Assembly (NCBI GenBank): GCA_009837445.1
Contig: VXTM01000020.1
Location: 1-64,000, forward strand
DNA: 64,000 bases
Source: Acidimicrobiaceae bacterium
GTDB lineage: Bacteria; Actinomycetota; Acidimicrobiia; Acidimicrobiales; Aldehydirespiratoraceae
Direction of reading: 5' to 3'
Shown here: one piece after another, positions 1 to 64,000 of the stretch
How positions within the stretch are numbered: position 1 is the first letter of the stretch
Layout: each line of letters begins with the position of its first letter
Position numbers and translations under genes: made by a program
Notes under the pieces: generated by a model
The model's input: the letters and a program-made list of their open reading frames with translations, nothing else
What the model was told of the DNA's origin: nothing
The model's database searches: none

Positions 1-30
1 CCGACGCCCGCACTCGCTATGCGTCCGTCT

Positions 31-181
31 CTTCCGTTTTCAAGAAGCAATCTCCCGCGAGCGGCCATTGCGAACCCGGGTGAGACCGGGAGGGTGGCGC
101 CGAGGGCACTGCAACCCGGCCGCGCCCGAAGGGCCCGACCGGGTGGCCGGTCACACTACCGTCAACGTCCAGCCCAGGCAA
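31..181 (-). promoter_or_regulatory. Probable rRNA operon promoter and leader reading off the left edge
   Basis: Minus-strand TTGCCT-N17-TAGTGT (181-153) then GC-rich structured leader and TTGCTTCTTGAAAACGGAAG (50-31), resembling actinobacterial rrn leader/boxA-type sequence; downstream of tyrS. Confidence 0.5.
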
Positions 182-209
182 CCTCGCTCACGGGCGAGAT
201 TCGGAGCGG

Positions 210-1469
210 TTAGTCCACCACTAGGAGGTGGCGCTGGCGACGGCCTCGCTGGACCAGTGCATACCGGCCGTCGACCAGGGTGACCTGCTCGGACGGAGAC
301 CCCACACGCTGGCCGTTCACCCGGATCCCGCCCGACTTGATCGATCGGCGGGCGTCCGAGCGCGACGAGCACACCCCGGACAGGACCAGCGCGTCGACCA
401 CCGGCTCGTCGCCGGCGAGGTCCGGGGCCCCCACCACCGTCTCGGGCACGATTCCCCTCACGGCCTCGAGCCGGTCCACCGAGAGCTCCGTCTCCCCGAA
501 CAGCACCTCGGCCGCGAGGCGGGCCTGCTCGGTGGCCGCGGCGCCGTGCACCAGCGTGCAGACCTCGTCGGCCAGGGCCCGCTGGGCCCGGCGCTCGTGG
601 GGCGTGTCGCCGTGCTCGGCCATGATCCCGGCCACATCGGCCACCGGCAGAAGCGTGAGCTGCAGCAGCAGCCGCTCGACATCACGGTCGTCGGTGTTGA
701 CGAGGTACTGGTGCAGCTCGAAGGGCAGCGTCCGGCCGGGGTCGAGCCACACCGTGCCCTCAGCCGTCTTGCCGAACTTCTGGCCGTCGGCCCGGGTCAT
801 CAAGGGCCACGTGAGCCCGTGAGCTGCCCCTCCGCTGCGGCGGCGGACCAGGTCGATCCCCGCGGTGATGTTGCCCCACTGGTCGGAGCCGCCCACCTGG
901 AGGCGGCAGCCGTATTGCTCGAACTGCCACCAGTAGTCGAAGGCCTGCAGGAGCATGTAGCTGAACTCGGTGAAGGAGATGCCCTGTTCGCCGTCCATGC
1001 GGCTGCGCACCGAGTCCTTGGCCACCATCTGGTTGACGGTTATGTGCTTGCCCACGTCCCGCAGGAAGTCGAGCAGCGTCACGTCCCGGGTCCAGTCGTA
1101 GTTGTTGACGAGCCGGGCCGCGCTGTCGCCGGAGAAGTCGAACAGCGACTCGAGCTGGGCCTTGATGCCGGCCACGTTCGCCTGGAGCGTGGCCGCGTCG
1201 AGCAGGGTGCGCTCGTCGGAGCGGCCGCTCGGGTCGCCCACCATGCCGGTGGCCCCGCCCACCAGCGCCAGCGGGCGGTGCCCGGCGTCCTGGAAGCGGC
1301 GCAGCACCAACACCCCCACGAGATGCCCGACATGCAGGCTGTCGGCGCTGGGATCCATGCCGCAATAGAGGACGACTGGGCCGGCCCCCAGCAGTTCCCG
1401 CAGCGCAGCCTCGTCGGTGTGGTCGTGCACCAGCCCGCGGGCCCGCAGGTCGTCGAGCAGGTCAACCAT
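210..1469 (-). CDS. tyrS: Tyrosyl-tRNA synthetase
   Basis: ORF MVDLLDDLRARGLVHDHTDEAAL...; class I motif HVGHLVG, KFGKT signature, C-terminal S4-like domain. Confidence 0.97.
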   Translation of the reverse strand: MVDLLDDLRARGLVHDHTDEAALRELLGAGPVVLYCGMDPSADSLHVGHLVGVLVLRRFQDAGHRPLALVGGATGMVGDPSGRSDERTLLDAATLQANVAGIKAQLESLFDFSGDSAARLVNNYDWTRDVTLLDFLRDVGKHITVNQMVAKDSVRSRMDGEQGISFTEFSYMLLQAFDYWWQFEQYGCRLQVGGSDQWGNITAGIDLVRRRSGGAAHGLTWPLMTRADGQKFGKTAEGTVWLDPGRTLPFELHQYLVNTDDRDVERLLLQLTLLPVADVAGIMAEHGDTPHERRAQRALADEVCTLVHGAAATEQARLAAEVLFGETELSVDRLEAVRGIVPETVVGAPDLAGDEPVVDALVLSGVCSSRSDARRSIKSGGIRVNGQRVGSPSEQVTLVDGRYALVQRGRRQRHLLVVD

Positions 1470-1541
1470 CGCAGCTCAGCCTACCGAGCACAGCCACGGG
1501 GTAAGGGTGGCTCGGCCTGCCCGGTCCACCACAATGAGACC

Positions 1542-3959
1542 GTGCGTTGGCGTCACGGGCTGACGGCGGCCGTGGTCGCCCTGTCGGTGCTGGTCGCGGG
1601 CTGCTCGGTCGAGCAGCGCGACATCACCTTCGACGTCGAGAAGCTGACCACCGCGCAGTCGTCGCGGATCTATGACCGCAACGGAGTGCTCATCACCGAG
1701 CTGCGGGGCGAGCAGCGCCGCACCGACGTAACCGACATCGCCCTCATCCCCGAAGTGGTGCGCAACGCGGTGGTCGCCATCGAGGACGAGCGCTTCTACG
1801 AGCACGACGGGGTCGACCTCAAGGCCATCCTGCGGGCGGCCCGCTCCAACGTGTCAGCGGGAGGCATCAGCCAGGGCGGCTCCACCATCACCCAGCAGTA
1901 CGTCGGCAACGTGTTCCTCGACCGGTCCGAGCAGACCGTGACCCGCAAGATCGAGGAGTTCTTCATGGCCCGACGCTTCGAGCAGTTCTTCACCAAAGAC
2001 TTCATCCTGCTGCGCTACCTGAACTGGGTGTACTTCGGCAACGGCGCCTACGGCATCGAGGCCGCGTCCCGCCAGTACTTCGGGGCCCCTGCCTGCGAGC
2101 TGGTGGCCACCGCGGCCGAGCGGGCCGCCGGGGTGTGCCTGAAGGTCACCGAGCTCACCCTGGAGCAGGCCGCGCTCCTTGCCGGGCTCATCCAGCGGCC
2201 CAGCGCCTTCGACCCGTACCGCAACCCCCAGGACGCCCGCCGGCGCCGCAACCTGGTGCTTGAGAGGATGCTGGCCAACGGCTACATCACCCCCGACGAG
2301 CATGATCGGGCCTTCGACGAGCCGATCGTGCTGATCGAGGACATCCCGCTGCTGGAGGAGCGCTACCCGGCGGCCCACTTCGTCGAGGACGTCAAGCAGT
2401 GGTTCCTCGACAACCCGGCGTTCGGGCCGACCCGCGAGTACCGCACCCAGCTCCTGTTCGAGGGGGGCCTCGACATCCACACCACCATCGACCTGGAGCT
2501 GCAGGCCAAGGCCGAGGCCGCCATCGAGGCGATCCTCCCCCACACCGAGTTCAATCCCGACGCGGCCGCGACCGTGCTGGGGGTGGGCGGCGCCGAAGAG
2601 GGCCATGTCCTGGCCATGGTCGGTGGCCGCGACTTCTTCGGCGACGACACCGACGCCAAGTTCAACCTGGCCAGCGGCAAGGGCCGCCAGGCCGGATCGG
2701 CCATGAAGCCGGTGGCCCTGGCCACCGCGCTCACCCGCGGCCTCTCGGTGACCAAGACCTTCGACGCGCCTGACGAGCTGGAGATCGACCGTCCCGACAT
2801 CTGCGGCCCGGTGTGGACCATCAGGGGCGGGCTCGGCTCGGAGCCCGAGGCTCCGGTGGAATCGAACCTGATCGAGGGCATGCGCCGCTCGATCAACACG
2901 GTGTACGCCCAGCTCATGGTGGACGTCCGCCCGGCCAATTTCGTGACCATGGCCGAGCGGCTCGGCCTCGAGCCGGGGCGGATCGCGCCGGTGTGTGCCG
3001 GGGTGCTGGGCACCGAGGATGTCAACACCGTCGAGCTGGCCACCATGTTCTCCACCTTCGCCCGGTCCGGGCGGCAGGCCGATCCGACGATGGTGACCAG
3101 CATCATCCAGCCCGACGGGACTGCGCTGTTCCGCCACCGTACCGATGACGTGGGTGTGCTCGATCCGTCGGTCGCCAACCAGATCACCTGGGTGCTCCAG
3201 GGCGTGATCACCTCCGGCACCGGGCACCGGGCGGCCATCGACCGGCCCGCGGCGGGCAAGACCGGCACCGCCCAGAACTACGCCGACGCGACCTTCGTCG
3301 GGTACACCCCTCAGCGGGCCGCCGCGGTATGGGTCGGCTTCCCCGACGCGCAGATCCCGATGGAGCCGCCCACCACCGACATCAGGGTGACGGGAGGCAC
3401 CTACCCGGCCCAGATCTGGCGGGAGATCATGATCGCGGCCCACGAGGGCATCGATGCCGTCGCCCTGCCCCCTCCCCCGCCGAGCGCACCCCCGCCGCCC
3501 ACGGAGCCGCCCCGGCTCGACTCCGTCGAGATTCCCTACCTGGTGGGCCGCGCCTGGGACGCAGAGCAGCTCACAGCCGAGTTGGACGAGCTGACGCTCG
3601 GCCTCGTCGCGGTGGAGGTCGAGACGGTGGAGTACGCGGAGGGGACGATCATGGGCCAGGCCCCGGCAGCCGGGTCGCTCCATAGGGGCGGGATCACGGT
3701 GACGGTGGAGGTGGCGGTGGCGCCCGATCTGCCGTCGGTGCTGTCCATGCCCGAGGTCGTGGGCCTCAACGAGGCCGAGGCCCGGCAGGTGCTGACCGCG
3801 GCCGGGCTGGGCGTGGAGGTGCACATCGAGACGTTCTTCGACGAGGAGGCCGAGCGGTTCGGCGGCGAACCCGGAGCGGTGTGGCGCCAGGCTCCCGCGG
3901 CTGGGGTGCCCGTCGAGCCGGGCGGGTCGGCACAGATATGGGTGAACCCCGACCAGTGA
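1542..3959 (+). CDS. Class A penicillin-binding protein (GT51 transglycosylase + transpeptidase) with C-terminal PASTA repeats; GTG start inside the longer ORF 228..3959
   Basis: GT51 motif EDERFYEHDGVD, GGSTITQQ; transpeptidase SAMK, SIN, KTGT; two PASTA-like segments; N-terminus VRWRHGLTAAVVALSVLVAGC. Confidence 0.93.
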   Translation: MRWRHGLTAAVVALSVLVAGCSVEQRDITFDVEKLTTAQSSRIYDRNGVLITELRGEQRRTDVTDIALIPEVVRNAVVAIEDERFYEHDGVDLKAILRAARSNVSAGGISQGGSTITQQYVGNVFLDRSEQTVTRKIEEFFMARRFEQFFTKDFILLRYLNWVYFGNGAYGIEAASRQYFGAPACELVATAAERAAGVCLKVTELTLEQAALLAGLIQRPSAFDPYRNPQDARRRRNLVLERMLANGYITPDEHDRAFDEPIVLIEDIPLLEERYPAAHFVEDVKQWFLDNPAFGPTREYRTQLLFEGGLDIHTTIDLELQAKAEAAIEAILPHTEFNPDAAATVLGVGGAEEGHVLAMVGGRDFFGDDTDAKFNLASGKGRQAGSAMKPVALATALTRGLSVTKTFDAPDELEIDRPDICGPVWTIRGGLGSEPEAPVESNLIEGMRRSINTVYAQLMVDVRPANFVTMAERLGLEPGRIAPVCAGVLGTEDVNTVELATMFSTFARSGRQADPTMVTSIIQPDGTALFRHRTDDVGVLDPSVANQITWVLQGVITSGTGHRAAIDRPAAGKTGTAQNYADATFVGYTPQRAAAVWVGFPDAQIPMEPPTTDIRVTGGTYPAQIWREIMIAAHEGIDAVALPPPPPSAPPPPTEPPRLDSVEIPYLVGRAWDAEQLTAELDELTLGLVAVEVETVEYAEGTIMGQAPAAGSLHRGGITVTVEVAVAPDLPSVLSMPEVVGLNEAEARQVLTAAGLGVEVHIETFFDEEAERFGGEPGAVWRQAPAAGVPVEPGGSAQIWVNPDQ

Positions 3960-4576
3960 CCACCAGCGAGCCGCCTCCTACTGACCCGGCCTCCGCCGGC
4001 GACGCCACCGAGGCGAACCCTCGCCGGAGCCGCCTGAGGCTGGCAGGCAAGTGGATGGGCGGACTGTTCGTGGCGGGGAGCTTCGTGTTCTGGGCGTGGG
4101 CCTTCTCGCCGTGGGCCCGCACCGAGAACCCCGGACGACTCGACGACCGGTCCTTCGTGGGGTGGGCCGACCAGCGCTGCGCCCGAGCCCAGACAGCTAT
4201 CGACGCCCTGCCGACCGCCCGCCAGGCGGCCTCGCGCGCCGAGCGGGCCGATCAGGTGGACCGGGCCACCGACGAGGTGGAAGCCCTGGTAGCCGACATC
4301 CGCCTGAGGGCCGAGGCCTCGCTGTCGGTGTCCACCGAAAGCGACGGACCGCCCGACACGGAACTGGTAGCCGCCTGGCTCGAGGACTGGGACGTGTACA
4401 TCTCTGACCGCCGCAGCCACTCGGAGAGGCTGCGCACCGCCAGCGAGGACACGCCCGACCGGGAGCTGCGCTTCCTGCTGTTGGACCTGACCGAGGGCAG
4501 CACCTACACCGAGCGCATGGACGGCTTCGCCCGCCTCAACAACATGGACAACTGCCAAGTCCCCGGCGACGTCTAG
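3938..4576 (+). CDS. Hypothetical single-TM protein, overlaps the PBP stop
   Basis: In-frame ATG at 3938; TM segment MGGLFVAGSFVFWAWAF; same strand and adjacent to PBP. Confidence 0.7.
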   Translation: MGEPRPVTTSEPPPTDPASAGDATEANPRRSRLRLAGKWMGGLFVAGSFVFWAWAFSPWARTENPGRLDDRSFVGWADQRCARAQTAIDALPTARQAASRAERADQVDRATDEVEALVADIRLRAEASLSVSTESDGPPDTELVAAWLEDWDVYISDRRSHSERLRTASEDTPDRELRFLLLDLTEGSTYTERMDGFARLNNMDNCQVPGDV

Positions 4577-4582
4577 CCGGCG

Positions 4583-5170
4583 TTAGGGGCGGGAGAGGTC
4601 GGGCACTTCCGACACGTGGAAGCGCCAGGGGAGGTCGGATCCGCTGGTGAGGCCGATCCGGGTGGTGACGACTGGTTCTTGCGGGGGCGGCCGGCCGTCG
4701 TCGACGATGGTCACATCACGGTCTGCGGTGACCAGGTTGGCGCCGTCAAGGGCGCCGTCGATGCCGAGGGCCTGGGTGAGCTTGGCCGGGCCGCTGCACA
4801 GGTCGCGGTCCCTTCGGGCCGCGGGTCCTCGGGCTGCGTACATTGCATCGAGCCCGTCAAGCGGGGTCAGGGCGCGCAGCAGCACTGCCGCGGCCACCCC
4901 GTCGGTCTCAGCCACCACGTTGGCGCACCAGTGCATGCCGTAGGTGAAGTAGACGTACAAATGACCGGGAGGACCGAACATGGTGGCGTTGCGCCTGGTC
5001 TTGCCGCGGAAGCCGTGGCTGCCGGGGTCGTCGGCACCCCGGTAGGCCTCGACCTCGACGATGCGGCCGGCGCGGCCGTCGGGCGCCACCAGCACCTTGT
5101 TGAGCAGGTCGGGAGCGACCTCGAGCGCGCCGCGGGCGTAGAAGGCCCTATCCAGCGGCTTCGGGCTCAC
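4583..5170 (-). CDS. DNA-3-methyladenine glycosylase (AAG/MPG family)
   Basis: VEAYRGADDPGSHGFRGKTRRNATMFGPPGHLYVYFTYGMHWCANVV. Confidence 0.95.
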   Translation of the reverse strand: MSPKPLDRAFYARGALEVAPDLLNKVLVAPDGRAGRIVEVEAYRGADDPGSHGFRGKTRRNATMFGPPGHLYVYFTYGMHWCANVVAETDGVAAAVLLRALTPLDGLDAMYAARGPAARRDRDLCSGPAKLTQALGIDGALDGANLVTADRDVTIVDDGRPPPQEPVVTTRIGLTSGSDLPWRFHVSEVPDLSRP

Positions 5171-6558
5171 CCGACGCGGGCCGTGTCGGCTTCAATCTGC
5201 TGCCGGAAGCGCTCCATCTGAGCGGCCACCGCCTCAGGACCGGCGGCCCCCGGCGTGTTGCGGCGCGCTGCCGACGCGCCCGGCTCCAGCAGCGCGGCCG
5301 CGTCGGGTCCGAGGCCCGGATCAGCGGCCACGAGATCGGCCAGCGACCCCTCACCGGCCAGGGAGCGCTTGACCAGATCACCAACGGTGGCGTGGGCCTC
5401 CCGGAACGGCGTCCCGGAGGCCACCAGCCACTCGGCCAGGTCGGTAGCCGCCGCGTACGGCGACGACGCGGCCGCGGCCATGCGGTCGGTGTCAAAGCGG
5501 GCGGTGGCCAGCAGCCCGTCGAGGGCCACCAGCGTCAGCGCCACGGTGTCGACCGCATCGAACAGCGGCTCCTTGTCCTCCTGGAGGTCCTTGGCGTAGG
5601 CCAGCGGTAGACCCTTGAGGGTGGCCAGCAGGCCGGCCAGGTGCCCGATCAGCCGTCCGGCCTTGGCCCGGGCCAGCTCAGCGACATCGGGGTTCTTCTT
5701 CTGGGGCATCATCGACGAGCCGGTGGCGAAGGCGTCGTCGAGCTCCACGAAGCCGAACTCCGACGACGTCCACAGCACCAGCTCCTCGCCCAGCCGGCTC
5801 AGGTGTACGCCCAGCATGGCCAGGGCGTAGAGGGCGTCGGCCACGAAGTCGCGGTCGGCCACCGCGTCGAGGCTGTTGTCGAACACCGCCCTGAAGCCCA
5901 GCTCGGCCGCGGTCCGCTCCGGATCGAGCGGCAGCGACGACCCCGCCAGCGCGCCCGCCCCCAGCGGCGACACGTCGGCCCGCCGGCGGGCCTCGGCCAG
6001 CCGGTCGACGTCGCGGGCCAGGGCCCAGCCGTGGGCCAGCAGATGGTGGGCCAGCAGCACCGGTTGAGCCTGCTGGAGATGGGTGTAGCCGGGCAGCAGC
6101 GCCCCTCCGGCCTCGGCGGCCCGGTTCAGCAGCGTGGCCTGCAGGCCCAGCACTGCCCGGGCGACGTCACCCAGCGCGGCCCGGGTCCACAGCCGCAGGT
6201 CGGCGGCCACCTGGTCGTTGCGGCTGCGGCCCGTGTGGAGCTTCGCCCCGGCCGGGGTGATCTCGGTGACCCGCCGCTCCACCGCGGTGTGGATGTCCTC
6301 GTCGCCGGGCGCGGCCACGAAGGCGCCCCCGGCCATCTCGGCCTCGACGGTGTCGAGCGCGGCACAGATCGAGTCCCGCTCGGACTCGGTGATCAGGCCG
6401 ACCTCGGCCAGCATGGCCGCGTGGGCGCGCGACCCCGCGATGTCCTCGCGGAACATCCTGCGATCGAAGCCGAGGCTGTCGTTGAGGGCCCGCAGCGCGG
6501 CGGCGGGATCCCCGTCGAACCGCCCGTGCCAGAGAGTCGCTGAATCGTCCACCGTCAA
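5167..6558 (-). CDS. argH: Argininosuccinate lyase
   Basis: GSSMMPQKKNPD signature; HTGRSRNDQVA. Confidence 0.98.
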   Translation of the reverse strand: MTVDDSATLWHGRFDGDPAAALRALNDSLGFDRRMFREDIAGSRAHAAMLAEVGLITESERDSICAALDTVEAEMAGGAFVAAPGDEDIHTAVERRVTEITPAGAKLHTGRSRNDQVAADLRLWTRAALGDVARAVLGLQATLLNRAAEAGGALLPGYTHLQQAQPVLLAHHLLAHGWALARDVDRLAEARRRADVSPLGAGALAGSSLPLDPERTAAELGFRAVFDNSLDAVADRDFVADALYALAMLGVHLSRLGEELVLWTSSEFGFVELDDAFATGSSMMPQKKNPDVAELARAKAGRLIGHLAGLLATLKGLPLAYAKDLQEDKEPLFDAVDTVALTLVALDGLLATARFDTDRMAAAASSPYAAATDLAEWLVASGTPFREAHATVGDLVKRSLAGEGSLADLVAADPGLGPDAAALLEPGASAARRNTPGAAGPEAVAAQMERFRQQIEADTARVG

Positions 6559-6562
6559 CCCC

Positions 6563-7822
<1,260 letters not shown>

Positions 7823-7851
7823 CTGATTCCTTCTTCCAACCTCGTCCTGTG

Positions 7852-8319
7852 CTACCGGCCCAAACCGGCCAGGTTCCTCAGGCGTTCCGCCAGATCCGAT
7901 CCCGGGGTCCCGTCGGTGGCCACCACGATCAGCGAGTCGTCGCCGGCGACGGTGCCGAGCACCTCGGGCAGGCCGGCCCGGTCGAGGGCGGACGCAACCA
8001 CATGGGCCGAGCCCGGCGGCGTGCGCACCACCGCCAGGTTCCCCGACGAGCCGATGTCGGCCACCCAGTCGCCCATCACCCTGCGGAGATGCTCCTCCGG
8101 CGCGATGCGCTCCGTCGGGTGCTCCGGGATGGCGTACACGGTGCTGCCCCCCGGCACCCGTACCTTCACCGCGCCCAAGCCATCGAGATCGCGCGACACG
8201 GTGGCCCGGGTGGCGGTGACACCCGAGTCCGACAGCAGGTCGACGAGCTGCTGCTGGCTCACCACCGCGTGCTCGGCGAGCAGCTGGACGATTAGGTGCT
8301 GGCGGCTGGTCTTGCTCAC
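7852..8319 (-). CDS. argR: Arginine repressor ArgR (probable GTG start at 8319, [14 protein letters not shown])
   Basis: HTH followed by [17 protein letters not shown]; position in arg cluster. Confidence 0.93.
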
Positions 8320-8327
8320 GGCTGGAC

Positions 8328-9221
8328 TCAACTCGCCTGTTCCATCAGCCACAGCAGCAGGCCCCTGGCCGCGTGCATCCGGTTGGCGGCCTGCGGCCAC
8401 ACCCGGCTGCGGGGACCGTCGATCACGCTGGCCTCCACCTCCTCGCCGCGGTGGGCGGGCAGGCAGTGCAGGAATATTGCGCCGGGCGCGGCCCGGGCCA
8501 TGAGGGCCCGATTGACGGTGAACCCGGCGAAGTCCTGGCGGCGCTTGGCGGCCTCCTCCTCCTGGCCCATCGAGGCCCAGACGTCGGTGTAGACCACGTC
8601 GGCTCCCGCCACCGCCTCGGCCGGCTTGCTCACCTGCACCGGCTCGCAGCCGCGGCGGCGCATCGGCCGCAGGTCGGACTCGCCGAAGCCGTATCCCTCC
8701 GGGCTGGCGATCCGCAGCGCGATGCCCGACAGGCCGGCAGCGAAGGCCAGCGAGCGGGCCATGTTGTTGGCGTCGCCGACGTAGGCCAGCGTCAAACCCT
8801 CAAGATGACCGAGCTCGGCCCTGATAGTCAGCAGGTCGGCCACAGCCTGGGTGGGATGGGCTTGATCGCTGAGCAGGTTGACGATCGGCACGTCGCTCAC
8901 CTTCGCCATCCTCTCCACCGTGCTGTGGGCGAACACCCGCGCCCCGATGACCGCGCTGTAGCAGGCCAGGGTGCGGGTGACGTCCTCGACGCTCTCGCGC
9001 TCGTCCAGGCCGACCTCGGCCGGCCCGATGTACACCGGGTGCCCGCCCAGCTGCACCACGGCCATCTCGGTGGCACTGCGGGTACGGGCCGAGGGCTTCT
9101 CGAACAGCAGCGCCGCGCCCTTGCCCGCCAGCACGTGCGGCGGGTTCGGGTCGGCAGCCAGGTTGAGGATCCGTGCGAGCTCACTGGGCTGCAGGTTGTC
9201 TGCATCTAGGAAATGGCGCAT
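8328..9221 (-). CDS. argF: Ornithine carbamoyltransferase
   Basis: [26 protein letters not shown] motifs; start [10 protein letters not shown]. Confidence 0.96.
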
Positions 9222-9223
9222 TT

Positions 9224-10411
9224 TCAACTCCCTTGTTTGATTGCTTCGGCGAGGATGGAACATCCCTCGGCGAGTTGCTCGACCGAGACCACGAACGGCG
9301 GCGCCAGCCGCAGCGCGGTCGGGGTCACCCCGTTGACGACCAGGCCCCCCTCCAGGCAGGCCGCCGCGATGTCCTTGGCCGAGCGTCCCGCCCTGGCCTC
9401 CTCGGACAGTTCGGCGGCCAGCAGCAGGCCGCGACCCCTGACCGCGGTGACGCCGTCAAGGCTCTCCAGCTGCCCGGTCAGCGCGGCCCCGAGGCGGCCG
9501 GCCACCGCCGGCGCGTCCATGGCCTGCAGCTCGGTGAGCACGGCCCGCACCGCGGCCAGCGCCAGCGGCTGGCCCGCGAAGGTGGAGCCGTGGTCGCCGG
9601 GTCCGAAGGCGGCCGCGACCTCGGCCCGGGCCCACACCGCGCCCACCGGCACCCCGTTGCCGAGCGCCTTGGCCATGGTCACGATGTCGGGCTGCACCCC
9701 GGCGTGCTGGTAGCCGAACCACTGGCCGGTTCGGGCCAGTCCGGTCTGGATCTCGTCCAGCACGAGCAGGAGGCCGCGCTCGTCGCACACCTCGCGCACG
9801 GCCCGCAGGTACCCGTCTCCGGCCGGGATCACGCCGCCTTCGCCCTGCACCGACTCCAGCACGACCGCGCCGACCGAGGGGTCGAGCGCAGCCACAAGGG
9901 CGTCGATGTCGTCGAAGGGCACATGACGGAAGCCGTCCGGCATCGGCTGGAAGGGCTCGTGCTTGTCGGGCTGGCCGGTGGCGGCCAGCGCGGCCAGCGT
10001 GCGGCCGTGGAACGATCCGTAGGCGCTCACCACCGCGTGCCGGCCCCTGCCGGAGTGCTTGCGAGCCAGCTTGAGAGCGGCCTCCACCGCCTCCGCGCCC
10101 GAGTTCTGGAAAAGGATCCGGCCGGGTTCGGCGTCGCCTCCGGGCCCGGACCGGATCAGCCGGTCGAGCGTCTCCACCACCTCGGCCGTCGGCTCGTTGG
10201 CGAACAGGTTGGAGGTGTGGATCAGCGTCGACGCCTGGGCGGCGACCGCGGCGGTCACCGCTGGGTGGGCGTGGCCCAGCCCTGTGACGGCCAGGCCGCA
10301 CAGGAAGTCGAGGTAGCGCCGGCCGCGGTCGTCCCACAGCTCGGCGCCCTCGCCCCGCACGAACGTAACCGGCGGGGTCCCGTAGTTGTTCATCAGCGCA
10401 GCCCTGCTCAT
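9224..10411 (-). CDS. argD: Acetylornithine aminotransferase
   Basis: Class III PLP aminotransferase; LVLDEIQTGLARTG; start MSRAALMNNYGTPPV. Confidence 0.95.
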   Translation of the reverse strand: MSRAALMNNYGTPPVTFVRGEGAELWDDRGRRYLDFLCGLAVTGLGHAHPAVTAAVAAQASTLIHTSNLFANEPTAEVVETLDRLIRSGPGGDAEPGRILFQNSGAEAVEAALKLARKHSGRGRHAVVSAYGSFHGRTLAALAATGQPDKHEPFQPMPDGFRHVPFDDIDALVAALDPSVGAVVLESVQGEGGVIPAGDGYLRAVREVCDERGLLLVLDEIQTGLARTGQWFGYQHAGVQPDIVTMAKALGNGVPVGAVWARAEVAAAFGPGDHGSTFAGQPLALAAVRAVLTELQAMDAPAVAGRLGAALTGQLESLDGVTAVRGRGLLLAAELSEEARAGRSAKDIAAACLEGGLVVNGVTPTALRLAPPFVVSVEQLAEGCSILAEAIKQGS

Positions 10412-10431
10412 GGCCGCTCCTCCGCGTTTCT

Positions 10432-10480
10432 CCCGCTCTTGCTCGCTGCGCTCACGGGCCGCTCGGGCCACGGCCTCGCT
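10432..10480 (-). repeat. Copy A of the ~49-bp dispersed repeat, flanked by 13-bp direct repeats
   Basis: Reverse complement AGCGAGGCCGTGGCCCGAGCGGCCCGTGAGCGCAGCGAGCAAGAGCGGG; flanks CTCCGCGTTTCTC at 10420-10432 and 10479-10491. Confidence 0.85.
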
Positions 10481-10502
10481 CCGCGTTTCTCGAAGATTCC
10501 CA

Positions 10503-11429
10503 TCAGCTGAGTCCCTTCCGCTCGGCCTCCGGTTCCTTCGTGATCATCGTTCCTATTCCAGCGTCCGTGAACAGCTCGAGCAGCACCGCGTGGGGTATGC
10601 GGCCGTCGAGCATGTGGGCGGAGCCGGCCCCGGCCCGGACCGCGTCCACGCAGGCCTGAGCCTTGGGGATCATGCCGCCGTTGATCGCACCGGAGGCGAT
10701 CATGGCCTCCACATCAGTGACTGTGGCCCGGCTCACCAGCGAGGACGGGTCCACGGGGTCGGCCAGCAGGCCGGGCACATCGGTGAGGTACACGACCTTG
10801 GCCGCGCCGAGCGCGCCGGCCAGGGCCGCCGCCACGGTGTCGGCGTTGATGTTGTAGGCCTGGCCCTGCTGATCGGCCCCGATCGAGGACACGACGGGGA
10901 TGATCTCTCTGGTGACGAGCTGCTCGATGATCCGGGGATCGACCGCAGCGACGTCGCCGACATAGCCCAGCTCGGGATCCCGGGGCGCGGCGATGACGAG
11001 CCTGCCGTCCTCGCCGGAGACCCCGAGGGCTGCTCCGCCGTTCGCGTTGATGGCGTTGACGATGTCCCGGCCGACCTTGCCGACCAGCACCATCCGGGCC
11101 ACTTCGAGAGTCTCGGCATCGGTCACCCGCAGGCCGTCGCGGAACTCGCTCTGCTTGCCCATCCGGGCCAGGTGCTCGCCGATCTGGGGACCGCCGCCAT
11201 GGACGACCACCGGGTGCAGCCCGACGGAGCGCACCAGGACGATGTCGCGGGCGAAGGACGCCGCCAGCGCGGGGTCGGTCATGGCGTGACCGCCGTACTT
11301 GACGACCACCACGGCCCCCCGGAAGCGCCGGATGTAGGGCAGCGCCTCCACCAGCGCCCGGGCCCGCCGGTCGGGCTCGAAGCCCTCGGCGGCGCCGGGA
11401 GCGCTCTCGACTCCGGTTGTGACGGTCAT
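10503..11429 (-). CDS. argB: Acetylglutamate kinase
   Basis: VVVKYGGHAM, VHGGGPQI; ATG at 11429, 4-nt overlap with argJ. Confidence 0.97.
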   Translation of the reverse strand: MTVTTGVESAPGAAEGFEPDRRARALVEALPYIRRFRGAVVVVKYGGHAMTDPALAASFARDIVLVRSVGLHPVVVHGGGPQIGEHLARMGKQSEFRDGLRVTDAETLEVARMVLVGKVGRDIVNAINANGGAALGVSGEDGRLVIAAPRDPELGYVGDVAAVDPRIIEQLVTREIIPVVSSIGADQQGQAYNINADTVAAALAGALGAAKVVYLTDVPGLLADPVDPSSLVSRATVTDVEAMIASGAINGGMIPKAQACVDAVRAGAGSAHMLDGRIPHAVLLELFTDAGIGTMITKEPEAERKGLS

Positions 11430-12655
11430 GTCCGGTACCCCGCGTTGATGTCGATGTAGCCGTGGGTCAGGTCGCAGGTCCAGACCGTGGCCTCGCCGTC
11501 GCCGACGCCCACATCGACCCGGAGCTCGATGTTGTCGCCCAGCAGGTGCTCGGTGGCCCTCTCCTCGCGGTAGCCGGGTCTGGGCATACCCGCATCGGCG
11601 CACTGCTCGTCGCCGATCCAGATCGCGAGCCTGTCCCGGTCGGCCCGCTGCCCGGCCTTGCCCACCGCGGCCACGATCCGGCCCCAGTTGGCGTCGGAGG
11701 CGGCCAGTGCGGTCTTCACCAGCGGGGAGTCGGCCACCGCCCGGGCGATGGCCCGCGCCGAGGCATCGTCGGCCGCCCCGGTGACGGTCACGGCGACGAA
11801 CTTGGTGGCGCCCTCGCCGTCGCGCACGATCTGGTGGGCCAGGTCGAGCATCACCGCGTCGAGGGCGGCCTGGAAGTCCGCCATGTGCGCGGCGGCAGGA
11901 TGTCCCGACGTGCCGGTCGCGGCCAGCAGCACGGTGTCGCTGGTGGAGGTGTCGGAGTCGACGGTGATGCGGTTGAAGCTCTGCTCCACCGACCCGGCCA
12001 GGCACTCCTGGGCGGTCGGCGGGTCCACGGCCAGGTCGGTGAACACGAACGCCAGCATGGTGGCCATGTCGGGGGCGATCATGCCGCTGCCCTTGGCGAT
12101 GCCGGCCACATGGGCGCCAGTGCCCGCCACCGGCGCCGACGCCCCCTTGGGGAAGGTGTCGGTGGTGCCGATGGCGGCCGCGGCAACCTCCCAGGCCTCC
12201 GGATCCGCGGCGGAGAGTCCGGCGACGAGGCCGGGCAGCGCCCCGTCGATCCGGTCGACCGGCAGGTCCTCGCCGATCACGCCTGTGGAGGCGACCAGCA
12301 CCTCCTGTGCGGGCGCTCCCAGGGCCCGGGCCACGGACTCCGCGGTGTGCTGGACGGCCCGGTACCCGGCCGCGCCGGTGAACGCGTTGGCGTTTCCCGA
12401 GTTCACGATGATGGCCCGGCCCCGACCCGATGTGGTCGCCAGGACGTGCTTGCACCAGTCGACGGGCGCGGCGGTGCACAGCGACCGGGTGAAGACACCG
12501 GCCACCGAGCTGCCCGATGGGAGCTCGGCCAGCATCACGTCGTCCCGACCCGAATACCGGATCCCGGCCGCGGCGGTGGCCAGCCGCACACCGGCGACGG
12601 TAGCTACCGCCCCGAACGCCTCCGGGGCCAGAGGCGAGACCTTGACCTCAGTCAT
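11426..12655 (-). CDS. argJ: Bifunctional glutamate N-acetyltransferase / N-acetylglutamate synthase
   Basis: KGSGMIAPDMATMLAF autocleavage motif. Confidence 0.97.
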   Translation of the reverse strand: MTEVKVSPLAPEAFGAVATVAGVRLATAAAGIRYSGRDDVMLAELPSGSSVAGVFTRSLCTAAPVDWCKHVLATTSGRGRAIIVNSGNANAFTGAAGYRAVQHTAESVARALGAPAQEVLVASTGVIGEDLPVDRIDGALPGLVAGLSAADPEAWEVAAAAIGTTDTFPKGASAPVAGTGAHVAGIAKGSGMIAPDMATMLAFVFTDLAVDPPTAQECLAGSVEQSFNRITVDSDTSTSDTVLLAATGTSGHPAAAHMADFQAALDAVMLDLAHQIVRDGEGATKFVAVTVTGAADDASARAIARAVADSPLVKTALAASDANWGRIVAAVGKAGQRADRDRLAIWIGDEQCADAGMPRPGYREERATEHLLGDNIELRVDVGVGDGEATVWTCDLTHGYIDINAGYRT

Positions 12656-12673
12656 CTCGGTCTCCCTGGATCC

Positions 12674-13708
12674 CTAGGGGTAGAGCCCGGCCGGGGCCAG
12701 CCCGGCGGTCTCGTCGATCCCCAGCGCGAGGTTGGCGCACTGCACGGCCTGACCCGAGGCTCCCTTGACCAGGTTGTCGAGCGCGGCGATGGCCACGACC
12801 CAGCCGGTGCGGGCGTCGGCCCTCGCCGTGATGTGAACGCTGTTAGACCCCAGCGTCGCCTTGGTGGACGGCGACCGCTCGCTCACCACCACGAACGGCT
12901 CGTCGCAGTAGGCGTCGGCCAGCACGCCGAGAATGTCGGTGGTGCTGGCGGCGGCGACGGGCCTGGCGTAGCAGGTGGCCAGGATCCCCCGGTTCATGGG
13001 GGCCAGGTGGGGCGTGAACAGAACCTGGACGCCGGTGCCGGCATGGAGTGACAGGGCCATCTCGATCTCGGGCGTGTGCCGGTGGTTCAGCAGGCCGTAG
13101 GCGGTGAAGTCCTCGTCCACCGCGCAGAAGGTCGTATTCGCCTTGGGGGGCCGGCCCGCGCCGGACACGCCGCTGGCGGCATCGACGATGATGCCGGTGG
13201 GCTCGACCAAACCGGCGGCCACCAGCGGAGCGAGCGCCAGCGAGGCGGTGGTCACGTAGCAGCCGGGGGCGGCCACCAGTTCGGCGCCCCGTATGTCGTC
13301 GCGGAACAGCTCGGGGAGGCCGAACACGAACTCGTCGAGCAGTTCCGGCGCGCTGTGCGCTTCGCCGTACCACTCCGGGTAGAGCCTTGGGTCATCGAGC
13401 CGGAAGTCAGCGGCCAGGTCGACGACATGCTTCACGTCGCCCCGCAGTTCCGGCACCACTGCCTGCGACGCGCCGTGGGGCAGCCCGCAGAAGGCAAGGT
13501 CGCAGCCGGAGGCGATGCCGGGCTCGTAGGGTACGAACTCGGCGCCGCCGTAGGCCGCGGCCAGGCTCGGGTACAGGTCGGCCACCGCCCTGCCGGCCAT
13601 CGACTCCCCTGTGGCCACGGCCACTTCCAGGTCGGGGTGGGACGCGCAGATCCTCAACAGCTCCGCGCCGGTGAACCCCGACGCGCCGATGACCGCAACC
13701 TTGTGCAT
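12674..13708 (-). CDS. argC: N-acetyl-gamma-glutamyl-phosphate reductase
   Basis: VAVIGASGFTGAELLR; APGCYVTTASLAL. Confidence 0.97.
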   Translation of the reverse strand: MHKVAVIGASGFTGAELLRICASHPDLEVAVATGESMAGRAVADLYPSLAAAYGGAEFVPYEPGIASGCDLAFCGLPHGASQAVVPELRGDVKHVVDLAADFRLDDPRLYPEWYGEAHSAPELLDEFVFGLPELFRDDIRGAELVAAPGCYVTTASLALAPLVAAGLVEPTGIIVDAASGVSGAGRPPKANTTFCAVDEDFTAYGLLNHRHTPEIEMALSLHAGTGVQVLFTPHLAPMNRGILATCYARPVAAASTTDILGVLADAYCDEPFVVVSERSPSTKATLGSNSVHITARADARTGWVVAIAALDNLVKGASGQAVQCANLALGIDETAGLAPAGLYP

Positions 13709-13736
13709 CCCGCCAGACTAACGGGCCGTCCGAATG

Positions 13737-13774
13737 ATTGCAACTATGTGCATTAGTGAGATACTAGTTGCACG
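13737..13774. promoter_or_regulatory. Candidate tandem ArgR operator (ARG boxes) upstream of argC
   Basis: AT-rich partial palindrome ATTGCAACTATGTGCATT followed 2 nt later by TGAGATACTAGTTGCACG-like half sites, between pheT stop and argC start. Confidence 0.5.
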
Positions 13775-13777
13775 AAG

Positions 13778-16153
13778 TCAGGATCGGAGGACCGCTCCGG
13801 TGCGGCGGGACGTCTCGTCGATGCAGCGCTGGCGGGCCTCGGCCACCTCGGCGTCGGTGAGGGTGCGGTCCTGGGCCTGGAACCGCAGCCGGTAGGCGAG
13901 ACTGCGCGAGCCGTCGGGCACGCCCGCTCCCCGGTAGGTGTCGAACAGCTGGATGTCGGCCAGCAACGACCCGGCTGAGGCCCGCAGCGCCCGCTCCACA
14001 TGAGCGGCAGCCACGCTCTCGGCGACGACGAAGGCCAGGTCCACGTCGCTGGGCGGGTACTTGCTGACCGGCCGGTAGCGGCGCCGGGTCCTGGGCCCGT
14101 CCAGCACCTCCTGAAGATCTAGCTGGAGCCACGCCACCCGGCCCGACACCCCACTGGCTTCGAGCACTTCGGGATCGACCTCACCCACCGCGCCCCGGGA
14201 CCGCCCGGCCACCACCACTTCGGCGGCGCGGGTGGGGTGCATTCCCGGCAGCCCGGCGGCGCGCAGTTCGACCGCGGGCAGCGCCAGTGCGTCCGTGAGC
14301 AGGTCGAGGACCGCCACCGCGGCCGGCGCCTCCTCACCCGCTAGGGCGACGGCCAGGAACTCCCGCTCGTCGGGCAGCAGCTGCCCCTCTGGCGCGGGCC
14401 CATAGACGTGGCCGATCTCGAACAGCCGCACATCGCCGTTGAAGTGGCGCTGGTTGTAGGCCACCGCCTGCAGCTGCCCGGGCAGCAGCGAGGTCCGCAG
14501 CACCGACTCGCTGTCGTCGACCGGGTTGGACAGCGTGACGCCGTCCTCGGGCAGGCCCACCGCGGCCAGCGAGCCGGGCGCCACGAACGGCATCGGCTGG
14601 GTCTCGTAGCAGCCCGCACCCACCAGCACGTCGCGCACCAGCCGCCGGTCCTTCTGATAGGCCGACAGCCCGCCGGCCTCGTTGGCGGTGGGCACGGTGC
14701 GCTCGATGCTCTCGTACCCGTGGAGCCGGGCCACCTCCTCGGCGATGTCGGTCTCGGTTTCGGTGTCCCATCGCCAACTCGGGATGGTCACCTCCAGCTC
14801 GGCGTCGCCGGCGGGGTCCGCCCCGAAACCTATGGACCGCAGGTGACCGGCCATCTCGGTGGCGCCCAGGCCGGTGCCCAGCAGGCTGTTGACCCTGGCG
14901 GCCCGCACCCGCAGCGGGCGGCGGTCGGGCAGGTCGCCGCGCTCGTCGATCGTGCCGCGGGTCACCTCGGCGCCCTCCGCCGCGGCCAGCTGCACGAAGC
15001 GGTTCATGCAGCGCTCCATGTTGTAGCCCCAGTCGGCGCCCCTCCGGAAGCGGGTGGCGGCCTCGCTGGAGAGGTTCAGCCGTTTGGCCGTGCGGGAAAT
15101 CGACGGCGGGTCCCACCACGCCATCTCCACCAGCACGTCGGTGGTACCGGCGTCGATCTCGGTGGACGCGCCGCCCATCACGCCGGCGATGCCGATCGCC
15201 TCGTCGTCACCGTCGGCGATCACCCCGTCGCCGGCAGCCAGCGTGCGGTGTACGCCGTCGAGGGTGGTGATGGTCTCGCCGTCACGGGCCCGGCGCACCC
15301 GGATCCGGGCTCCGGCCACCCGGCCCAAGTCGAAGGTGTGGCTGGGCTGGCCCAGCTCGAGCATCACGTAGTTGGAGATGTCGACGATCAGGTTGATGGG
15401 ACGCTGGCCCAGAGCGGTCAGCCGGTTGGCCATCCACGGCGGCGACGAGCCCTGCGCGGCGTTGCGCAGCACCCGGCCGACGAAGCGGCCGCAAAGGGTG
15501 GGGTCGACGATCTCCACATCGACCGACTCGGCGATGTCCGGTCCGGAGGGGGCCGTGGACCAGTCGGGAGGCTCGAAGGCTACGCCGAGGCCGGCGGCCA
15601 GGTCGCGGGCCACGCCCATGACCGACAGGGCGTCGGGCCGGTTGGCGCCGACCTCGAGATCCCACAGGACGTCGGGCGCCAGACCCAGAGCGTCGGCCAG
15701 CGGCGTGCCCGGCCCGGCACCGGCGGCAGCCCGGTCGTTGAGGATCATGATGCCGTCGGCGTCGTCACCCATCTCGAGCTCGATCTCCGAGCAGCACATG
15801 CCCTCGGAGGCCTGGCCTCTCATCTTGCGGCGGGCGATCTCCAGCCCGCCAGGCAGCACGGTGCCCACCCGGGCCAGCGGTACCAGGTCGCCGACGGCCA
15901 TGTTGAACGCCCCGCAGCAGACCTGCAGGGTCTTGCCGGAGCCGTCGTCGACCTCGACGAGCTGGATTCGGTCGGCGTCGGGGTGGGGGCGCAGCTCGAG
16001 TACCCGACCCAGTACCACGCCGTCGGGCACCGAGCCGGTGACGGTCGTCTCCTCGACCGTCAGACCGAGCGCGCTGAGCACGTCGCCGAGCTCGGCGGGG
16101 TCTCCGCCGATGCCGGGCGCGAACTCCCGGAGCCACGACAGCAGGACCTTCAT
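13778..16153 (-). CDS. pheT: Phenylalanyl-tRNA synthetase beta subunit
   Basis: N-terminal tRNA-binding domain, B5 domain, C-terminal anticodon-binding domain. Confidence 0.97.
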   Translation of the reverse strand: MKVLLSWLREFAPGIGGDPAELGDVLSALGLTVEETTVTGSVPDGVVLGRVLELRPHPDADRIQLVEVDDGSGKTLQVCCGAFNMAVGDLVPLARVGTVLPGGLEIARRKMRGQASEGMCCSEIELEMGDDADGIMILNDRAAAGAGPGTPLADALGLAPDVLWDLEVGANRPDALSVMGVARDLAAGLGVAFEPPDWSTAPSGPDIAESVDVEIVDPTLCGRFVGRVLRNAAQGSSPPWMANRLTALGQRPINLIVDISNYVMLELGQPSHTFDLGRVAGARIRVRRARDGETITTLDGVHRTLAAGDGVIADGDDEAIGIAGVMGGASTEIDAGTTDVLVEMAWWDPPSISRTAKRLNLSSEAATRFRRGADWGYNMERCMNRFVQLAAAEGAEVTRGTIDERGDLPDRRPLRVRAARVNSLLGTGLGATEMAGHLRSIGFGADPAGDAELEVTIPSWRWDTETETDIAEEVARLHGYESIERTVPTANEAGGLSAYQKDRRLVRDVLVGAGCYETQPMPFVAPGSLAAVGLPEDGVTLSNPVDDSESVLRTSLLPGQLQAVAYNQRHFNGDVRLFEIGHVYGPAPEGQLLPDEREFLAVALAGEEAPAAVAVLDLLTDALALPAVELRAAGLPGMHPTRAAEVVVAGRSRGAVGEVDPEVLEASGVSGRVAWLQLDLQEVLDGPRTRRRYRPVSKYPPSDVDLAFVVAESVAAAHVERALRASAGSLLADIQLFDTYRGAGVPDGSRSLAYRLRFQAQDRTLTDAEVAEARQRCIDETSRRTGAVLRS

Positions 16154-16184
16154 CGCAGGCTCCCGATCATGGTCGTCTCGCCCA

Positions 16185-17192
16185 TCAGAACTGCCTCAAG
16201 AAGCGAGTGTCGCTGTTGACGAACTCGCGGATGTCGTCGATCTCGTGGCGCATCACCGCCAGCCGGTCGATGCCGAAGCCGAAGGCGAAGCCCTGCCACT
16301 CCTCGGGATCGATCCCGCAGTTGCTCAGCACGTTGGGATGGACCATCCCGCAGCCGCCCAGCTCCAGCCACGACCCGTCGGGCCGGGAGATGTCGAACTC
16401 GGCCGACGGCTCGGTGAACGGGAAGTAGGACGGGCGCAGCCGGCTCTTGACCTCCCTGCCGAAGAAGGCCCTGACGAACTCGTCGATGGTGCCAGCGAGG
16501 TCGCCCATGGTGATGTTGCGGTCCACGGCCAGGCCCTCGATCTGGTTGAAGGCCGGCAAGTGGGTGGCGTCGGCGGTGTCGGTCCGGAAGGTGCGGCCCG
16601 GCGCCACGATGTAGACGGGCGGCTTGCGCTTCTCCATCACCCGGATCTGCACCGGTGACGTGTGAGAGCGCAGCATGACTTCCTCGGGCTCCCCGAGGTT
16701 GACGAAGATTGTGTCGAAACTGCCCCGGGCCGGATGCCAGTCGGGGATGTTGAGGGCCTCGAAGTTGTACCAGGCCGTCTCGACCTCCGGGCCCTCGGCG
16801 ACGGTGTAGCCCATCCCGACGAACACGTCCTCGAGGCGGTCGCGGGCCTGAGTCACGGGATGCAGGCGCCCACGGCTCAGCGGGACGGTATGGGGCAGGC
16901 GCTCGGTGAGGTCCAGCCGCTCGGCGGCATGGCGGTCGTCCCGGTCAGCAGCCGCCAGACGCTCACGGGCCCCAGCGGCCGCGGTCTCCACCCGGGCGCG
17001 GGCCTCGTTGAGGCGGCGACCGGCCTCGGCTCTGTCGCCGGGGGCGAGATCGGCGAGCCGGCGCTTGGCATCGGCGAAGAGCGAGCGCCGCCCCAGCAGC
17101 TCCCGCTCGACACCGGAGACGGCATCGAGATCGGCGGCCGCGGCGAGGCGCTCCTCGGCCCCGACGGCGGCCTGCTCGTAGCCCTCGATCAC
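16185..17192 (-). CDS. pheS: Phenylalanyl-tRNA synthetase alpha subunit (GTG start)
   Basis: HPLTQ-like HPVTQARDRLEDVFVGMGY; SHTSPVQIR; GLGGCGMVHP-like motif. Confidence 0.97.
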   Translation of the reverse strand: MIEGYEQAAVGAEERLAAAADLDAVSGVERELLGRRSLFADAKRRLADLAPGDRAEAGRRLNEARARVETAAAGARERLAAADRDDRHAAERLDLTERLPHTVPLSRGRLHPVTQARDRLEDVFVGMGYTVAEGPEVETAWYNFEALNIPDWHPARGSFDTIFVNLGEPEEVMLRSHTSPVQIRVMEKRKPPVYIVAPGRTFRTDTADATHLPAFNQIEGLAVDRNITMGDLAGTIDEFVRAFFGREVKSRLRPSYFPFTEPSAEFDISRPDGSWLELGGCGMVHPNVLSNCGIDPEEWQGFAFGFGIDRLAVMRHEIDDIREFVNSDTRFLRQF

Positions 17193-17240
17193 CCGAGAGA
17201 GGCTAATGGCGTCCGCGCCCGCTGCCCGGCAGACCGGATC

Positions 17241-18038
17241 TCACGACTGGCGGCGGTACTCGAAGGCGAGGAGAGTGGCGGCCATGGCCACGTTGAGCGA
17301 CTCGGTGTCGCCCGCCATCGGGATCCGGACTCGGTAGTCGGCGAGTTCTCGCAGCGACGGGTCGAGGCCGTGGGACTCCGATCCGAGCACGAGAGCCACC
17401 GGGCCCTGCAGTGCGGCGAGCACGCCGGAGTCGTGGCGCTCCCCATCGTGGGGGTCGGCGGCCACGATGGTCGCCCCCGCGGCCTGGAGGGCCTCGAGGA
17501 CAGCCGGGGCGTCGGCCGCCTGTACGACCGGCACGCGAAGCACCGAGCCGGCCGAGGCCCTTACCGTTTTGGGAGCCCACGGGTCGGCCCCGCCCACCAG
17601 GACCACACAGCGAGCCGCGCAGGCCCCGGCGGCGCGGATGATCGTGCCTGCATTCCCGGGATCGGCGACGCCGGCGAGCACCAGCACGAGATCGTCCGGA
17701 GACAGCGACCCGGGCAGCTCGACGGTGGGCCGTGCGACCAGCGCCAGCACGGGTTGAGGGCTCACGGCGGGCGCCACCGAATCGAAGGCCCTTTCTGTGA
17801 GGGTGAGCACCTCGGTGCCTGAGTCGAGACGCTGCAGGGCATCCCGCGCCGCGGGTGCCTGCTCGGCCGACTCGCTGACCACCACCAGCGCTGGCTTGAT
17901 CCCAGCCGCCAGCGCCTCCGACAGGGTGCGCGCCCCTTCCAGCACTACCCGGGCATCACCCGGGGATCGACGGCGCACGAGGCGCCGCAGCTCGGCTACC
18001 CGCTTGTGGCGCGGCCCGAGCGCTTGGGGTTCGGTCAG
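17241..18038 (-). CDS. TrmH/SpoU-family rRNA methyltransferase; start uncertain (CTG 18038 overlapping the rplT stop, or GTG 17978)
   Basis: [23 protein letters not shown] ... [18 protein letters not shown] ... [27 protein letters not shown] knot motifs. Confidence 0.88.
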
Positions 18039-18409
18039 CTGGCCTGGGCCTGGGCCGCCGAGGCCTCGGAGGCTGTCTCGACCAGCGCTGAGAACGCGTC
18101 GGCGTCGTTGACGGCCAGGTCGGCGAGGATCTTGCGGTCGACTTCGATTCCGGCCGCCTTCAGCCCGGCGATGAAGCGGCTGTAGGAGGTTCCCCGCTGG
18201 CGGCACGCGGCGTTGATCCGCTGGATCCAGAGCCGGCGGAAATCGTTCTTGCGGGCCCTGCGATCCCGGAACGCGTAGTTGCCGGAGTGCATGAGCTGCT
18301 CGTTGGCGGACCGCCAGGACCGGGACTTGTTCCCGTAGTAGCCCTTGGCCCGCGACAGCACCGCTCGGCGGCGGCGCCTGGACTGGGCGGGGCGTGTCAC
18401 TCTGGCCAT
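18035..18409 (-). CDS. rplT: 50S ribosomal protein L20
   Basis: [49 protein letters not shown]. Confidence 0.98.
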
Positions 18410-18465
18410 CGTCTGGTCTCCTTGATGTGCTTCGGGCGCTCAGCCGAGCGTCTCGGGCGGCCCCG

Positions 18466-18657
18466 CTAGATGCCCAGGTCCCGCAGCATCCGCTCGTCCG
18501 ACGACGACACGTCGGCGGGAGCCCGGAGCTGGCGCTTGCGCTTGGGGGACTTCTTCTCGAGGATGTGGTTCTTGTTGATCCGGCGGCGCCGCAGCTTGCC
18601 GGAGCCGGTCCGCCGGAAGCGCTTGGCCGCACCCCGGTGCGTCTTCATCTTGGGCAT
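18466..18657 (-). CDS. rpmI: 50S ribosomal protein L35
   Basis: [24 protein letters not shown]. Confidence 0.98.
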
Positions 18658-18735
18658 GGCTGGCTCCCGATCCTGTTGTGGCTGGCTTGCGGTTGCTGGT
18701 GCTCGCTGCGGTGTGCGTGCGATGCGGTGAGGCTT

Positions 18736-19338
<603 letters not shown>

Positions 19339-19384
19339 CGCCTTTCACTCCTCGTGAGCACGGAACCTCCGTATTCGGGCGGAA

Positions 19385-19406
19385 CGCCCCGGCCGCGGCC
19401 GGGGCG
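19385..19406. repeat. 22-bp perfect GC palindrome in the infC 5' leader
   Basis: CGCCCCGGCCGCGGCCGGGGCG. Confidence 0.85.
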
Positions 19407-19497
19407 CTGGTCCGCTGGATTGACCCCGGTAGGGTAGCAGCCGGTCACAGCAAGCGACCACGCCCGCTGGCGAGCCGTCAAAGTTGGAGGTGTCCAT

Positions 19498-19980
19498 ATG
19501 AGCACGCTGTGGACACCCGGAGGCGAGGTGCCGGTCGGCGACCGTCCCTCCGATGCCGGCCCGGCCGGCACCGCGGGAGCCTCCGACCCCTCGGAGCCCG
19601 AAGGCTTCGACCTCGACAGCCTCTCGCCGGAGGAGCGCGAGCAGGCCGAGCAGTACATCCGGGAACTGGCTGAGTCCCGGGAGCGGCTCAAGTCGGTGCC
19701 CGCGTCGGTGGTGGTGGCCAACCACGCCATGGGCCTCTACGAGTTGGCCGCCCTGCATCTGGCCAGCCAGCCGCCGAACTTCACCGAGGCGACGGTGGCC
19801 ATCGACGCCCTCGGCGCGCTACTCGACGGGATGAAGGACCGGCTCGGCGAACCCGAGGCCACCCTACGCGAGGCCATGTCACAGATCCGCATGGCCTTCG
19901 TCCAGCTCAAGAACCGCCCCCAAGACCCGGAGGCCGCCGACACCGGCGACGACGGCTCAGAAGACGACCCCGCCGCCTGA
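19498..19980 (+). CDS. DUF1844 domain protein
   Basis: LKSVPASVVVANHAMGLYELAALHLASQPPNFTEATVAIDALGALLDGM; divergent from infC; GGAGG upstream. Confidence 0.88.
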   Translation: MSTLWTPGGEVPVGDRPSDAGPAGTAGASDPSEPEGFDLDSLSPEEREQAEQYIRELAESRERLKSVPASVVVANHAMGLYELAALHLASQPPNFTEATVAIDALGALLDGMKDRLGEPEATLREAMSQIRMAFVQLKNRPQDPEAADTGDDGSEDDPAA

Positions 19981-19997
19981 GCCAGCGGTGCGCCCCT

Positions 19998-20873
19998 CTA
20001 GGGGACGATCTTGGAGATGGGCATCTCGACTATGTCGGTGGCGCCCAGATCGCGAAGCGCGGGGATCAGGATGTTGATCTCGTTGCGGGGCACGACGGTC
20101 TCCACCGCGTAGCCCGCGCCCCGGAAGAGCTCGTTGACAGTGGGGGCCTTCATGGCCGGCAGGATCTCGATCACGTCGTCGAGCGCGTCCGCGCCCACGT
20201 TGAGCTTCACCAGCACCTTGCCTCTGGCCTCCAGCACGCCCTGGAGCAGCGTGAAGATCTGGCCCATGGCGTGCCGCTTGTCTGCATCGGCGGCCGCCGC
20301 GGGGTTGGCGATCAACTCGGTATAGGAGGTCAGCAGGGTGTCGATGATGCGCAGACCCGCAGCCCGCAGAGCCCGGCCCGTCTCGGTGATCTCGACCACC
20401 GCGTCCACGATGTCGGGCACCTTGGCCTCGGTGGCCCCGTAGCTCAGCGCGATCTGGGCCTCGATGCCGGCGCTCTCGAAGAACCGGCGGGTCAGCCCCG
20501 GGTACTCGGTCGACACTCGAACACCTTGCGGGAGGTCGGCCATGCTCTGGTAGGGCGAGTCTCCGGCCACCGCCAGCACCACCCGGATCGGCAACGACGT
20601 CGCCTTGGAGTACTGCAGCTCGCCGAGCGAGACCACCTCGCTGCCGGTCTCCTCCACCCAGTCCCGGCCGGTGATGCCTATGTCGAAGAGGCCGTCGGCG
20701 ATGTAGACGGGGATCTCCTGGGGCCTCAGGATCCTCACGTCGCTGATGCGGGGATCGGCGATCGAGGCGCTGTAGGCCACGTCGGAGGATCGCCGCACGG
20801 GCAGATCGGCAGCCTCGAACAGTTCGAGGGTGGACTTCTCGAGCGATCCCTTGGGAAGAACGAGCTTGAGCAT
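19998..20873 (-). CDS. hisG: ATP phosphoribosyltransferase (long form)
   Basis: LVLPKGSLEKSTLELFEAADL; IADGLFDIGITGRDWVEE; C-terminal regulatory domain. Confidence 0.95.
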   Translation of the reverse strand: MLKLVLPKGSLEKSTLELFEAADLPVRRSSDVAYSASIADPRISDVRILRPQEIPVYIADGLFDIGITGRDWVEETGSEVVSLGELQYSKATSLPIRVVLAVAGDSPYQSMADLPQGVRVSTEYPGLTRRFFESAGIEAQIALSYGATEAKVPDIVDAVVEITETGRALRAAGLRIIDTLLTSYTELIANPAAAADADKRHAMGQIFTLLQGVLEARGKVLVKLNVGADALDDVIEILPAMKAPTVNELFRGAGYAVETVVPRNEINILIPALRDLGATDIVEMPISKIVP

Positions 20874-20962
20874 CTGCGGTCCTAGGGCCTGGGGGAGACG
20901 GCGCTGAGGCTACCGGCATGCGGGCCGAGCATTGCCCAGAAACCCCCTACCCGCCGGGGCGT

Positions 20963-21967
20963 TCAGCTCATGGCCACGTCAATGCGCACGTCGGGTCCGA
21001 GGCGCTCCACCGCGGTGATCGAGCCCCTCACGATGTCGGTTATGGACTCGGCTCCCGGTCCCGAGAGTATGGGCGCCCCATCGTCGCCGCCGAAGAGGGC
21101 CGGCGCGACGTACAAGACGAAGCTGTCGACGAGCCCGGCCCGCACGAACGCGCCAGCAGCCGCCGGGCCGCCCTCGATGAGAGCCTGGGTGGCGCCGTCG
21201 GAACCCAGCCGCACCACCAAGTCGTCGAGGGAGCCCTCCCACTGCAGGCACGGATGGACTCGAGCCCCCCTTGCAGCCGACCCGACCACCACCCGCCGGG
21301 GCTGGACCACCCCGGTCGGCTCGCGGCCGTCGCTCCAGACCCGGCCGCCGGGCGGGGTCCAGTGGCGGACGGTGAGGCTGGGGTTGTCGGCCCGTACCGT
21401 GCCTGCGCCCACGATTACCGCGTCGGAGACGGCCCGCAGGCGGTGAGCATCGGTGCGAGCCTCCAAGGACGTGATCCACTGCGACGTGCCGTCGGGTGCC
21501 GCGGTGCGGCCGTCGATGCTGGCCGCCAGCTTGGCGACCATCCAGGGCCGGCCGGTGCGCCGGTGGTGCAGGTACGCCAGGAGCTGGCGCTCGACCTCGG
21601 CCTGCCGTACCCCGACCAGCACCTCGATGCCCTCCGACTGCAGCCTGGCCACGCCGGCGCCCGAGACCGCAGGGTCGGGGTCGAGCACGGCGATCACCAC
21701 CCGGCGGATGCCGGCCTTGATGATCTCGTCGGTGCACGGCCCGGTTCGACCCTGGTGGTCGCACGGCTCGAGCGTGGTAATGAGGGTGGCGCCCTTGGCG
21801 GCCGGGCCCGCTGAGGTCAGTGCGTGGCGTTCGGCGTGGGGACCGCCGGGCGGGCTGGTCGCCCCCGTGAAGGCGCTGCCGTTGGGGGTTATCACCAGGC
21901 AGCCGACCCACGGATTGGGGCTAGTGAGGTGGCGAACAAACGAAGCAGCCTCGATGGCCTTGTCCAT
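20963..21967 (-). CDS. ribD: Bifunctional riboflavin deaminase/reductase
   Basis: TSPNPWVGCLV, PHAERHAL, TTLEPCDHQGRTGPCTD; reductase MVAKLAASIDGRTAAPDGTSQWI. Confidence 0.94.
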   Translation of the reverse strand: MDKAIEAASFVRHLTSPNPWVGCLVITPNGSAFTGATSPPGGPHAERHALTSAGPAAKGATLITTLEPCDHQGRTGPCTDEIIKAGIRRVVIAVLDPDPAVSGAGVARLQSEGIEVLVGVRQAEVERQLLAYLHHRRTGRPWMVAKLAASIDGRTAAPDGTSQWITSLEARTDAHRLRAVSDAVIVGAGTVRADNPSLTVRHWTPPGGRVWSDGREPTGVVQPRRVVVGSAARGARVHPCLQWEGSLDDLVVRLGSDGATQALIEGGPAAAGAFVRAGLVDSFVLYVAPALFGGDDGAPILSGPGAESITDIVRGSITAVERLGPDVRIDVAMS

Positions 21968-22067
21968 GGCCCCCTCCCAGCGGCCGCCCGCTCGGCTCTT
22001 GGGCGCGGTCACATTGCGAGAGGGGACCGTCCACTCCGCTGGGGTCACGGGTTCGGGCGGGGCCGGC

Positions 22068-22577
22068 TCACCCGCCGTGGGGGTGAGGGTCGTAGTTGTC
22101 GACGAGAAGCCGCACGGCATGGCCGACCACGTCAATGACGGCATCGACCGTCTCGACGCATCCCTTCGAGGAGCCGGGGGTGTTCAGGACCAGCGCGGTG
22201 CCGAGCGTGCCGGCCACGCCTCGTGACAGGCGACCCAGGGGATTGACCAGGCGCATGGCCTCTGCCAGTCCCGGAGCCTCCCGATCGATCACCGCCTTGG
22301 TCCCCTCCGGGGTGGAGTCGCGGGGTCCGAACCCGGTGCCTCCGGTGGTGACGATCAGGCCATGGAAGCCGCCGGCCAGCCGTCGCAGTTCGCCCGCCAC
22401 CGAATCCACGCCGTCAGCGATCGCGGCTCGCTCCACCACGCGCCATCCGGCCCCTGCGAGGTAGGCCTCCAGCGCCTCGCCGCTGCGGTCCTGCCGGGTC
22501 CCTTGCACCACACCGTCGGACACGGTGAGCACCTTGGCCTCCATGCCGGATTCGCCGCTGCCGTCGCCGTGTCCCAT
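22068..22577 (-). CDS. Molybdenum cofactor biosynthesis protein (MogA/MoaB family)
   Basis: TVSDGVVQGTRQDRSG; LIVTTGGTGFGPRDSTPEGT. Confidence 0.92.
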   Translation of the reverse strand: MGHGDGSGESGMEAKVLTVSDGVVQGTRQDRSGEALEAYLAGAGWRVVERAAIADGVDSVAGELRRLAGGFHGLIVTTGGTGFGPRDSTPEGTKAVIDREAPGLAEAMRLVNPLGRLSRGVAGTLGTALVLNTPGSSKGCVETVDAVIDVVGHAVRLLVDNYDPHPHGG

Positions 22578-22663
22578 GCCTTCGACCCTACCCACAGCCT
22601 CCCCACCTCACCCCACCCGAACTGGCAGCACAATGCACGCATACCGTGCACAACGCTGCCAAT

Positions 22664-23824
22664 TCAGGTCCGGCGCCAGCGGAACAGGGCCATGCCGTCG
22701 TGCTCGGCGCCGGGCAGCAGCATGGCTCCGCTGCCGTGGGGTGACCAGGGCTCGGCCGGGGCAGGCAACGGCTCCAAACGACCGTCGGCTGTCATCTCGG
22801 CCGCAACCGCAAGCGTCTCGGCGGCCGTGAGGGTGCAGACGCTATAAACCAGCTCGCCACCCGGCCGCAGCAACCCGGCGGCCGCGTGCAGCAGATCGGC
22901 CTGTAGACGGGTCAGCCTCGGCACGGCCGACGGCTCGATGCGCCAGCGGGCGTCGGGACGCCGCCTGAGTGCACCCAGCCCGCTGCACGGCGCGTCCACC
23001 AGCACCGCGTCGAAGCAGCCCGGCCGCAACGGCGGACAACGACCGTCGGCTGCCACCACAGACATGGAGCCGGCGTCCAGTGACTCCCGGTTGGCCTTCA
23101 TCAGCCCGATCCGTCCCAGTTGGGAGTCGCATGCGATCACGGAAGCGCCGCGCCCGGCCAGCGCAGTGGCCTTGCCGCCCGGCGCGGCGCACATGTCGGC
23201 CACCAGATCCCCGGGCTGAACACCCATGGCGTCGATCACCATCTGCGAGCTCAGGTCCTGCACGTAGCCGTCTGCACGGCGGTGGACACGGGCCGGAGCG
23301 TTCATCGACTCCAGGACCTCAAGCGCGGTGTCGTGGCCGAGGTCGGTTGTGAGCGCTTCGACGATCCAGTCGGGATAGCTGAGCCGGGTCGCGTCGTCGG
23401 GCCAGTCCGGCATTCCGGCATCGCCCACCCGTCGCAGCACTGCGTTGACCAGGCCTCGAAGGCTGCGGGGAGTCGCGGCCACCGTGGCGGAGACCGCCGC
23501 GTAGGCCGGGGTGTCCAACGCGATGAGTTGGTAGGCCCCCATGCGGAGCGCGGCTCGGGCGGGAGGTGGCGGAGGCGTTGCCAGGAAGGTGTACAGCGCC
23601 CAGTCCAGAGCCCGGCGGCGGCGGGTGACGCCGTAGACGAGCTCGGTGGCGAAGGCCCGGTCACGCTCGTCCAGGCCAGACTGAGCCAGAGCGGCGGGCA
23701 GGGCGATGTTGGCGTAGGCGCCGTCGGTGTCGATGCGGACCAGCACATCGATGGCCAGTCGCCTGGCGCTCGGCTCCGCTCCCCCGCTTCCGGCGGCGCC
23801 GGTCCGTCGATCGGTCCGGCTCAC
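22664..23824 (-). CDS. rsmB: 16S rRNA m5C967 methyltransferase (RsmB/Sun)
   Basis: NusB-like N-terminus; DMCAAPGGKATAL; DAPCSGLGALRRRPD. Confidence 0.94.
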   Translation of the reverse strand: MSRTDRRTGAAGSGGAEPSARRLAIDVLVRIDTDGAYANIALPAALAQSGLDERDRAFATELVYGVTRRRRALDWALYTFLATPPPPPARAALRMGAYQLIALDTPAYAAVSATVAATPRSLRGLVNAVLRRVGDAGMPDWPDDATRLSYPDWIVEALTTDLGHDTALEVLESMNAPARVHRRADGYVQDLSSQMVIDAMGVQPGDLVADMCAAPGGKATALAGRGASVIACDSQLGRIGLMKANRESLDAGSMSVVAADGRCPPLRPGCFDAVLVDAPCSGLGALRRRPDARWRIEPSAVPRLTRLQADLLHAAAGLLRPGGELVYSVCTLTAAETLAVAAEMTADGRLEPLPAPAEPWSPHGSGAMLLPGAEHDGMALFRWRRT

Positions 23825-24729
23825 TGGTCGAACTGCTCGCCGCCCGTGAGGCGAGCCCCGTTGGCCCAGTCGCGGGCGCCGGCCGCGGCCCGACCCTCCG
23901 ACTGCACGGTCACCAGCTCCAACGCACCTTCACCGGAGCCGGCCTCCACCGCGGTGCTGCCACCGGATCCAGGCACCAGCGAGATCGTGCCGGGCAGACC
24001 GGACCCGGTCGCGAGTCGGGCCTCCAAGACCTTCAAGCGACGACCTCTGTAGACCGTCCAGGCGCCCCCTACGCGTACCAGCCGCAGCACATGCTCGGCC
24101 GGGGCCGACCAGTCGATTCGCAACTCACCAGGCTCGATCTTGTCGGCCCAGGTCATCTCTCCTGCTTGCGGTACCGGCTCCCCGAACCCCTCGGCGAGGG
24201 CGTCCAGCAGCAGCCCGATGCCCAGCTCGCAGAGCCGGGTCCGCAGCTCGTCGGCCGTCTCTTCCGGCCCGATCCCGGCGGACGCCCGGCGGTACACGGC
24301 GCCGGTGTCGATCTCCGAGGCGACCTCCATGAGGCACACCCCCGTCTCGGTGTCGCCGGCCAGGATGGCCCGCTCCACTGGTGCAGCCCCCCGCCACCGG
24401 GGCAGCTGCGAGAAGTGCAGGTTCACGGTACGACGCGGTTCGAGAACGTCGTCACCGATGTACTCGCCGTAGGCGACGACCACGCCCAGGTTGGCCTCGA
24501 CCGCGACCGCGTCCTTGACGTCGTGGGTGACCTTCAGGCCCAGGACCGCAGCCGCGTCCTCAACCGGCGAGGGCGTCGGCGCCTGGCGCCGCCCCCGGCG
24601 CCTCGGCGGTCGGGTGACCACCAGGGCCACATCGTGTCCGGCCCGGTACAGCGCCTGCAGCGGCGCCACCGCCACCTCCGGGGTGCCGAAGTAGACGACG
24701 CGCCAACCAGAGGCCGAGCGCGCCGTCAC
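23821..24729 (-). CDS. fmt: Methionyl-tRNA formyltransferase
   Basis: VYFGTPEVAVAPL; NLHFSQLPRWRGAAPVERAI. Confidence 0.95.
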   Translation of the reverse strand: MTARSASGWRVVYFGTPEVAVAPLQALYRAGHDVALVVTRPPRRRGRRQAPTPSPVEDAAAVLGLKVTHDVKDAVAVEANLGVVVAYGEYIGDDVLEPRRTVNLHFSQLPRWRGAAPVERAILAGDTETGVCLMEVASEIDTGAVYRRASAGIGPEETADELRTRLCELGIGLLLDALAEGFGEPVPQAGEMTWADKIEPGELRIDWSAPAEHVLRLVRVGGAWTVYRGRRLKVLEARLATGSGLPGTISLVPGSGGSTAVEAGSGEGALELVTVQSEGRAAAGARDWANGARLTGGEQFDQ

Positions 24730-25286
24730 AGCAGGCGCAGACCGCCCGAAGGCTTGTCGCCTCCCGTGTCCGGCAGCCGTGACGATGTCGGCGAGCCGGG
24801 CCCGATCCCCATCTCGCGCAGCGTGCGCAGGGCAGCCTTCCGGGTGGAGTCATCGAGACGCTCGATCAGCAGGGTGCCGTCGAGGTGGTCCAACTCGTGC
24901 TGGAACAGGCGGGCCTCGAGTTCGTCGGCCTCCACGGAGATCTCGTTGCCGTCGAGGTCCCGGCCGACGATGTGGACCTCCTTGGGCCTGACGATCTCCC
25001 AGGTCAGCCCAGGGACCGACAGGCACCCCTCGTCGTAGACCCACTCGCCATCGGACTCGACGATCTGCGGGTTGACGATGGTGCGGGGGCCGTCACCCAT
25101 GTCCCATACGAACAGGCGCTTCTGCACCCCGATCTGAGGGGCGGCCAGACCGATGCCGTCCGCGCTGTACATGGTCTCGACCATGCCCTCGACGATCCGC
25201 ACCAGAGTGCCGTCGACGTTGTCCACGTCGGCGGCGCGGCGCCGCAGGACCGGATCACCGATGATGCGTATGTCGTAGGGGGCCAC
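24726..25286 (-). CDS. def: Peptide deformylase
   Basis: GIGLAAPQIG, EGCLS, HELDH motifs. Confidence 0.96.
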   Translation of the reverse strand: MAPYDIRIIGDPVLRRRAADVDNVDGTLVRIVEGMVETMYSADGIGLAAPQIGVQKRLFVWDMGDGPRTIVNPQIVESDGEWVYDEGCLSVPGLTWEIVRPKEVHIVGRDLDGNEISVEADELEARLFQHELDHLDGTLLIERLDDSTRKAALRTLREMGIGPGSPTSSRLPDTGGDKPSGGLRLL

Positions 25287-25311
25287 TGCTGTTTGAGGCT
25301 ACCGTCGCGGC

Positions 25312-25944
25312 GTGGCCGATCCCGCTGCCCAGCCCGCCGGCGGCCAGTACTTCGAAGCCGAGCCTGCCGCCGCCACCTCGCCCCGGTCGATCACGGCGGA
25401 CATCGGCGGGATGCAGCTCAGATTCGAGACCGATTCGGGGGTGTTCTCACCCGGCCGGCTGGACCCGGGCACCCGCCTGCTGCTGGCAGAGGCGCCGCCG
25501 CTGGCCGCCGGCGCTCAGCGGGTGCTCGACCTGGGCTGCGGATGGGGCCCGATCGCCTGCTTCGTCGCTCTGCGCTCCCCCGCCGCGGAGGTGCTGGCAA
25601 TGGACGTGAACGAGCGGGCTCTGGCCCTGACGGCGCGAAACGCAGAGGCCACCGGTGCGGGAAACGTGACGGTGGCACACCCGGACGAGGTGGACCCCGA
25701 CCGCCGCTTCGACCGCATCCTGTGCAATCCGCCCATCCGCATCGGCAAGCCTGCTCTGCACGAACTGCTGGCCACATGGCTGGACCGGCTGGCGGCCGGC
25801 GGGCGAGCCCACCTAGTGGTGCAACGCCATCTGGGCAGCGACTCGCTGGCCCGATGGCTGACCAACCGGGACCACCGCGTCACCCGCCTGGCGTCCAAGA
25901 GGGGCTACCGGCTTCTGGAGGTAGGCCCGCTGGGACTTTCTTGA
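25312..25944 (+). CDS. Class I SAM-dependent methyltransferase (RsmC/RlmG-like)
   Basis: VLDLGCGWGPIA; FDRILCNPPIRIGK. Confidence 0.88.
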   Translation: MADPAAQPAGGQYFEAEPAAATSPRSITADIGGMQLRFETDSGVFSPGRLDPGTRLLLAEAPPLAAGAQRVLDLGCGWGPIACFVALRSPAAEVLAMDVNERALALTARNAEATGAGNVTVAHPDEVDPDRRFDRILCNPPIRIGKPALHELLATWLDRLAAGGRAHLVVQRHLGSDSLARWLTNRDHRVTRLASKRGYRLLEVGPLGLS

Positions 25945-25984
25945 TGTGGTTGACCTCACCACAGCGGAACAACTACATCAAGAA
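25938..25984. terminator. Long hairpin between convergent methyltransferase and priA, likely bidirectional terminator
   Basis: TTCTTGATGTGGTTG - 17 nt - CAACTACATCAAGAA (15 bp with one G.U). Confidence 0.6.
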
Positions 25985-26001
25985 CGGACCTTGCACGCCT
26001 C

Positions 26002-27735
26002 TCAGACCCGTAGGGGGTCCACTTCGACCCGCAGACGCGCGGCTGGACGGGGGGTGCGGGCCAGCAGGTCCAGCAGCGGGCCATGTGACGGCGCGCGCAG
26101 CAGGAACCGTCCGTCCAACGAGCCCCGGATGCTCACCGCCGTGTCGGCTGATTCTCGCAGCGTCTCGATGAAGGCTTCTGCCCCCGGTCCGGAGACCACG
26201 GCCTGGGCGCTATGGGGCGGCAGGTCCATCTCCCGGCGTCGCCGGCGCTCGATGTCGGCCACGATTGACGGGTCGGCGAGCACCGCGGCCCGCACCACCG
26301 GATGATCGGGCTGGCGGGTCTGGACCACGAGGCGCCCCTCGCCCCGACGCCCGCCCACCAGCCGGGCACCGCGGGCCAGCAGCGCCAACGCCTGCTCCGA
26401 GGCCCTCTGCCGGGGCGCCAGCAACTCCTGGTCGAAGTCCAGGAACACCACTGCCGCCACGGACTGCAGGCGCCACAGCACAGCCTCGGTGCCCACCACA
26501 ATCCGCTCGGCGCCCACCCGGTCCGACTCCGCGGTCAACTCCCCCACCGGCTCCCCGGTGAGCGAAGCGAGATCCTCGCGGGCCCGGGTGACGCCGATGC
26601 GCAGGTTGCGAAGCACCGTCGAACCGCAGTGGGCGCACACAACCGGGCGTCGTTCACTTCCGTCTGCCGCCACTAGCACGTCGTCGACGAGTCTCATCGG
26701 CAGCCGCCCATCGGTGGTGCGGGCCAGCTCGCCGCAGGCCTTGCAGGCCAGCAGCCGACCGCGGCCCTTGCGGTTGAGCACGATTGCGACCCTTCCCCGA
26801 GCCCGGGCCAGACGATCGCGCAGACCCTCGGCGAACAGGCCGCCCCGGACCGGGTCGTCGAGACGACGATCCAGCACGTCGACCGCGGGCCAGCCGTCAC
26901 GCTCGGCTGCCCTTCCCACCTCTCTCAATTCACCCGCTTCGAGCGCCTCCAGCGTCGGGACGGGTGACACCAGCACGGCGGGCGCCCCAGCCCGCCGGGC
27001 CCGCTCCAGGGCCACCTCGCGGGCGTGCCAGGTCGGGGCCTGCTCGCTCTGGAGGCCCTCGGAGTGCTCGTCCAGCACCACCACCGCGGCCAGGTGCGGC
27101 ATGGGCATCCACACCGCAGTACGGGTGCCGACCACCGTGGCGCCGGCCGCGGCCTGAGCCCAGTCGTCGAATCCCAGGGCGACCCGAACGCCCTGCCGTC
27201 TGAGATCGGTCGCGATGCGGCGAGCATGGGCGAGGGCTGGCACGACGATCAGCGCGTCGCCCCGGCGAGTCGCGGCGCCAGCCAAGGCCAGACAGTCGTC
27301 CGCGGGCGGGCAACGCAGCACGGTCACTGCGCTGGGATGAGAGAACAGGTCGTCGTGGCGCTCGGGCGAGCCACTGCTGGGCGTGGGCGCCGCGATCCGG
27401 GCGGGTGCGGGGCTGGCGACCACCCGGGGCGGCGACGCGACCCGCAGGAAGTGCACGGTGCGGCCGGCCCACCGCCAGGCAGCCCAGCGGGCCAGGCTGA
27501 GGACGTCCGCGGGCGGACCCATGCCGGTGAGTCGCTCCAGGTGCTGGAGTTCCACGCCCGCGGGCGGATCGACCCCGACCTCGGTGATCCAGCCCCGCAT
27601 GCGGCGACCGCCGAGGGAGAACCGCACGATCGAGCCCGCCGCCAGCCGTTCGGCCCGGCCATCGGCGTGCCAGGCATCCGGGACCGAGTAGTCGAACATC
27701 CGGTCGAGGCGGACCACGTCGGGCAGCACCCGCAC
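26002..27735 (-). CDS. priA: Degenerate PriA-like primosomal protein N' (start approximate, GTG at 27735)
   Basis: RVLPDVVRLDRMFDYSVPD 3'BD domain; GVTRAREDL, VVGTEAVLW motifs; position beside metK and def/fmt. Confidence 0.88.
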   Translation of the reverse strand: MRVLPDVVRLDRMFDYSVPDAWHADGRAERLAAGSIVRFSLGGRRMRGWITEVGVDPPAGVELQHLERLTGMGPPADVLSLARWAAWRWAGRTVHFLRVASPPRVVASPAPARIAAPTPSSGSPERHDDLFSHPSAVTVLRCPPADDCLALAGAATRRGDALIVVPALAHARRIATDLRRQGVRVALGFDDWAQAAAGATVVGTRTAVWMPMPHLAAVVVLDEHSEGLQSEQAPTWHAREVALERARRAGAPAVLVSPVPTLEALEAGELREVGRAAERDGWPAVDVLDRRLDDPVRGGLFAEGLRDRLARARGRVAIVLNRKGRGRLLACKACGELARTTDGRLPMRLVDDVLVAADGSERRPVVCAHCGSTVLRNLRIGVTRAREDLASLTGEPVGELTAESDRVGAERIVVGTEAVLWRLQSVAAVVFLDFDQELLAPRQRASEQALALLARGARLVGGRRGEGRLVVQTRQPDHPVVRAAVLADPSIVADIERRRRREMDLPPHSAQAVVSGPGAEAFIETLRESADTAVSIRGSLDGRFLLRAPSHGPLLDLLARTPRPAARLRVEVDPLRV

Positions 27736-27839
27736 GATCAATCCCTCTGAGGCGCTGTCTCCCTTCGCAGCGCTTTCTGCCGGCGCTGGGGGCTCGCCGG
27801 GCGTCTCCTCGAAGGAGAGCCGGCCCTGACTGCCGGAGT

Positions 27840-29057
27840 TCAGAGGCCGAGAGCCGACTTCAGGTCGGCCAAGCGGTCGGTGCTCTCCCAAGTGAACAGC
27901 GCGGCACGGCGCTCGGCCTTCTCTTCGTTGAACATCTCCTCGTCACCGGACCGGCCGAAGTGGCCGTAGGCCGCGGTCGGGGTGTAGATGGGCTCCAGCA
28001 GGCCCAAGTCCCGCACGATGGCCGCGGGGCGCAGGTCGAACACGTCCCTCACCGCCCTCTCGATCTGGGCCCGGTCCACGGTCTCGGTGCCGAAGGTCTC
28101 GACCATCAGCGACAGCGGCTCGGCCATGCCAATGGCGTAGGCCACCTGAAGTTCGCAGCGCGACGCGGCACCCGCGGCCACGATGTGCTTGGCCACCCAG
28201 CGGGCCGCGTACGAGGCCGAGCGGTCCACCTTGGACGGATCCTTTCCCGAGAAGGCGCCGCCGCCGTGGCGAGCCATGCCGCCGTAGGTGTCGACGATGA
28301 TCTTGCGGCCGGTCAAGCCCGAATCGCCCTTCGGCCCGCCGGTCTCGAACTTGCCTGTCGGGTTGACAATCACCTTGTAGTCGTCTCCGGCGAACTGCGG
28401 GCACTGCTCACTGATGACCGGCTCGATGATCTGCTCGTTGACGTCGGGACGGATCATTCGATCGCGGTCGATGCCAGGACCGTGCTGGGTCGACACCAGC
28501 ACGGTGCGCAGGCGTACGGGCCGGCTGCCCTCGTACTCGATGCTGACCTGGGTCTTGCCGTCGGGTCGCAGGTACGGGATCGTTCCGGCCCGGCGTACTT
28601 CAGCATGGCGCGCCGCCAGCCGGTGGGCGAGATGGATGGGTAGGGGCATCATCACATCGGTCTCGTCGCAGGCATAGCCGAACATCATCCCCTGGTCGCC
28701 TGCGCCCTGGTCGTCGGAGTCTCCGTCGGTGCGATCCACGCCCATAGCGATGTCAGGCGACTGATCGCCGATCGCCACCACCACGCCGCAGGTGTGGCCG
28801 TCGAAGCCGAAGGCAGCGTCGTCGTAGCCGGTAGCGCAGATCGTCTGCCGCACGATGTTCGGGATCTCTACGTAAGCCTCGGTGCGGATCTCGCCCGCGA
28901 CGACCGCAAGGCCCGTAGTGACCAGCGTCTCGCAGGCCACCCGGCTATTGGGATCGGCGTCGATCAGAGCGTCGAGGATGGCGTCCGAGATCTGGTCGGC
29001 CAGCTTGTCGGGATGGCCCTCGGTCACCGACTCCGAGGTGAAGGTCCAGGTGTTCAA
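27840..29057 (-). CDS. metK: S-adenosylmethionine synthetase
   Basis: [35 protein letters not shown]. Confidence 0.98.
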
Positions 29058-30307
29058 GGCCGCTCCCTGCTGTCGCTGGTGTCCTGATCGTCGGCGGGGC
29101 CGCCGCTGGCGGAGCCCATGAGCGAGACCGCGACGTCGAGCACCGCCCGGGCCGCCTCCCGCTTGGTGGTCAGCGGGACATGATGGCGAGCGCCGTCGGC
29201 GGTGAACATCACGATCTCGTTGGTGTCATGACCGAAGCCGACATGCTGCTTGGACACGTCGTTGGCCACGATCACGTCGAGGTTCTTGCGGCGCAGCTTG
29301 GCGACGGCGTTCGATTCGATGTCCTCGGTCTCGGCCGCGAACCCGACGAGCACCTGACCGGGTCCCTTCGAGGCGCCCAGCGCGGCCAGGATGTCGGCTG
29401 TGGGCTCCAGCTCCACCGCGGGCACACCCTGGTCCTTCTTGAGCTTGGTGCCCGAGGGTTGCGCGGGCCGGAAGTCGGCCACCGCGGCCGCCATCACCAC
29501 CAAGTCGGCGTGCGGTGCTTCGAGCTCCACTGCGGCGGCCATCTCAGCAGCCGTCTCCACGGCCACCACCCGGGCTGGCACTCCGGCGGCCCGCTCGCTC
29601 TGGGTGGTGACCAGGACCACGTCCGCGCCCCGGGCCGCGGCCTCCTCGGCGAGCGCCGCGCCCTGCTTGCCAGAGGACCGGTTACTGACGAAGCGCACCG
29701 CGTCGATCGGCTCGCGGGTCCCGCCCGAGGTGACCAGCACCCTTGTCCCGGCCAGGTCTGGAACGGTCAGCACCGCCTCCACCGCGGCGACGATCTCCGT
29801 CGGCTCGGCCATCCGGCCGGGTCCGGCGTCGCCTCCCGCCAGAGGCCCATCGGAGGGGCCTACCATGGTGACCCCGCGTTGGGTGAGTACAGCCAGATTC
29901 TCCTGCACCGACGGCTGCTCCCACATCTCGGTGTGCATCGCCGGGGCCAGCACCACCGGCGCCCGGGTGGCCAGAAGGGTGGCCGTCAGCACGTCGCCGG
30001 AGCGGCCGGTGCGCAGATCCGATATCAGCCTGGCAGTGGCCGGACACACGACGACGGCGTCGGCCCTCTGACCCGCCGCGGTATGAGGGATCGGCCCGGA
30101 CCGATCATTCCAGAGCGAAGTGATCGCCGGTTCCGAGGCCAGAGCCGAGAAGGTGGTCTCCCCCACCATCCGCAGCGCACCATCGGTGAGCACCGGCACG
30201 ACATGGGCTCCGTGGCCCACCAGCCGCCGGCACACCTCCACGGCCTTGTAAGCGGCGATGCCGCCGGTCACGCCGACCACCACGCAGCGGCCGTTGAGCG
30301 CGCTCAT
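29054..30307 (-). CDS. coaBC: Bifunctional phosphopantothenoylcysteine decarboxylase / phosphopantothenate-cysteine ligase
   Basis: [48 protein letters not shown]. Confidence 0.97.
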
Positions 30308-30328
30308 GGAGTCCTCGTGGACCTCTTG

Positions 30329-30703
30329 TCAGGCGCCGACGTCACCGGCAGGTTCCGGGGAGTCACCCCCAGCACCGCTCTGCTCCGGGTCGCTCACATC
30401 CTGGAGATGTGCTCCCTCGAGCGGACCGGTCTCGTCGGCCGGCGGTTCGGCGTCGGGGTCGACCTCGACCGCCTCGATCTTGCCCGCGGCGACCTCCTCC
30501 AGGGCGATCGACAGGGGCTTGGACGAAGTGGAGACCACCTGCGGCGGCACGGATGCACCGATACCCCCGCCGAGCTGACCGAAGTAGTTGGTGATCTCGC
30601 GGCTTCGAAGCGCAGCCAGGGTCACCAGAACGAACTTGGACTCCGTCCGCTCGAGCAGGTCTTCGATGGCAGGCGTCATCATCGTGTCGTAGCCGTGGGC
30701 CAT
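30329..30703 (-). CDS. rpoZ: RNA polymerase omega subunit with acidic C-terminal extension
   Basis: PAIEDLLERTESKFVLVTLAALRSREI; location between gmk and coaBC. Confidence 0.92.
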   Translation of the reverse strand: MAHGYDTMMTPAIEDLLERTESKFVLVTLAALRSREITNYFGQLGGGIGASVPPQVVSTSSKPLSIALEEVAAGKIEAVEVDPDAEPPADETGPLEGAHLQDVSDPEQSGAGGDSPEPAGDVGA

Positions 30704-30803
30704 GGCGCGCTCCGCTGGATCGGCCGACTAGGGAATCATCACGCTACCAGCGGCACCAGGAGTTCCGAACGGATGGGAGGAGCCGCGCTTGCCCAAGAGA
30801 TGC

Positions 30804-31385
30804 TCAGGTACGCGCCGAAGCTGACCGGCGCCGCTCCCGATCCGAAGCGATGAGGGACTCGATCGCCTCCACGGCCCGGCTAAGGTCGTCGTTCACCACA
30901 ATCTCATAGCCCATCTTGAGGGCCTCGGCTCGTTCCGAGGCGGTCTTCCTCATCCGGCGAGCGATCGTGGTTGGATCGTCACCCCTGAGCTCGAGCCGGG
31001 CCCTCTGATGCTCCGGGCTGGGCGCGTCGACGAAGATCAGCAGGGCGTCAGACAGCAGCTCCCGGACCTGCTGCCCTCCCCGCACGTCGATCTCCAGCAC
31101 CACGTCGGATCCCTCGGGAGGGTCCGGAACCGGCGTGCCCTGCAGGTAGTCGAGGAACTCGACCCACTCGAGAAACCCATCAGCCGCGATCGCGGCCTCG
31201 AAGGCGGCGCGGTCCACGAATCGATAGGCGTCGGCCGGTTCGGAAGGCCGCCGGGGTCGGGTGGTCCACGACCGCGACAGCCACAGCTTCGGGTCGCGCT
31301 CCATGAGCCGTTCGACGATCGTGCCCTTGCCCACACCCCCCGGGCCGGAGACGATGATGACCGATCGGCCCGCTAGCGAGGTCAC
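30804..31385 (-). CDS. gmk: Guanylate kinase (GTG start)
   Basis: IIVSGPGGVGKGTIVERL; SRSWTTRPRRP. Confidence 0.96.
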   Translation of the reverse strand: MTSLAGRSVIIVSGPGGVGKGTIVERLMERDPKLWLSRSWTTRPRRPSEPADAYRFVDRAAFEAAIAADGFLEWVEFLDYLQGTPVPDPPEGSDVVLEIDVRGGQQVRELLSDALLIFVDAPSPEHQRARLELRGDDPTTIARRMRKTASERAEALKMGYEIVVNDDLSRAVEAIESLIASDRERRRSASART

Positions 31386-31451
31386 CCCGCGAGGCTACCG
31401 AGGCGAGCGCACCACGGCCGTATCCACGGCCGCGCCCGGAACCTCGTGCGG

Positions 31452-31763
31452 TCAGCCGAAGTCCGCGAGCAGTTGACTCCTCTGCCTGCTCCCTAGCCCG
31501 CGCAAGCGACGGCTGTCGGAAATCCCGATCCGCTCCATCGCCTTGCGTGCCTTCACCTTGCCCACGCCCGGCAGCGACTCGAGTACGGCCAGCACTTTCA
31601 TCTTGCCAACGGTGTCATCGTCGACCCGGCCGAGCAGGTCCGACAATGAGACGTCGCCAGCCTTGAGCTGGACGCGAAGCTCCGCGCGCTCCCGCCGAAC
31701 CGCGGCAGCCTTGAGCAACGCCTCGCGGCGGACCTCGTCTGAAATGGAAAAGGGTTGAGCCAT
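31452..31763 (-). CDS. mihF: Actinobacterial integration host factor (mIHF)
   Basis: VLESLPGVGKVKARKAMERIGISDSRRLRGLGSRQRSQLL; conserved neighbour of gmk. Confidence 0.94.
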   Translation of the reverse strand: MAQPFSISDEVRREALLKAAAVRRERAELRVQLKAGDVSLSDLLGRVDDDTVGKMKVLAVLESLPGVGKVKARKAMERIGISDSRRLRGLGSRQRSQLLADFG

Positions 31764-31851
31764 GGGGTACGAGATTAGCTGAGCTTGCGCTAGCGCGCCA
31801 GCAATCCCCGTGTTCACTTCAAGCGCAACGACTTCGAATTCGTTACTCTCG

Positions 31852-32532
31852 TTACTGCTGGAGGCTTCGATGCAGACGCTCGGCCGCCTCAACGGGGTCG
31901 GCGGCTCTCGTGACGGGCCTGCCCACGACCAGCAGGTCGGCACCGGCCGCCAGGGCCTGGACCGGCGAAGCGACCCGCCGCTGATCGTCCACCGAGTCCC
32001 CCGCGAGGCGGATGCCCGGAACGGCCCGGATCAGCTCCGGGCGGATGTGGCGTGTCGCGGTCAGGTCGGGAGCGGCGCACACCACGCCGGCGCAGCCGGC
32101 CTCGAACGCCACCTCCATGCGCTCTGCCACCAGGTCGCGGGTGGCGGCCACCTCGGCCTCGCTGGTGAGCACGGTCACGGCCAGAACTCCCGCAGGGCGG
32201 GTCGCCCCCTCGGCCAGCCCTTCGGCGCCGGCCCGGAGCATCTCGGTGCCGCCGGCGGCATGGATCGTCAGGTATGACACGCCGAGCTCGCCCACGACGC
32301 GGGCTGCTCTGGCCACCGTGTTGGGAATGTCGTGGAGCTTCAGATCGCAGAAGACGTCGTAGCCGAGGTCGATCATGACCCCGATGGCTTCGGGACCGGC
32401 AGCGGTGTACAGCTCCAGGCCGATCTTGGCGACGCGGAAGTGCCCGGCAAGGGATCGGGCCAGCCGGGTCGCGGCCACCAGGTCGTCGACGTCGAGCGCT
32501 ACCGCGAGCCGGTCACGCACCCCTTCATCCAT
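31852..32532 (-). CDS. pyrF: Orotidine 5'-phosphate decarboxylase
   Basis: VALDVDDL; VFCDLKLHDIPNTVARA. Confidence 0.96.
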   Translation of the reverse strand: MDEGVRDRLAVALDVDDLVAATRLARSLAGHFRVAKIGLELYTAAGPEAIGVMIDLGYDVFCDLKLHDIPNTVARAARVVGELGVSYLTIHAAGGTEMLRAGAEGLAEGATRPAGVLAVTVLTSEAEVAATRDLVAERMEVAFEAGCAGVVCAAPDLTATRHIRPELIRAVPGIRLAGDSVDDQRRVASPVQALAAGADLLVVGRPVTRAADPVEAAERLHRSLQQ

Positions 32533-32611
32533 CGGCTGCTCCCTCCATGCCTCGATTATTCTCTATGACGCCGAACATCCCCTCATTAGAGGCTCTTACC
32601 CGCCCGGCGTC

Positions 32612-33532
32612 TCAGTGAGCTGCTCCGACCAGTTCAGCCACGCCGGCCAGATCGTTGTCGTCGCACCACTGCTCCAGCTCGGCGAGCACCCTCCACGGAG
32701 CGCGGGGGTCGGCGAAGATGGCCGTGCCCACCTGCACGGCCGACGCGCCGGCCATCAGCATCTCAACAGCATCCGCGCCGGTGGCCACCCCGCCCACACC
32801 GACGATGGGCACCGCCGGGAGCTCCGCATGAACGTCGTAGACGGCCCGAACCGCCACTGGATGCAGGGCTGCGCCGCTCACGCCGCCGCGCTGCCCGCCG
32901 AGGGCCGGGCGCCGGTTCTCGATGTCGATGACCAGCCCTGACAGCGTGTTGGTCAGCACCACCGCCTCCGCACCGCCCCGCACTGCGGCCGTAGCCACCT
33001 CTACCAGTTCGGGTGTGTTGGGGCTGAGCTTGGCCCAGCGCGGCCGCCCGCATCCGGCGGTGGCGGCCACCACCGCCTCGGTCGCCTCGGCCGAATGGGC
33101 GAACATCCGCATGCCGTCCTCGGTGTTGGGGCACGACACGTTCACCTCGACGGCCACAATCTGGGGAGGCCCGGTCGCCAGAAGTTCAGCGGCGCGACGG
33201 TAGGCGTCGACAGTGTCGCCCCAGATGCTGGCCACCACGTCGGCGCCTGCGTCGATGAGGGCGGGCAGGTCGTCGTCGAGCCAGGCGGCCACCCCCGGGC
33301 CCTGAAGCCCCACACTGTTGATCATCCCCGCCGCAGGAGAGCGCAACGGGTGCAGCCTGGGCGGCGGGTTGCCCGGCCACGCTCCGTCGCGCAGCGACTT
33401 CACCACCACCGCGCCGAGATCACGAAGCGCACCGTAGGGCGCCAGCTCCGCGCCGTGCCCCGACGCGCCCGACGCCGTCATAACCGGCGCCCGCAGCCCA
33501 ACGCTGCCGACCTGGGTCGCCAGCTCGGCCAT
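32612..33532 (-). CDS. pyrD: Dihydroorotate dehydrogenase, class 1B-like
   Basis: VEVNVSCPNTEDG catalytic Cys; KLSPNTPELVEVA. Confidence 0.94.
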   Translation of the reverse strand: MAELATQVGSVGLRAPVMTASGASGHGAELAPYGALRDLGAVVVKSLRDGAWPGNPPPRLHPLRSPAAGMINSVGLQGPGVAAWLDDDLPALIDAGADVVASIWGDTVDAYRRAAELLATGPPQIVAVEVNVSCPNTEDGMRMFAHSAEATEAVVAATAGCGRPRWAKLSPNTPELVEVATAAVRGGAEAVVLTNTLSGLVIDIENRRPALGGQRGGVSGAALHPVAVRAVYDVHAELPAVPIVGVGGVATGADAVEMLMAGASAVQVGTAIFADPRAPWRVLAELEQWCDDNDLAGVAELVGAAH

Positions 33533-36877
<3,345 letters not shown>

Positions 36878-36900
36878 GGCATCGACCTCCGGGAATCCCG

Positions 36901-38022
36901 TTACGCCGCGGCACGGCAGCGGTCCATCATCTCGGCGAACTTCGAGAAGTGGTGCCGGGCGTCGTGGGGGCCCGGTCCGGCCTCGGGGTGGTACTGCACG
37001 CTGAAGGCGTCGGCGCCGTCGACGGAAAGCCCCGCCAGGGTGCCGTCGTTGAGGCACACGTGGGTCTCGGTCACGCCCGGCACCGACCCTGCCACCACCG
37101 CGAAGTTGTGGTTCTGGCTGGTGATCTCGATGCGCCCGGTGGCGGTGCATTGAACGGGCACGTTTCCGCCGTGGTGGCCGAAGCGCATCTTGAAGGTGCG
37201 ACCACCTAGGGACAGTGCCAGCAGCTGGTGGCCCAAACAGATCCCGAAGACCGGGACCGTGCCGACGAGGGTGCGCAGCGCTTCGATGGCCGGTCCGGCC
37301 AGCTCCGGGTCGCCGGGCCCGTTGCTGAGGAACACACCGTCGGGCTGCCTCGCCAGCACCTCCGCCGCGGGTGTGTGGGCGGGCACGACGGTCACGGTCG
37401 CCAGCTCCTGTAGGCAGTCCAGGATGGTGGACTTGATGCCCAGGTCGTAAGCCACTACCCGGTAGGCGCCGGTGCCGACCGTGTAGGGATGCTCGGTAGT
37501 GACCTCAGCGACGAGGTCGATGCCGCTGGTGCCGGGCTCGGCCCGGGCCGCGGCCAGCAGCGTGGCCTCGGCGGCCGTTCCGAACGCGCCGGGCATGGCT
37601 CCTGCGTCACGGATGTGGCGGGTGAGCCGGCGGGTGTCGATTCCGGTGATGGCGGGCACGCCGTGACGGCATAGGTAGTCGTCGAGGCTGCCGGTGGCCC
37701 GCCAGTTGCTGGGCCGCGGGGCCAGATCCCTCACGATCACACCCCGGCAGTGGGGCCGAGCCGACTCGGTGTCCGAGTCGTTGGTGCCGTAGTTGCCTAT
37801 GTGAGGATAGGTGAAGGCGATCATCTGGCCCGCGTAGGAGGGATCGGAGATCACCTCCTGGTACCCGCTCATGACGGTGTTGAACACGACCTCTCCGGAG
37901 GCGACCGAGGCTGGGGCGCCGGCAGCCTCGCCCTCGAACACCTCCCCGTCGCTGAGCACCAGCAGGGCGGGCTCCGGTGCGATCTGGGGTGCAGTCTTGG
38001 ATTCGGTCACCGGCGCGGTCAT
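36901..38022 (-). CDS. carA: Carbamoyl-phosphate synthase small subunit
   Basis: [15 protein letters not shown] glutamine amidotransferase motif. Confidence 0.98.
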
Positions 38023-39356
38023 CGCTGCGGCTCGCCGTCGATCACGACGGGCTCACCGGCCAGCAGGGTGTGGCGGACCCGGCCCCGCAGCGTCCGCCCC
38101 TCGTACGGGGTGTTGCGGCTCGGGCTGGCCATGGCCGCACCCGACACCGTCCAGGTCTCCTGGGGGTCGATCACGCACAGGTTGGCAGGCTCGGTGGGTG
38201 CGATCGGCCGTCCGTGGAGGTCGTCGATGGCGGCGATGGCGGCCGGCCGCCACGACATGAGGGCGACGACCTGCTCTATGGGCAGGTCCAGTTCGGTCAG
38301 GGCCAGCCCCACGGCCGTCTCCAGCCCCAGCATTCCCGGCGGCGCCGAGTCGAACGGCCTTTCCTTGTCGGTGCTGGTGTGGGGGGCGTGGTCGGTGGCG
38401 ATGGCGTCGATGGTCCCGTCGGCCAGCCCGGCCCGGATGGCGGCCACGTCGTCGTCGGGGCGCAGCGGCGGATGGACCTTGAAGACGGTGTCGTAGCTGG
38501 CGCAGCAGGCGTCGGTGAGGGTGAAGTGGTGGGGGGTTGCCTCCGCGGTCACCGGCAGGCCGGCCTCCTTGGCCGCCCGGACCATGGCCACCGACCCGGC
38601 GGTGGACAGGTGCTGGAAGTGCACCCTCGATCCGGTGAGGCGGGCCAGGGCGATGTCGCGCATGACCATCAGCTCCTCGGCCTCGGAGGGCTGGCCGCCC
38701 AGGCCCAGCCGGCTCGACCAGGCCCCCTCGTGCATGTGCCCGCCCGCACTGAGCTCGGCTACCTCGCAATGCTGGGCCAACGCGATCCGGCGGCCGCCAG
38801 CGAGGTGGGCAAGGCCGCCCGCGTACTCGAGGGCCCGGCGCATGACCTGGGCGTCCTGCACGCCGTCGCCGTCGTCGGTGAAGATGCGCACCCCGAGGCG
38901 GGCCAGCTCGGCCATGGGGGCCAGCTCCGCTCCCCGGCGCCCCACGGTGATGGCGGCCGTGGGGTACACGTCGCAGCATGCCCCCGCGCCGAGCTCCTGA
39001 ACCTCGCGCACGACCGCGGCGCAGTCCATGGGCGGGTCGGTGTTGGGCATGGCCACCACCGCAGTGAAGCCTCCGAGGGCTGCTCCCCTGGCTCCGGTGT
39101 CGATGGTCTCGGCGTCCTCGCGGCCCGGCTGGCGCAAGTGGACGTGCAGGTCGACGAGCCCGGGGGCGACGATGCAGCCGGAGGCGTCCAGGGTGCGGTC
39201 GGCGTGGGGGACGTCACCGGAGTCCGGGCCGACCGCGGTGACCCGGCCGTCGCCCACCACCACGTCGGCGCGGCGGCTTCCGGTCGAGTCCACGACGGTC
39301 CCGCCCCGTATGGCGATGGTGCCACCGGTAGCCACGGCGGCGAGTCGGGTGCTCAT
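38019..39356 (-). CDS. pyrC: Dihydroorotase
   Basis: APGLVDLHVHLRQPGREDAET; ATDHAPHT. Confidence 0.97.
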   Translation of the reverse strand: MSTRLAAVATGGTIAIRGGTVVDSTGSRRADVVVGDGRVTAVGPDSGDVPHADRTLDASGCIVAPGLVDLHVHLRQPGREDAETIDTGARGAALGGFTAVVAMPNTDPPMDCAAVVREVQELGAGACCDVYPTAAITVGRRGAELAPMAELARLGVRIFTDDGDGVQDAQVMRRALEYAGGLAHLAGGRRIALAQHCEVAELSAGGHMHEGAWSSRLGLGGQPSEAEELMVMRDIALARLTGSRVHFQHLSTAGSVAMVRAAKEAGLPVTAEATPHHFTLTDACCASYDTVFKVHPPLRPDDDVAAIRAGLADGTIDAIATDHAPHTSTDKERPFDSAPPGMLGLETAVGLALTELDLPIEQVVALMSWRPAAIAAIDDLHGRPIAPTEPANLCVIDPQETWTVSGAAMASPSRNTPYEGRTLRGRVRHTLLAGEPVVIDGEPQR

Positions 39357-40324
39357 GCCGCTATCTCCTTCTGGCCCGCAGCCTGGTCGAGCCCGGAGCC
39401 GAGGAGCAGGAACAACACCGCCATGCGCACGGCCACGCCGTTGGCGACCTGCTCGGTGATCACCGCGTTGGGCCGGTCGGCCACGTCGCCGTCGATCTCC
39501 ACGCCTCGGTTCATGGGGCCGGGGTGCATGATGAGCGCGCCCTCGGCGAGGCGGTCGGCCCGCCACGAGTTAAGGCCGTACTCGGCCCTGAACTCCCTGA
39601 GCGAGGGCACCAGGGCGCTGGCCTGACGTTCGAGCTGCATCCTCAGCAGGTAGCAGATGTCGATCTCGCCGAGGATGTCGTCGAAGTCGTGGGTGACGGT
39701 CACGGGCCATCCGTCGAGGCTGGAGGGCAGTAGCGGGCGCGGGGCCACCAGCGTGACTTGGGCGCCCATGGCCGCGAACGCGAGCACGTCGGAGCGGGCC
39801 ACCCGGGAGTGGAGGATGTCGCCGACGATGGCCACCCGGGCGCCGTCGAGGTCGCCGAGGTGGGTGCGGGCGGTGTACAGGTCGAGCAGCGCCTGGGTGG
39901 GATGCTCGTGGCGACCGTCGCCGGCGTTGATGACCGAGGCGTCGATCCAGTTCCCTACCCGATGGGGAACACCAGCACATGAGTGGCGCACGACGATCGC
40001 GTCGATTCCCATGGCGTCGATGGTCTGCACGGTGTCGCGCACCGACTCGCCCTTGTTCACCGACGACGAGCGAACGGTGAAGTTCAGGGTGTCGGCCGAG
40101 AGCTGCTTGGCGGCCGCCTCGAACGACAGCCGGGTGCGGGTGCTGTCCTCGTAGAACAGCCAGGCCACCGTCTTTCCCCGCAGGGCCGGCACCCGCGGGA
40201 TGGCCCGCTCGCTCACCTCCGCGAACGATTCGGTGAGGTCGAGGATGCGTTCCAGGTCGGGACGCACGAGATCATTGATCGACAGCAGGTGCTGGCGTGG
40301 CCGGTCCCGGCCTGATGGGCTCAT
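39353..40324 (-). CDS. pyrB: Aspartate carbamoyltransferase catalytic subunit
   Basis: FYEDSTRTRLSFE; HPTQALLDLYT. Confidence 0.98.
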   Translation of the reverse strand: MSPSGRDRPRQHLLSINDLVRPDLERILDLTESFAEVSERAIPRVPALRGKTVAWLFYEDSTRTRLSFEAAAKQLSADTLNFTVRSSSVNKGESVRDTVQTIDAMGIDAIVVRHSCAGVPHRVGNWIDASVINAGDGRHEHPTQALLDLYTARTHLGDLDGARVAIVGDILHSRVARSDVLAFAAMGAQVTLVAPRPLLPSSLDGWPVTVTHDFDDILGEIDICYLLRMQLERQASALVPSLREFRAEYGLNSWRADRLAEGALIMHPGPMNRGVEIDGDVADRPNAVITEQVANGVAVRMAVLFLLLGSGLDQAAGQKEIAA

Positions 40325-40352
40325 GCGGTTGCTCCTGAGCGGTACGGGCGGC

Positions 40353-40919
40353 TCATTCCAACTCCCCCAGGTACACCCCGTCAGGGCCGACGTCGACCAT
40401 CTCGGACCGGCTGGTGGGAAGGTTCTTGCCGACGTAGTCGGGGCGGATCGGCAGTTCCCGATGGCCCCGGTCGACCATTACCGCCAGCTGCACCGCCCGG
40501 GGCCGTCCCCAAGTGTGCAGTGCATCGAGTGCGGCCCGCACGGTGCGGCCGGTGAACAGGACGTCATCGGTGAGCACCACGACCCGGCCGTCGAGGTCGG
40601 CGGGAATGTCGGTGACCGCTTGGGGCAGCACCGGTCGCAGGCCTATGTCGTCGCGGTGCAGGGCCACGTCGAGCGAGCCCACCAGCACCGAGGTTCCCTG
40701 TATCTCCGACAGGGTCTCGGCGATGCGGTGTGCGATGGGTACGCCGCCGGTCTGCAGGCCGATCACGATCAGGTCGTGGGTGCCGTGGTTGCGCTCGATC
40801 ACCTCGTGGGTCATCCGCCGGACGGCCCGCTCCACGTCGTCGGCGGTCATGACCTGGGTCCGAGCACGGAACGTTCCGCTGGCGTGGGGCACCGTGAAGC
40901 GGCGTTCTCGTTCGGCCAT
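40353..40919 (-). CDS. pyrR: Bifunctional pyr regulator / uracil phosphoribosyltransferase
   Basis: RMTHEVIERN; VVLTDDVLFTGRTVRAALDAL PRPP motif. Confidence 0.96.
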   Translation of the reverse strand: MAERERRFTVPHASGTFRARTQVMTADDVERAVRRMTHEVIERNHGTHDLIVIGLQTGGVPIAHRIAETLSEIQGTSVLVGSLDVALHRDDIGLRPVLPQAVTDIPADLDGRVVVLTDDVLFTGRTVRAALDALHTWGRPRAVQLAVMVDRGHRELPIRPDYVGKNLPTSRSEMVDVGPDGVYLGELE

Positions 40920-40928
40920 TATTTCCTC

Positions 40929-40959
40929 CCGTTCGGGCCTCACCGGACCCGTTTTACGG
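40929..40959 (-). promoter_or_regulatory. PyrR-binding-loop hairpin in the pyrR 5' leader, partly sequestering the SD
   Basis: Minus-strand CCGTAAAACGGGTCCGGTGAGGCCCGAACGG; core GGUCCGGUGAGGCC matches ARUCCNGNGAGGYU at 12 of 14 positions; SD GGGAGG overlaps the lower stem. Confidence 0.75.
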
Positions 40960-41196
40960 TCGGGCGGCGACGGTATCACCGGTCGCGCCAACACGCGCGC
41001 ATGGCTTCGATGCAAGCTCTGAGCTCGGTCTTTGTGGCGCCATTGGAGAGCAGGTCGTGACCGGGGACTTCGTCGCCGAGGCCGGTCGTCATCGTGGCTG
41101 CCACTACCAGCCGGCCCTCTTGCGCGGCACGACCTCATCACAACCGAAACAAGTGGTGTGTGCATAGGATGACGCTTCGATGCGATTGGCTCGCCG

Positions 41197-42357
41197 GTGA
41201 CTGCTGCCGGTTCCCCCTCGATCGTCCTCTTTGACTGGAACGGGACCCTCCTCGACGACATGGAGCGGGCCCGCGGTGCGAGCAACCTGGTCCGAGAGCG
41301 GTGGGCCGGTCTGGGTGAGCTCACTCTCGGCGAGTTCCGCGAGGCTTGGTGCCTGCCCCTTTCGGAACACGTCAAACGCCTAGGGGTTCGCGATGACCGC
41401 AACGCCGAAGCGACGCGAGACTGGAGCACCCACCTCGCGACGATCGAAGCTCCCCTAGCCCCGGGCCTGTCAGAGACGCTGGACGCGCTACGGAAGGCCG
41501 GCATCGCGATCGCGGTAGTGAGCTCGGCCGGTGAGGACGCCGTGCTGCGAGACATCGAGGCACACGGCCTCGCACAACGCTTCGACGACATCCACGCTGG
41601 CGTGTCGCTCAAGCAGACCGCGATCAGCCGCTACGTGGACGGCGCGGCAGCCGGCGCGGTCTGGTATGTGGGCGACACCAAGTTCGACATGGTGCAGGCC
41701 CGCGCCGCCGGTTCTGTCGCCATTGGGTACACGTCCGGTTATGACGGGGCCGACGCACTGCACGACGGCGGGGCGCACCACCTCATCGACCGGCTGGAAG
41801 ACCTGCTCGGCCTGATCCCACAACTCCCGGCCGCCATGACCATCCAGGACCGGCTTGCCGAGACCATCGAGTACGCGGCCCTGCAGCGCCTGCAGAGCCG
41901 CTACGCCGACGCGGTGACCCGTCGTGCCTGGGACGAACTGGCCGGAATGGTACGGCCCGACTGCCAGATCGTGGTGGACGTGCGCCACCGGAAGTTCGAG
42001 CTGACCGGGCCGTCCGAGTACGGAGAGTTCATCGCCCGCCAGATCGAGCGCTTCTCGCTGTTCGAGTTCGTGCTGCTCAACACCGTTATGCGCATCGACG
42101 CCCCGGCCGGCGTCGCCGCCGCCAGGGTGTACATGCAGGAGATCCGCCAGAACGTCTCGGACGGGCGACGGACCGACGCCTACGGCGTGTACCACGACCG
42201 GCTCGAGCGTGACGACGACGGGCGCTGGTGGTTCGTCAAACGTCACTACCGGAGCCTCGCCCGCACGGCCGAGCCTCGCGTCGCCACCGACTACGACGTC
42301 TTCGACGTCGGTTCCATCGACCTCGAAGACATCCTCGGCGACAACTGGGAGGCCTAA
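41197..42357 (+). CDS. HAD-family hydrolase fused to C-terminal SnoaL/NTF2-like domain (GTG start)
   Basis: IVLFDWNGTLLDD, VVSSAG, VGDTKFDMVQARAAG HAD motifs; C-terminal LQRLQSRYADAVTRRAWDELAGMVRPDCQIVVDV ... WWFVKRHYRSLAR. Confidence 0.85.
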   Translation: MTAAGSPSIVLFDWNGTLLDDMERARGASNLVRERWAGLGELTLGEFREAWCLPLSEHVKRLGVRDDRNAEATRDWSTHLATIEAPLAPGLSETLDALRKAGIAIAVVSSAGEDAVLRDIEAHGLAQRFDDIHAGVSLKQTAISRYVDGAAAGAVWYVGDTKFDMVQARAAGSVAIGYTSGYDGADALHDGGAHHLIDRLEDLLGLIPQLPAAMTIQDRLAETIEYAALQRLQSRYADAVTRRAWDELAGMVRPDCQIVVDVRHRKFELTGPSEYGEFIARQIERFSLFEFVLLNTVMRIDAPAGVAAARVYMQEIRQNVSDGRRTDAYGVYHDRLERDDDGRWWFVKRHYRSLARTAEPRVATDYDVFDVGSIDLEDILGDNWEA

Positions 42358-42373
42358 CCGGCGCCGACGAGAA

Positions 42374-42419
42374 TCTCGGGTGACTTTCGGTGCCTCCGCG
42401 ACACATTAGTCACCCGAGA
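42374..42419. terminator. Hairpin between convergent HAD and GNAT genes, likely bidirectional terminator
   Basis: TCTCGGGTGACT - 22 nt - AGTCACCCGAGA (12-bp perfect stem). Confidence 0.65.
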
Positions 42420-42427
42420 AAACCTGG

Positions 42428-42979
42428 TTACCTGGCCCGGGTGCGGGCGAACACGAGCATGGCGCGGCCTCCGGATTCCGGCCCTGGTACGTCGACCTGG
42501 CGCATCCCGGCCCGGCGGGCGACAGCCGCCGACGCCGGGTTGCCGGAGTCGATCTCGGCCATCACCGCGTCGAGTGGTCCCTCCGACAGCGCCCAGTCGA
42601 GCAGGAGCCGGACCGCCTCGGCGGCCCGACCCTGGCCACGCCAGCCATCAGCGATCCACCAGCCGATCAGGGCTGCCCGCCGCACCGGGTCCAGCCCGCT
42701 CAGCCCCACTTCGCCGATGACCTCGCCCGATGACGGATCGGTCACGGCCAGGTCCACCGAGCGCCCCGCGGCCACCGCCTGCTCCCGCTGGACGATCCAA
42801 CGCGATGCAGCGGCCTCGTCGGCCGGCTCGGGCACTTCGAGACGGTCCCGGATCGCCGGATCCCGCCAGGCCGCGGCCAGCACACCGGCGTCGGCGGCCC
42901 GCCACGGCCTCAGCAGGGTCGTCGGCCCGGCCAGGCACCGAACATCCACGATCAGGCGGGCGGTCCCGCCGCTCCTCAT
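42428..42979 (-). CDS. GNAT-family N-acetyltransferase
   Basis: LIGWWIADGWRGQGRAAEAVRLLLDWAL; NPASAAVARRAGM. Confidence 0.88.
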   Translation of the reverse strand: MRSGGTARLIVDVRCLAGPTTLLRPWRAADAGVLAAAWRDPAIRDRLEVPEPADEAAASRWIVQREQAVAAGRSVDLAVTDPSSGEVIGEVGLSGLDPVRRAALIGWWIADGWRGQGRAAEAVRLLLDWALSEGPLDAVMAEIDSGNPASAAVARRAGMRQVDVPGPESGGRAMLVFARTRAR

Positions 42980-43389
42980 GTAATGCCGCGCACTTCGTCG
43001 GCTACCGCCCGCAGGACCCCGTTCAGGAAACGGGGCGAGTCACCGCCGCAGTACTGGGTGGCCAGGGCCACAGCCTCAGACAGCACGACCCCGGTCGGAA
43101 CGTCATCGCGGTGGGCAAGCTCCCAGGCCGCCATGCGAGCCAGGGCCCGGTCCACCACCGCGAGCCGCTCAAGCCGCCAACCCACCAGATGGCTCCGCAG
43201 CAGGCCGTCGAGACGCTCGCGGTCGGCGTCCACCCCCAGCGCGATCTCCACCGCATAGTCGGAGGGTGGGACGGCCCGGCGGCCCAGCGCCTCCTGCGAC
43301 GATCCGCCCGCTATCTCGGCCTCATAGAGCACGGCCAGCGCGTCCTCGCGGGCTTCGCGGCGGGTCCCGAAACCGGGAACGCTGGTCAC
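42976..43389 (-). CDS. nusB: Transcription antitermination factor NusB
   Basis: REDALAVLYEAEI; IDRALLRMA-like VDRALARMAAWEL; FLNGVLRAVADEV. Confidence 0.92.
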   Translation of the reverse strand: MTSVPGFGTRREAREDALAVLYEAEIAGGSSQEALGRRAVPPSDYAVEIALGVDADRERLDGLLRSHLVGWRLERLAVVDRALARMAAWELAHRDDVPTGVVLSEAVALATQYCGGDSPRFLNGVLRAVADEVRGIT

Positions 43390-43415
43390 GGAGGCGGCCG
43401 CACCACCGGCGGGGA

Positions 43416-43979
43416 TCAGGCCCGCCCGATGTATGCCCCGGTCCGGGTGTCCACCTTCACCCGCTCACCGGGCGACACGAACAGCGGGACCTGCACCACC
43501 AGTCCCGTTTCCAGGGTGGCCGGTTTGGTGGCGCCGGAGACCCGGTCGCCCTGGATTCCCGGCTCCGTCTCGGCGATGGCCAGCTCCACCGCGGCGGGCA
43601 GGTCGACGCCGACAATCTCGGTGCCGTGCATCAGCATCAGGGCCACCGAGCTCTCCACCAGGAAGCGGGCGGCGTCGCCTAGGACCTCGGGTGCCACCGT
43701 GATCTGGTCGTAGGACTCGTTGTCCATGAACACGAGGTTCTCGCCCTCCCGGTAGAGCAGTTGCATCTCGCGCTTGTCGATGGTGGCCCGCTCGACCTTC
43801 TCGCCGGCGCGGAACGTCCGGTCCACCACCGCCCCGGTCCGGGCGTTCTTGAGGGTGGTGCGAACGAAGGCGTGACCCTTGCCCGGCTTGACATGCTGGA
43901 ACTCCACCACGCTGAACAGGTTCTGATCGATCTCGAGGGTCATGCCGTTGCGGAGATCGTTGGTGGTGATGGTGGGCAA
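43416..43979 (-). CDS. efp: Elongation factor P (TTG start, AAGGAG SD)
   Basis: TTNDLRNGMTLEID; HVKPGKGHAFVRTTLKN. Confidence 0.97.
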   Translation of the reverse strand: MPTITTNDLRNGMTLEIDQNLFSVVEFQHVKPGKGHAFVRTTLKNARTGAVVDRTFRAGEKVERATIDKREMQLLYREGENLVFMDNESYDQITVAPEVLGDAARFLVESSVALMLMHGTEIVGVDLPAAVELAIAETEPGIQGDRVSGATKPATLETGLVVQVPLFVSPGERVKVDTRTGAYIGRA

Positions 43980-44033
43980 GTTCTGCTCCTTGTCGGTTCT
44001 CTTCGGGTCTCGGTAGGGGGACGGTCGCCGCGC

Positions 44034-45194
44034 TCAGGCCGGCAGCGGCACCAAGGAGGTCTTCGGATGCAGCGTAAGCGGGCGGCATCCGGAGTCGGTC
44101 ACCACCAGCAGGTCCTCCACCCGGACACCCCCGAAACCGGGAAAGTACACGCCGGGTTCGACGGTCAGCACATTGCCGGGTTCGAGCGTCGCAGCCGAGC
44201 CCGACGCGACCCGCGGCAGCTCGTGGATGTCGAGCCCGACGCCGTGACCAGTGCCGTGCACGAAGGCATCGCCCATGCCGGCGTCGTCGATCACCGCCCG
44301 GCAGGCCTTGTCGATCTCGCCGGCCTCGACGCCGGGCGCCACCGCGGCGGCACCGGCTGCCTGGCTGCGCTCGACCGCCTCGAGCATGGCCGCGGCCCGG
44401 TCGCTCGGATCGCCCAGCACGAACGTGCGGGTCATGTCGCTGCGGTAGCCGTCCACCAGCGCCCCGACGTCGATGATCACCAGGTCACCGGACTCCAGCC
44501 TCCGATCGGTGGGCGTGGCGTGAGGCAGCGCAGCGTTCGGACCCGACGCCACGATGGTGTCGTAGGCGGGTCCCGGCGCGCCAGCCGAGCGGATGGCTCC
44601 GTCGAGAGCCTGCTGGAGGTGAGACTCCGTCGTGCCGGGGCGCAGCATGGGCACCACCGACGCGAGGGCGGTGTCCGCGATGCTGGCGGCCGCCTCGATC
44701 CGGGCCAGCTCAGCCCCGTCCTTCACGGCGCGCAGGCTCTCCACGATCCCCGACAGAGGCACCGTCTCAGCGGCGACCGCCTCGTTCCAACGGATCTGCT
44801 CGCCCCAGGAGACGGTGTCCTCCAGTCCGAGCCGGGCCGCGCCTTGCACCCATGGCTTCGCGGCGTCGACGGTGCGGCGGGCTACTGCGACGTCCACGTC
44901 GCCCGAGCAGCCGGCCGCGGCGAGTTGTGCGGGGGCCTGCTCCGAATAGCGACCGTCGGTGAGCAGAAGCGCCTCGCCGGAGCGTCGCACCACCACGGTC
45001 CCATTGGAGCCGGTGAACCCAGTCAGCCAGCGGACATTGGCCGGCTCGAAGAACACCGCGGCGTCCACGCCCGCTTCCTCCAGCCGCTCCCGGAGACGGG
45101 CGAGGCGCCCCGCCGCTCGCAGAGGGGGCAGGTCCTCCAGGGCGCCGGCCGCGGCGGACGGGGTCGGGGCGGCGGCGTGCGACCGGCCGCTCAT
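44034..45194 (-). CDS. Xaa-Pro aminopeptidase (M24 family)
   Basis: VIIDVGALVDGYRSDMTRTFVLGDPS; GTGHGVGLDIHELP. Confidence 0.94.
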   Translation of the reverse strand: MSGRSHAAAPTPSAAAGALEDLPPLRAAGRLARLRERLEEAGVDAAVFFEPANVRWLTGFTGSNGTVVVRRSGEALLLTDGRYSEQAPAQLAAAGCSGDVDVAVARRTVDAAKPWVQGAARLGLEDTVSWGEQIRWNEAVAAETVPLSGIVESLRAVKDGAELARIEAAASIADTALASVVPMLRPGTTESHLQQALDGAIRSAGAPGPAYDTIVASGPNAALPHATPTDRRLESGDLVIIDVGALVDGYRSDMTRTFVLGDPSDRAAAMLEAVERSQAAGAAAVAPGVEAGEIDKACRAVIDDAGMGDAFVHGTGHGVGLDIHELPRVASGSAATLEPGNVLTVEPGVYFPGFGGVRVEDLLVVTDSGCRPLTLHPKTSLVPLPA

Positions 45195-46216
45195 CGAACG
45201 GCTGCGAGCGCTTCGCGCAGCACCGACTCGGGCACCCCCACGACGGGCTCCACACCCCGGTCCGAGTCGAGCACCAGGGTGAGGCCGTCGATGGCCTTCT
45301 TGTCCCGACCGAACAGCGCCAGCAGCTCCTCGTCGTCGTCAAGCACCGTCGGCAGCCGGTCCGAGAGCCCGTAGCCGGTAACGACCCGGCGGTGCGCGGC
45401 GACACGATCGGCGCCGATGCGCTCCAGCCGCATGGCAACCTCGGCCGCGTACACGAGGCCGACGGCCACCGCCTCGCCGTGGCGCAGGTCGTAGCGCCCT
45501 GCCGTCTCGATGGCGTGGGCCAACGTGTGGCCGTAGTTGAGGATGGCCCGGCGGCCGCCCTCGCGCTCGTCCGCGGCCACCACGTCGGCCTTGATACGGA
45601 CGGCCGCGGCGATCCGTTCGACCAGATCGAGGGCGTCCAGGTCGTCGCCGGTCAGGAAGTGGTACTTGGCCAGCTCGCCCTGACCGCTGCGCATCTCCCG
45701 CGACGGCAGCGTGGCCAGCGTCTCGGTGTCGCACAGCACCGCGTGGGGCTGCCAGAAGGCCCCGACGAGGTTCTTGCCCTGGGGCAGGTTGACCCCGGTC
45801 TTGCCCCCGATGGCAGCGTCCACCTGGGCCAGCAGGGTGGTCGCCACCGAGATGTAGCGCATGCCGCGGTGGTAGACGGCAGCCACGAACCCGGCCAAGT
45901 CGGTGACCACGCCCCCGCCCACGGCCACGATCACGTCGGACCGGGTGAAGCCCACCTCGGACATCTCACGGCACAGCCGCTCGACCTCGGCCAGCGACTT
46001 GGCGCCCTCGCCGTCGGGAACCTCCAGGACGCACTGGTCGAGGCCGCTGTCGACGTCCCAGCCGACGTTGGGCTGGGTTATGACGGCCGCCCGGCGGGCG
46101 CCGGCCGGAACGACCGTGCTGAGGCGCGCCCGGACCCCGGCTCCCACGTGGACGTCGTAGGAGCGGTCGCCCAGGTCGACGCTCACGACATGGGGATCCG
46201 AGACGCTCGAAGACAC
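45191..46216 (-). CDS. aroB: 3-dehydroquinate synthase (GTG start)
   Basis: VGGGVVTDLAGFVAAVYHRGM; GGKTGVNLPQGKNLVGAFWQP. Confidence 0.97.
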   Translation of the reverse strand: MSSSVSDPHVVSVDLGDRSYDVHVGAGVRARLSTVVPAGARRAAVITQPNVGWDVDSGLDQCVLEVPDGEGAKSLAEVERLCREMSEVGFTRSDVIVAVGGGVVTDLAGFVAAVYHRGMRYISVATTLLAQVDAAIGGKTGVNLPQGKNLVGAFWQPHAVLCDTETLATLPSREMRSGQGELAKYHFLTGDDLDALDLVERIAAAVRIKADVVAADEREGGRRAILNYGHTLAHAIETAGRYDLRHGEAVAVGLVYAAEVAMRLERIGADRVAAHRRVVTGYGLSDRLPTVLDDDEELLALFGRDKKAIDGLTLVLDSDRGVEPVVGVPESVLREALAAVR

Positions 46217-46270
46217 CCGAGCAGCCTACCGACGGGCTGCCGTGCCTCTCGGGCCTGGTCACCCGGGAGG

Positions 46271-46999
46271 CTAGAGGAGCAGGCCTTCCGGGACGAGCAC
46301 GACGACCATCGTGCCCGCGGCCAGGGCCGGGCCGAACGGGAAAGCCGTGTCGAGCAGCCTGGTGGTCGGTCCATCGGCGGCCCCCGGGCCTGGCTCGGGC
46401 CGACGCGCCCCGCCCCGATGCCGGACCAGTCCCAGCACAAGACCCATGGCCAGGCCGATCAGGCAGCTCAACACCAGGGCTTGGGCCGACAGACTCACCA
46501 CCGCCAGCCAGCCCTTACCGGCAGTCGCCGCCGTCCAGCCGATGTGCAAGCCGAGCAACGGGCTGAGCTTGACGTCGCCGAAGCCGAGAGCACTGGGCCT
46601 TAGTTCGTGGGCTACCCACATGACTGCGCCGTAGCCGGCGGCCGCGGCCACCGCCGCGACGATGGCACCGGGCTGGTGTGTCGCGATCGACGCGACCACG
46701 ATGGCGGCGAGGCTGGCGGCCGACGCCGGGAACGTGATGGCGTCGGGCAGCCGTCCCGAGCGCCAGTCGACCGCCGACAGCGTGACCAATGACACTGCCG
46801 CGACTAGCGGCGGGATCGTGTTCCAGCCCACACCGAAACGGGCCACCACCGCCGCCAGCAGGACCGCCGCCGTCGACTCGATCAGCCCAGCGCCGCGTCG
46901 AGCGCTGCGGGGCGGAGCGAAGCGACCGGCCACGCCACCAGCCAGCCGCCCCACAGCCGCACCGCCGAGGAGGGCCGAGGCCAGCACCGCTGCGTTCAC
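46271..46999 (-). CDS. A24 prepilin peptidase, no N-terminal methylase domain (GTG start)
   Basis: VDWRSGRLPDAITFP; GFGDVKLSPLLGL; multiple TM segments. Confidence 0.88.
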   Translation of the reverse strand: MNAAVLASALLGGAAVGRLAGGVAGRFAPPRSARRGAGLIESTAAVLLAAVVARFGVGWNTIPPLVAAVSLVTLSAVDWRSGRLPDAITFPASAASLAAIVVASIATHQPGAIVAAVAAAAGYGAVMWVAHELRPSALGFGDVKLSPLLGLHIGWTAATAGKGWLAVVSLSAQALVLSCLIGLAMGLVLGLVRHRGGARRPEPGPGAADGPTTRLLDTAFPFGPALAAGTMVVVLVPEGLLL

Positions 47000-47037
47000 T
47001 CTCCGACGATAGGGAGCGCAGGCGCGGACCGCCTCCA

Positions 47038-47096
47038 AGAACGAACTTCCGTCAAAAAATCACCGTAGAGGTGGAAAATTGACAGAAGTTCGTTCT
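47038..47096. repeat. 59-nt AT-rich near-perfect inverted repeat with nested hairpin, between aroE and prepilin peptidase
   Basis: AGAACGAACTTC-c-GTCAA ... CACC-GTAGA-GGTG ... TTGAC-a-GAAGTTCGTTCT. Confidence 0.8.
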
Positions 47097-47106
47097 GCTC
47101 AACCTC

Positions 47107-47952
47107 TCAGAGGCCTGCAGCGGCGGCCTGGTGCATGGCCTCCACGGGTGCATCGATGCCGGTCCACATCTCGAAGGCGGCGGCGGCCTGGTACGCCAGC
47201 ATCGACAGCCCGTTGTGGGCCTCCACACTCCGCTGGCGCAGAGCGTCCAGCCACGCCGTCTCGAGCGGCTCGTACACCAGGTCCACAGCCACCTGTCCGG
47301 GACGCAGCAGAGTGGGGTCACAGGGCATCGATCCGTCGGACCCCATACCGACGGAGGTGGCGTTAACTACGAGGTCCGCGGCCGCGATGTCCTCCATCGC
47401 CCCGACCCGTCCGGGACGACCCGACCGGCTGGCGGCATCTGCGATCGACGCGGCAGCCTCCGCCTTGGCGCCGGTGCGGTTGATCACGGCCACATCGGCT
47501 GCGCCCGCCGCGGCCAGCCCCCAAGCCACCGCCCGGGCAGCCCCGCCGCCGCCCAACAGCACCACCCGCAGACCCTCCGGCGAGAGCCCCGCGTCAGCTC
47601 GTAGCCCGGCCACGAAGCCGGCCGCGTCAGTGTTGGCCGCATGGAGGCGGCCATCGCCCAGCGGCACGATGCAGTTCGCCGCGGCCAGGATCTCAACCTC
47701 AGCATCGGCAGTGTCCGCCGCCGCCGCGACCTCGGCCTTCAGGGGCATGGTCACCGACATGCCGGCCAGGCCGAGAACCCTCATCGCATCCAGGGCCGCG
47801 GCGCCCTTGCCCGCCGGTACCTCGAAGGCGGTGAACACCCAGTCGATGCCCGCCGCCGAGAACGCGGCGTTGTGGATGGCCGGTGACCGGGAGTGGCGCG
47901 CCGGGTCGCCGATCACAGCCGCCACCCGCCGACCAGGCATCAGTCCCGACAT
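47107..47952 (-). CDS. aroE: Shikimate dehydrogenase
   Basis: VIGDPARHSRSPAIHNAAF; MSVTMPLK; LLGGGGAARAVAW. Confidence 0.95.
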   Translation of the reverse strand: MSGLMPGRRVAAVIGDPARHSRSPAIHNAAFSAAGIDWVFTAFEVPAGKGAAALDAMRVLGLAGMSVTMPLKAEVAAAADTADAEVEILAAANCIVPLGDGRLHAANTDAAGFVAGLRADAGLSPEGLRVVLLGGGGAARAVAWGLAAAGAADVAVINRTGAKAEAAASIADAASRSGRPGRVGAMEDIAAADLVVNATSVGMGSDGSMPCDPTLLRPGQVAVDLVYEPLETAWLDALRQRSVEAHNGLSMLAYQAAAAFEMWTGIDAPVEAMHQAAAAGL

Positions 47953-49454
47953 CAGCAATACCCCAGATCGCGGCAGATCTGCACCTGTTCCAGATGCTCC
48001 TCGTAGGTCTCCGAGAAGTAGTGGGCGCCACGGACGCCCCCCTCGTCGGTGCGGACATAGAAGAGCCAGCTCCCGTCGGTGGGCTGCAACGCCGCGATCA
48101 GCGACGCCTCGCCCGGCGCCGAAATCGGCGTGGGCGGCAGGCCGGTCACCACCCGGGTGTTCCACGGCGAGTCCCGCCGGATGTCCTCCGAGGTGAGGTC
48201 GGCGCACGACTTGCCGGCCGCGTAGCAGGCGGTGGCATCGATGTCGAGGCGCATTCCCTCCGCCAGCCGGTTGTAGATCACCCGGGAGATCTTGGCCCGG
48301 TCCTGCTGCAGCAGGGCCTCCTCTTCGACGAGGCTGGCCACGATGACCACGTCATAGGGCCGCAGACCCAACTCGACGATGTCGGGGTGGACGCCGGGAT
48401 CCTCCAGCAAGCGAGCTAACCGCCGGTCGAACTCGTCCGACATCCTCAGCAGGAAGCCGTGCTCGTCGGCGAGGTCGTCGGCGTTAATGTCGTAGGTGGC
48501 CGGGAACAGCATCCCCTCGAGGCTCCGGGCGCGAGCGTCGTCCGGAAGGTACGACGCCTCGCGAACCAGCGACACGTAGGCAGCCTCGAGGTCGTCCCGC
48601 TCGAATACGGGGTTCTCCTCCAGCAGCCGGGGGACCATCTCGATCCACCGCAGGCCCTCGGGGATGCGGACCAGTTCGAAGACCTCGGGCAACGGTCCCG
48701 CATCGAACACCGTGCGCACCGACGCGAAGTCCATGTTCTCGTAGAGGATGTAGTCGCCAGCCTCCACCGCTACGACCGTGTCGCACCCGAGGAACCCGGT
48801 GATGGTCAGGACGCCGTCGCAGCGCAGCCAGTAGCGGAAGACGGTGGCGTTGGAGATGACGCCTGCGCTCTGCAGCTCCCCCGCGATCTCGTTGACAGAG
48901 GCGCCTTGGGGGATCGTCATCTCGATGGCGTCGCCGGGCAGGCCTTCGGGCGTGATCTGGGCGTCCACCCATCCGTAGACGCGGCCCCGCACCCACAGCA
49001 CGGCCAGCACCACGATCACCGCCAGCACCACCAGGCGGACGAAACCACCCCAGAACGGCCGGTAGCGGACCCAGTTGCGGTCGTCGGCGTCGTAGACCGG
49101 ATCGACGAGCGGGTCGTCCCCCAGCTCCTCCTCCACCACGACCATTGCGCCCTGGTCCACGGTCGACCAGCGGCTCTGAGCAGCAACCGTGCGCTGCTCA
49201 TCGCGGCGGGCCGCCTTGCGCGCCGCCCGCTGGTAGGACCGCGCCGCCCGAACCGCGTTCCGCTGGGCGCGGCGATCGGGACGGGCCTTGGGCGGTCTAG
49301 CACTTTGGGGGGCAGGCCGGCGCTCCGCCTGCGGACGCCTCGGAGCCGCACCAGAACCAGGCGGCGGGGCGGGCGGCCGGCCGGGTGCGTCGGGGCGACC
49401 GGTGATGAAGTCGGACAGCTTCGACGGGCGGCGACGGCTGCTGTGCTCAGCCAC
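47952..49454 (-). CDS. mltG: Endolytic murein transglycosylase MltG
   Basis: YceG-like domain; VIVASLVEEEALLQQDRAKISRVIYNRLAEGMRLDIDATACYA. Confidence 0.94.
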   Translation of the reverse strand: MAEHSSRRRPSKLSDFITGRPDAPGRPPAPPPGSGAAPRRPQAERRPAPQSARPPKARPDRRAQRNAVRAARSYQRAARKAARRDEQRTVAAQSRWSTVDQGAMVVVEEELGDDPLVDPVYDADDRNWVRYRPFWGGFVRLVVLAVIVVLAVLWVRGRVYGWVDAQITPEGLPGDAIEMTIPQGASVNEIAGELQSAGVISNATVFRYWLRCDGVLTITGFLGCDTVVAVEAGDYILYENMDFASVRTVFDAGPLPEVFELVRIPEGLRWIEMVPRLLEENPVFERDDLEAAYVSLVREASYLPDDARARSLEGMLFPATYDINADDLADEHGFLLRMSDEFDRRLARLLEDPGVHPDIVELGLRPYDVVIVASLVEEEALLQQDRAKISRVIYNRLAEGMRLDIDATACYAAGKSCADLTSEDIRRDSPWNTRVVTGLPPTPISAPGEASLIAALQPTDGSWLFYVRTDEGGVRGAHYFSETYEEHLEQVQICRDLGYC

Positions 49455-49456
49455 GG

Positions 49457-49879
49457 TCAGCCACGGGGCATACCTGCGTCGAGCCAGGACTGCAGCATCA
49501 CTGCGGCCGCCACCTGGTCGACAACGCCACGCCTTTCAGGGCCCTTCATCTGCTGCTCCATGAGGCTCCGCTCCGCGATGACGGTAGTCAGCCGTTCATC
49601 GTAGGAAACGACAGGCACGGCCAGGAACCGCTCAAGGCGGTCGATCTCGGCGCGGGCTCCCACCGCGGCGGGACCCTCGGTGCCGTCGAGCGAGATCGGC
49701 AACCCGACCACCACGATCTCGGCCTGCCATTCGGTCACCCGATCAGCAATGGTCCTCAGGTCTCGTTCCGGGTCTCCGCTGCGAACGAGCGTCTCGACCG
49801 GAGTCGCTACCGTCCCCGCCGAGTCGCACACCGCGACACCGACCCTGCGCTCTCCCAGATCGAGCCCCAAGGCTCGCAC
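49457..49879 (-). CDS. ruvX: Holliday junction resolvase-like YqgF/RuvX (start GTG 49879)
   Basis: LGLDLGERRVGVAVCD; VVGLPISLDGTEG; VDQVAAAVMLQSWLD. Confidence 0.92.
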   Translation of the reverse strand: MRALGLDLGERRVGVAVCDSAGTVATPVETLVRSGDPERDLRTIADRVTEWQAEIVVVGLPISLDGTEGPAAVGARAEIDRLERFLAVPVVSYDERLTTVIAERSLMEQQMKGPERRGVVDQVAAAVMLQSWLDAGMPRG

Positions 49880-49880
49880 G

Positions 49881-52457
49881 TCAGTTGATGCCGGCCGCGG
49901 CGCGAGCCAGGTCGAGGGCCTCGTCGAGGCGACCGGCATCCCGGCCCCCGGCGACGCACAGGTCGGCAGCGGGCTTTCCGCCGCCGCCGATGGTCTTCTT
50001 GGCCTCGGTGATCAGGTCGCCGGCGTGCAACCCGCTGTCGGTGGTGGCGGCAGCAGCCAGGGCGGCTCCCCCGGAGTCGAGCGCAGTTCCCAGGACCACC
50101 GCTCTCACTCCGTCGACATCGCGGATCGACACGGCCAGGTCGCGCAGGCCGTCACGGCCCACGTCATCGACCCGGGCCACCACCACGCCGTCCACCGCTG
50201 CGGCAGCCAGCTCCGGAGCCCTTCCGAGCGCCACCCTGCGCCTCAGTTCGGTCACCTCGGCCCGCAACGCCTTGGTCTCACCCTGACGCTTGGCCACCCC
50301 GTCGGCGAGCTCGGCCGAGGGCACCCCCAGCGACCGGGCCACATCCTCTATGAGCGACTGCTGGCTGCGCAGCAGACCGAGCGTGTCATAGCCGGTGATG
50401 GCCTCCAGGCGGCGCATGTTGGCACCGATCGATGCCTCCGATGTGATGTGGAACGCACCGATGTCGCCCAGGGCCCGCACATGGGTGCCGCCGCACAGCT
50501 CAACCGAGTGTCGACCGGCCTCCAGCACCCTCACCACCTCGCCGTACTTCTCACCGAAGAAGGCGATGGCACCCAGCTGCTGGGCCCGATCGAAGGTCGT
50601 CTCGAAGTGGCGGCACGACGCGTTGTCGAGCACCTCGGAGTTGACCAGGTCCTCCACCTGCGTGATCTGTTCGGCGGTAAGGGCCTCGTAATGGCTGAAG
50701 TCGAAGCGGAGCCGGTCGGGTCCGACCCAGGATCCCTGCTGCTTGACGTGCTCGCCGAGGACCTCCCGCAGCGCCCAATGCAGGATGTGGGTGGCGGTGT
50801 GGTTGCGGCGGATACCGGCCCGGCGCTCGGAGTCGACGGCTGCGGTCACCCTGTCGCCGACCTGCAGCTCGCCCTCGATGGGCTCGACGATGTGGACATG
50901 CAGCTCGTCGACGGCGTACACGGTGTCGGTGACCCGCGCCCTGGCCCCGGTCGCCTCGCACGAGATCTCGCCGGTGTCCCCGATCTGGCCGCCGCTCTCG
51001 GCGTAGAACGGCGTGCGATCCAGAACGACCCGCCCGCCGGAGGCGTACAGCACCTCAGCCTCCGACGTCAGCTCGGCCCGCCCGCAGAACTCGGTCGGAC
51101 CCGCGGCGGACAGCAGGGCCACGAACGGCGTCACATCGTCGGCGGCGGCCACCGAACGGGCACTGCGGGCCCGTTCCTGCTGCTCGGACATCGCGGCCGC
51201 GAAGCCCTCTGTGTCCACCTCGACGCCTCTCTCCGCGGCGATCTCCACGGTGACCTCGAGGGGGAAGCCGTACGTGTCGTGCAGCAGGAAGGCGACATCG
51301 CCGTCGATCCGCTCGCCCGGCGCGAGGCCGGCCATTCGCCCGTCGAGGATGGCCTGTCCGGTGCGCAGCGTCTGGCGGAACCTCTGCTCCTCGCGGTCGA
51401 TCACGTCTCGCACGTAGCCGTGGTTGCGGGCCAAGTCCGGGTAGGCCTCGGCCATCACGTCCACCAACGCGTCGACCATGCCGCCCATGACGGGATCGGT
51501 CACGCCCAGCAGGTAGGCGTGGCGCACGGCTCGCCGGATGATGCGCCGCAGCACGTAGCCGCGGTCCTCGTTGGAGGGGAACACGCCGTCGCTCACCAGC
51601 AGCGATGTGGACCGGGCGTGATCGGCGAGTATCCGGAGCGACACGTCGCGGGCCTCGGTTTCGCCCAGCTTGGCCCCGGAGAGGCGCTGAGCCGCGTCGA
51701 GAAGGGTCACAAACTCGTCGGTCTCCCACACCGAGTCAACGCCTTGGAGCACGGCCACGGTGCGCTCAAGACCCAGGCCAGTGTCGATCGACGGCTTGGG
51801 CAGCGGGATCTCGGTACCGTCGGCGGTGCTCTCGAACTGCATGAACACGAGGTTCCAGACCTCGATGTAGCGCTCCTCGCCGCCGTGGGCGGGGCCGCCG
51901 CCCGGGCCGTAGGCGGGCCCCTTGTCCCAGAAGATCTCCGAGCACGGGCCGCAGGGGCCGACGTCGGCCATGCGCCAGTAGTTGTCCTCGCCGAGGCGCT
52001 GGATCCGCTCGGCGGGCACGCCGACCTCGTCGCGCCAGATGGCCTCGGCCTCGTCGTCGCTGAGGTGCACCGTCACCCACAGGCGCTCGGGGTCGAGGCC
52101 CAGCACGCCGGTGACGAGCTCCCAGGCCCAGGCGCAGGCGTCCGACTTGAAGTAGTCGCCGAAGCTGAAGTTGCCGAGCATCTCGAAGAAGGTCAGGTGC
52201 CGGGAGGTGCGTCCAATCTCATCGAGGTCGTTGTGCTTGCCGCCGGCCCGCACGCACTTCTGGACGGTGACGGCCCTCGGGAAGGGGGCCGGCTGCTCGC
52301 CGGTGAAGTACGCCTTGAACGGCACCATGCCGGCCACCGTGAACAGCAGGGTGGGGTCGTGGGGGATCAGGCTGGCCGAGGGATGGTGGGTGTGGCCCCG
52401 CTCGACGAAGAAGTCGACGAAGGCCTTTCGGACCTCCGCCGCGGTCATCGCCTTCAT
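49881..52457 (-). CDS. alaS: Alanyl-tRNA synthetase
   Basis: FFVERGHTHHPSASLIPHDPTLLFTVAGMVPFK; NHTATHILHWALRE; VELCGGTHV. Confidence 0.98.
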   Translation of the reverse strand: MKAMTAAEVRKAFVDFFVERGHTHHPSASLIPHDPTLLFTVAGMVPFKAYFTGEQPAPFPRAVTVQKCVRAGGKHNDLDEIGRTSRHLTFFEMLGNFSFGDYFKSDACAWAWELVTGVLGLDPERLWVTVHLSDDEAEAIWRDEVGVPAERIQRLGEDNYWRMADVGPCGPCSEIFWDKGPAYGPGGGPAHGGEERYIEVWNLVFMQFESTADGTEIPLPKPSIDTGLGLERTVAVLQGVDSVWETDEFVTLLDAAQRLSGAKLGETEARDVSLRILADHARSTSLLVSDGVFPSNEDRGYVLRRIIRRAVRHAYLLGVTDPVMGGMVDALVDVMAEAYPDLARNHGYVRDVIDREEQRFRQTLRTGQAILDGRMAGLAPGERIDGDVAFLLHDTYGFPLEVTVEIAAERGVEVDTEGFAAAMSEQQERARSARSVAAADDVTPFVALLSAAGPTEFCGRAELTSEAEVLYASGGRVVLDRTPFYAESGGQIGDTGEISCEATGARARVTDTVYAVDELHVHIVEPIEGELQVGDRVTAAVDSERRAGIRRNHTATHILHWALREVLGEHVKQQGSWVGPDRLRFDFSHYEALTAEQITQVEDLVNSEVLDNASCRHFETTFDRAQQLGAIAFFGEKYGEVVRVLEAGRHSVELCGGTHVRALGDIGAFHITSEASIGANMRRLEAITGYDTLGLLRSQQSLIEDVARSLGVPSAELADGVAKRQGETKALRAEVTELRRRVALGRAPELAAAAVDGVVVARVDDVGRDGLRDLAVSIRDVDGVRAVVLGTALDSGGAALAAAATTDSGLHAGDLITEAKKTIGGGGKPAADLCVAGGRDAGRLDEALDLARAAAGIN

Positions 52458-52774
52458 CGATCAGGCGCTCCTGAGTCCGGTCCTCCGCCGTCATCGCGCA
52501 GCTCCGACTCGGTGTCGCGCATGGCCTCGCGCCCCTCGGCGACGGCATGACGGATGTCGTCGGCGATCCGCCGGGCCTCGCGCCCGAGGTTCCGGGCACT
52601 GTCGGTCGCGGTCTGCTGAGCCCGCTGCGCGGCCTCCCTTGACCGGTCGGCCACCGCATTGCGGACGTTCTCCGGCGTGTACTTCTCGGCGGCGGCGCGG
52701 GCCTTGCTGCGCACCCACGCGGCCGTCCCGAGTCCGGCCGCATAGCCGGCGCCGAGCCACCACAGCCGTTTCAT
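52454..52774 (-). CDS. Small hypothetical protein with N-terminal TM and helical tail (YtxH-like)
   Basis: MKRLWWLGAGYAAGLGTAAWVRSKARAAAEKYTPENVRNAVADRSREA. Confidence 0.7.
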   Translation of the reverse strand: MKRLWWLGAGYAAGLGTAAWVRSKARAAAEKYTPENVRNAVADRSREAAQRAQQTATDSARNLGREARRIADDIRHAVAEGREAMRDTESELRDDGGGPDSGAPDR

Positions 52775-53259
52775 CGCCGCCGCCTCCGGGTCCGGCGGGA
52801 GCCTCCAGCCTCGCTCCGCCGGCGTGACGCGGCGACCGGCGACGAGGCGACGGGCACTCTCTCGGACCCGCCCGGCGGCGCCACATCGAGGGCCCGGCGG
52901 CTGCGGCGCCGGTCTCGCAGGCGACGTCCGGCCTGGCCCGCGCCCGACACCAGCGACAGGCCCTTGATCAGCGGCGGGGCGAACGCCCGGTGGGTGAGCC
53001 GGCTGGCGTGGTCGACGGTGGCGGCGATGCGCTCGGCCCGCCCAATCACGCGGTCTACACGGTGCAGCTCGGCGTCGGCCTTGGTGACGGTGGCATGGAG
53101 GTCATCCACCATGGGCAGCGCCGAGTCCCTGAGGTCGTCGACCACGTCGCGCAGCTCCCGCATGGTCCGCACCAGCGAGATGACGGCCACGGTGAGGACG
53201 GCCACGGTCGCCAGGCAGACGACGGTGACGATCACTGCGGCCAGGTCGACAGCGCTCAC
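52771..53259 (-). CDS. DUF948-like membrane-anchored protein (GTG start)
   Basis: VSAVDLAAVIVTVVCLATVAVLTVAVISLVRTMRELRDVVDDLRDSALPMVDDL. Confidence 0.75.
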   Translation of the reverse strand: MSAVDLAAVIVTVVCLATVAVLTVAVISLVRTMRELRDVVDDLRDSALPMVDDLHATVTKADAELHRVDRVIGRAERIAATVDHASRLTHRAFAPPLIKGLSLVSGAGQAGRRLRDRRRSRRALDVAPPGGSERVPVASSPVAASRRRSEAGGSRRTRRRRR

Positions 53260-53330
53260 CCAGTCAAGATACCGGCAACCCCAGCAACCCCAGAGGCCGA
53301 GCGGCTTGACGTACGCGAACGGCCTGCTAG

Positions 53331-53379
53331 AGCGAGGCCGTGGCCCGAGCGGCCCGTGAGCGCAGCGAACAGGAGCGGG
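53331..53379 (+). repeat. Copy B of a ~49-bp dispersed intergenic repeat
   Basis: AGCGAGGCCGTGGCCCGAGCGGCCCGTGAGCGCAGCGAACAGGAGCGGG; 38 nt identical to copy A then 2 mismatches. Confidence 0.85.
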
Positions 53380-53383
53380 GAAC

Positions 53384-54706
53384 CTAGGAGGGTTCGGGGC
53401 TGGGCCGATGCTTGCGAAGGGTGGCTTCGGCGCCGTGATCTGACGGCTCGTAGTAGACGTTGCCGGCCACGTCGGCGGGCCGATGCTCCTGGGGGACCCA
53501 CCCGTCGGGGTGGTCGTGGGGGTAGCGGTACCCCTCGCCGTGGCCCAGGGACTTCGCGCCCTGGTAATGGGCGTCACGCAAGTGCATGGGCACCTCCCCC
53601 GCCCCGGCGGCCCGGGCGTCGGAGGCGGCCCGGCCCAGAGCGACCGTCACCCTGTTGGACTTCGGGGCGGTGGCCAGACGTACCACCGCATGGGCCAGGT
53701 TGAGCTGGGCCTCGGGCAGGCCGACGTACTCCACGGCCCGGGCGGCGGCGTCGGCCACCAGCAGGGCGCCGTCGTCCGCCATTCCGATGTCCTCGGAGGC
53801 CAGGATCACCAGCCGCCGGGCGATGAAGCGGGGATCCTCCCCCGCCTCCAGCATCCGGGCCAGCCAGTACAGGCCGGCGTCGGTATCGGAGCCCCGGATG
53901 CTCTTGATGAACGCGCTGATCACGTCGTAGTGGCCGTCACGGCCGTAGCGCACCGCCTTGGCGTCGGCGGCCGCCTCGGCGTCGGCCAGCGTCACGTGGA
54001 CCGGGCCCGGCGGAGCCGCACCGGACCCTGCTCCGGTCCGGCGGCCGGCCAGCGCCACGGCCACCTCGATGCCGGTGAGGGCGTGGCGGCCGTCACCTCC
54101 GCTGCGGGCCGCGAGATGCTCGACGGCTTCGTCGTCGGCGCTGGCCTTCTCGGTGGCCAGGCCCCGGTGCACCAACTCGACGAGCGACTCATCGTCCAGC
54201 GGATTGAGCCGGAACAGCGTCGAGCGCGACATCAGCGGCGGATTGACCTCGAAGTGCGGGTTCTCGGTGGTAGCGCCGATCAGCACGATCAGGCCGTCCT
54301 CCACCGCGGGCAGCAGGGCGTCCTGCTGGGCCTTGTTGAAACGGTGGACCTCGTCGAGGAACAGGATCGTGCCTGTGCCCTGGGTGCCGAGGCGGTCCCT
54401 GGCCCGCTCGATCACGGCTCGCACATCCTTGACTCCGGCAGTCACCGCCGACAGCTCCTCGAAGTACTTAGCGGTGGTGAGGGCCACCACCCGGGCCAGC
54501 GTGGTCTTGCCCGTACCCGGCGGCCCCCACAGGATCACCGACGACAGCCGGTCCGACGCGATCAGCTCCCGCAACGGCCGCCCCGGCCCGACCAGGTGGT
54601 CCTGGCCCACGATCTCGTCCAGGGTGCGGGGCCGCAGCCGGGCCGCCAGCGGCGCCCGCGCTTGGAGGCGCTCAGCCGCGGCCGCATCGAACAGGTCCGG
54701 TGCCAC
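53384..54706 (-). CDS. rarA: Replication-associated recombination protein A (RarA/MgsA AAA ATPase)
   Basis: RPRTLDEIVGQDHLVGPGRPLRELI; GPPGTGKTTLAR; LFLDEVHRFNKAQQDALLP. Confidence 0.95.
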   Translation of the reverse strand: MAPDLFDAAAAERLQARAPLAARLRPRTLDEIVGQDHLVGPGRPLRELIASDRLSSVILWGPPGTGKTTLARVVALTTAKYFEELSAVTAGVKDVRAVIERARDRLGTQGTGTILFLDEVHRFNKAQQDALLPAVEDGLIVLIGATTENPHFEVNPPLMSRSTLFRLNPLDDESLVELVHRGLATEKASADDEAVEHLAARSGGDGRHALTGIEVAVALAGRRTGAGSGAAPPGPVHVTLADAEAAADAKAVRYGRDGHYDVISAFIKSIRGSDTDAGLYWLARMLEAGEDPRFIARRLVILASEDIGMADDGALLVADAAARAVEYVGLPEAQLNLAHAVVRLATAPKSNRVTVALGRAASDARAAGAGEVPMHLRDAHYQGAKSLGHGEGYRYPHDHPDGWVPQEHRPADVAGNVYYEPSDHGAEATLRKHRPSPEPS

Positions 54707-54747
54707 CCCCTGACCCTAGGTCCTTAGGCCTCGCACCAGCGGACCCC

Positions 54748-56499
54748 TCAGGCTGGGGGGAGGACTCTCAGGCCTAGTTCTTGGAGGTGGGTGTCGGCTA
54801 TGGGGCTGGGGGCGTCGGTGAGGGGATCGGCGCCGGACTGGGTCTTCGGGAAGGCGATGACCTCGCGGATGTTCTCCTCCGCCACCAGCAGGGCGCCCAG
54901 GCGGTCGAGGCCGACCGCGAAGCCGGCGTGGGGCGGGGCGCCGTAGCGGAACGCGTCGAGCAGGAAGCCGAAGCGCTCCTGGGCCTCGTCGGGTGCTATG
55001 CCCAGGACCTCGAAGATGCGCTGCTGGATGTCGCGCCGGTGGATCCTGACACTGCCAGATCCGAGCTCCCAGCCGTTGAGCACCAGGTCATAGGCCTGGC
55101 TGCGGATGCCGAGCAGCGCCTCGCCGTCGAGTGGCTGTCCCGACATGAGTAACGGCAGGTCGTCGGTGTGGGGCATGGTGAAGGGATGGTGCGACGGGAT
55201 CGGCTCGCCCTCGGCGTTGAGCCCCTCGAACAGCGGGAAGTCGACCACCCACAGGTAGTTGAAGCGGCCGTCGTTGACGGGCGGACGGCCCAGCTCCAGG
55301 CGCAGCAGCCCCAGCACGTGGCGGACCAGCGGGCGCTCGTCGGCCACCAGGAACACCATGTCTCCCGGCCGGGCCTCGAGGGCCTCGATCACCGCCGCGC
55401 CCTCATCCGGGGACAGGAACTTGGCCACCCCGGCGTCGAGCGCTGAGCCGCCCTCCTCGGTGGCGACGACCCGCATCCAGGCCAGGCCCTTGGCTCCCCA
55501 GCGCTGGCAGGTGGCTACCAACTCGTCGACCCGGCTGCGGGGGAGGTCCTCGGCGCCGCCGGTCAGGCAGATGCCCTTCACGCAGGGCGCCTGGAACACC
55601 CGGGCCTGGGTGTCGGCAAAGATCGGGGTGAGCTCGGCCAGCTCCATGCCGAAGCGGGTGTCGGGCTTGTCGGAGCCGAACCGCTCCATGGCGTCGTGCC
55701 AGGTCATGCGTTCGAAGGTGCCGGGATCATGCCCGGCGACCTCGACGGTGGCCTCAGCCACGGCCCGCGTCACGAAACCGAGCACATCATCGCGGGTCGC
55801 GAACGACGCCTCCACGTCGAGCTGGGAGAACTCGAACTGGCGGTCGGCTCGCAGGTCCTCGTCCCGCAGGCAGCGGGCGATCTGGTAGTAGCGGTCGACG
55901 CCGCCGACCATGGTGAGCTGCTTGAAGATCTGCGGGCTCTGGGGCAGGGCGTAGAACGAGCCCGGCTCCTTGCGGGACGGCACCACGAAGTCGCGGGCCC
56001 CCTCGGGGGTGGAGGCGATGAGCATCGGGGTCTCAACCTCTACGAAGCCCTGAGCGTCCATGGCCCGCCGGATGGCCCGGTTGACCGCGGCCCGGGCCCG
56101 CAGGTTTCGCTGCATGCGGGGTTTGCGCAGGTCTACGTAGCGGTGACGCAGGCGAAGCGTCTCGTCCACATCGGTGCGCTCGTCGAGGGGGAACGGCGGC
56201 GGCTCGGCCCTCGACAGCAGCTCGACCTCGCAGTCCTGGAGCTCGATCTCGCCGGTGGCCAGCGCGGGATTGGCGGTGCCCTCGGGGCGCAGCGTGACGG
56301 TTCCGGTGATGCGCACCACGTACTCCGAGCGCAGGTCGCGAGCGCCGTCCACCACGCACTGGAGCACGCCCGTGTGATCGCGCAGGTCAATGAAGGCGAG
56401 GTGCTCGCTGTGCTCGCGGCGGCGGTCCACCCAACCGCACACGGCGACGGAACGGCCCGCTTCGCCGGCTCCCAGGCGGCCGCACAGGTCGGTCCTCAT
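54748..56499 (-). CDS. aspS: Aspartyl-tRNA synthetase
   Basis: GWVDRRREHSEHLAFIDLRDHTG; FVVPSRKEPGSFYALPQSPQ; HAGFAVGLDRL. Confidence 0.97.
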   Translation of the reverse strand: MRTDLCGRLGAGEAGRSVAVCGWVDRRREHSEHLAFIDLRDHTGVLQCVVDGARDLRSEYVVRITGTVTLRPEGTANPALATGEIELQDCEVELLSRAEPPPFPLDERTDVDETLRLRHRYVDLRKPRMQRNLRARAAVNRAIRRAMDAQGFVEVETPMLIASTPEGARDFVVPSRKEPGSFYALPQSPQIFKQLTMVGGVDRYYQIARCLRDEDLRADRQFEFSQLDVEASFATRDDVLGFVTRAVAEATVEVAGHDPGTFERMTWHDAMERFGSDKPDTRFGMELAELTPIFADTQARVFQAPCVKGICLTGGAEDLPRSRVDELVATCQRWGAKGLAWMRVVATEEGGSALDAGVAKFLSPDEGAAVIEALEARPGDMVFLVADERPLVRHVLGLLRLELGRPPVNDGRFNYLWVVDFPLFEGLNAEGEPIPSHHPFTMPHTDDLPLLMSGQPLDGEALLGIRSQAYDLVLNGWELGSGSVRIHRRDIQQRIFEVLGIAPDEAQERFGFLLDAFRYGAPPHAGFAVGLDRLGALLVAEENIREVIAFPKTQSGADPLTDAPSPIADTHLQELGLRVLPPA

Positions 56500-56519
56500 G
56501 GCGGTGCCGTCGCTCCCGG

Positions 56520-57797
56520 TCACGGTGCCGCACCCGCCAGCATCTCGGCCACCGCCACCACGACCTCGGGCTCGGGGACCTGGCGCTGGCCGCCGCCGGG
56601 GCGCATGTCGCGCACGGTGGCCGTTCCCGCGGCCTGCTCGTCGGGGCCGACGATCACCGCCACGCTCGCCCCGGATCGGTCGGCCCGCTTCATCTGGGCT
56701 TTCATGGAACGGCCGCCGAAGGCCCGGTCCACGCCCAGGCCCGCCTGCCGGAGCCGGTCGCAGAGCACCGCTGCGTTCAGGCCGCCGGCGACGTCCACCA
56801 CGAACACCTGCACCGGCGGCGAGGCCCCGCCGAAGGCGCCCTCGGCGTCGCAGGCCAGCAGGATGCGGTCGACGCCCAGAGCGAATCCGATGCCGGGCGT
56901 CGGGGGCCCGCCCAGTTCCTCGACCAGCCCGTCGTAGCGGCCGCCGCCCCCGACTGCGTTCTGGGCGGTGTCGAGCGCGTCGGCCACGAACTCGAAGGTG
57001 GTGCGGGTGTAGTAGTCGAGGCCGCGCACCAGTCGGGGCGAGACCTCGTAGGCCGCGTCGAGGCTGTCGAGCCCGGCCTTGACCGCGACGAAGTGCTCGG
57101 CCGAGGCCCCCGAGAGGAAGTCGGCCATCACCGGCGCCGCCGCGATCACGGGCTGGTCCTGCTCGCGCTTGGAGTCGAGCACCCGCAAGGGGTTGCGCTC
57201 CAGAGTTACGCGGGACTGCTCGGAGAGTTCGCCCCGCCGGTTCTGGAGGTAGTCGGCAAGCGCGGCGTCGTAAGCCGGGCGGCTCTCGGCATCTCCGAGG
57301 CTGTTGATCTGCAGGCGCACCTGCCTCATGCCGAGGGCCTCGTAGAAGCGCACGCCGAGTCCGATCACCTCGACGTCGGCGTAGGGATCGTCGGTGCCGA
57401 GGGTCTCCACCCCGACCTGGTCGAACTGCCGGTAGCGGCCGGCTTGGGGGCGCTCGTAACGAAACTGCGGGCCCGAGTACCAGATCTTCCACGGCACCGT
57501 CGGCCGGTGCTCGGCGAAGGCCCGGCAGACGCTGGCCGTCAACTCGGGCCGAAGGGCCAGATGCCGGGGAGGGTCGCCCTTGTCGAAGAACTCGAACAGT
57601 TCCTTGGTGACGACATCGTTGTTGGCGCCGAGACGCTGGAACACCCCGAGCTCCTCGAAGATGGGCGACTCCAGTAACTCGAAGCCGCTGCGGTCGGCCA
57701 GATCGGCGAACACGGACACCAACCGCCGCCTCCGGACCGACTCCGGCGGCAGGATGTCGCGGGTGCCCACAGGGGCGCGGAACAAGGGCTGGGCCAC
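56520..57797 (-). CDS. hisS: Histidyl-tRNA synthetase (GTG start at 57797)
   Basis: RAPVGTRDILPPES; LRPELTASVCRAF; VRGLDYYTRTTFE. Confidence 0.95.
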   Translation of the reverse strand: MAQPLFRAPVGTRDILPPESVRRRRLVSVFADLADRSGFELLESPIFEELGVFQRLGANNDVVTKELFEFFDKGDPPRHLALRPELTASVCRAFAEHRPTVPWKIWYSGPQFRYERPQAGRYRQFDQVGVETLGTDDPYADVEVIGLGVRFYEALGMRQVRLQINSLGDAESRPAYDAALADYLQNRRGELSEQSRVTLERNPLRVLDSKREQDQPVIAAAPVMADFLSGASAEHFVAVKAGLDSLDAAYEVSPRLVRGLDYYTRTTFEFVADALDTAQNAVGGGGRYDGLVEELGGPPTPGIGFALGVDRILLACDAEGAFGGASPPVQVFVVDVAGGLNAAVLCDRLRQAGLGVDRAFGGRSMKAQMKRADRSGASVAVIVGPDEQAAGTATVRDMRPGGGQRQVPEPEVVVAVAEMLAGAAP

Positions 57798-57852
57798 GAC
57801 CCCCGAGGCTACCGCCACCCCGCTCCCGCTCAGGGGAGGTCGGGGGAACGTT

Positions 57853-60090
57853 CTATGTCGATCGGCCGTTGCCTCCGGGGACTACCCGGTAGGCCTCGAA
57901 GACCGCCTCGAGAGCCAGCACGCTCGACAGCACCGAGTCGAGCTGGGACAGGTCGGCCAGCTCGAACTCGAAGTCCATGCGGGCGATGAAATCGTCGCCG
58001 GTCTCAGCCCGCGCGCTGATGATGCTGAGGCGATGCTCGGCCAGCACATCAGTCACATCGCGGAGCAGGCCGGGACGGTCCAGCGCGTGCACCGAGATCG
58101 TCGTGGAGAACTTGCCGGCGAAGTCGGCGTCCCACTCCACCTCGATCAACCGGTCGGTCTGCCCCTCCGCCAGCCCGATGGCGTTGACACAGTCGGCCCG
58201 GTGCACCGACACCCCCCGGCCCCGGGTCACGAACCCCATGATCTCGTCGGGCGGCACCGGAGCGCAGCACTGCGACAACCGGATGAGGATGTCGTCGAGG
58301 CCCTCCACGTGCACGCCCACATCAGCGTCGCTGCGGCTGTGGCCGGCCCGCCGCCGGGCCGTCGTGGGCAGGCGGTCCTGCTCGCCCTCGGCGTCGTCGT
58401 CACCCTGCAACGCCCGCGCGAAGCGGCTGGCCACCGACGATGCCGACTGGTGGCCCTCGCCGATCGCCAGGAACAGCAGGTCGGTGGAGCTGTAGTTCAG
58501 CTGCTCGGCGACGGTGTCCAGCAGCTCGTCCTTCAGAAGGCGCTGGGCCGGCAGACCCTCGCGCCGCAGCGCCTGGATCAGGTCGTCGCGGCCGTGCTCG
58601 ATGGCGTCGGCCCGGCGCTCGCGCGAGTACCACTGCTTGATCTTGTTGGCGGCCCGGCGGCTGGCCACGAACTTGAGCCAGTCCCGGCTCGGCCCCGCGC
58701 CCTCGGTGCGGGTGGTGAATATCTCGACCACGTCGCCCGACAGCAGCCGGCTGTCGAGGGCCACCAGCCGGCCGTTCACCTTGGCGCCCACGCAGGCGTG
58801 GCCCACGTCGGTGTGGATGGTGTAGGCGAAGTCCACCGGCGTGGCCCCCACCGGCAGCTCGATCACCTTGCCCTGCGGTGTGAACACGTACACCTCGTCG
58901 GTGTCCAGCTCGATCTTGAGGTTGGACATGAACTCGGCCGGGTCCGACGTCTCCTGCTGCCAGTCGACGATGCGCGACAGCCAGGCCATCTCCTGCGACG
59001 GCGAGTCGTCCTTGTACTCCCAGTGGGCGGCCACGCCGTGCTCGGCCCGGTCGTGCATCTGGCGGGTGCGGATCTGCACCTCCAGCGTCTTGCCCGCCGG
59101 CCCCACCACCGTCGTGTGCAGCGACTGGTAGAGGTTGAACTTCGGCATCGCGATGTAGTCCTTGAACCGGCCCTGGACCGGTCGCCAGGTGGCGTGGATG
59201 GAGCCCAGCGCGGCGTAGCAGTCCCGTACCGAGCCCACCAGCACGCGGATGCCGATGAGGTCGAAGATCTCCTCGAAAGACCGGCCTTTGACCACCATCT
59301 TCTCGTAGATCGACCACAGGTGCTTGGGCCGTCCGGTCACCTCGGCCTTGATCCCCAACTCGGCCAGGCGGGACTCCACGTCGCCAAGCACCTGCTCCAG
59401 GTAGATGTCGCGCTCGGGCGCCCGCTGCTGGACCATCTGGTCGATCTCGGCGTAGCGGCGGGGCTCCAGCGCGGCGAAGGCGAGGTCCTCCAGTTGCTGC
59501 TTGACGTCCTGCATCCCGAGGCGGTGGGCCAGCGGCGCGTACACGTCGAGGGTCTCACGGGCGATGTAGTCCTGCTTGAACGCGGGCAGCACCGCCACCG
59601 TGCGCAGGTTGTGCAGCCGGTCGGCCAGCTTGATGATCAGGACCCGCAGGTCGCGGGCTATGGCCACGATCATCTTCCGCACCGAGGCGGCCTGCTGTTG
59701 CTCGCGGGTGTCGTACTGCACCCGGTCGAGCTTGGTGACGCCGTCGACTATGCGGGCCACGTCCGCGCCGAAGTCCGCCTCGATCACGGCCAGGGCAACG
59801 TCGGTGTCCTCCACCGCGTCGTGCAGCAGCGACGCGGCGATGGTGACGTCGTCGAGCCCGAGCCGGGCCACGATGGCGGCGACGGCCACCGGGTGGCGTA
59901 TGTAGGGCTCCCCCGACAGGCGCATCTGACCCTCATGGGCCTTGGCCGCCACGTCGAAGGCACGAACTATGAGATCCGGCGAACCGTCACGATGGCGCTG
60001 GCGGTAGACCTCCAGCAGCGGAGCGATCTCGGCGGCTGCCGGCCTCCGGGCTCCACGGCGCCAAGGCAGGACCCGGGTGACGGTAGCCAT
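57853..60090 (-). CDS. RelA/SpoT-family bifunctional (p)ppGpp synthetase/hydrolase
   Basis: SLLHDAVEDTD HD motif; synthetase KHLWSIYEKM...; TGS and ACT domains. Confidence 0.96.
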   Translation of the reverse strand: MATVTRVLPWRRGARRPAAAEIAPLLEVYRQRHRDGSPDLIVRAFDVAAKAHEGQMRLSGEPYIRHPVAVAAIVARLGLDDVTIAASLLHDAVEDTDVALAVIEADFGADVARIVDGVTKLDRVQYDTREQQQAASVRKMIVAIARDLRVLIIKLADRLHNLRTVAVLPAFKQDYIARETLDVYAPLAHRLGMQDVKQQLEDLAFAALEPRRYAEIDQMVQQRAPERDIYLEQVLGDVESRLAELGIKAEVTGRPKHLWSIYEKMVVKGRSFEEIFDLIGIRVLVGSVRDCYAALGSIHATWRPVQGRFKDYIAMPKFNLYQSLHTTVVGPAGKTLEVQIRTRQMHDRAEHGVAAHWEYKDDSPSQEMAWLSRIVDWQQETSDPAEFMSNLKIELDTDEVYVFTPQGKVIELPVGATPVDFAYTIHTDVGHACVGAKVNGRLVALDSRLLSGDVVEIFTTRTEGAGPSRDWLKFVASRRAANKIKQWYSRERRADAIEHGRDDLIQALRREGLPAQRLLKDELLDTVAEQLNYSSTDLLFLAIGEGHQSASSVASRFARALQGDDDAEGEQDRLPTTARRRAGHSRSDADVGVHVEGLDDILIRLSQCCAPVPPDEIMGFVTRGRGVSVHRADCVNAIGLAEGQTDRLIEVEWDADFAGKFSTTISVHALDRPGLLRDVTDVLAEHRLSIISARAETGDDFIARMDFEFELADLSQLDSVLSSVLALEAVFEAYRVVPGGNGRST

Positions 60091-60099
60091 TGGCTGCCC

Positions 60100-61233
60100 T
60101 CACCGCCTCTTCTTCTTGCGGGGACGAGGGGGAATGGCGCCCGACGCCGGCGGCGCCGCGGGCCGGGATCCCGACCCGCCCCGGCGAGCGGTCGCCGATC
60201 TCTTGGCCGCGGCCGATGTGCCCAGCACCGCGTCGTCGACGGCGACGGTGCGGGTCGGGCCGCCGCCTGCGACGCCGCGCAGGCGGATCCTCTCGGCGAT
60301 CTCGGCGTAGGCGGGCTCTCGCTCCTTCATCTTGGCCACCACCGCGGCTGCTACGAACAACGAAGAATAGGTGCCCACGATGATCCCCACCAGCAGGGCG
60401 ATGGCGAACTCCTGCAGCGTCACCGCGCCCAGCACGAACGAGCCGATGATCAGCATCGACGCCACCGGGATCATCGACGTGATCGAGGTGTTGACGGACC
60501 GCATCAGCACCTGGTTGAGCGACAGGTTCATCATCTCGGTGTAGGTGTACCGACCGGTGGCCGACACCCGGCCGACCACCTCGCGCACCTTGTCGTAGAC
60601 CACGATGGTGTCATAGAGCGAGTAGCCCATGATGGTGAGGAACGCGATCACGGTGGCCGGCGTGATCTCGAACTGGAACAGCGAGTAGAAGCCCACCGAC
60701 AGCACGATGTCGTGGGCCACCGCCAGCAGCGCCCCCACAGCCATCCTCCATTCGAGCCTGATCGCGATGTAGACGGCGATCAGGGCGAAGAACACGATCA
60801 GCGCGATCTGGGCGTTGGCGGTTGTCTCCGAGCCCCACGACGGGCCCACGGTGGTCACGCTCACATCGTTCCCGGTCACGCCGGCCAGTCCGGCCAGGGC
60901 GTTGCGGACGCTGTCGACCGCCTCAGGCCCCTCGACGCCGGCCCGCACCCGGATCGTGTCGCCGCCCACCGTCTGGATCTTGGCGTCAGCCGCGCCGGTG
61001 GCCCGCAGGGCGTCCCGCACCTCCCCCACCGACAGCCCCGGCGCGGGCACCTCCCAGGAAGTGCCCCCCTCGAACTCGATCCCCAGGTCCACCCCCCGCA
61101 CCACGAAGCTGCCGAGACTGATCACTACCGCGGCCAGCGAGCCGATCAGGGCCCGCTTCCAGAGGCCGGGGAAGTCGATCTGGTGCTCCCCGCGGTACGC
61201 GGCGAGCAGCCAGCGCAACCACCGGCCCGTCAC
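60100..61233 (-). CDS. secF: Protein translocase subunit SecF
   Basis: GIEFEGGTSWEV; ITPATVIAFLTIMGYSLYDTIVVYDKVRE; NTSITSMIPV. Confidence 0.96.
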   Translation of the reverse strand: MTGRWLRWLLAAYRGEHQIDFPGLWKRALIGSLAAVVISLGSFVVRGVDLGIEFEGGTSWEVPAPGLSVGEVRDALRATGAADAKIQTVGGDTIRVRAGVEGPEAVDSVRNALAGLAGVTGNDVSVTTVGPSWGSETTANAQIALIVFFALIAVYIAIRLEWRMAVGALLAVAHDIVLSVGFYSLFQFEITPATVIAFLTIMGYSLYDTIVVYDKVREVVGRVSATGRYTYTEMMNLSLNQVLMRSVNTSITSMIPVASMLIIGSFVLGAVTLQEFAIALLVGIIVGTYSSLFVAAAVVAKMKEREPAYAEIAERIRLRGVAGGGPTRTVAVDDAVLGTSAAAKRSATARRGGSGSRPAAPPASGAIPPRPRKKKRR

Positions 61234-62675
61234 GATGCCGCTCCCGGATGGGTGGCCCCGCTCTTCGCGAGGGAGGCCGGTATTCCGAAGCGTCCCGGAT
61301 GGGCGTACAGGCTCGAGCCCCGCGACATCAGGCCGATCAGTGGGCCCATGAAGAAGTACGTCGCGATCAGGTCGAGGATGGTGGCCAGCCCCAGGTAGAG
61401 GGCGAAGCCCCGCACCGGGCCGGAGGTCAGCCAGTACAGGACCCCGGCCGCGATCAACGAGGCGAAGTCGGCCTTAACGATGGTCGAATAGGCCACCGGG
61501 AATGCACGATCGACCGCGGAGCGCAGTGTCCGGCCCGAGCGCACGTCCTCCTTGAGGTGCTCGAAGTAGACGACATTGGAGTCGACCGACACGCCGATGG
61601 CCACGACGAGGCCGGTGACTCCGGCCAGGGTCAGCGCCAGCCCCTGCGACTCTCCCAGCCAGGCGATGATCGTCCACAGCATCGCCCCCGACAACCCCAG
61701 GCTGGCAATGGCCACCAGGCCGAGCAGGCGGTAGTACACGATCAGGTAGGCCGAGACCAGCGCCAGCCCGATGAGTCCTGCGAGCACACCGGCAGCGAGA
61801 GCGTCGGTGCCCAGCGACGCCGACACGATCTGGCTCTGCTGGGCCTCCAGCTCCACGGGGAGGGCGCCGTAGTCCAGCACTAGGGCGAGATCTCTGGCCT
61901 CGTCCTCAGTGAACCGGCCCGAGATGGTGATCTCGGAACGCTCGAACGGCGAGAACACCGCGCTGTCGGCTTGGACCGCCGGCGCGCTCACCACCTCGTT
62001 GTCGAGCTCGATGGCCACCTGACCGGTGGGGCACGATTGGGCGCGGCTGTGGCACCGGCGGCTCACCTCGTTGAACAGGTCGATGCCCTCGGGTCCGGGC
62101 TTGAACGTCGGCGCCACGTGCCAACCGATGAAGGAGTGGAACTGGGCGACAGCACCCTCAAGGCTGTCGCCGGCGACCGCGCTGGGGCCCAGCCGGTAGC
62201 GGGCCACGACGTTGCGGTTGTCGTCGTAGTTGGGGAGTATCACCTCGGCGCCGGCGGGCGACTCACCCTCGGTCAGGGCGTACAGGCCTATGAGCGGGTC
62301 CTCGGCGGCCAGCGCGGCGTAGTCCGCCTCGTCGAGAACGCCGATCACGGGACGGAACCGCAGCTCCGCGGTCTGGCCCACCAGGTCGAGCGCCCTCTGC
62401 TGCTCGTCGACGCCGGGAAGCTGGACGAGGATGTTGCCTCCCTGGGTGGAAATCTCGGGCTCGGCGACGCCGAGACCGTCGACGCGGTTACGGATGATCT
62501 CCACCGCCACTTCCAGCTCTTCGGGCTCCGGGGCCCGGGTCGGCTCCAGAACCACGCTGGCGCCGCCCTGCAGGTCGAGGCCGAGAAGGGGCTCGTTGCC
62601 GGAGGCCAGCGTGTAGACCACGCCGCCGACGGCGACCCCGATGATGGCGATTACGTAGACGAGCTTGCGGCGCAC
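61230..62675 (-). CDS. secD: Protein translocase subunit SecD
   Basis: GLDLQGGASVVLEP; LPVELEAQQSQIVSASLGTDALAAG; VAIGVSVDSNVVYFEHLKED. Confidence 0.96.
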   Translation of the reverse strand: MRRKLVYVIAIIGVAVGGVVYTLASGNEPLLGLDLQGGASVVLEPTRAPEPEELEVAVEIIRNRVDGLGVAEPEISTQGGNILVQLPGVDEQQRALDLVGQTAELRFRPVIGVLDEADYAALAAEDPLIGLYALTEGESPAGAEVILPNYDDNRNVVARYRLGPSAVAGDSLEGAVAQFHSFIGWHVAPTFKPGPEGIDLFNEVSRRCHSRAQSCPTGQVAIELDNEVVSAPAVQADSAVFSPFERSEITISGRFTEDEARDLALVLDYGALPVELEAQQSQIVSASLGTDALAAGVLAGLIGLALVSAYLIVYYRLLGLVAIASLGLSGAMLWTIIAWLGESQGLALTLAGVTGLVVAIGVSVDSNVVYFEHLKEDVRSGRTLRSAVDRAFPVAYSTIVKADFASLIAAGVLYWLTSGPVRGFALYLGLATILDLIATYFFMGPLIGLMSRGSSLYAHPGRFGIPASLAKSGATHPGAAS

Positions 62676-62716
62676 GGCGCCTCCCGCGGTCTCGCCGGTC
62701 GTTCTGCGGAAACGCC

Positions 62717-63037
62717 CTAGGACTCGTCGTCCGCCGAGTCGTCAGCGGCTTCGTCGTCGGCTTCAGCGACGTCGTCGGCAGGTTCGGCCACCTTGCCGGC
62801 CACGGAATCCCGGGAGAGCTTCAACTCAACGTCGGGGGCCACTTCGAGCCACACCACGGCCTCTTCGACCTCGACCACCACGCCGTGGATGCCGGCGTTG
62901 GTCACTACCTCGTCACCCACTTGCAGGGAGCGCACCAGCTCCCGGCGAGCCTTCTCCCGCTTCTGCTGGGGACGCAGCAGAAGGTAGTAGAACGCGCCGA
63001 TGACGAGAATGAGGAAGAAGAAGGAGCCGATATCCAT
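62717..63037 (-). CDS. yajC: Preprotein translocase subunit YajC
   Basis: FFFLILVIGAFYYLLLRPQQKREKARRELVRSLQVGDEVVTNAGIHG. Confidence 0.94.
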   Translation of the reverse strand: MDIGSFFFLILVIGAFYYLLLRPQQKREKARRELVRSLQVGDEVVTNAGIHGVVVEVEEAVVWLEVAPDVELKLSRDSVAGKVAEPADDVAEADDEAADDSADDES

Positions 63038-63046
63038 TCCCCGAGC

Positions 63047-64000
63047 CTATTTGAAGACGCGGCTGACGCCTGCGCGCAACTCGTCGAATGTCCCGGCCCC
63101 CACCGCGGCCCGCACCCGATCCATGAGGCGCAGCAGCCACGCCAGGTTGTGAAGGGTGACGAGCCGGGCCGCGGTGGGCTCGTGCGTGACCAGCAGATGC
63201 CGGAGGTAGCCCCGTGACCAGCGGCCAGCTGGGCTATCGGGAAAGGAGGGGTCGAGAGGCTCGTCGCTGCCGGCATGGCGGGCGGCTGAGAGGTTGTAGC
63301 GGCCCGCGTCGCTGAGGACCGTGCCGTGACGGCCCAGACGGGTGGGCAGGACGCAGTCGAACATGTCGATGCCGCGGGCGACCGCCTCCACGATGCCCAC
63401 CGGGTCGCCCAGACCCATGAAGTACCGGGGGCTGTCGGCGGGCAGTACGGCGGTGCAGGACTCCAGGGCGGCCAGCATCGCAGGTCGCTCCTCGCCGACC
63501 GACAGCCCGCCCACTGCATACCCGTCGAATCCGATCTCCACGGTTCGTTCAGCAGACTCGCGCCGCAGGTCAGGCTCGGCGCCGCCCTGGACGATCCCGA
63601 ACTGGCACTGGCGCTGCGCCGCGTCGGGGTGGGCTGTGAACGCGTCACGGCCGCGCTCGGCCCAGACGGCGGTGCGGCTGACAGCCTCCTCGAGGACGGG
63701 CCGCTCCGCCACCGCGGAGGGGCACACGTCGAGCACCATGGTGATGTCGGCGCCGATGAGGGCCTGCTCGGTCACCGCGGCCTCGGGCGTGAGCCGGCAG
63801 GGCGATCCGTCGTAGACCGACGCGAAGCTGGCGCCGTCGTCGTCCACGGCAGGGTCCAGCGAGTAGATCTGGTAACCGCCCGAGTCGGTGAGCACATGAC
63901 CCGACCAGTCAGCGAAGCCGTGAATGCCGCCCAGGCGGGCGACGGTCTCGGACCCGGGTCGCAGCATCAGGTGGTAGGTGTTGGCCAGCACCACCTCCAC
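63047..64000 (-). CDS. tgt: Queuine tRNA-ribosyltransferase homologue, 5' end outside window; zinc-ligand cysteines absent
   Basis: ANTYHLMLRPG; LTDSGGYQIYSL; FGIVQGG; GYAVGGLSVGE; GIDMFDCVLPTRLGRHG; TLHNLAW. Confidence 0.92.
   Translation of the reverse strand: MEVVLANTYHLMLRPGSETVARLGGIHGFADWSGHVLTDSGGYQIYSLDPAVDDDGASFASVYDGSPCRLTPEAAVTEQALIGADITMVLDVCPSAVAERPVLEEAVSRTAVWAERGRDAFTAHPDAAQRQCQFGIVQGGAEPDLRRESAERTVEIGFDGYAVGGLSVGEERPAMLAALESCTAVLPADSPRYFMGLGDPVGIVEAVARGIDMFDCVLPTRLGRHGTVLSDAGRYNLSAARHAGSDEPLDPSFPDSPAGRWSRGYLRHLLVTHEPTAARLVTLHNLAWLLRLMDRVRAAVGAGTFDELRAGVSRVFK

What the first reader, a model, noticed from the sequence alone, without database searches (positions are those of the whole stretch)
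63047..64000. TGT homologue that has lost its structural zinc-binding CxCxxC motif
The translated C-terminus reads EPLDPSFPDSPAGRWSRGYLRHL where the TGT family has [21 protein letters not shown] (E. coli: [22 protein letters not shown]). All three Cys ligands are replaced, and only the downstream His in TLHNL remains. The catalytic and substrate-binding motifs (LTDSGGYQIYSL, FGIVQGG, GGLSVGE, FDCVxPTR) are intact, and no frameshift is visible. The zinc site is a family hallmark, so this may be a lineage-specific metal-independent TGT or one with altered substrate or partner.
Basis: partly seen in the sequence, partly recalled or inferred. Interest (0 to 1): 0.68.

Follow-up and report, generated by a model that had tools for sequence, protein, structure and literature searches.

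The report
tRNA-modifying enzyme lacking its zinc site
This is an ordinary-looking bacterial tRNA-guanine transglycosylase (the enzyme that starts queuosine in tRNA) whose textbook zinc site has been replaced, a change shared by its whole bacterial family and made independently in rhizobia, where the enzyme still works, so zinc is probably not essential for it.

Summary
The ORF at window 63047-64000 (-), completed from the genome contig to 370 aa, is a Tgt (TIGR00430 374.6 bits, cut-off 306.75). Its zinc ligands, Z. mobilis numbering, are C318F, C320D and C323A; His349 is kept. It is not an error: all 25 sampled TGTs of the same family lack the three Cys. In the order (Acidimicrobiia; probably Acidimicrobiales) 16 of 49 families lack the site and 33 keep it, never mixed within a family.

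It is not unique to this lineage. All 40 Rhizobiaceae sampled, and other Alphaproteobacteria, also lack ligands. S. meliloti Tgt has lost C318, C323 and His349, yet its tgt mutant behaves as a queuosine-pathway mutant that preQ1 cannot rescue (PMC3568095).

Active-site, preQ1-pocket and dimer hot-spot residues are kept, dN/dS is 0.12-0.18, the former zinc loop is modelled at pLDDT about 95, and QueA is adjacent with QueG elsewhere in the genome. Best explanation: an active preQ1-inserting Tgt whose zinc knuckle became a hydrophobic F/W-x-x-x-P-A loop. Altered substrate or partner is unsupported. No searchable paper describes zinc-less TGTs; one states that TGT requires zinc. Metal content was not measured.

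The parts
63047..64000 (-). tgt, tRNA-guanine(34) transglycosylase, 3' 317 codons; the gene continues beyond the window to contig C8 position 64159 (370 aa in all)
63227..63244 (-). former zinc knuckle: codons for Phe306, Pro, Asp308, Ser, Pro, Ala311, in place of C-x-C-x-x-C (Z. mobilis Cys318, Cys320, Cys323)
   Evidence: sequence; alignment to 1enu
63149..63151 (-). His337 (= Z. mobilis His349), the only zinc ligand retained
63356..63358 (-). Asp268 (= catalytic nucleophile Asp280)
63884..63886 (-). Asp92 (= Asp102 of the active site)
62717..63037 (-). yajC-like ORF directly downstream of tgt; queA, tgt and yajC are also consecutive in the E. coli record
   Evidence: ORF; gene name by inference; E. 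coli gene order

Best explanation
The gene encodes an active bacterial-type Tgt that exchanges G34 for preQ1 in GUN-anticodon tRNAs; QueA and QueG then finish queuosine. Shown: the fold class, complete active site and preQ1 pocket, retained dimer hot-spot residues, purifying selection, adjacent queA and a queG in the genome, and loss of the three zinc cysteines throughout the family. Inferred: the C-terminal subdomain, which zinc staples in other TGTs, is held together without metal by a short loop in which Cys318 became a bulky hydrophobic residue (mostly Phe, Leu or Trp) and the residues at 322-323 became mostly Pro-Ala. The loop still positions the Trp326/Tyr330/His333 helix for dimerisation and tRNA binding. 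The site was lost at least twice independently (this order; Alphaproteobacteria), more likely several times, and the enzyme kept its job.
For: Equivalog-level match to TIGR00430 (374.6 bits, cut-off 306.75) and QueA next door (340.3, cut-off 324); QueG in own genome above cut-off. Only one TGT in the genome and one per genome in 16 other genomes with altered sites. D102, D156, Q203, G230, V233, E235, D280, R286 and R289 are invariant in 65 of 65 Cys-less order sequences; H333 and Y330 invariant and position 326 always aromatic. dN/dS 0.12-0.18 within the genus. AlphaFold2 pLDDT 91 overall, blocks 301-310 and 311-320 at 95 and 96; Foldseek TM 0.94 to Z. mobilis TGT. Replacements are patterned: position 318 Phe/Leu/Trp in 57 of 65, 322 Pro in 54, 323 Ala in 43. 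State constant within each family: 16 families without, 33 with. Parsimony needs 10 changes over 109 TGTs, starred branches force at least 4. Functional analogue: S. meliloti Tgt reads LDEQSSCPATRDYSR...WNNL, and its tgt mutant has the que phenotypes and is not rescued by preQ1 (PMC3568095).
Against: No enzyme of this clade has been assayed and metal content is unmeasured. E. coli TGT has been described as requiring zinc (PMC9508795, citing Chong 1995). Asp308 with His337 could still hold a weak or different metal in this species, though position 308 is not conserved as a ligand across the clade. The model was built from an alignment that includes Cys-bearing relatives, and AlphaFold tends to reproduce the family fold. 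S. meliloti keeps one Cys (C320). The S. meliloti evidence is phenotypic; Q in tRNA was not measured in the passages read.
Confidence: 0.85

Rival explanations
1. Active Tgt that still binds a metal with an altered ligand set (for example Asp308, His337, solvent or other side chains).
For: His337 is retained in 65 of 65 Cys-less order sequences although it drifts to Asn, Val or Ser in Rhizobiaceae; position 308 is Asp or Glu in 29 of 65.
Against: Position 308 is also Ala, Gly, Gln, Asn, Lys or Thr in relatives; 306 is hydrophobic and 311 mostly Ala, so no conserved set of three or four ligands remains. The His is equally invariant in zinc-bearing relatives and may be kept for packing.
Confidence: 0.1
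2. A Tgt-like enzyme with changed RNA or base specificity, or a non-catalytic partner subunit like QTRT2.
For: The C-terminal zinc subdomain contributes to tRNA binding, so replacing its core could alter recognition (PMC6165067).
Against: Catalytic Asp102 and Asp280 intact, whereas QTRT2 has lost them; preQ1 pocket including Val233 intact, and the one deviation seen (Val for Glu157) is shared with Cys-bearing members of the order; only TGT in the genome; adjacent queA and a queG elsewhere.
Confidence: 0.05
3. Decaying gene or sequencing artefact.
For: None beyond the missing motif.
Against: Same state in 25 of 25 family members from independent assemblies; dN/dS 0.12-0.18; full-length ORF.
Confidence: 0.01
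4. An add-on to the best explanation, about cause: the loss is a zinc-sparing adaptation (selection to lower the zinc quota), rather than neutral replacement at a dispensable site.
For: Convergent loss in at least two phyla including SAR11-like members (L110, L091), all-or-none pattern by family in the order.
Against: Not tested against zinc-free ribosomal paralogues, Zur regulons or habitat; Rhizobiaceae are not obviously zinc-poor. Neutral replacement explains the same data.
Confidence: 0.2

Closest known systems
Bacterial tRNA-guanine(34) transglycosylase Tgt (TIGR00430; Z. mobilis 1enu, E. coli)
   Same: Fold (TM 0.94), catalytic Asp pair, preQ1 pocket, dimer hot spot, queA-tgt-yajC gene order as in E. 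coli.
   Different: Three of four zinc ligands replaced by Phe, Asp and Ala.
Sinorhizobium meliloti Tgt and Rhizobiaceae relatives
   Same: Zinc site also lost; single TGT per genome; genetically required in the queuosine pathway (PMC3568095).
   Different: Different replacements: Ser-x-Cys-x-x-Ala/Ser/Thr and His to Asn; apparently an independent loss.
Bartonella henselae bTGT
   Same: Partially complements an E. coli Q-minus tgt mutant with preQ1 (PMC11570991); Bartonella is a relative of rhizobia, placed in Rhizobiaceae by GTDB (my knowledge).
   Different: Its zinc residues were not inspected here; the paper does not mention zinc.
Archaeosine TGT (TgtA), DpdA, QTRT2
   Same: TGT superfamily.
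   Different: TgtA 112.6 bits against a cut-off of 350, DpdA 16.1 against 200; QTRT2 lacks the catalytic Asp residues that are present here.

Membership tests
Bacterial Tgt (TIGR00430 / PF01702) | Score above curated family cut-off | tested here: met
   TIGR00430 374.6 bits vs 306.75; PF01702 408.6 vs 26.3
Bacterial Tgt (TIGR00430 / PF01702) | Catalytic Asp102 and Asp280 | tested here: met
   Asp92 and Asp268; invariant in all sequences
Bacterial Tgt (TIGR00430 / PF01702) | preQ1 pocket (Asp156, Gln203, Gly230, Leu231, Val233) | tested here: met
Bacterial Tgt (TIGR00430 / PF01702) | Structural zinc site Cys318, Cys320, Cys323, His349 (a common hallmark; shown here not to be defining) | tested here: not met
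   Only His retained. Genetically functional S. meliloti Tgt fails the same feature (PMC3568095), so it is common but not defining.
Bacterial Tgt (TIGR00430 / PF01702) | Homodimer via Phe92, Trp326, Tyr330, His333 cluster | tested here: inconclusive
   Residues conserved (hot spot as in PMC5395182); the dimer itself was not modelled
Bacterial Tgt (TIGR00430 / PF01702) | Inserts preQ1 at G34 of GUN tRNAs | not testable with these tools
   No assay; pathway genes QueA and QueG present
Archaeosine TGT (TIGR00432) | Score above family cut-off | tested here: not met
   112.6 vs 350
DpdA (NF041059) | Score above family cut-off | tested here: not met
   16.1 vs 200

The most novel reading that the evidence does not exclude
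Bacterial TGT does not need zinc: metal-free, fully active TGTs evolved convergently in Actinomycetota and Alphaproteobacteria by rebuilding the zinc knuckle as a metal-free loop, against the published statement that TGT requires zinc.
Probability: 0.7. Interest if true: 0.5.

Novelty: new variant of a known kind. Interest (0 to 1): 0.4.

Why it matters
The zinc domain is called a hallmark of TGTs (PMC6165067) and TGT is listed as requiring zinc, part of the argument linking queuosine to metal homeostasis (PMC9508795). If whole families make Q with TGTs that cannot build the site, that link is lineage-dependent and the zinc is structural and replaceable. The clade offers natural controls (33 families with, 16 without, never mixed) for asking what replaces a zinc staple, and S. 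meliloti and Agrobacterium are tractable hosts.

Tried and rejected
Artefact or pseudogene: rejected. Second, zinc-bearing TGT elsewhere in the genome: none. DpdA, TgtA or QTRT2 identity: rejected. Coupling of zinc loss to loss of de novo preQ1 synthesis: QueF is missing in family f1 and the sampled f17 genome G040, but present in Cys-less f13, f18, f25, f40, f54, f57 and f59 and missing in some zinc-bearing families, so no strict coupling. Several losses inside the order: the first tree splits the Cys-less rows, but holding 15 families as one clade is not rejected (p-AU 0.651, higher likelihood), so one loss plus f59 is possible; the test that includes f59 did not finish. QueH: absent in all 31 relatives searched; the last step falls to QueG. 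Literature searches for zinc-less TGTs found nothing.

Full report
What is there. The minus-strand ORF at 63047-64000 is the 3' part of a 370-codon tgt gene (contig C8 63047-64159). It scores above the curated cut-offs for Tgt (TIGR00430, 374.6 vs 306.75 bits) and the ORF upstream of it scores above cut-off for QueA (340.3 vs 324). Downstream lies a yajC-like ORF and then SecD/SecF-like ORFs (names by inspection). The E. coli record shows the same queA-tgt-yajC order. Gap-free alignment in this stretch to Z. mobilis TGT 1enu puts Phe306, Asp308, Ala311 and His337 at the zinc ligands Cys318, Cys320, Cys323 and His349.

It is not an error. All 25 TGTs sampled from the window's own family, across ten genera, lack all three Cys. 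Loop codons differ synonymously, and dN/dS over the gene is 0.12-0.18 within the genus. There is no other TGT in the genome.

How far it extends. Named relatives place the genome in Acidimicrobiia, probably Acidimicrobiales (inference). Across 49 families of the order with a TGT, 33 keep C-x-C-x-x-C and 16 do not, one of the 16 (f25) keeping the first Cys and f40 members keeping one Cys near the second position, and no family is mixed. Outside it, all 40 sampled Rhizobiaceae read Ser-x-Cys-x-x-Ala/Ser/Thr, mostly with His349 changed to Asn. Caulobacter, Erythrobacter, Methylocapsa, an Acetobacteraceae member and SAR11 also lack ligands. On a tree of 109 TGTs built without the zinc columns, the state needs at least 10 changes, and well-supported branches force at least 4. 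Inside the order a single loss covering 15 families is not rejected.

What replaced it. In the Cys-less order sequences, position 318 is Phe, Leu or Trp in 57 of 65, position 322 is Pro in 54 and position 323 is Ala in 43, while Asp102, Asp156, Gln203, Gly230, Val233, Glu235, Asp280, Arg286 and Arg289 are invariant and the dimer hot spot (Phe92, aromatic 326, Tyr330, His333) is kept (hot spot defined in PMC5395182). AlphaFold2 models the loop at pLDDT 95-96, and the model matches Z. mobilis TGT at TM 0.94. A hydrophobic plug in place of the metal is my inference; coordinates could not be inspected.

Does it work? No member of this clade has been assayed. But Sinorhizobium meliloti Tgt, read here from CP090106.1, has lost Cys318, Cys323 and His349. 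In S. meliloti the tgt mutant shares the phenotypes of queC and queF mutants and, unlike them, is not rescued by preQ1, as expected for a working Tgt (PMC3568095). The strain read here is not the strain of that paper (1021); that they share the sequence is inferred from all 40 Rhizobiaceae agreeing. B. henselae TGT, from a relative of rhizobia, partially complements an E. coli tgt mutant (PMC11570991), though its zinc residues were not checked here. The own genome has QueA adjacent and QueG, so the tRNA-level Q steps are present.

What is known. The literature I could search calls the zinc domain a hallmark and says TGT requires zinc (PMC6165067; PMC9508795). I found no description of zinc-less TGTs, but the library is partial and database annotators may have noted it. 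Verdict: a real, recurrent variant of a known enzyme, most likely a normal preQ1-inserting Tgt without its zinc; not a new function.

Noticed in passing
own genus (G000-G015) and family f1 genomes G016, G017, G196: These genomes have Tgt, QueG and (own genome) QueA but no QueF; in the genus there is also no convincing QueC (one exception, G013), no QPTR (PF02592) and no QueT (PF06177), so preQ1 must come by an unidentified transporter or route.
   Followed up: partly
L265 (contig C8 63000-78000): Genes upstream of queA include RuvB, a PdxS-like SOR/SNZ protein, a DUF3048 protein, a glycosyltransferase and a lipid-acyltransferase-like gene; no obvious preQ1 transporter among the ten ORFs scanned.
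   Followed up: partly
G026 and G029 (Cys-bearing, same order): These lack QueF but carry a QPTR transporter, showing that preQ1/preQ0 salvage by a known route also occurs in zinc-bearing members of the order.
   Followed up: no
order census, 148 genomes: 33 of 148 genomes of the order have no TGT at all, including 26 that are at least 90% complete, so Q is patchy in the order.
   Followed up: no
CP090106.1 (L267): A 3.7 Mb S. meliloti record labelled plasmid pSymB carries tgt and has the size of the chromosome; probably mislabelled.
   Followed up: no
L032, L033, L029, L025, L035, L036, L038, L039: Several family members read PAR or PSR instead of PTR after the catalytic FDCV motif.
   Followed up: no
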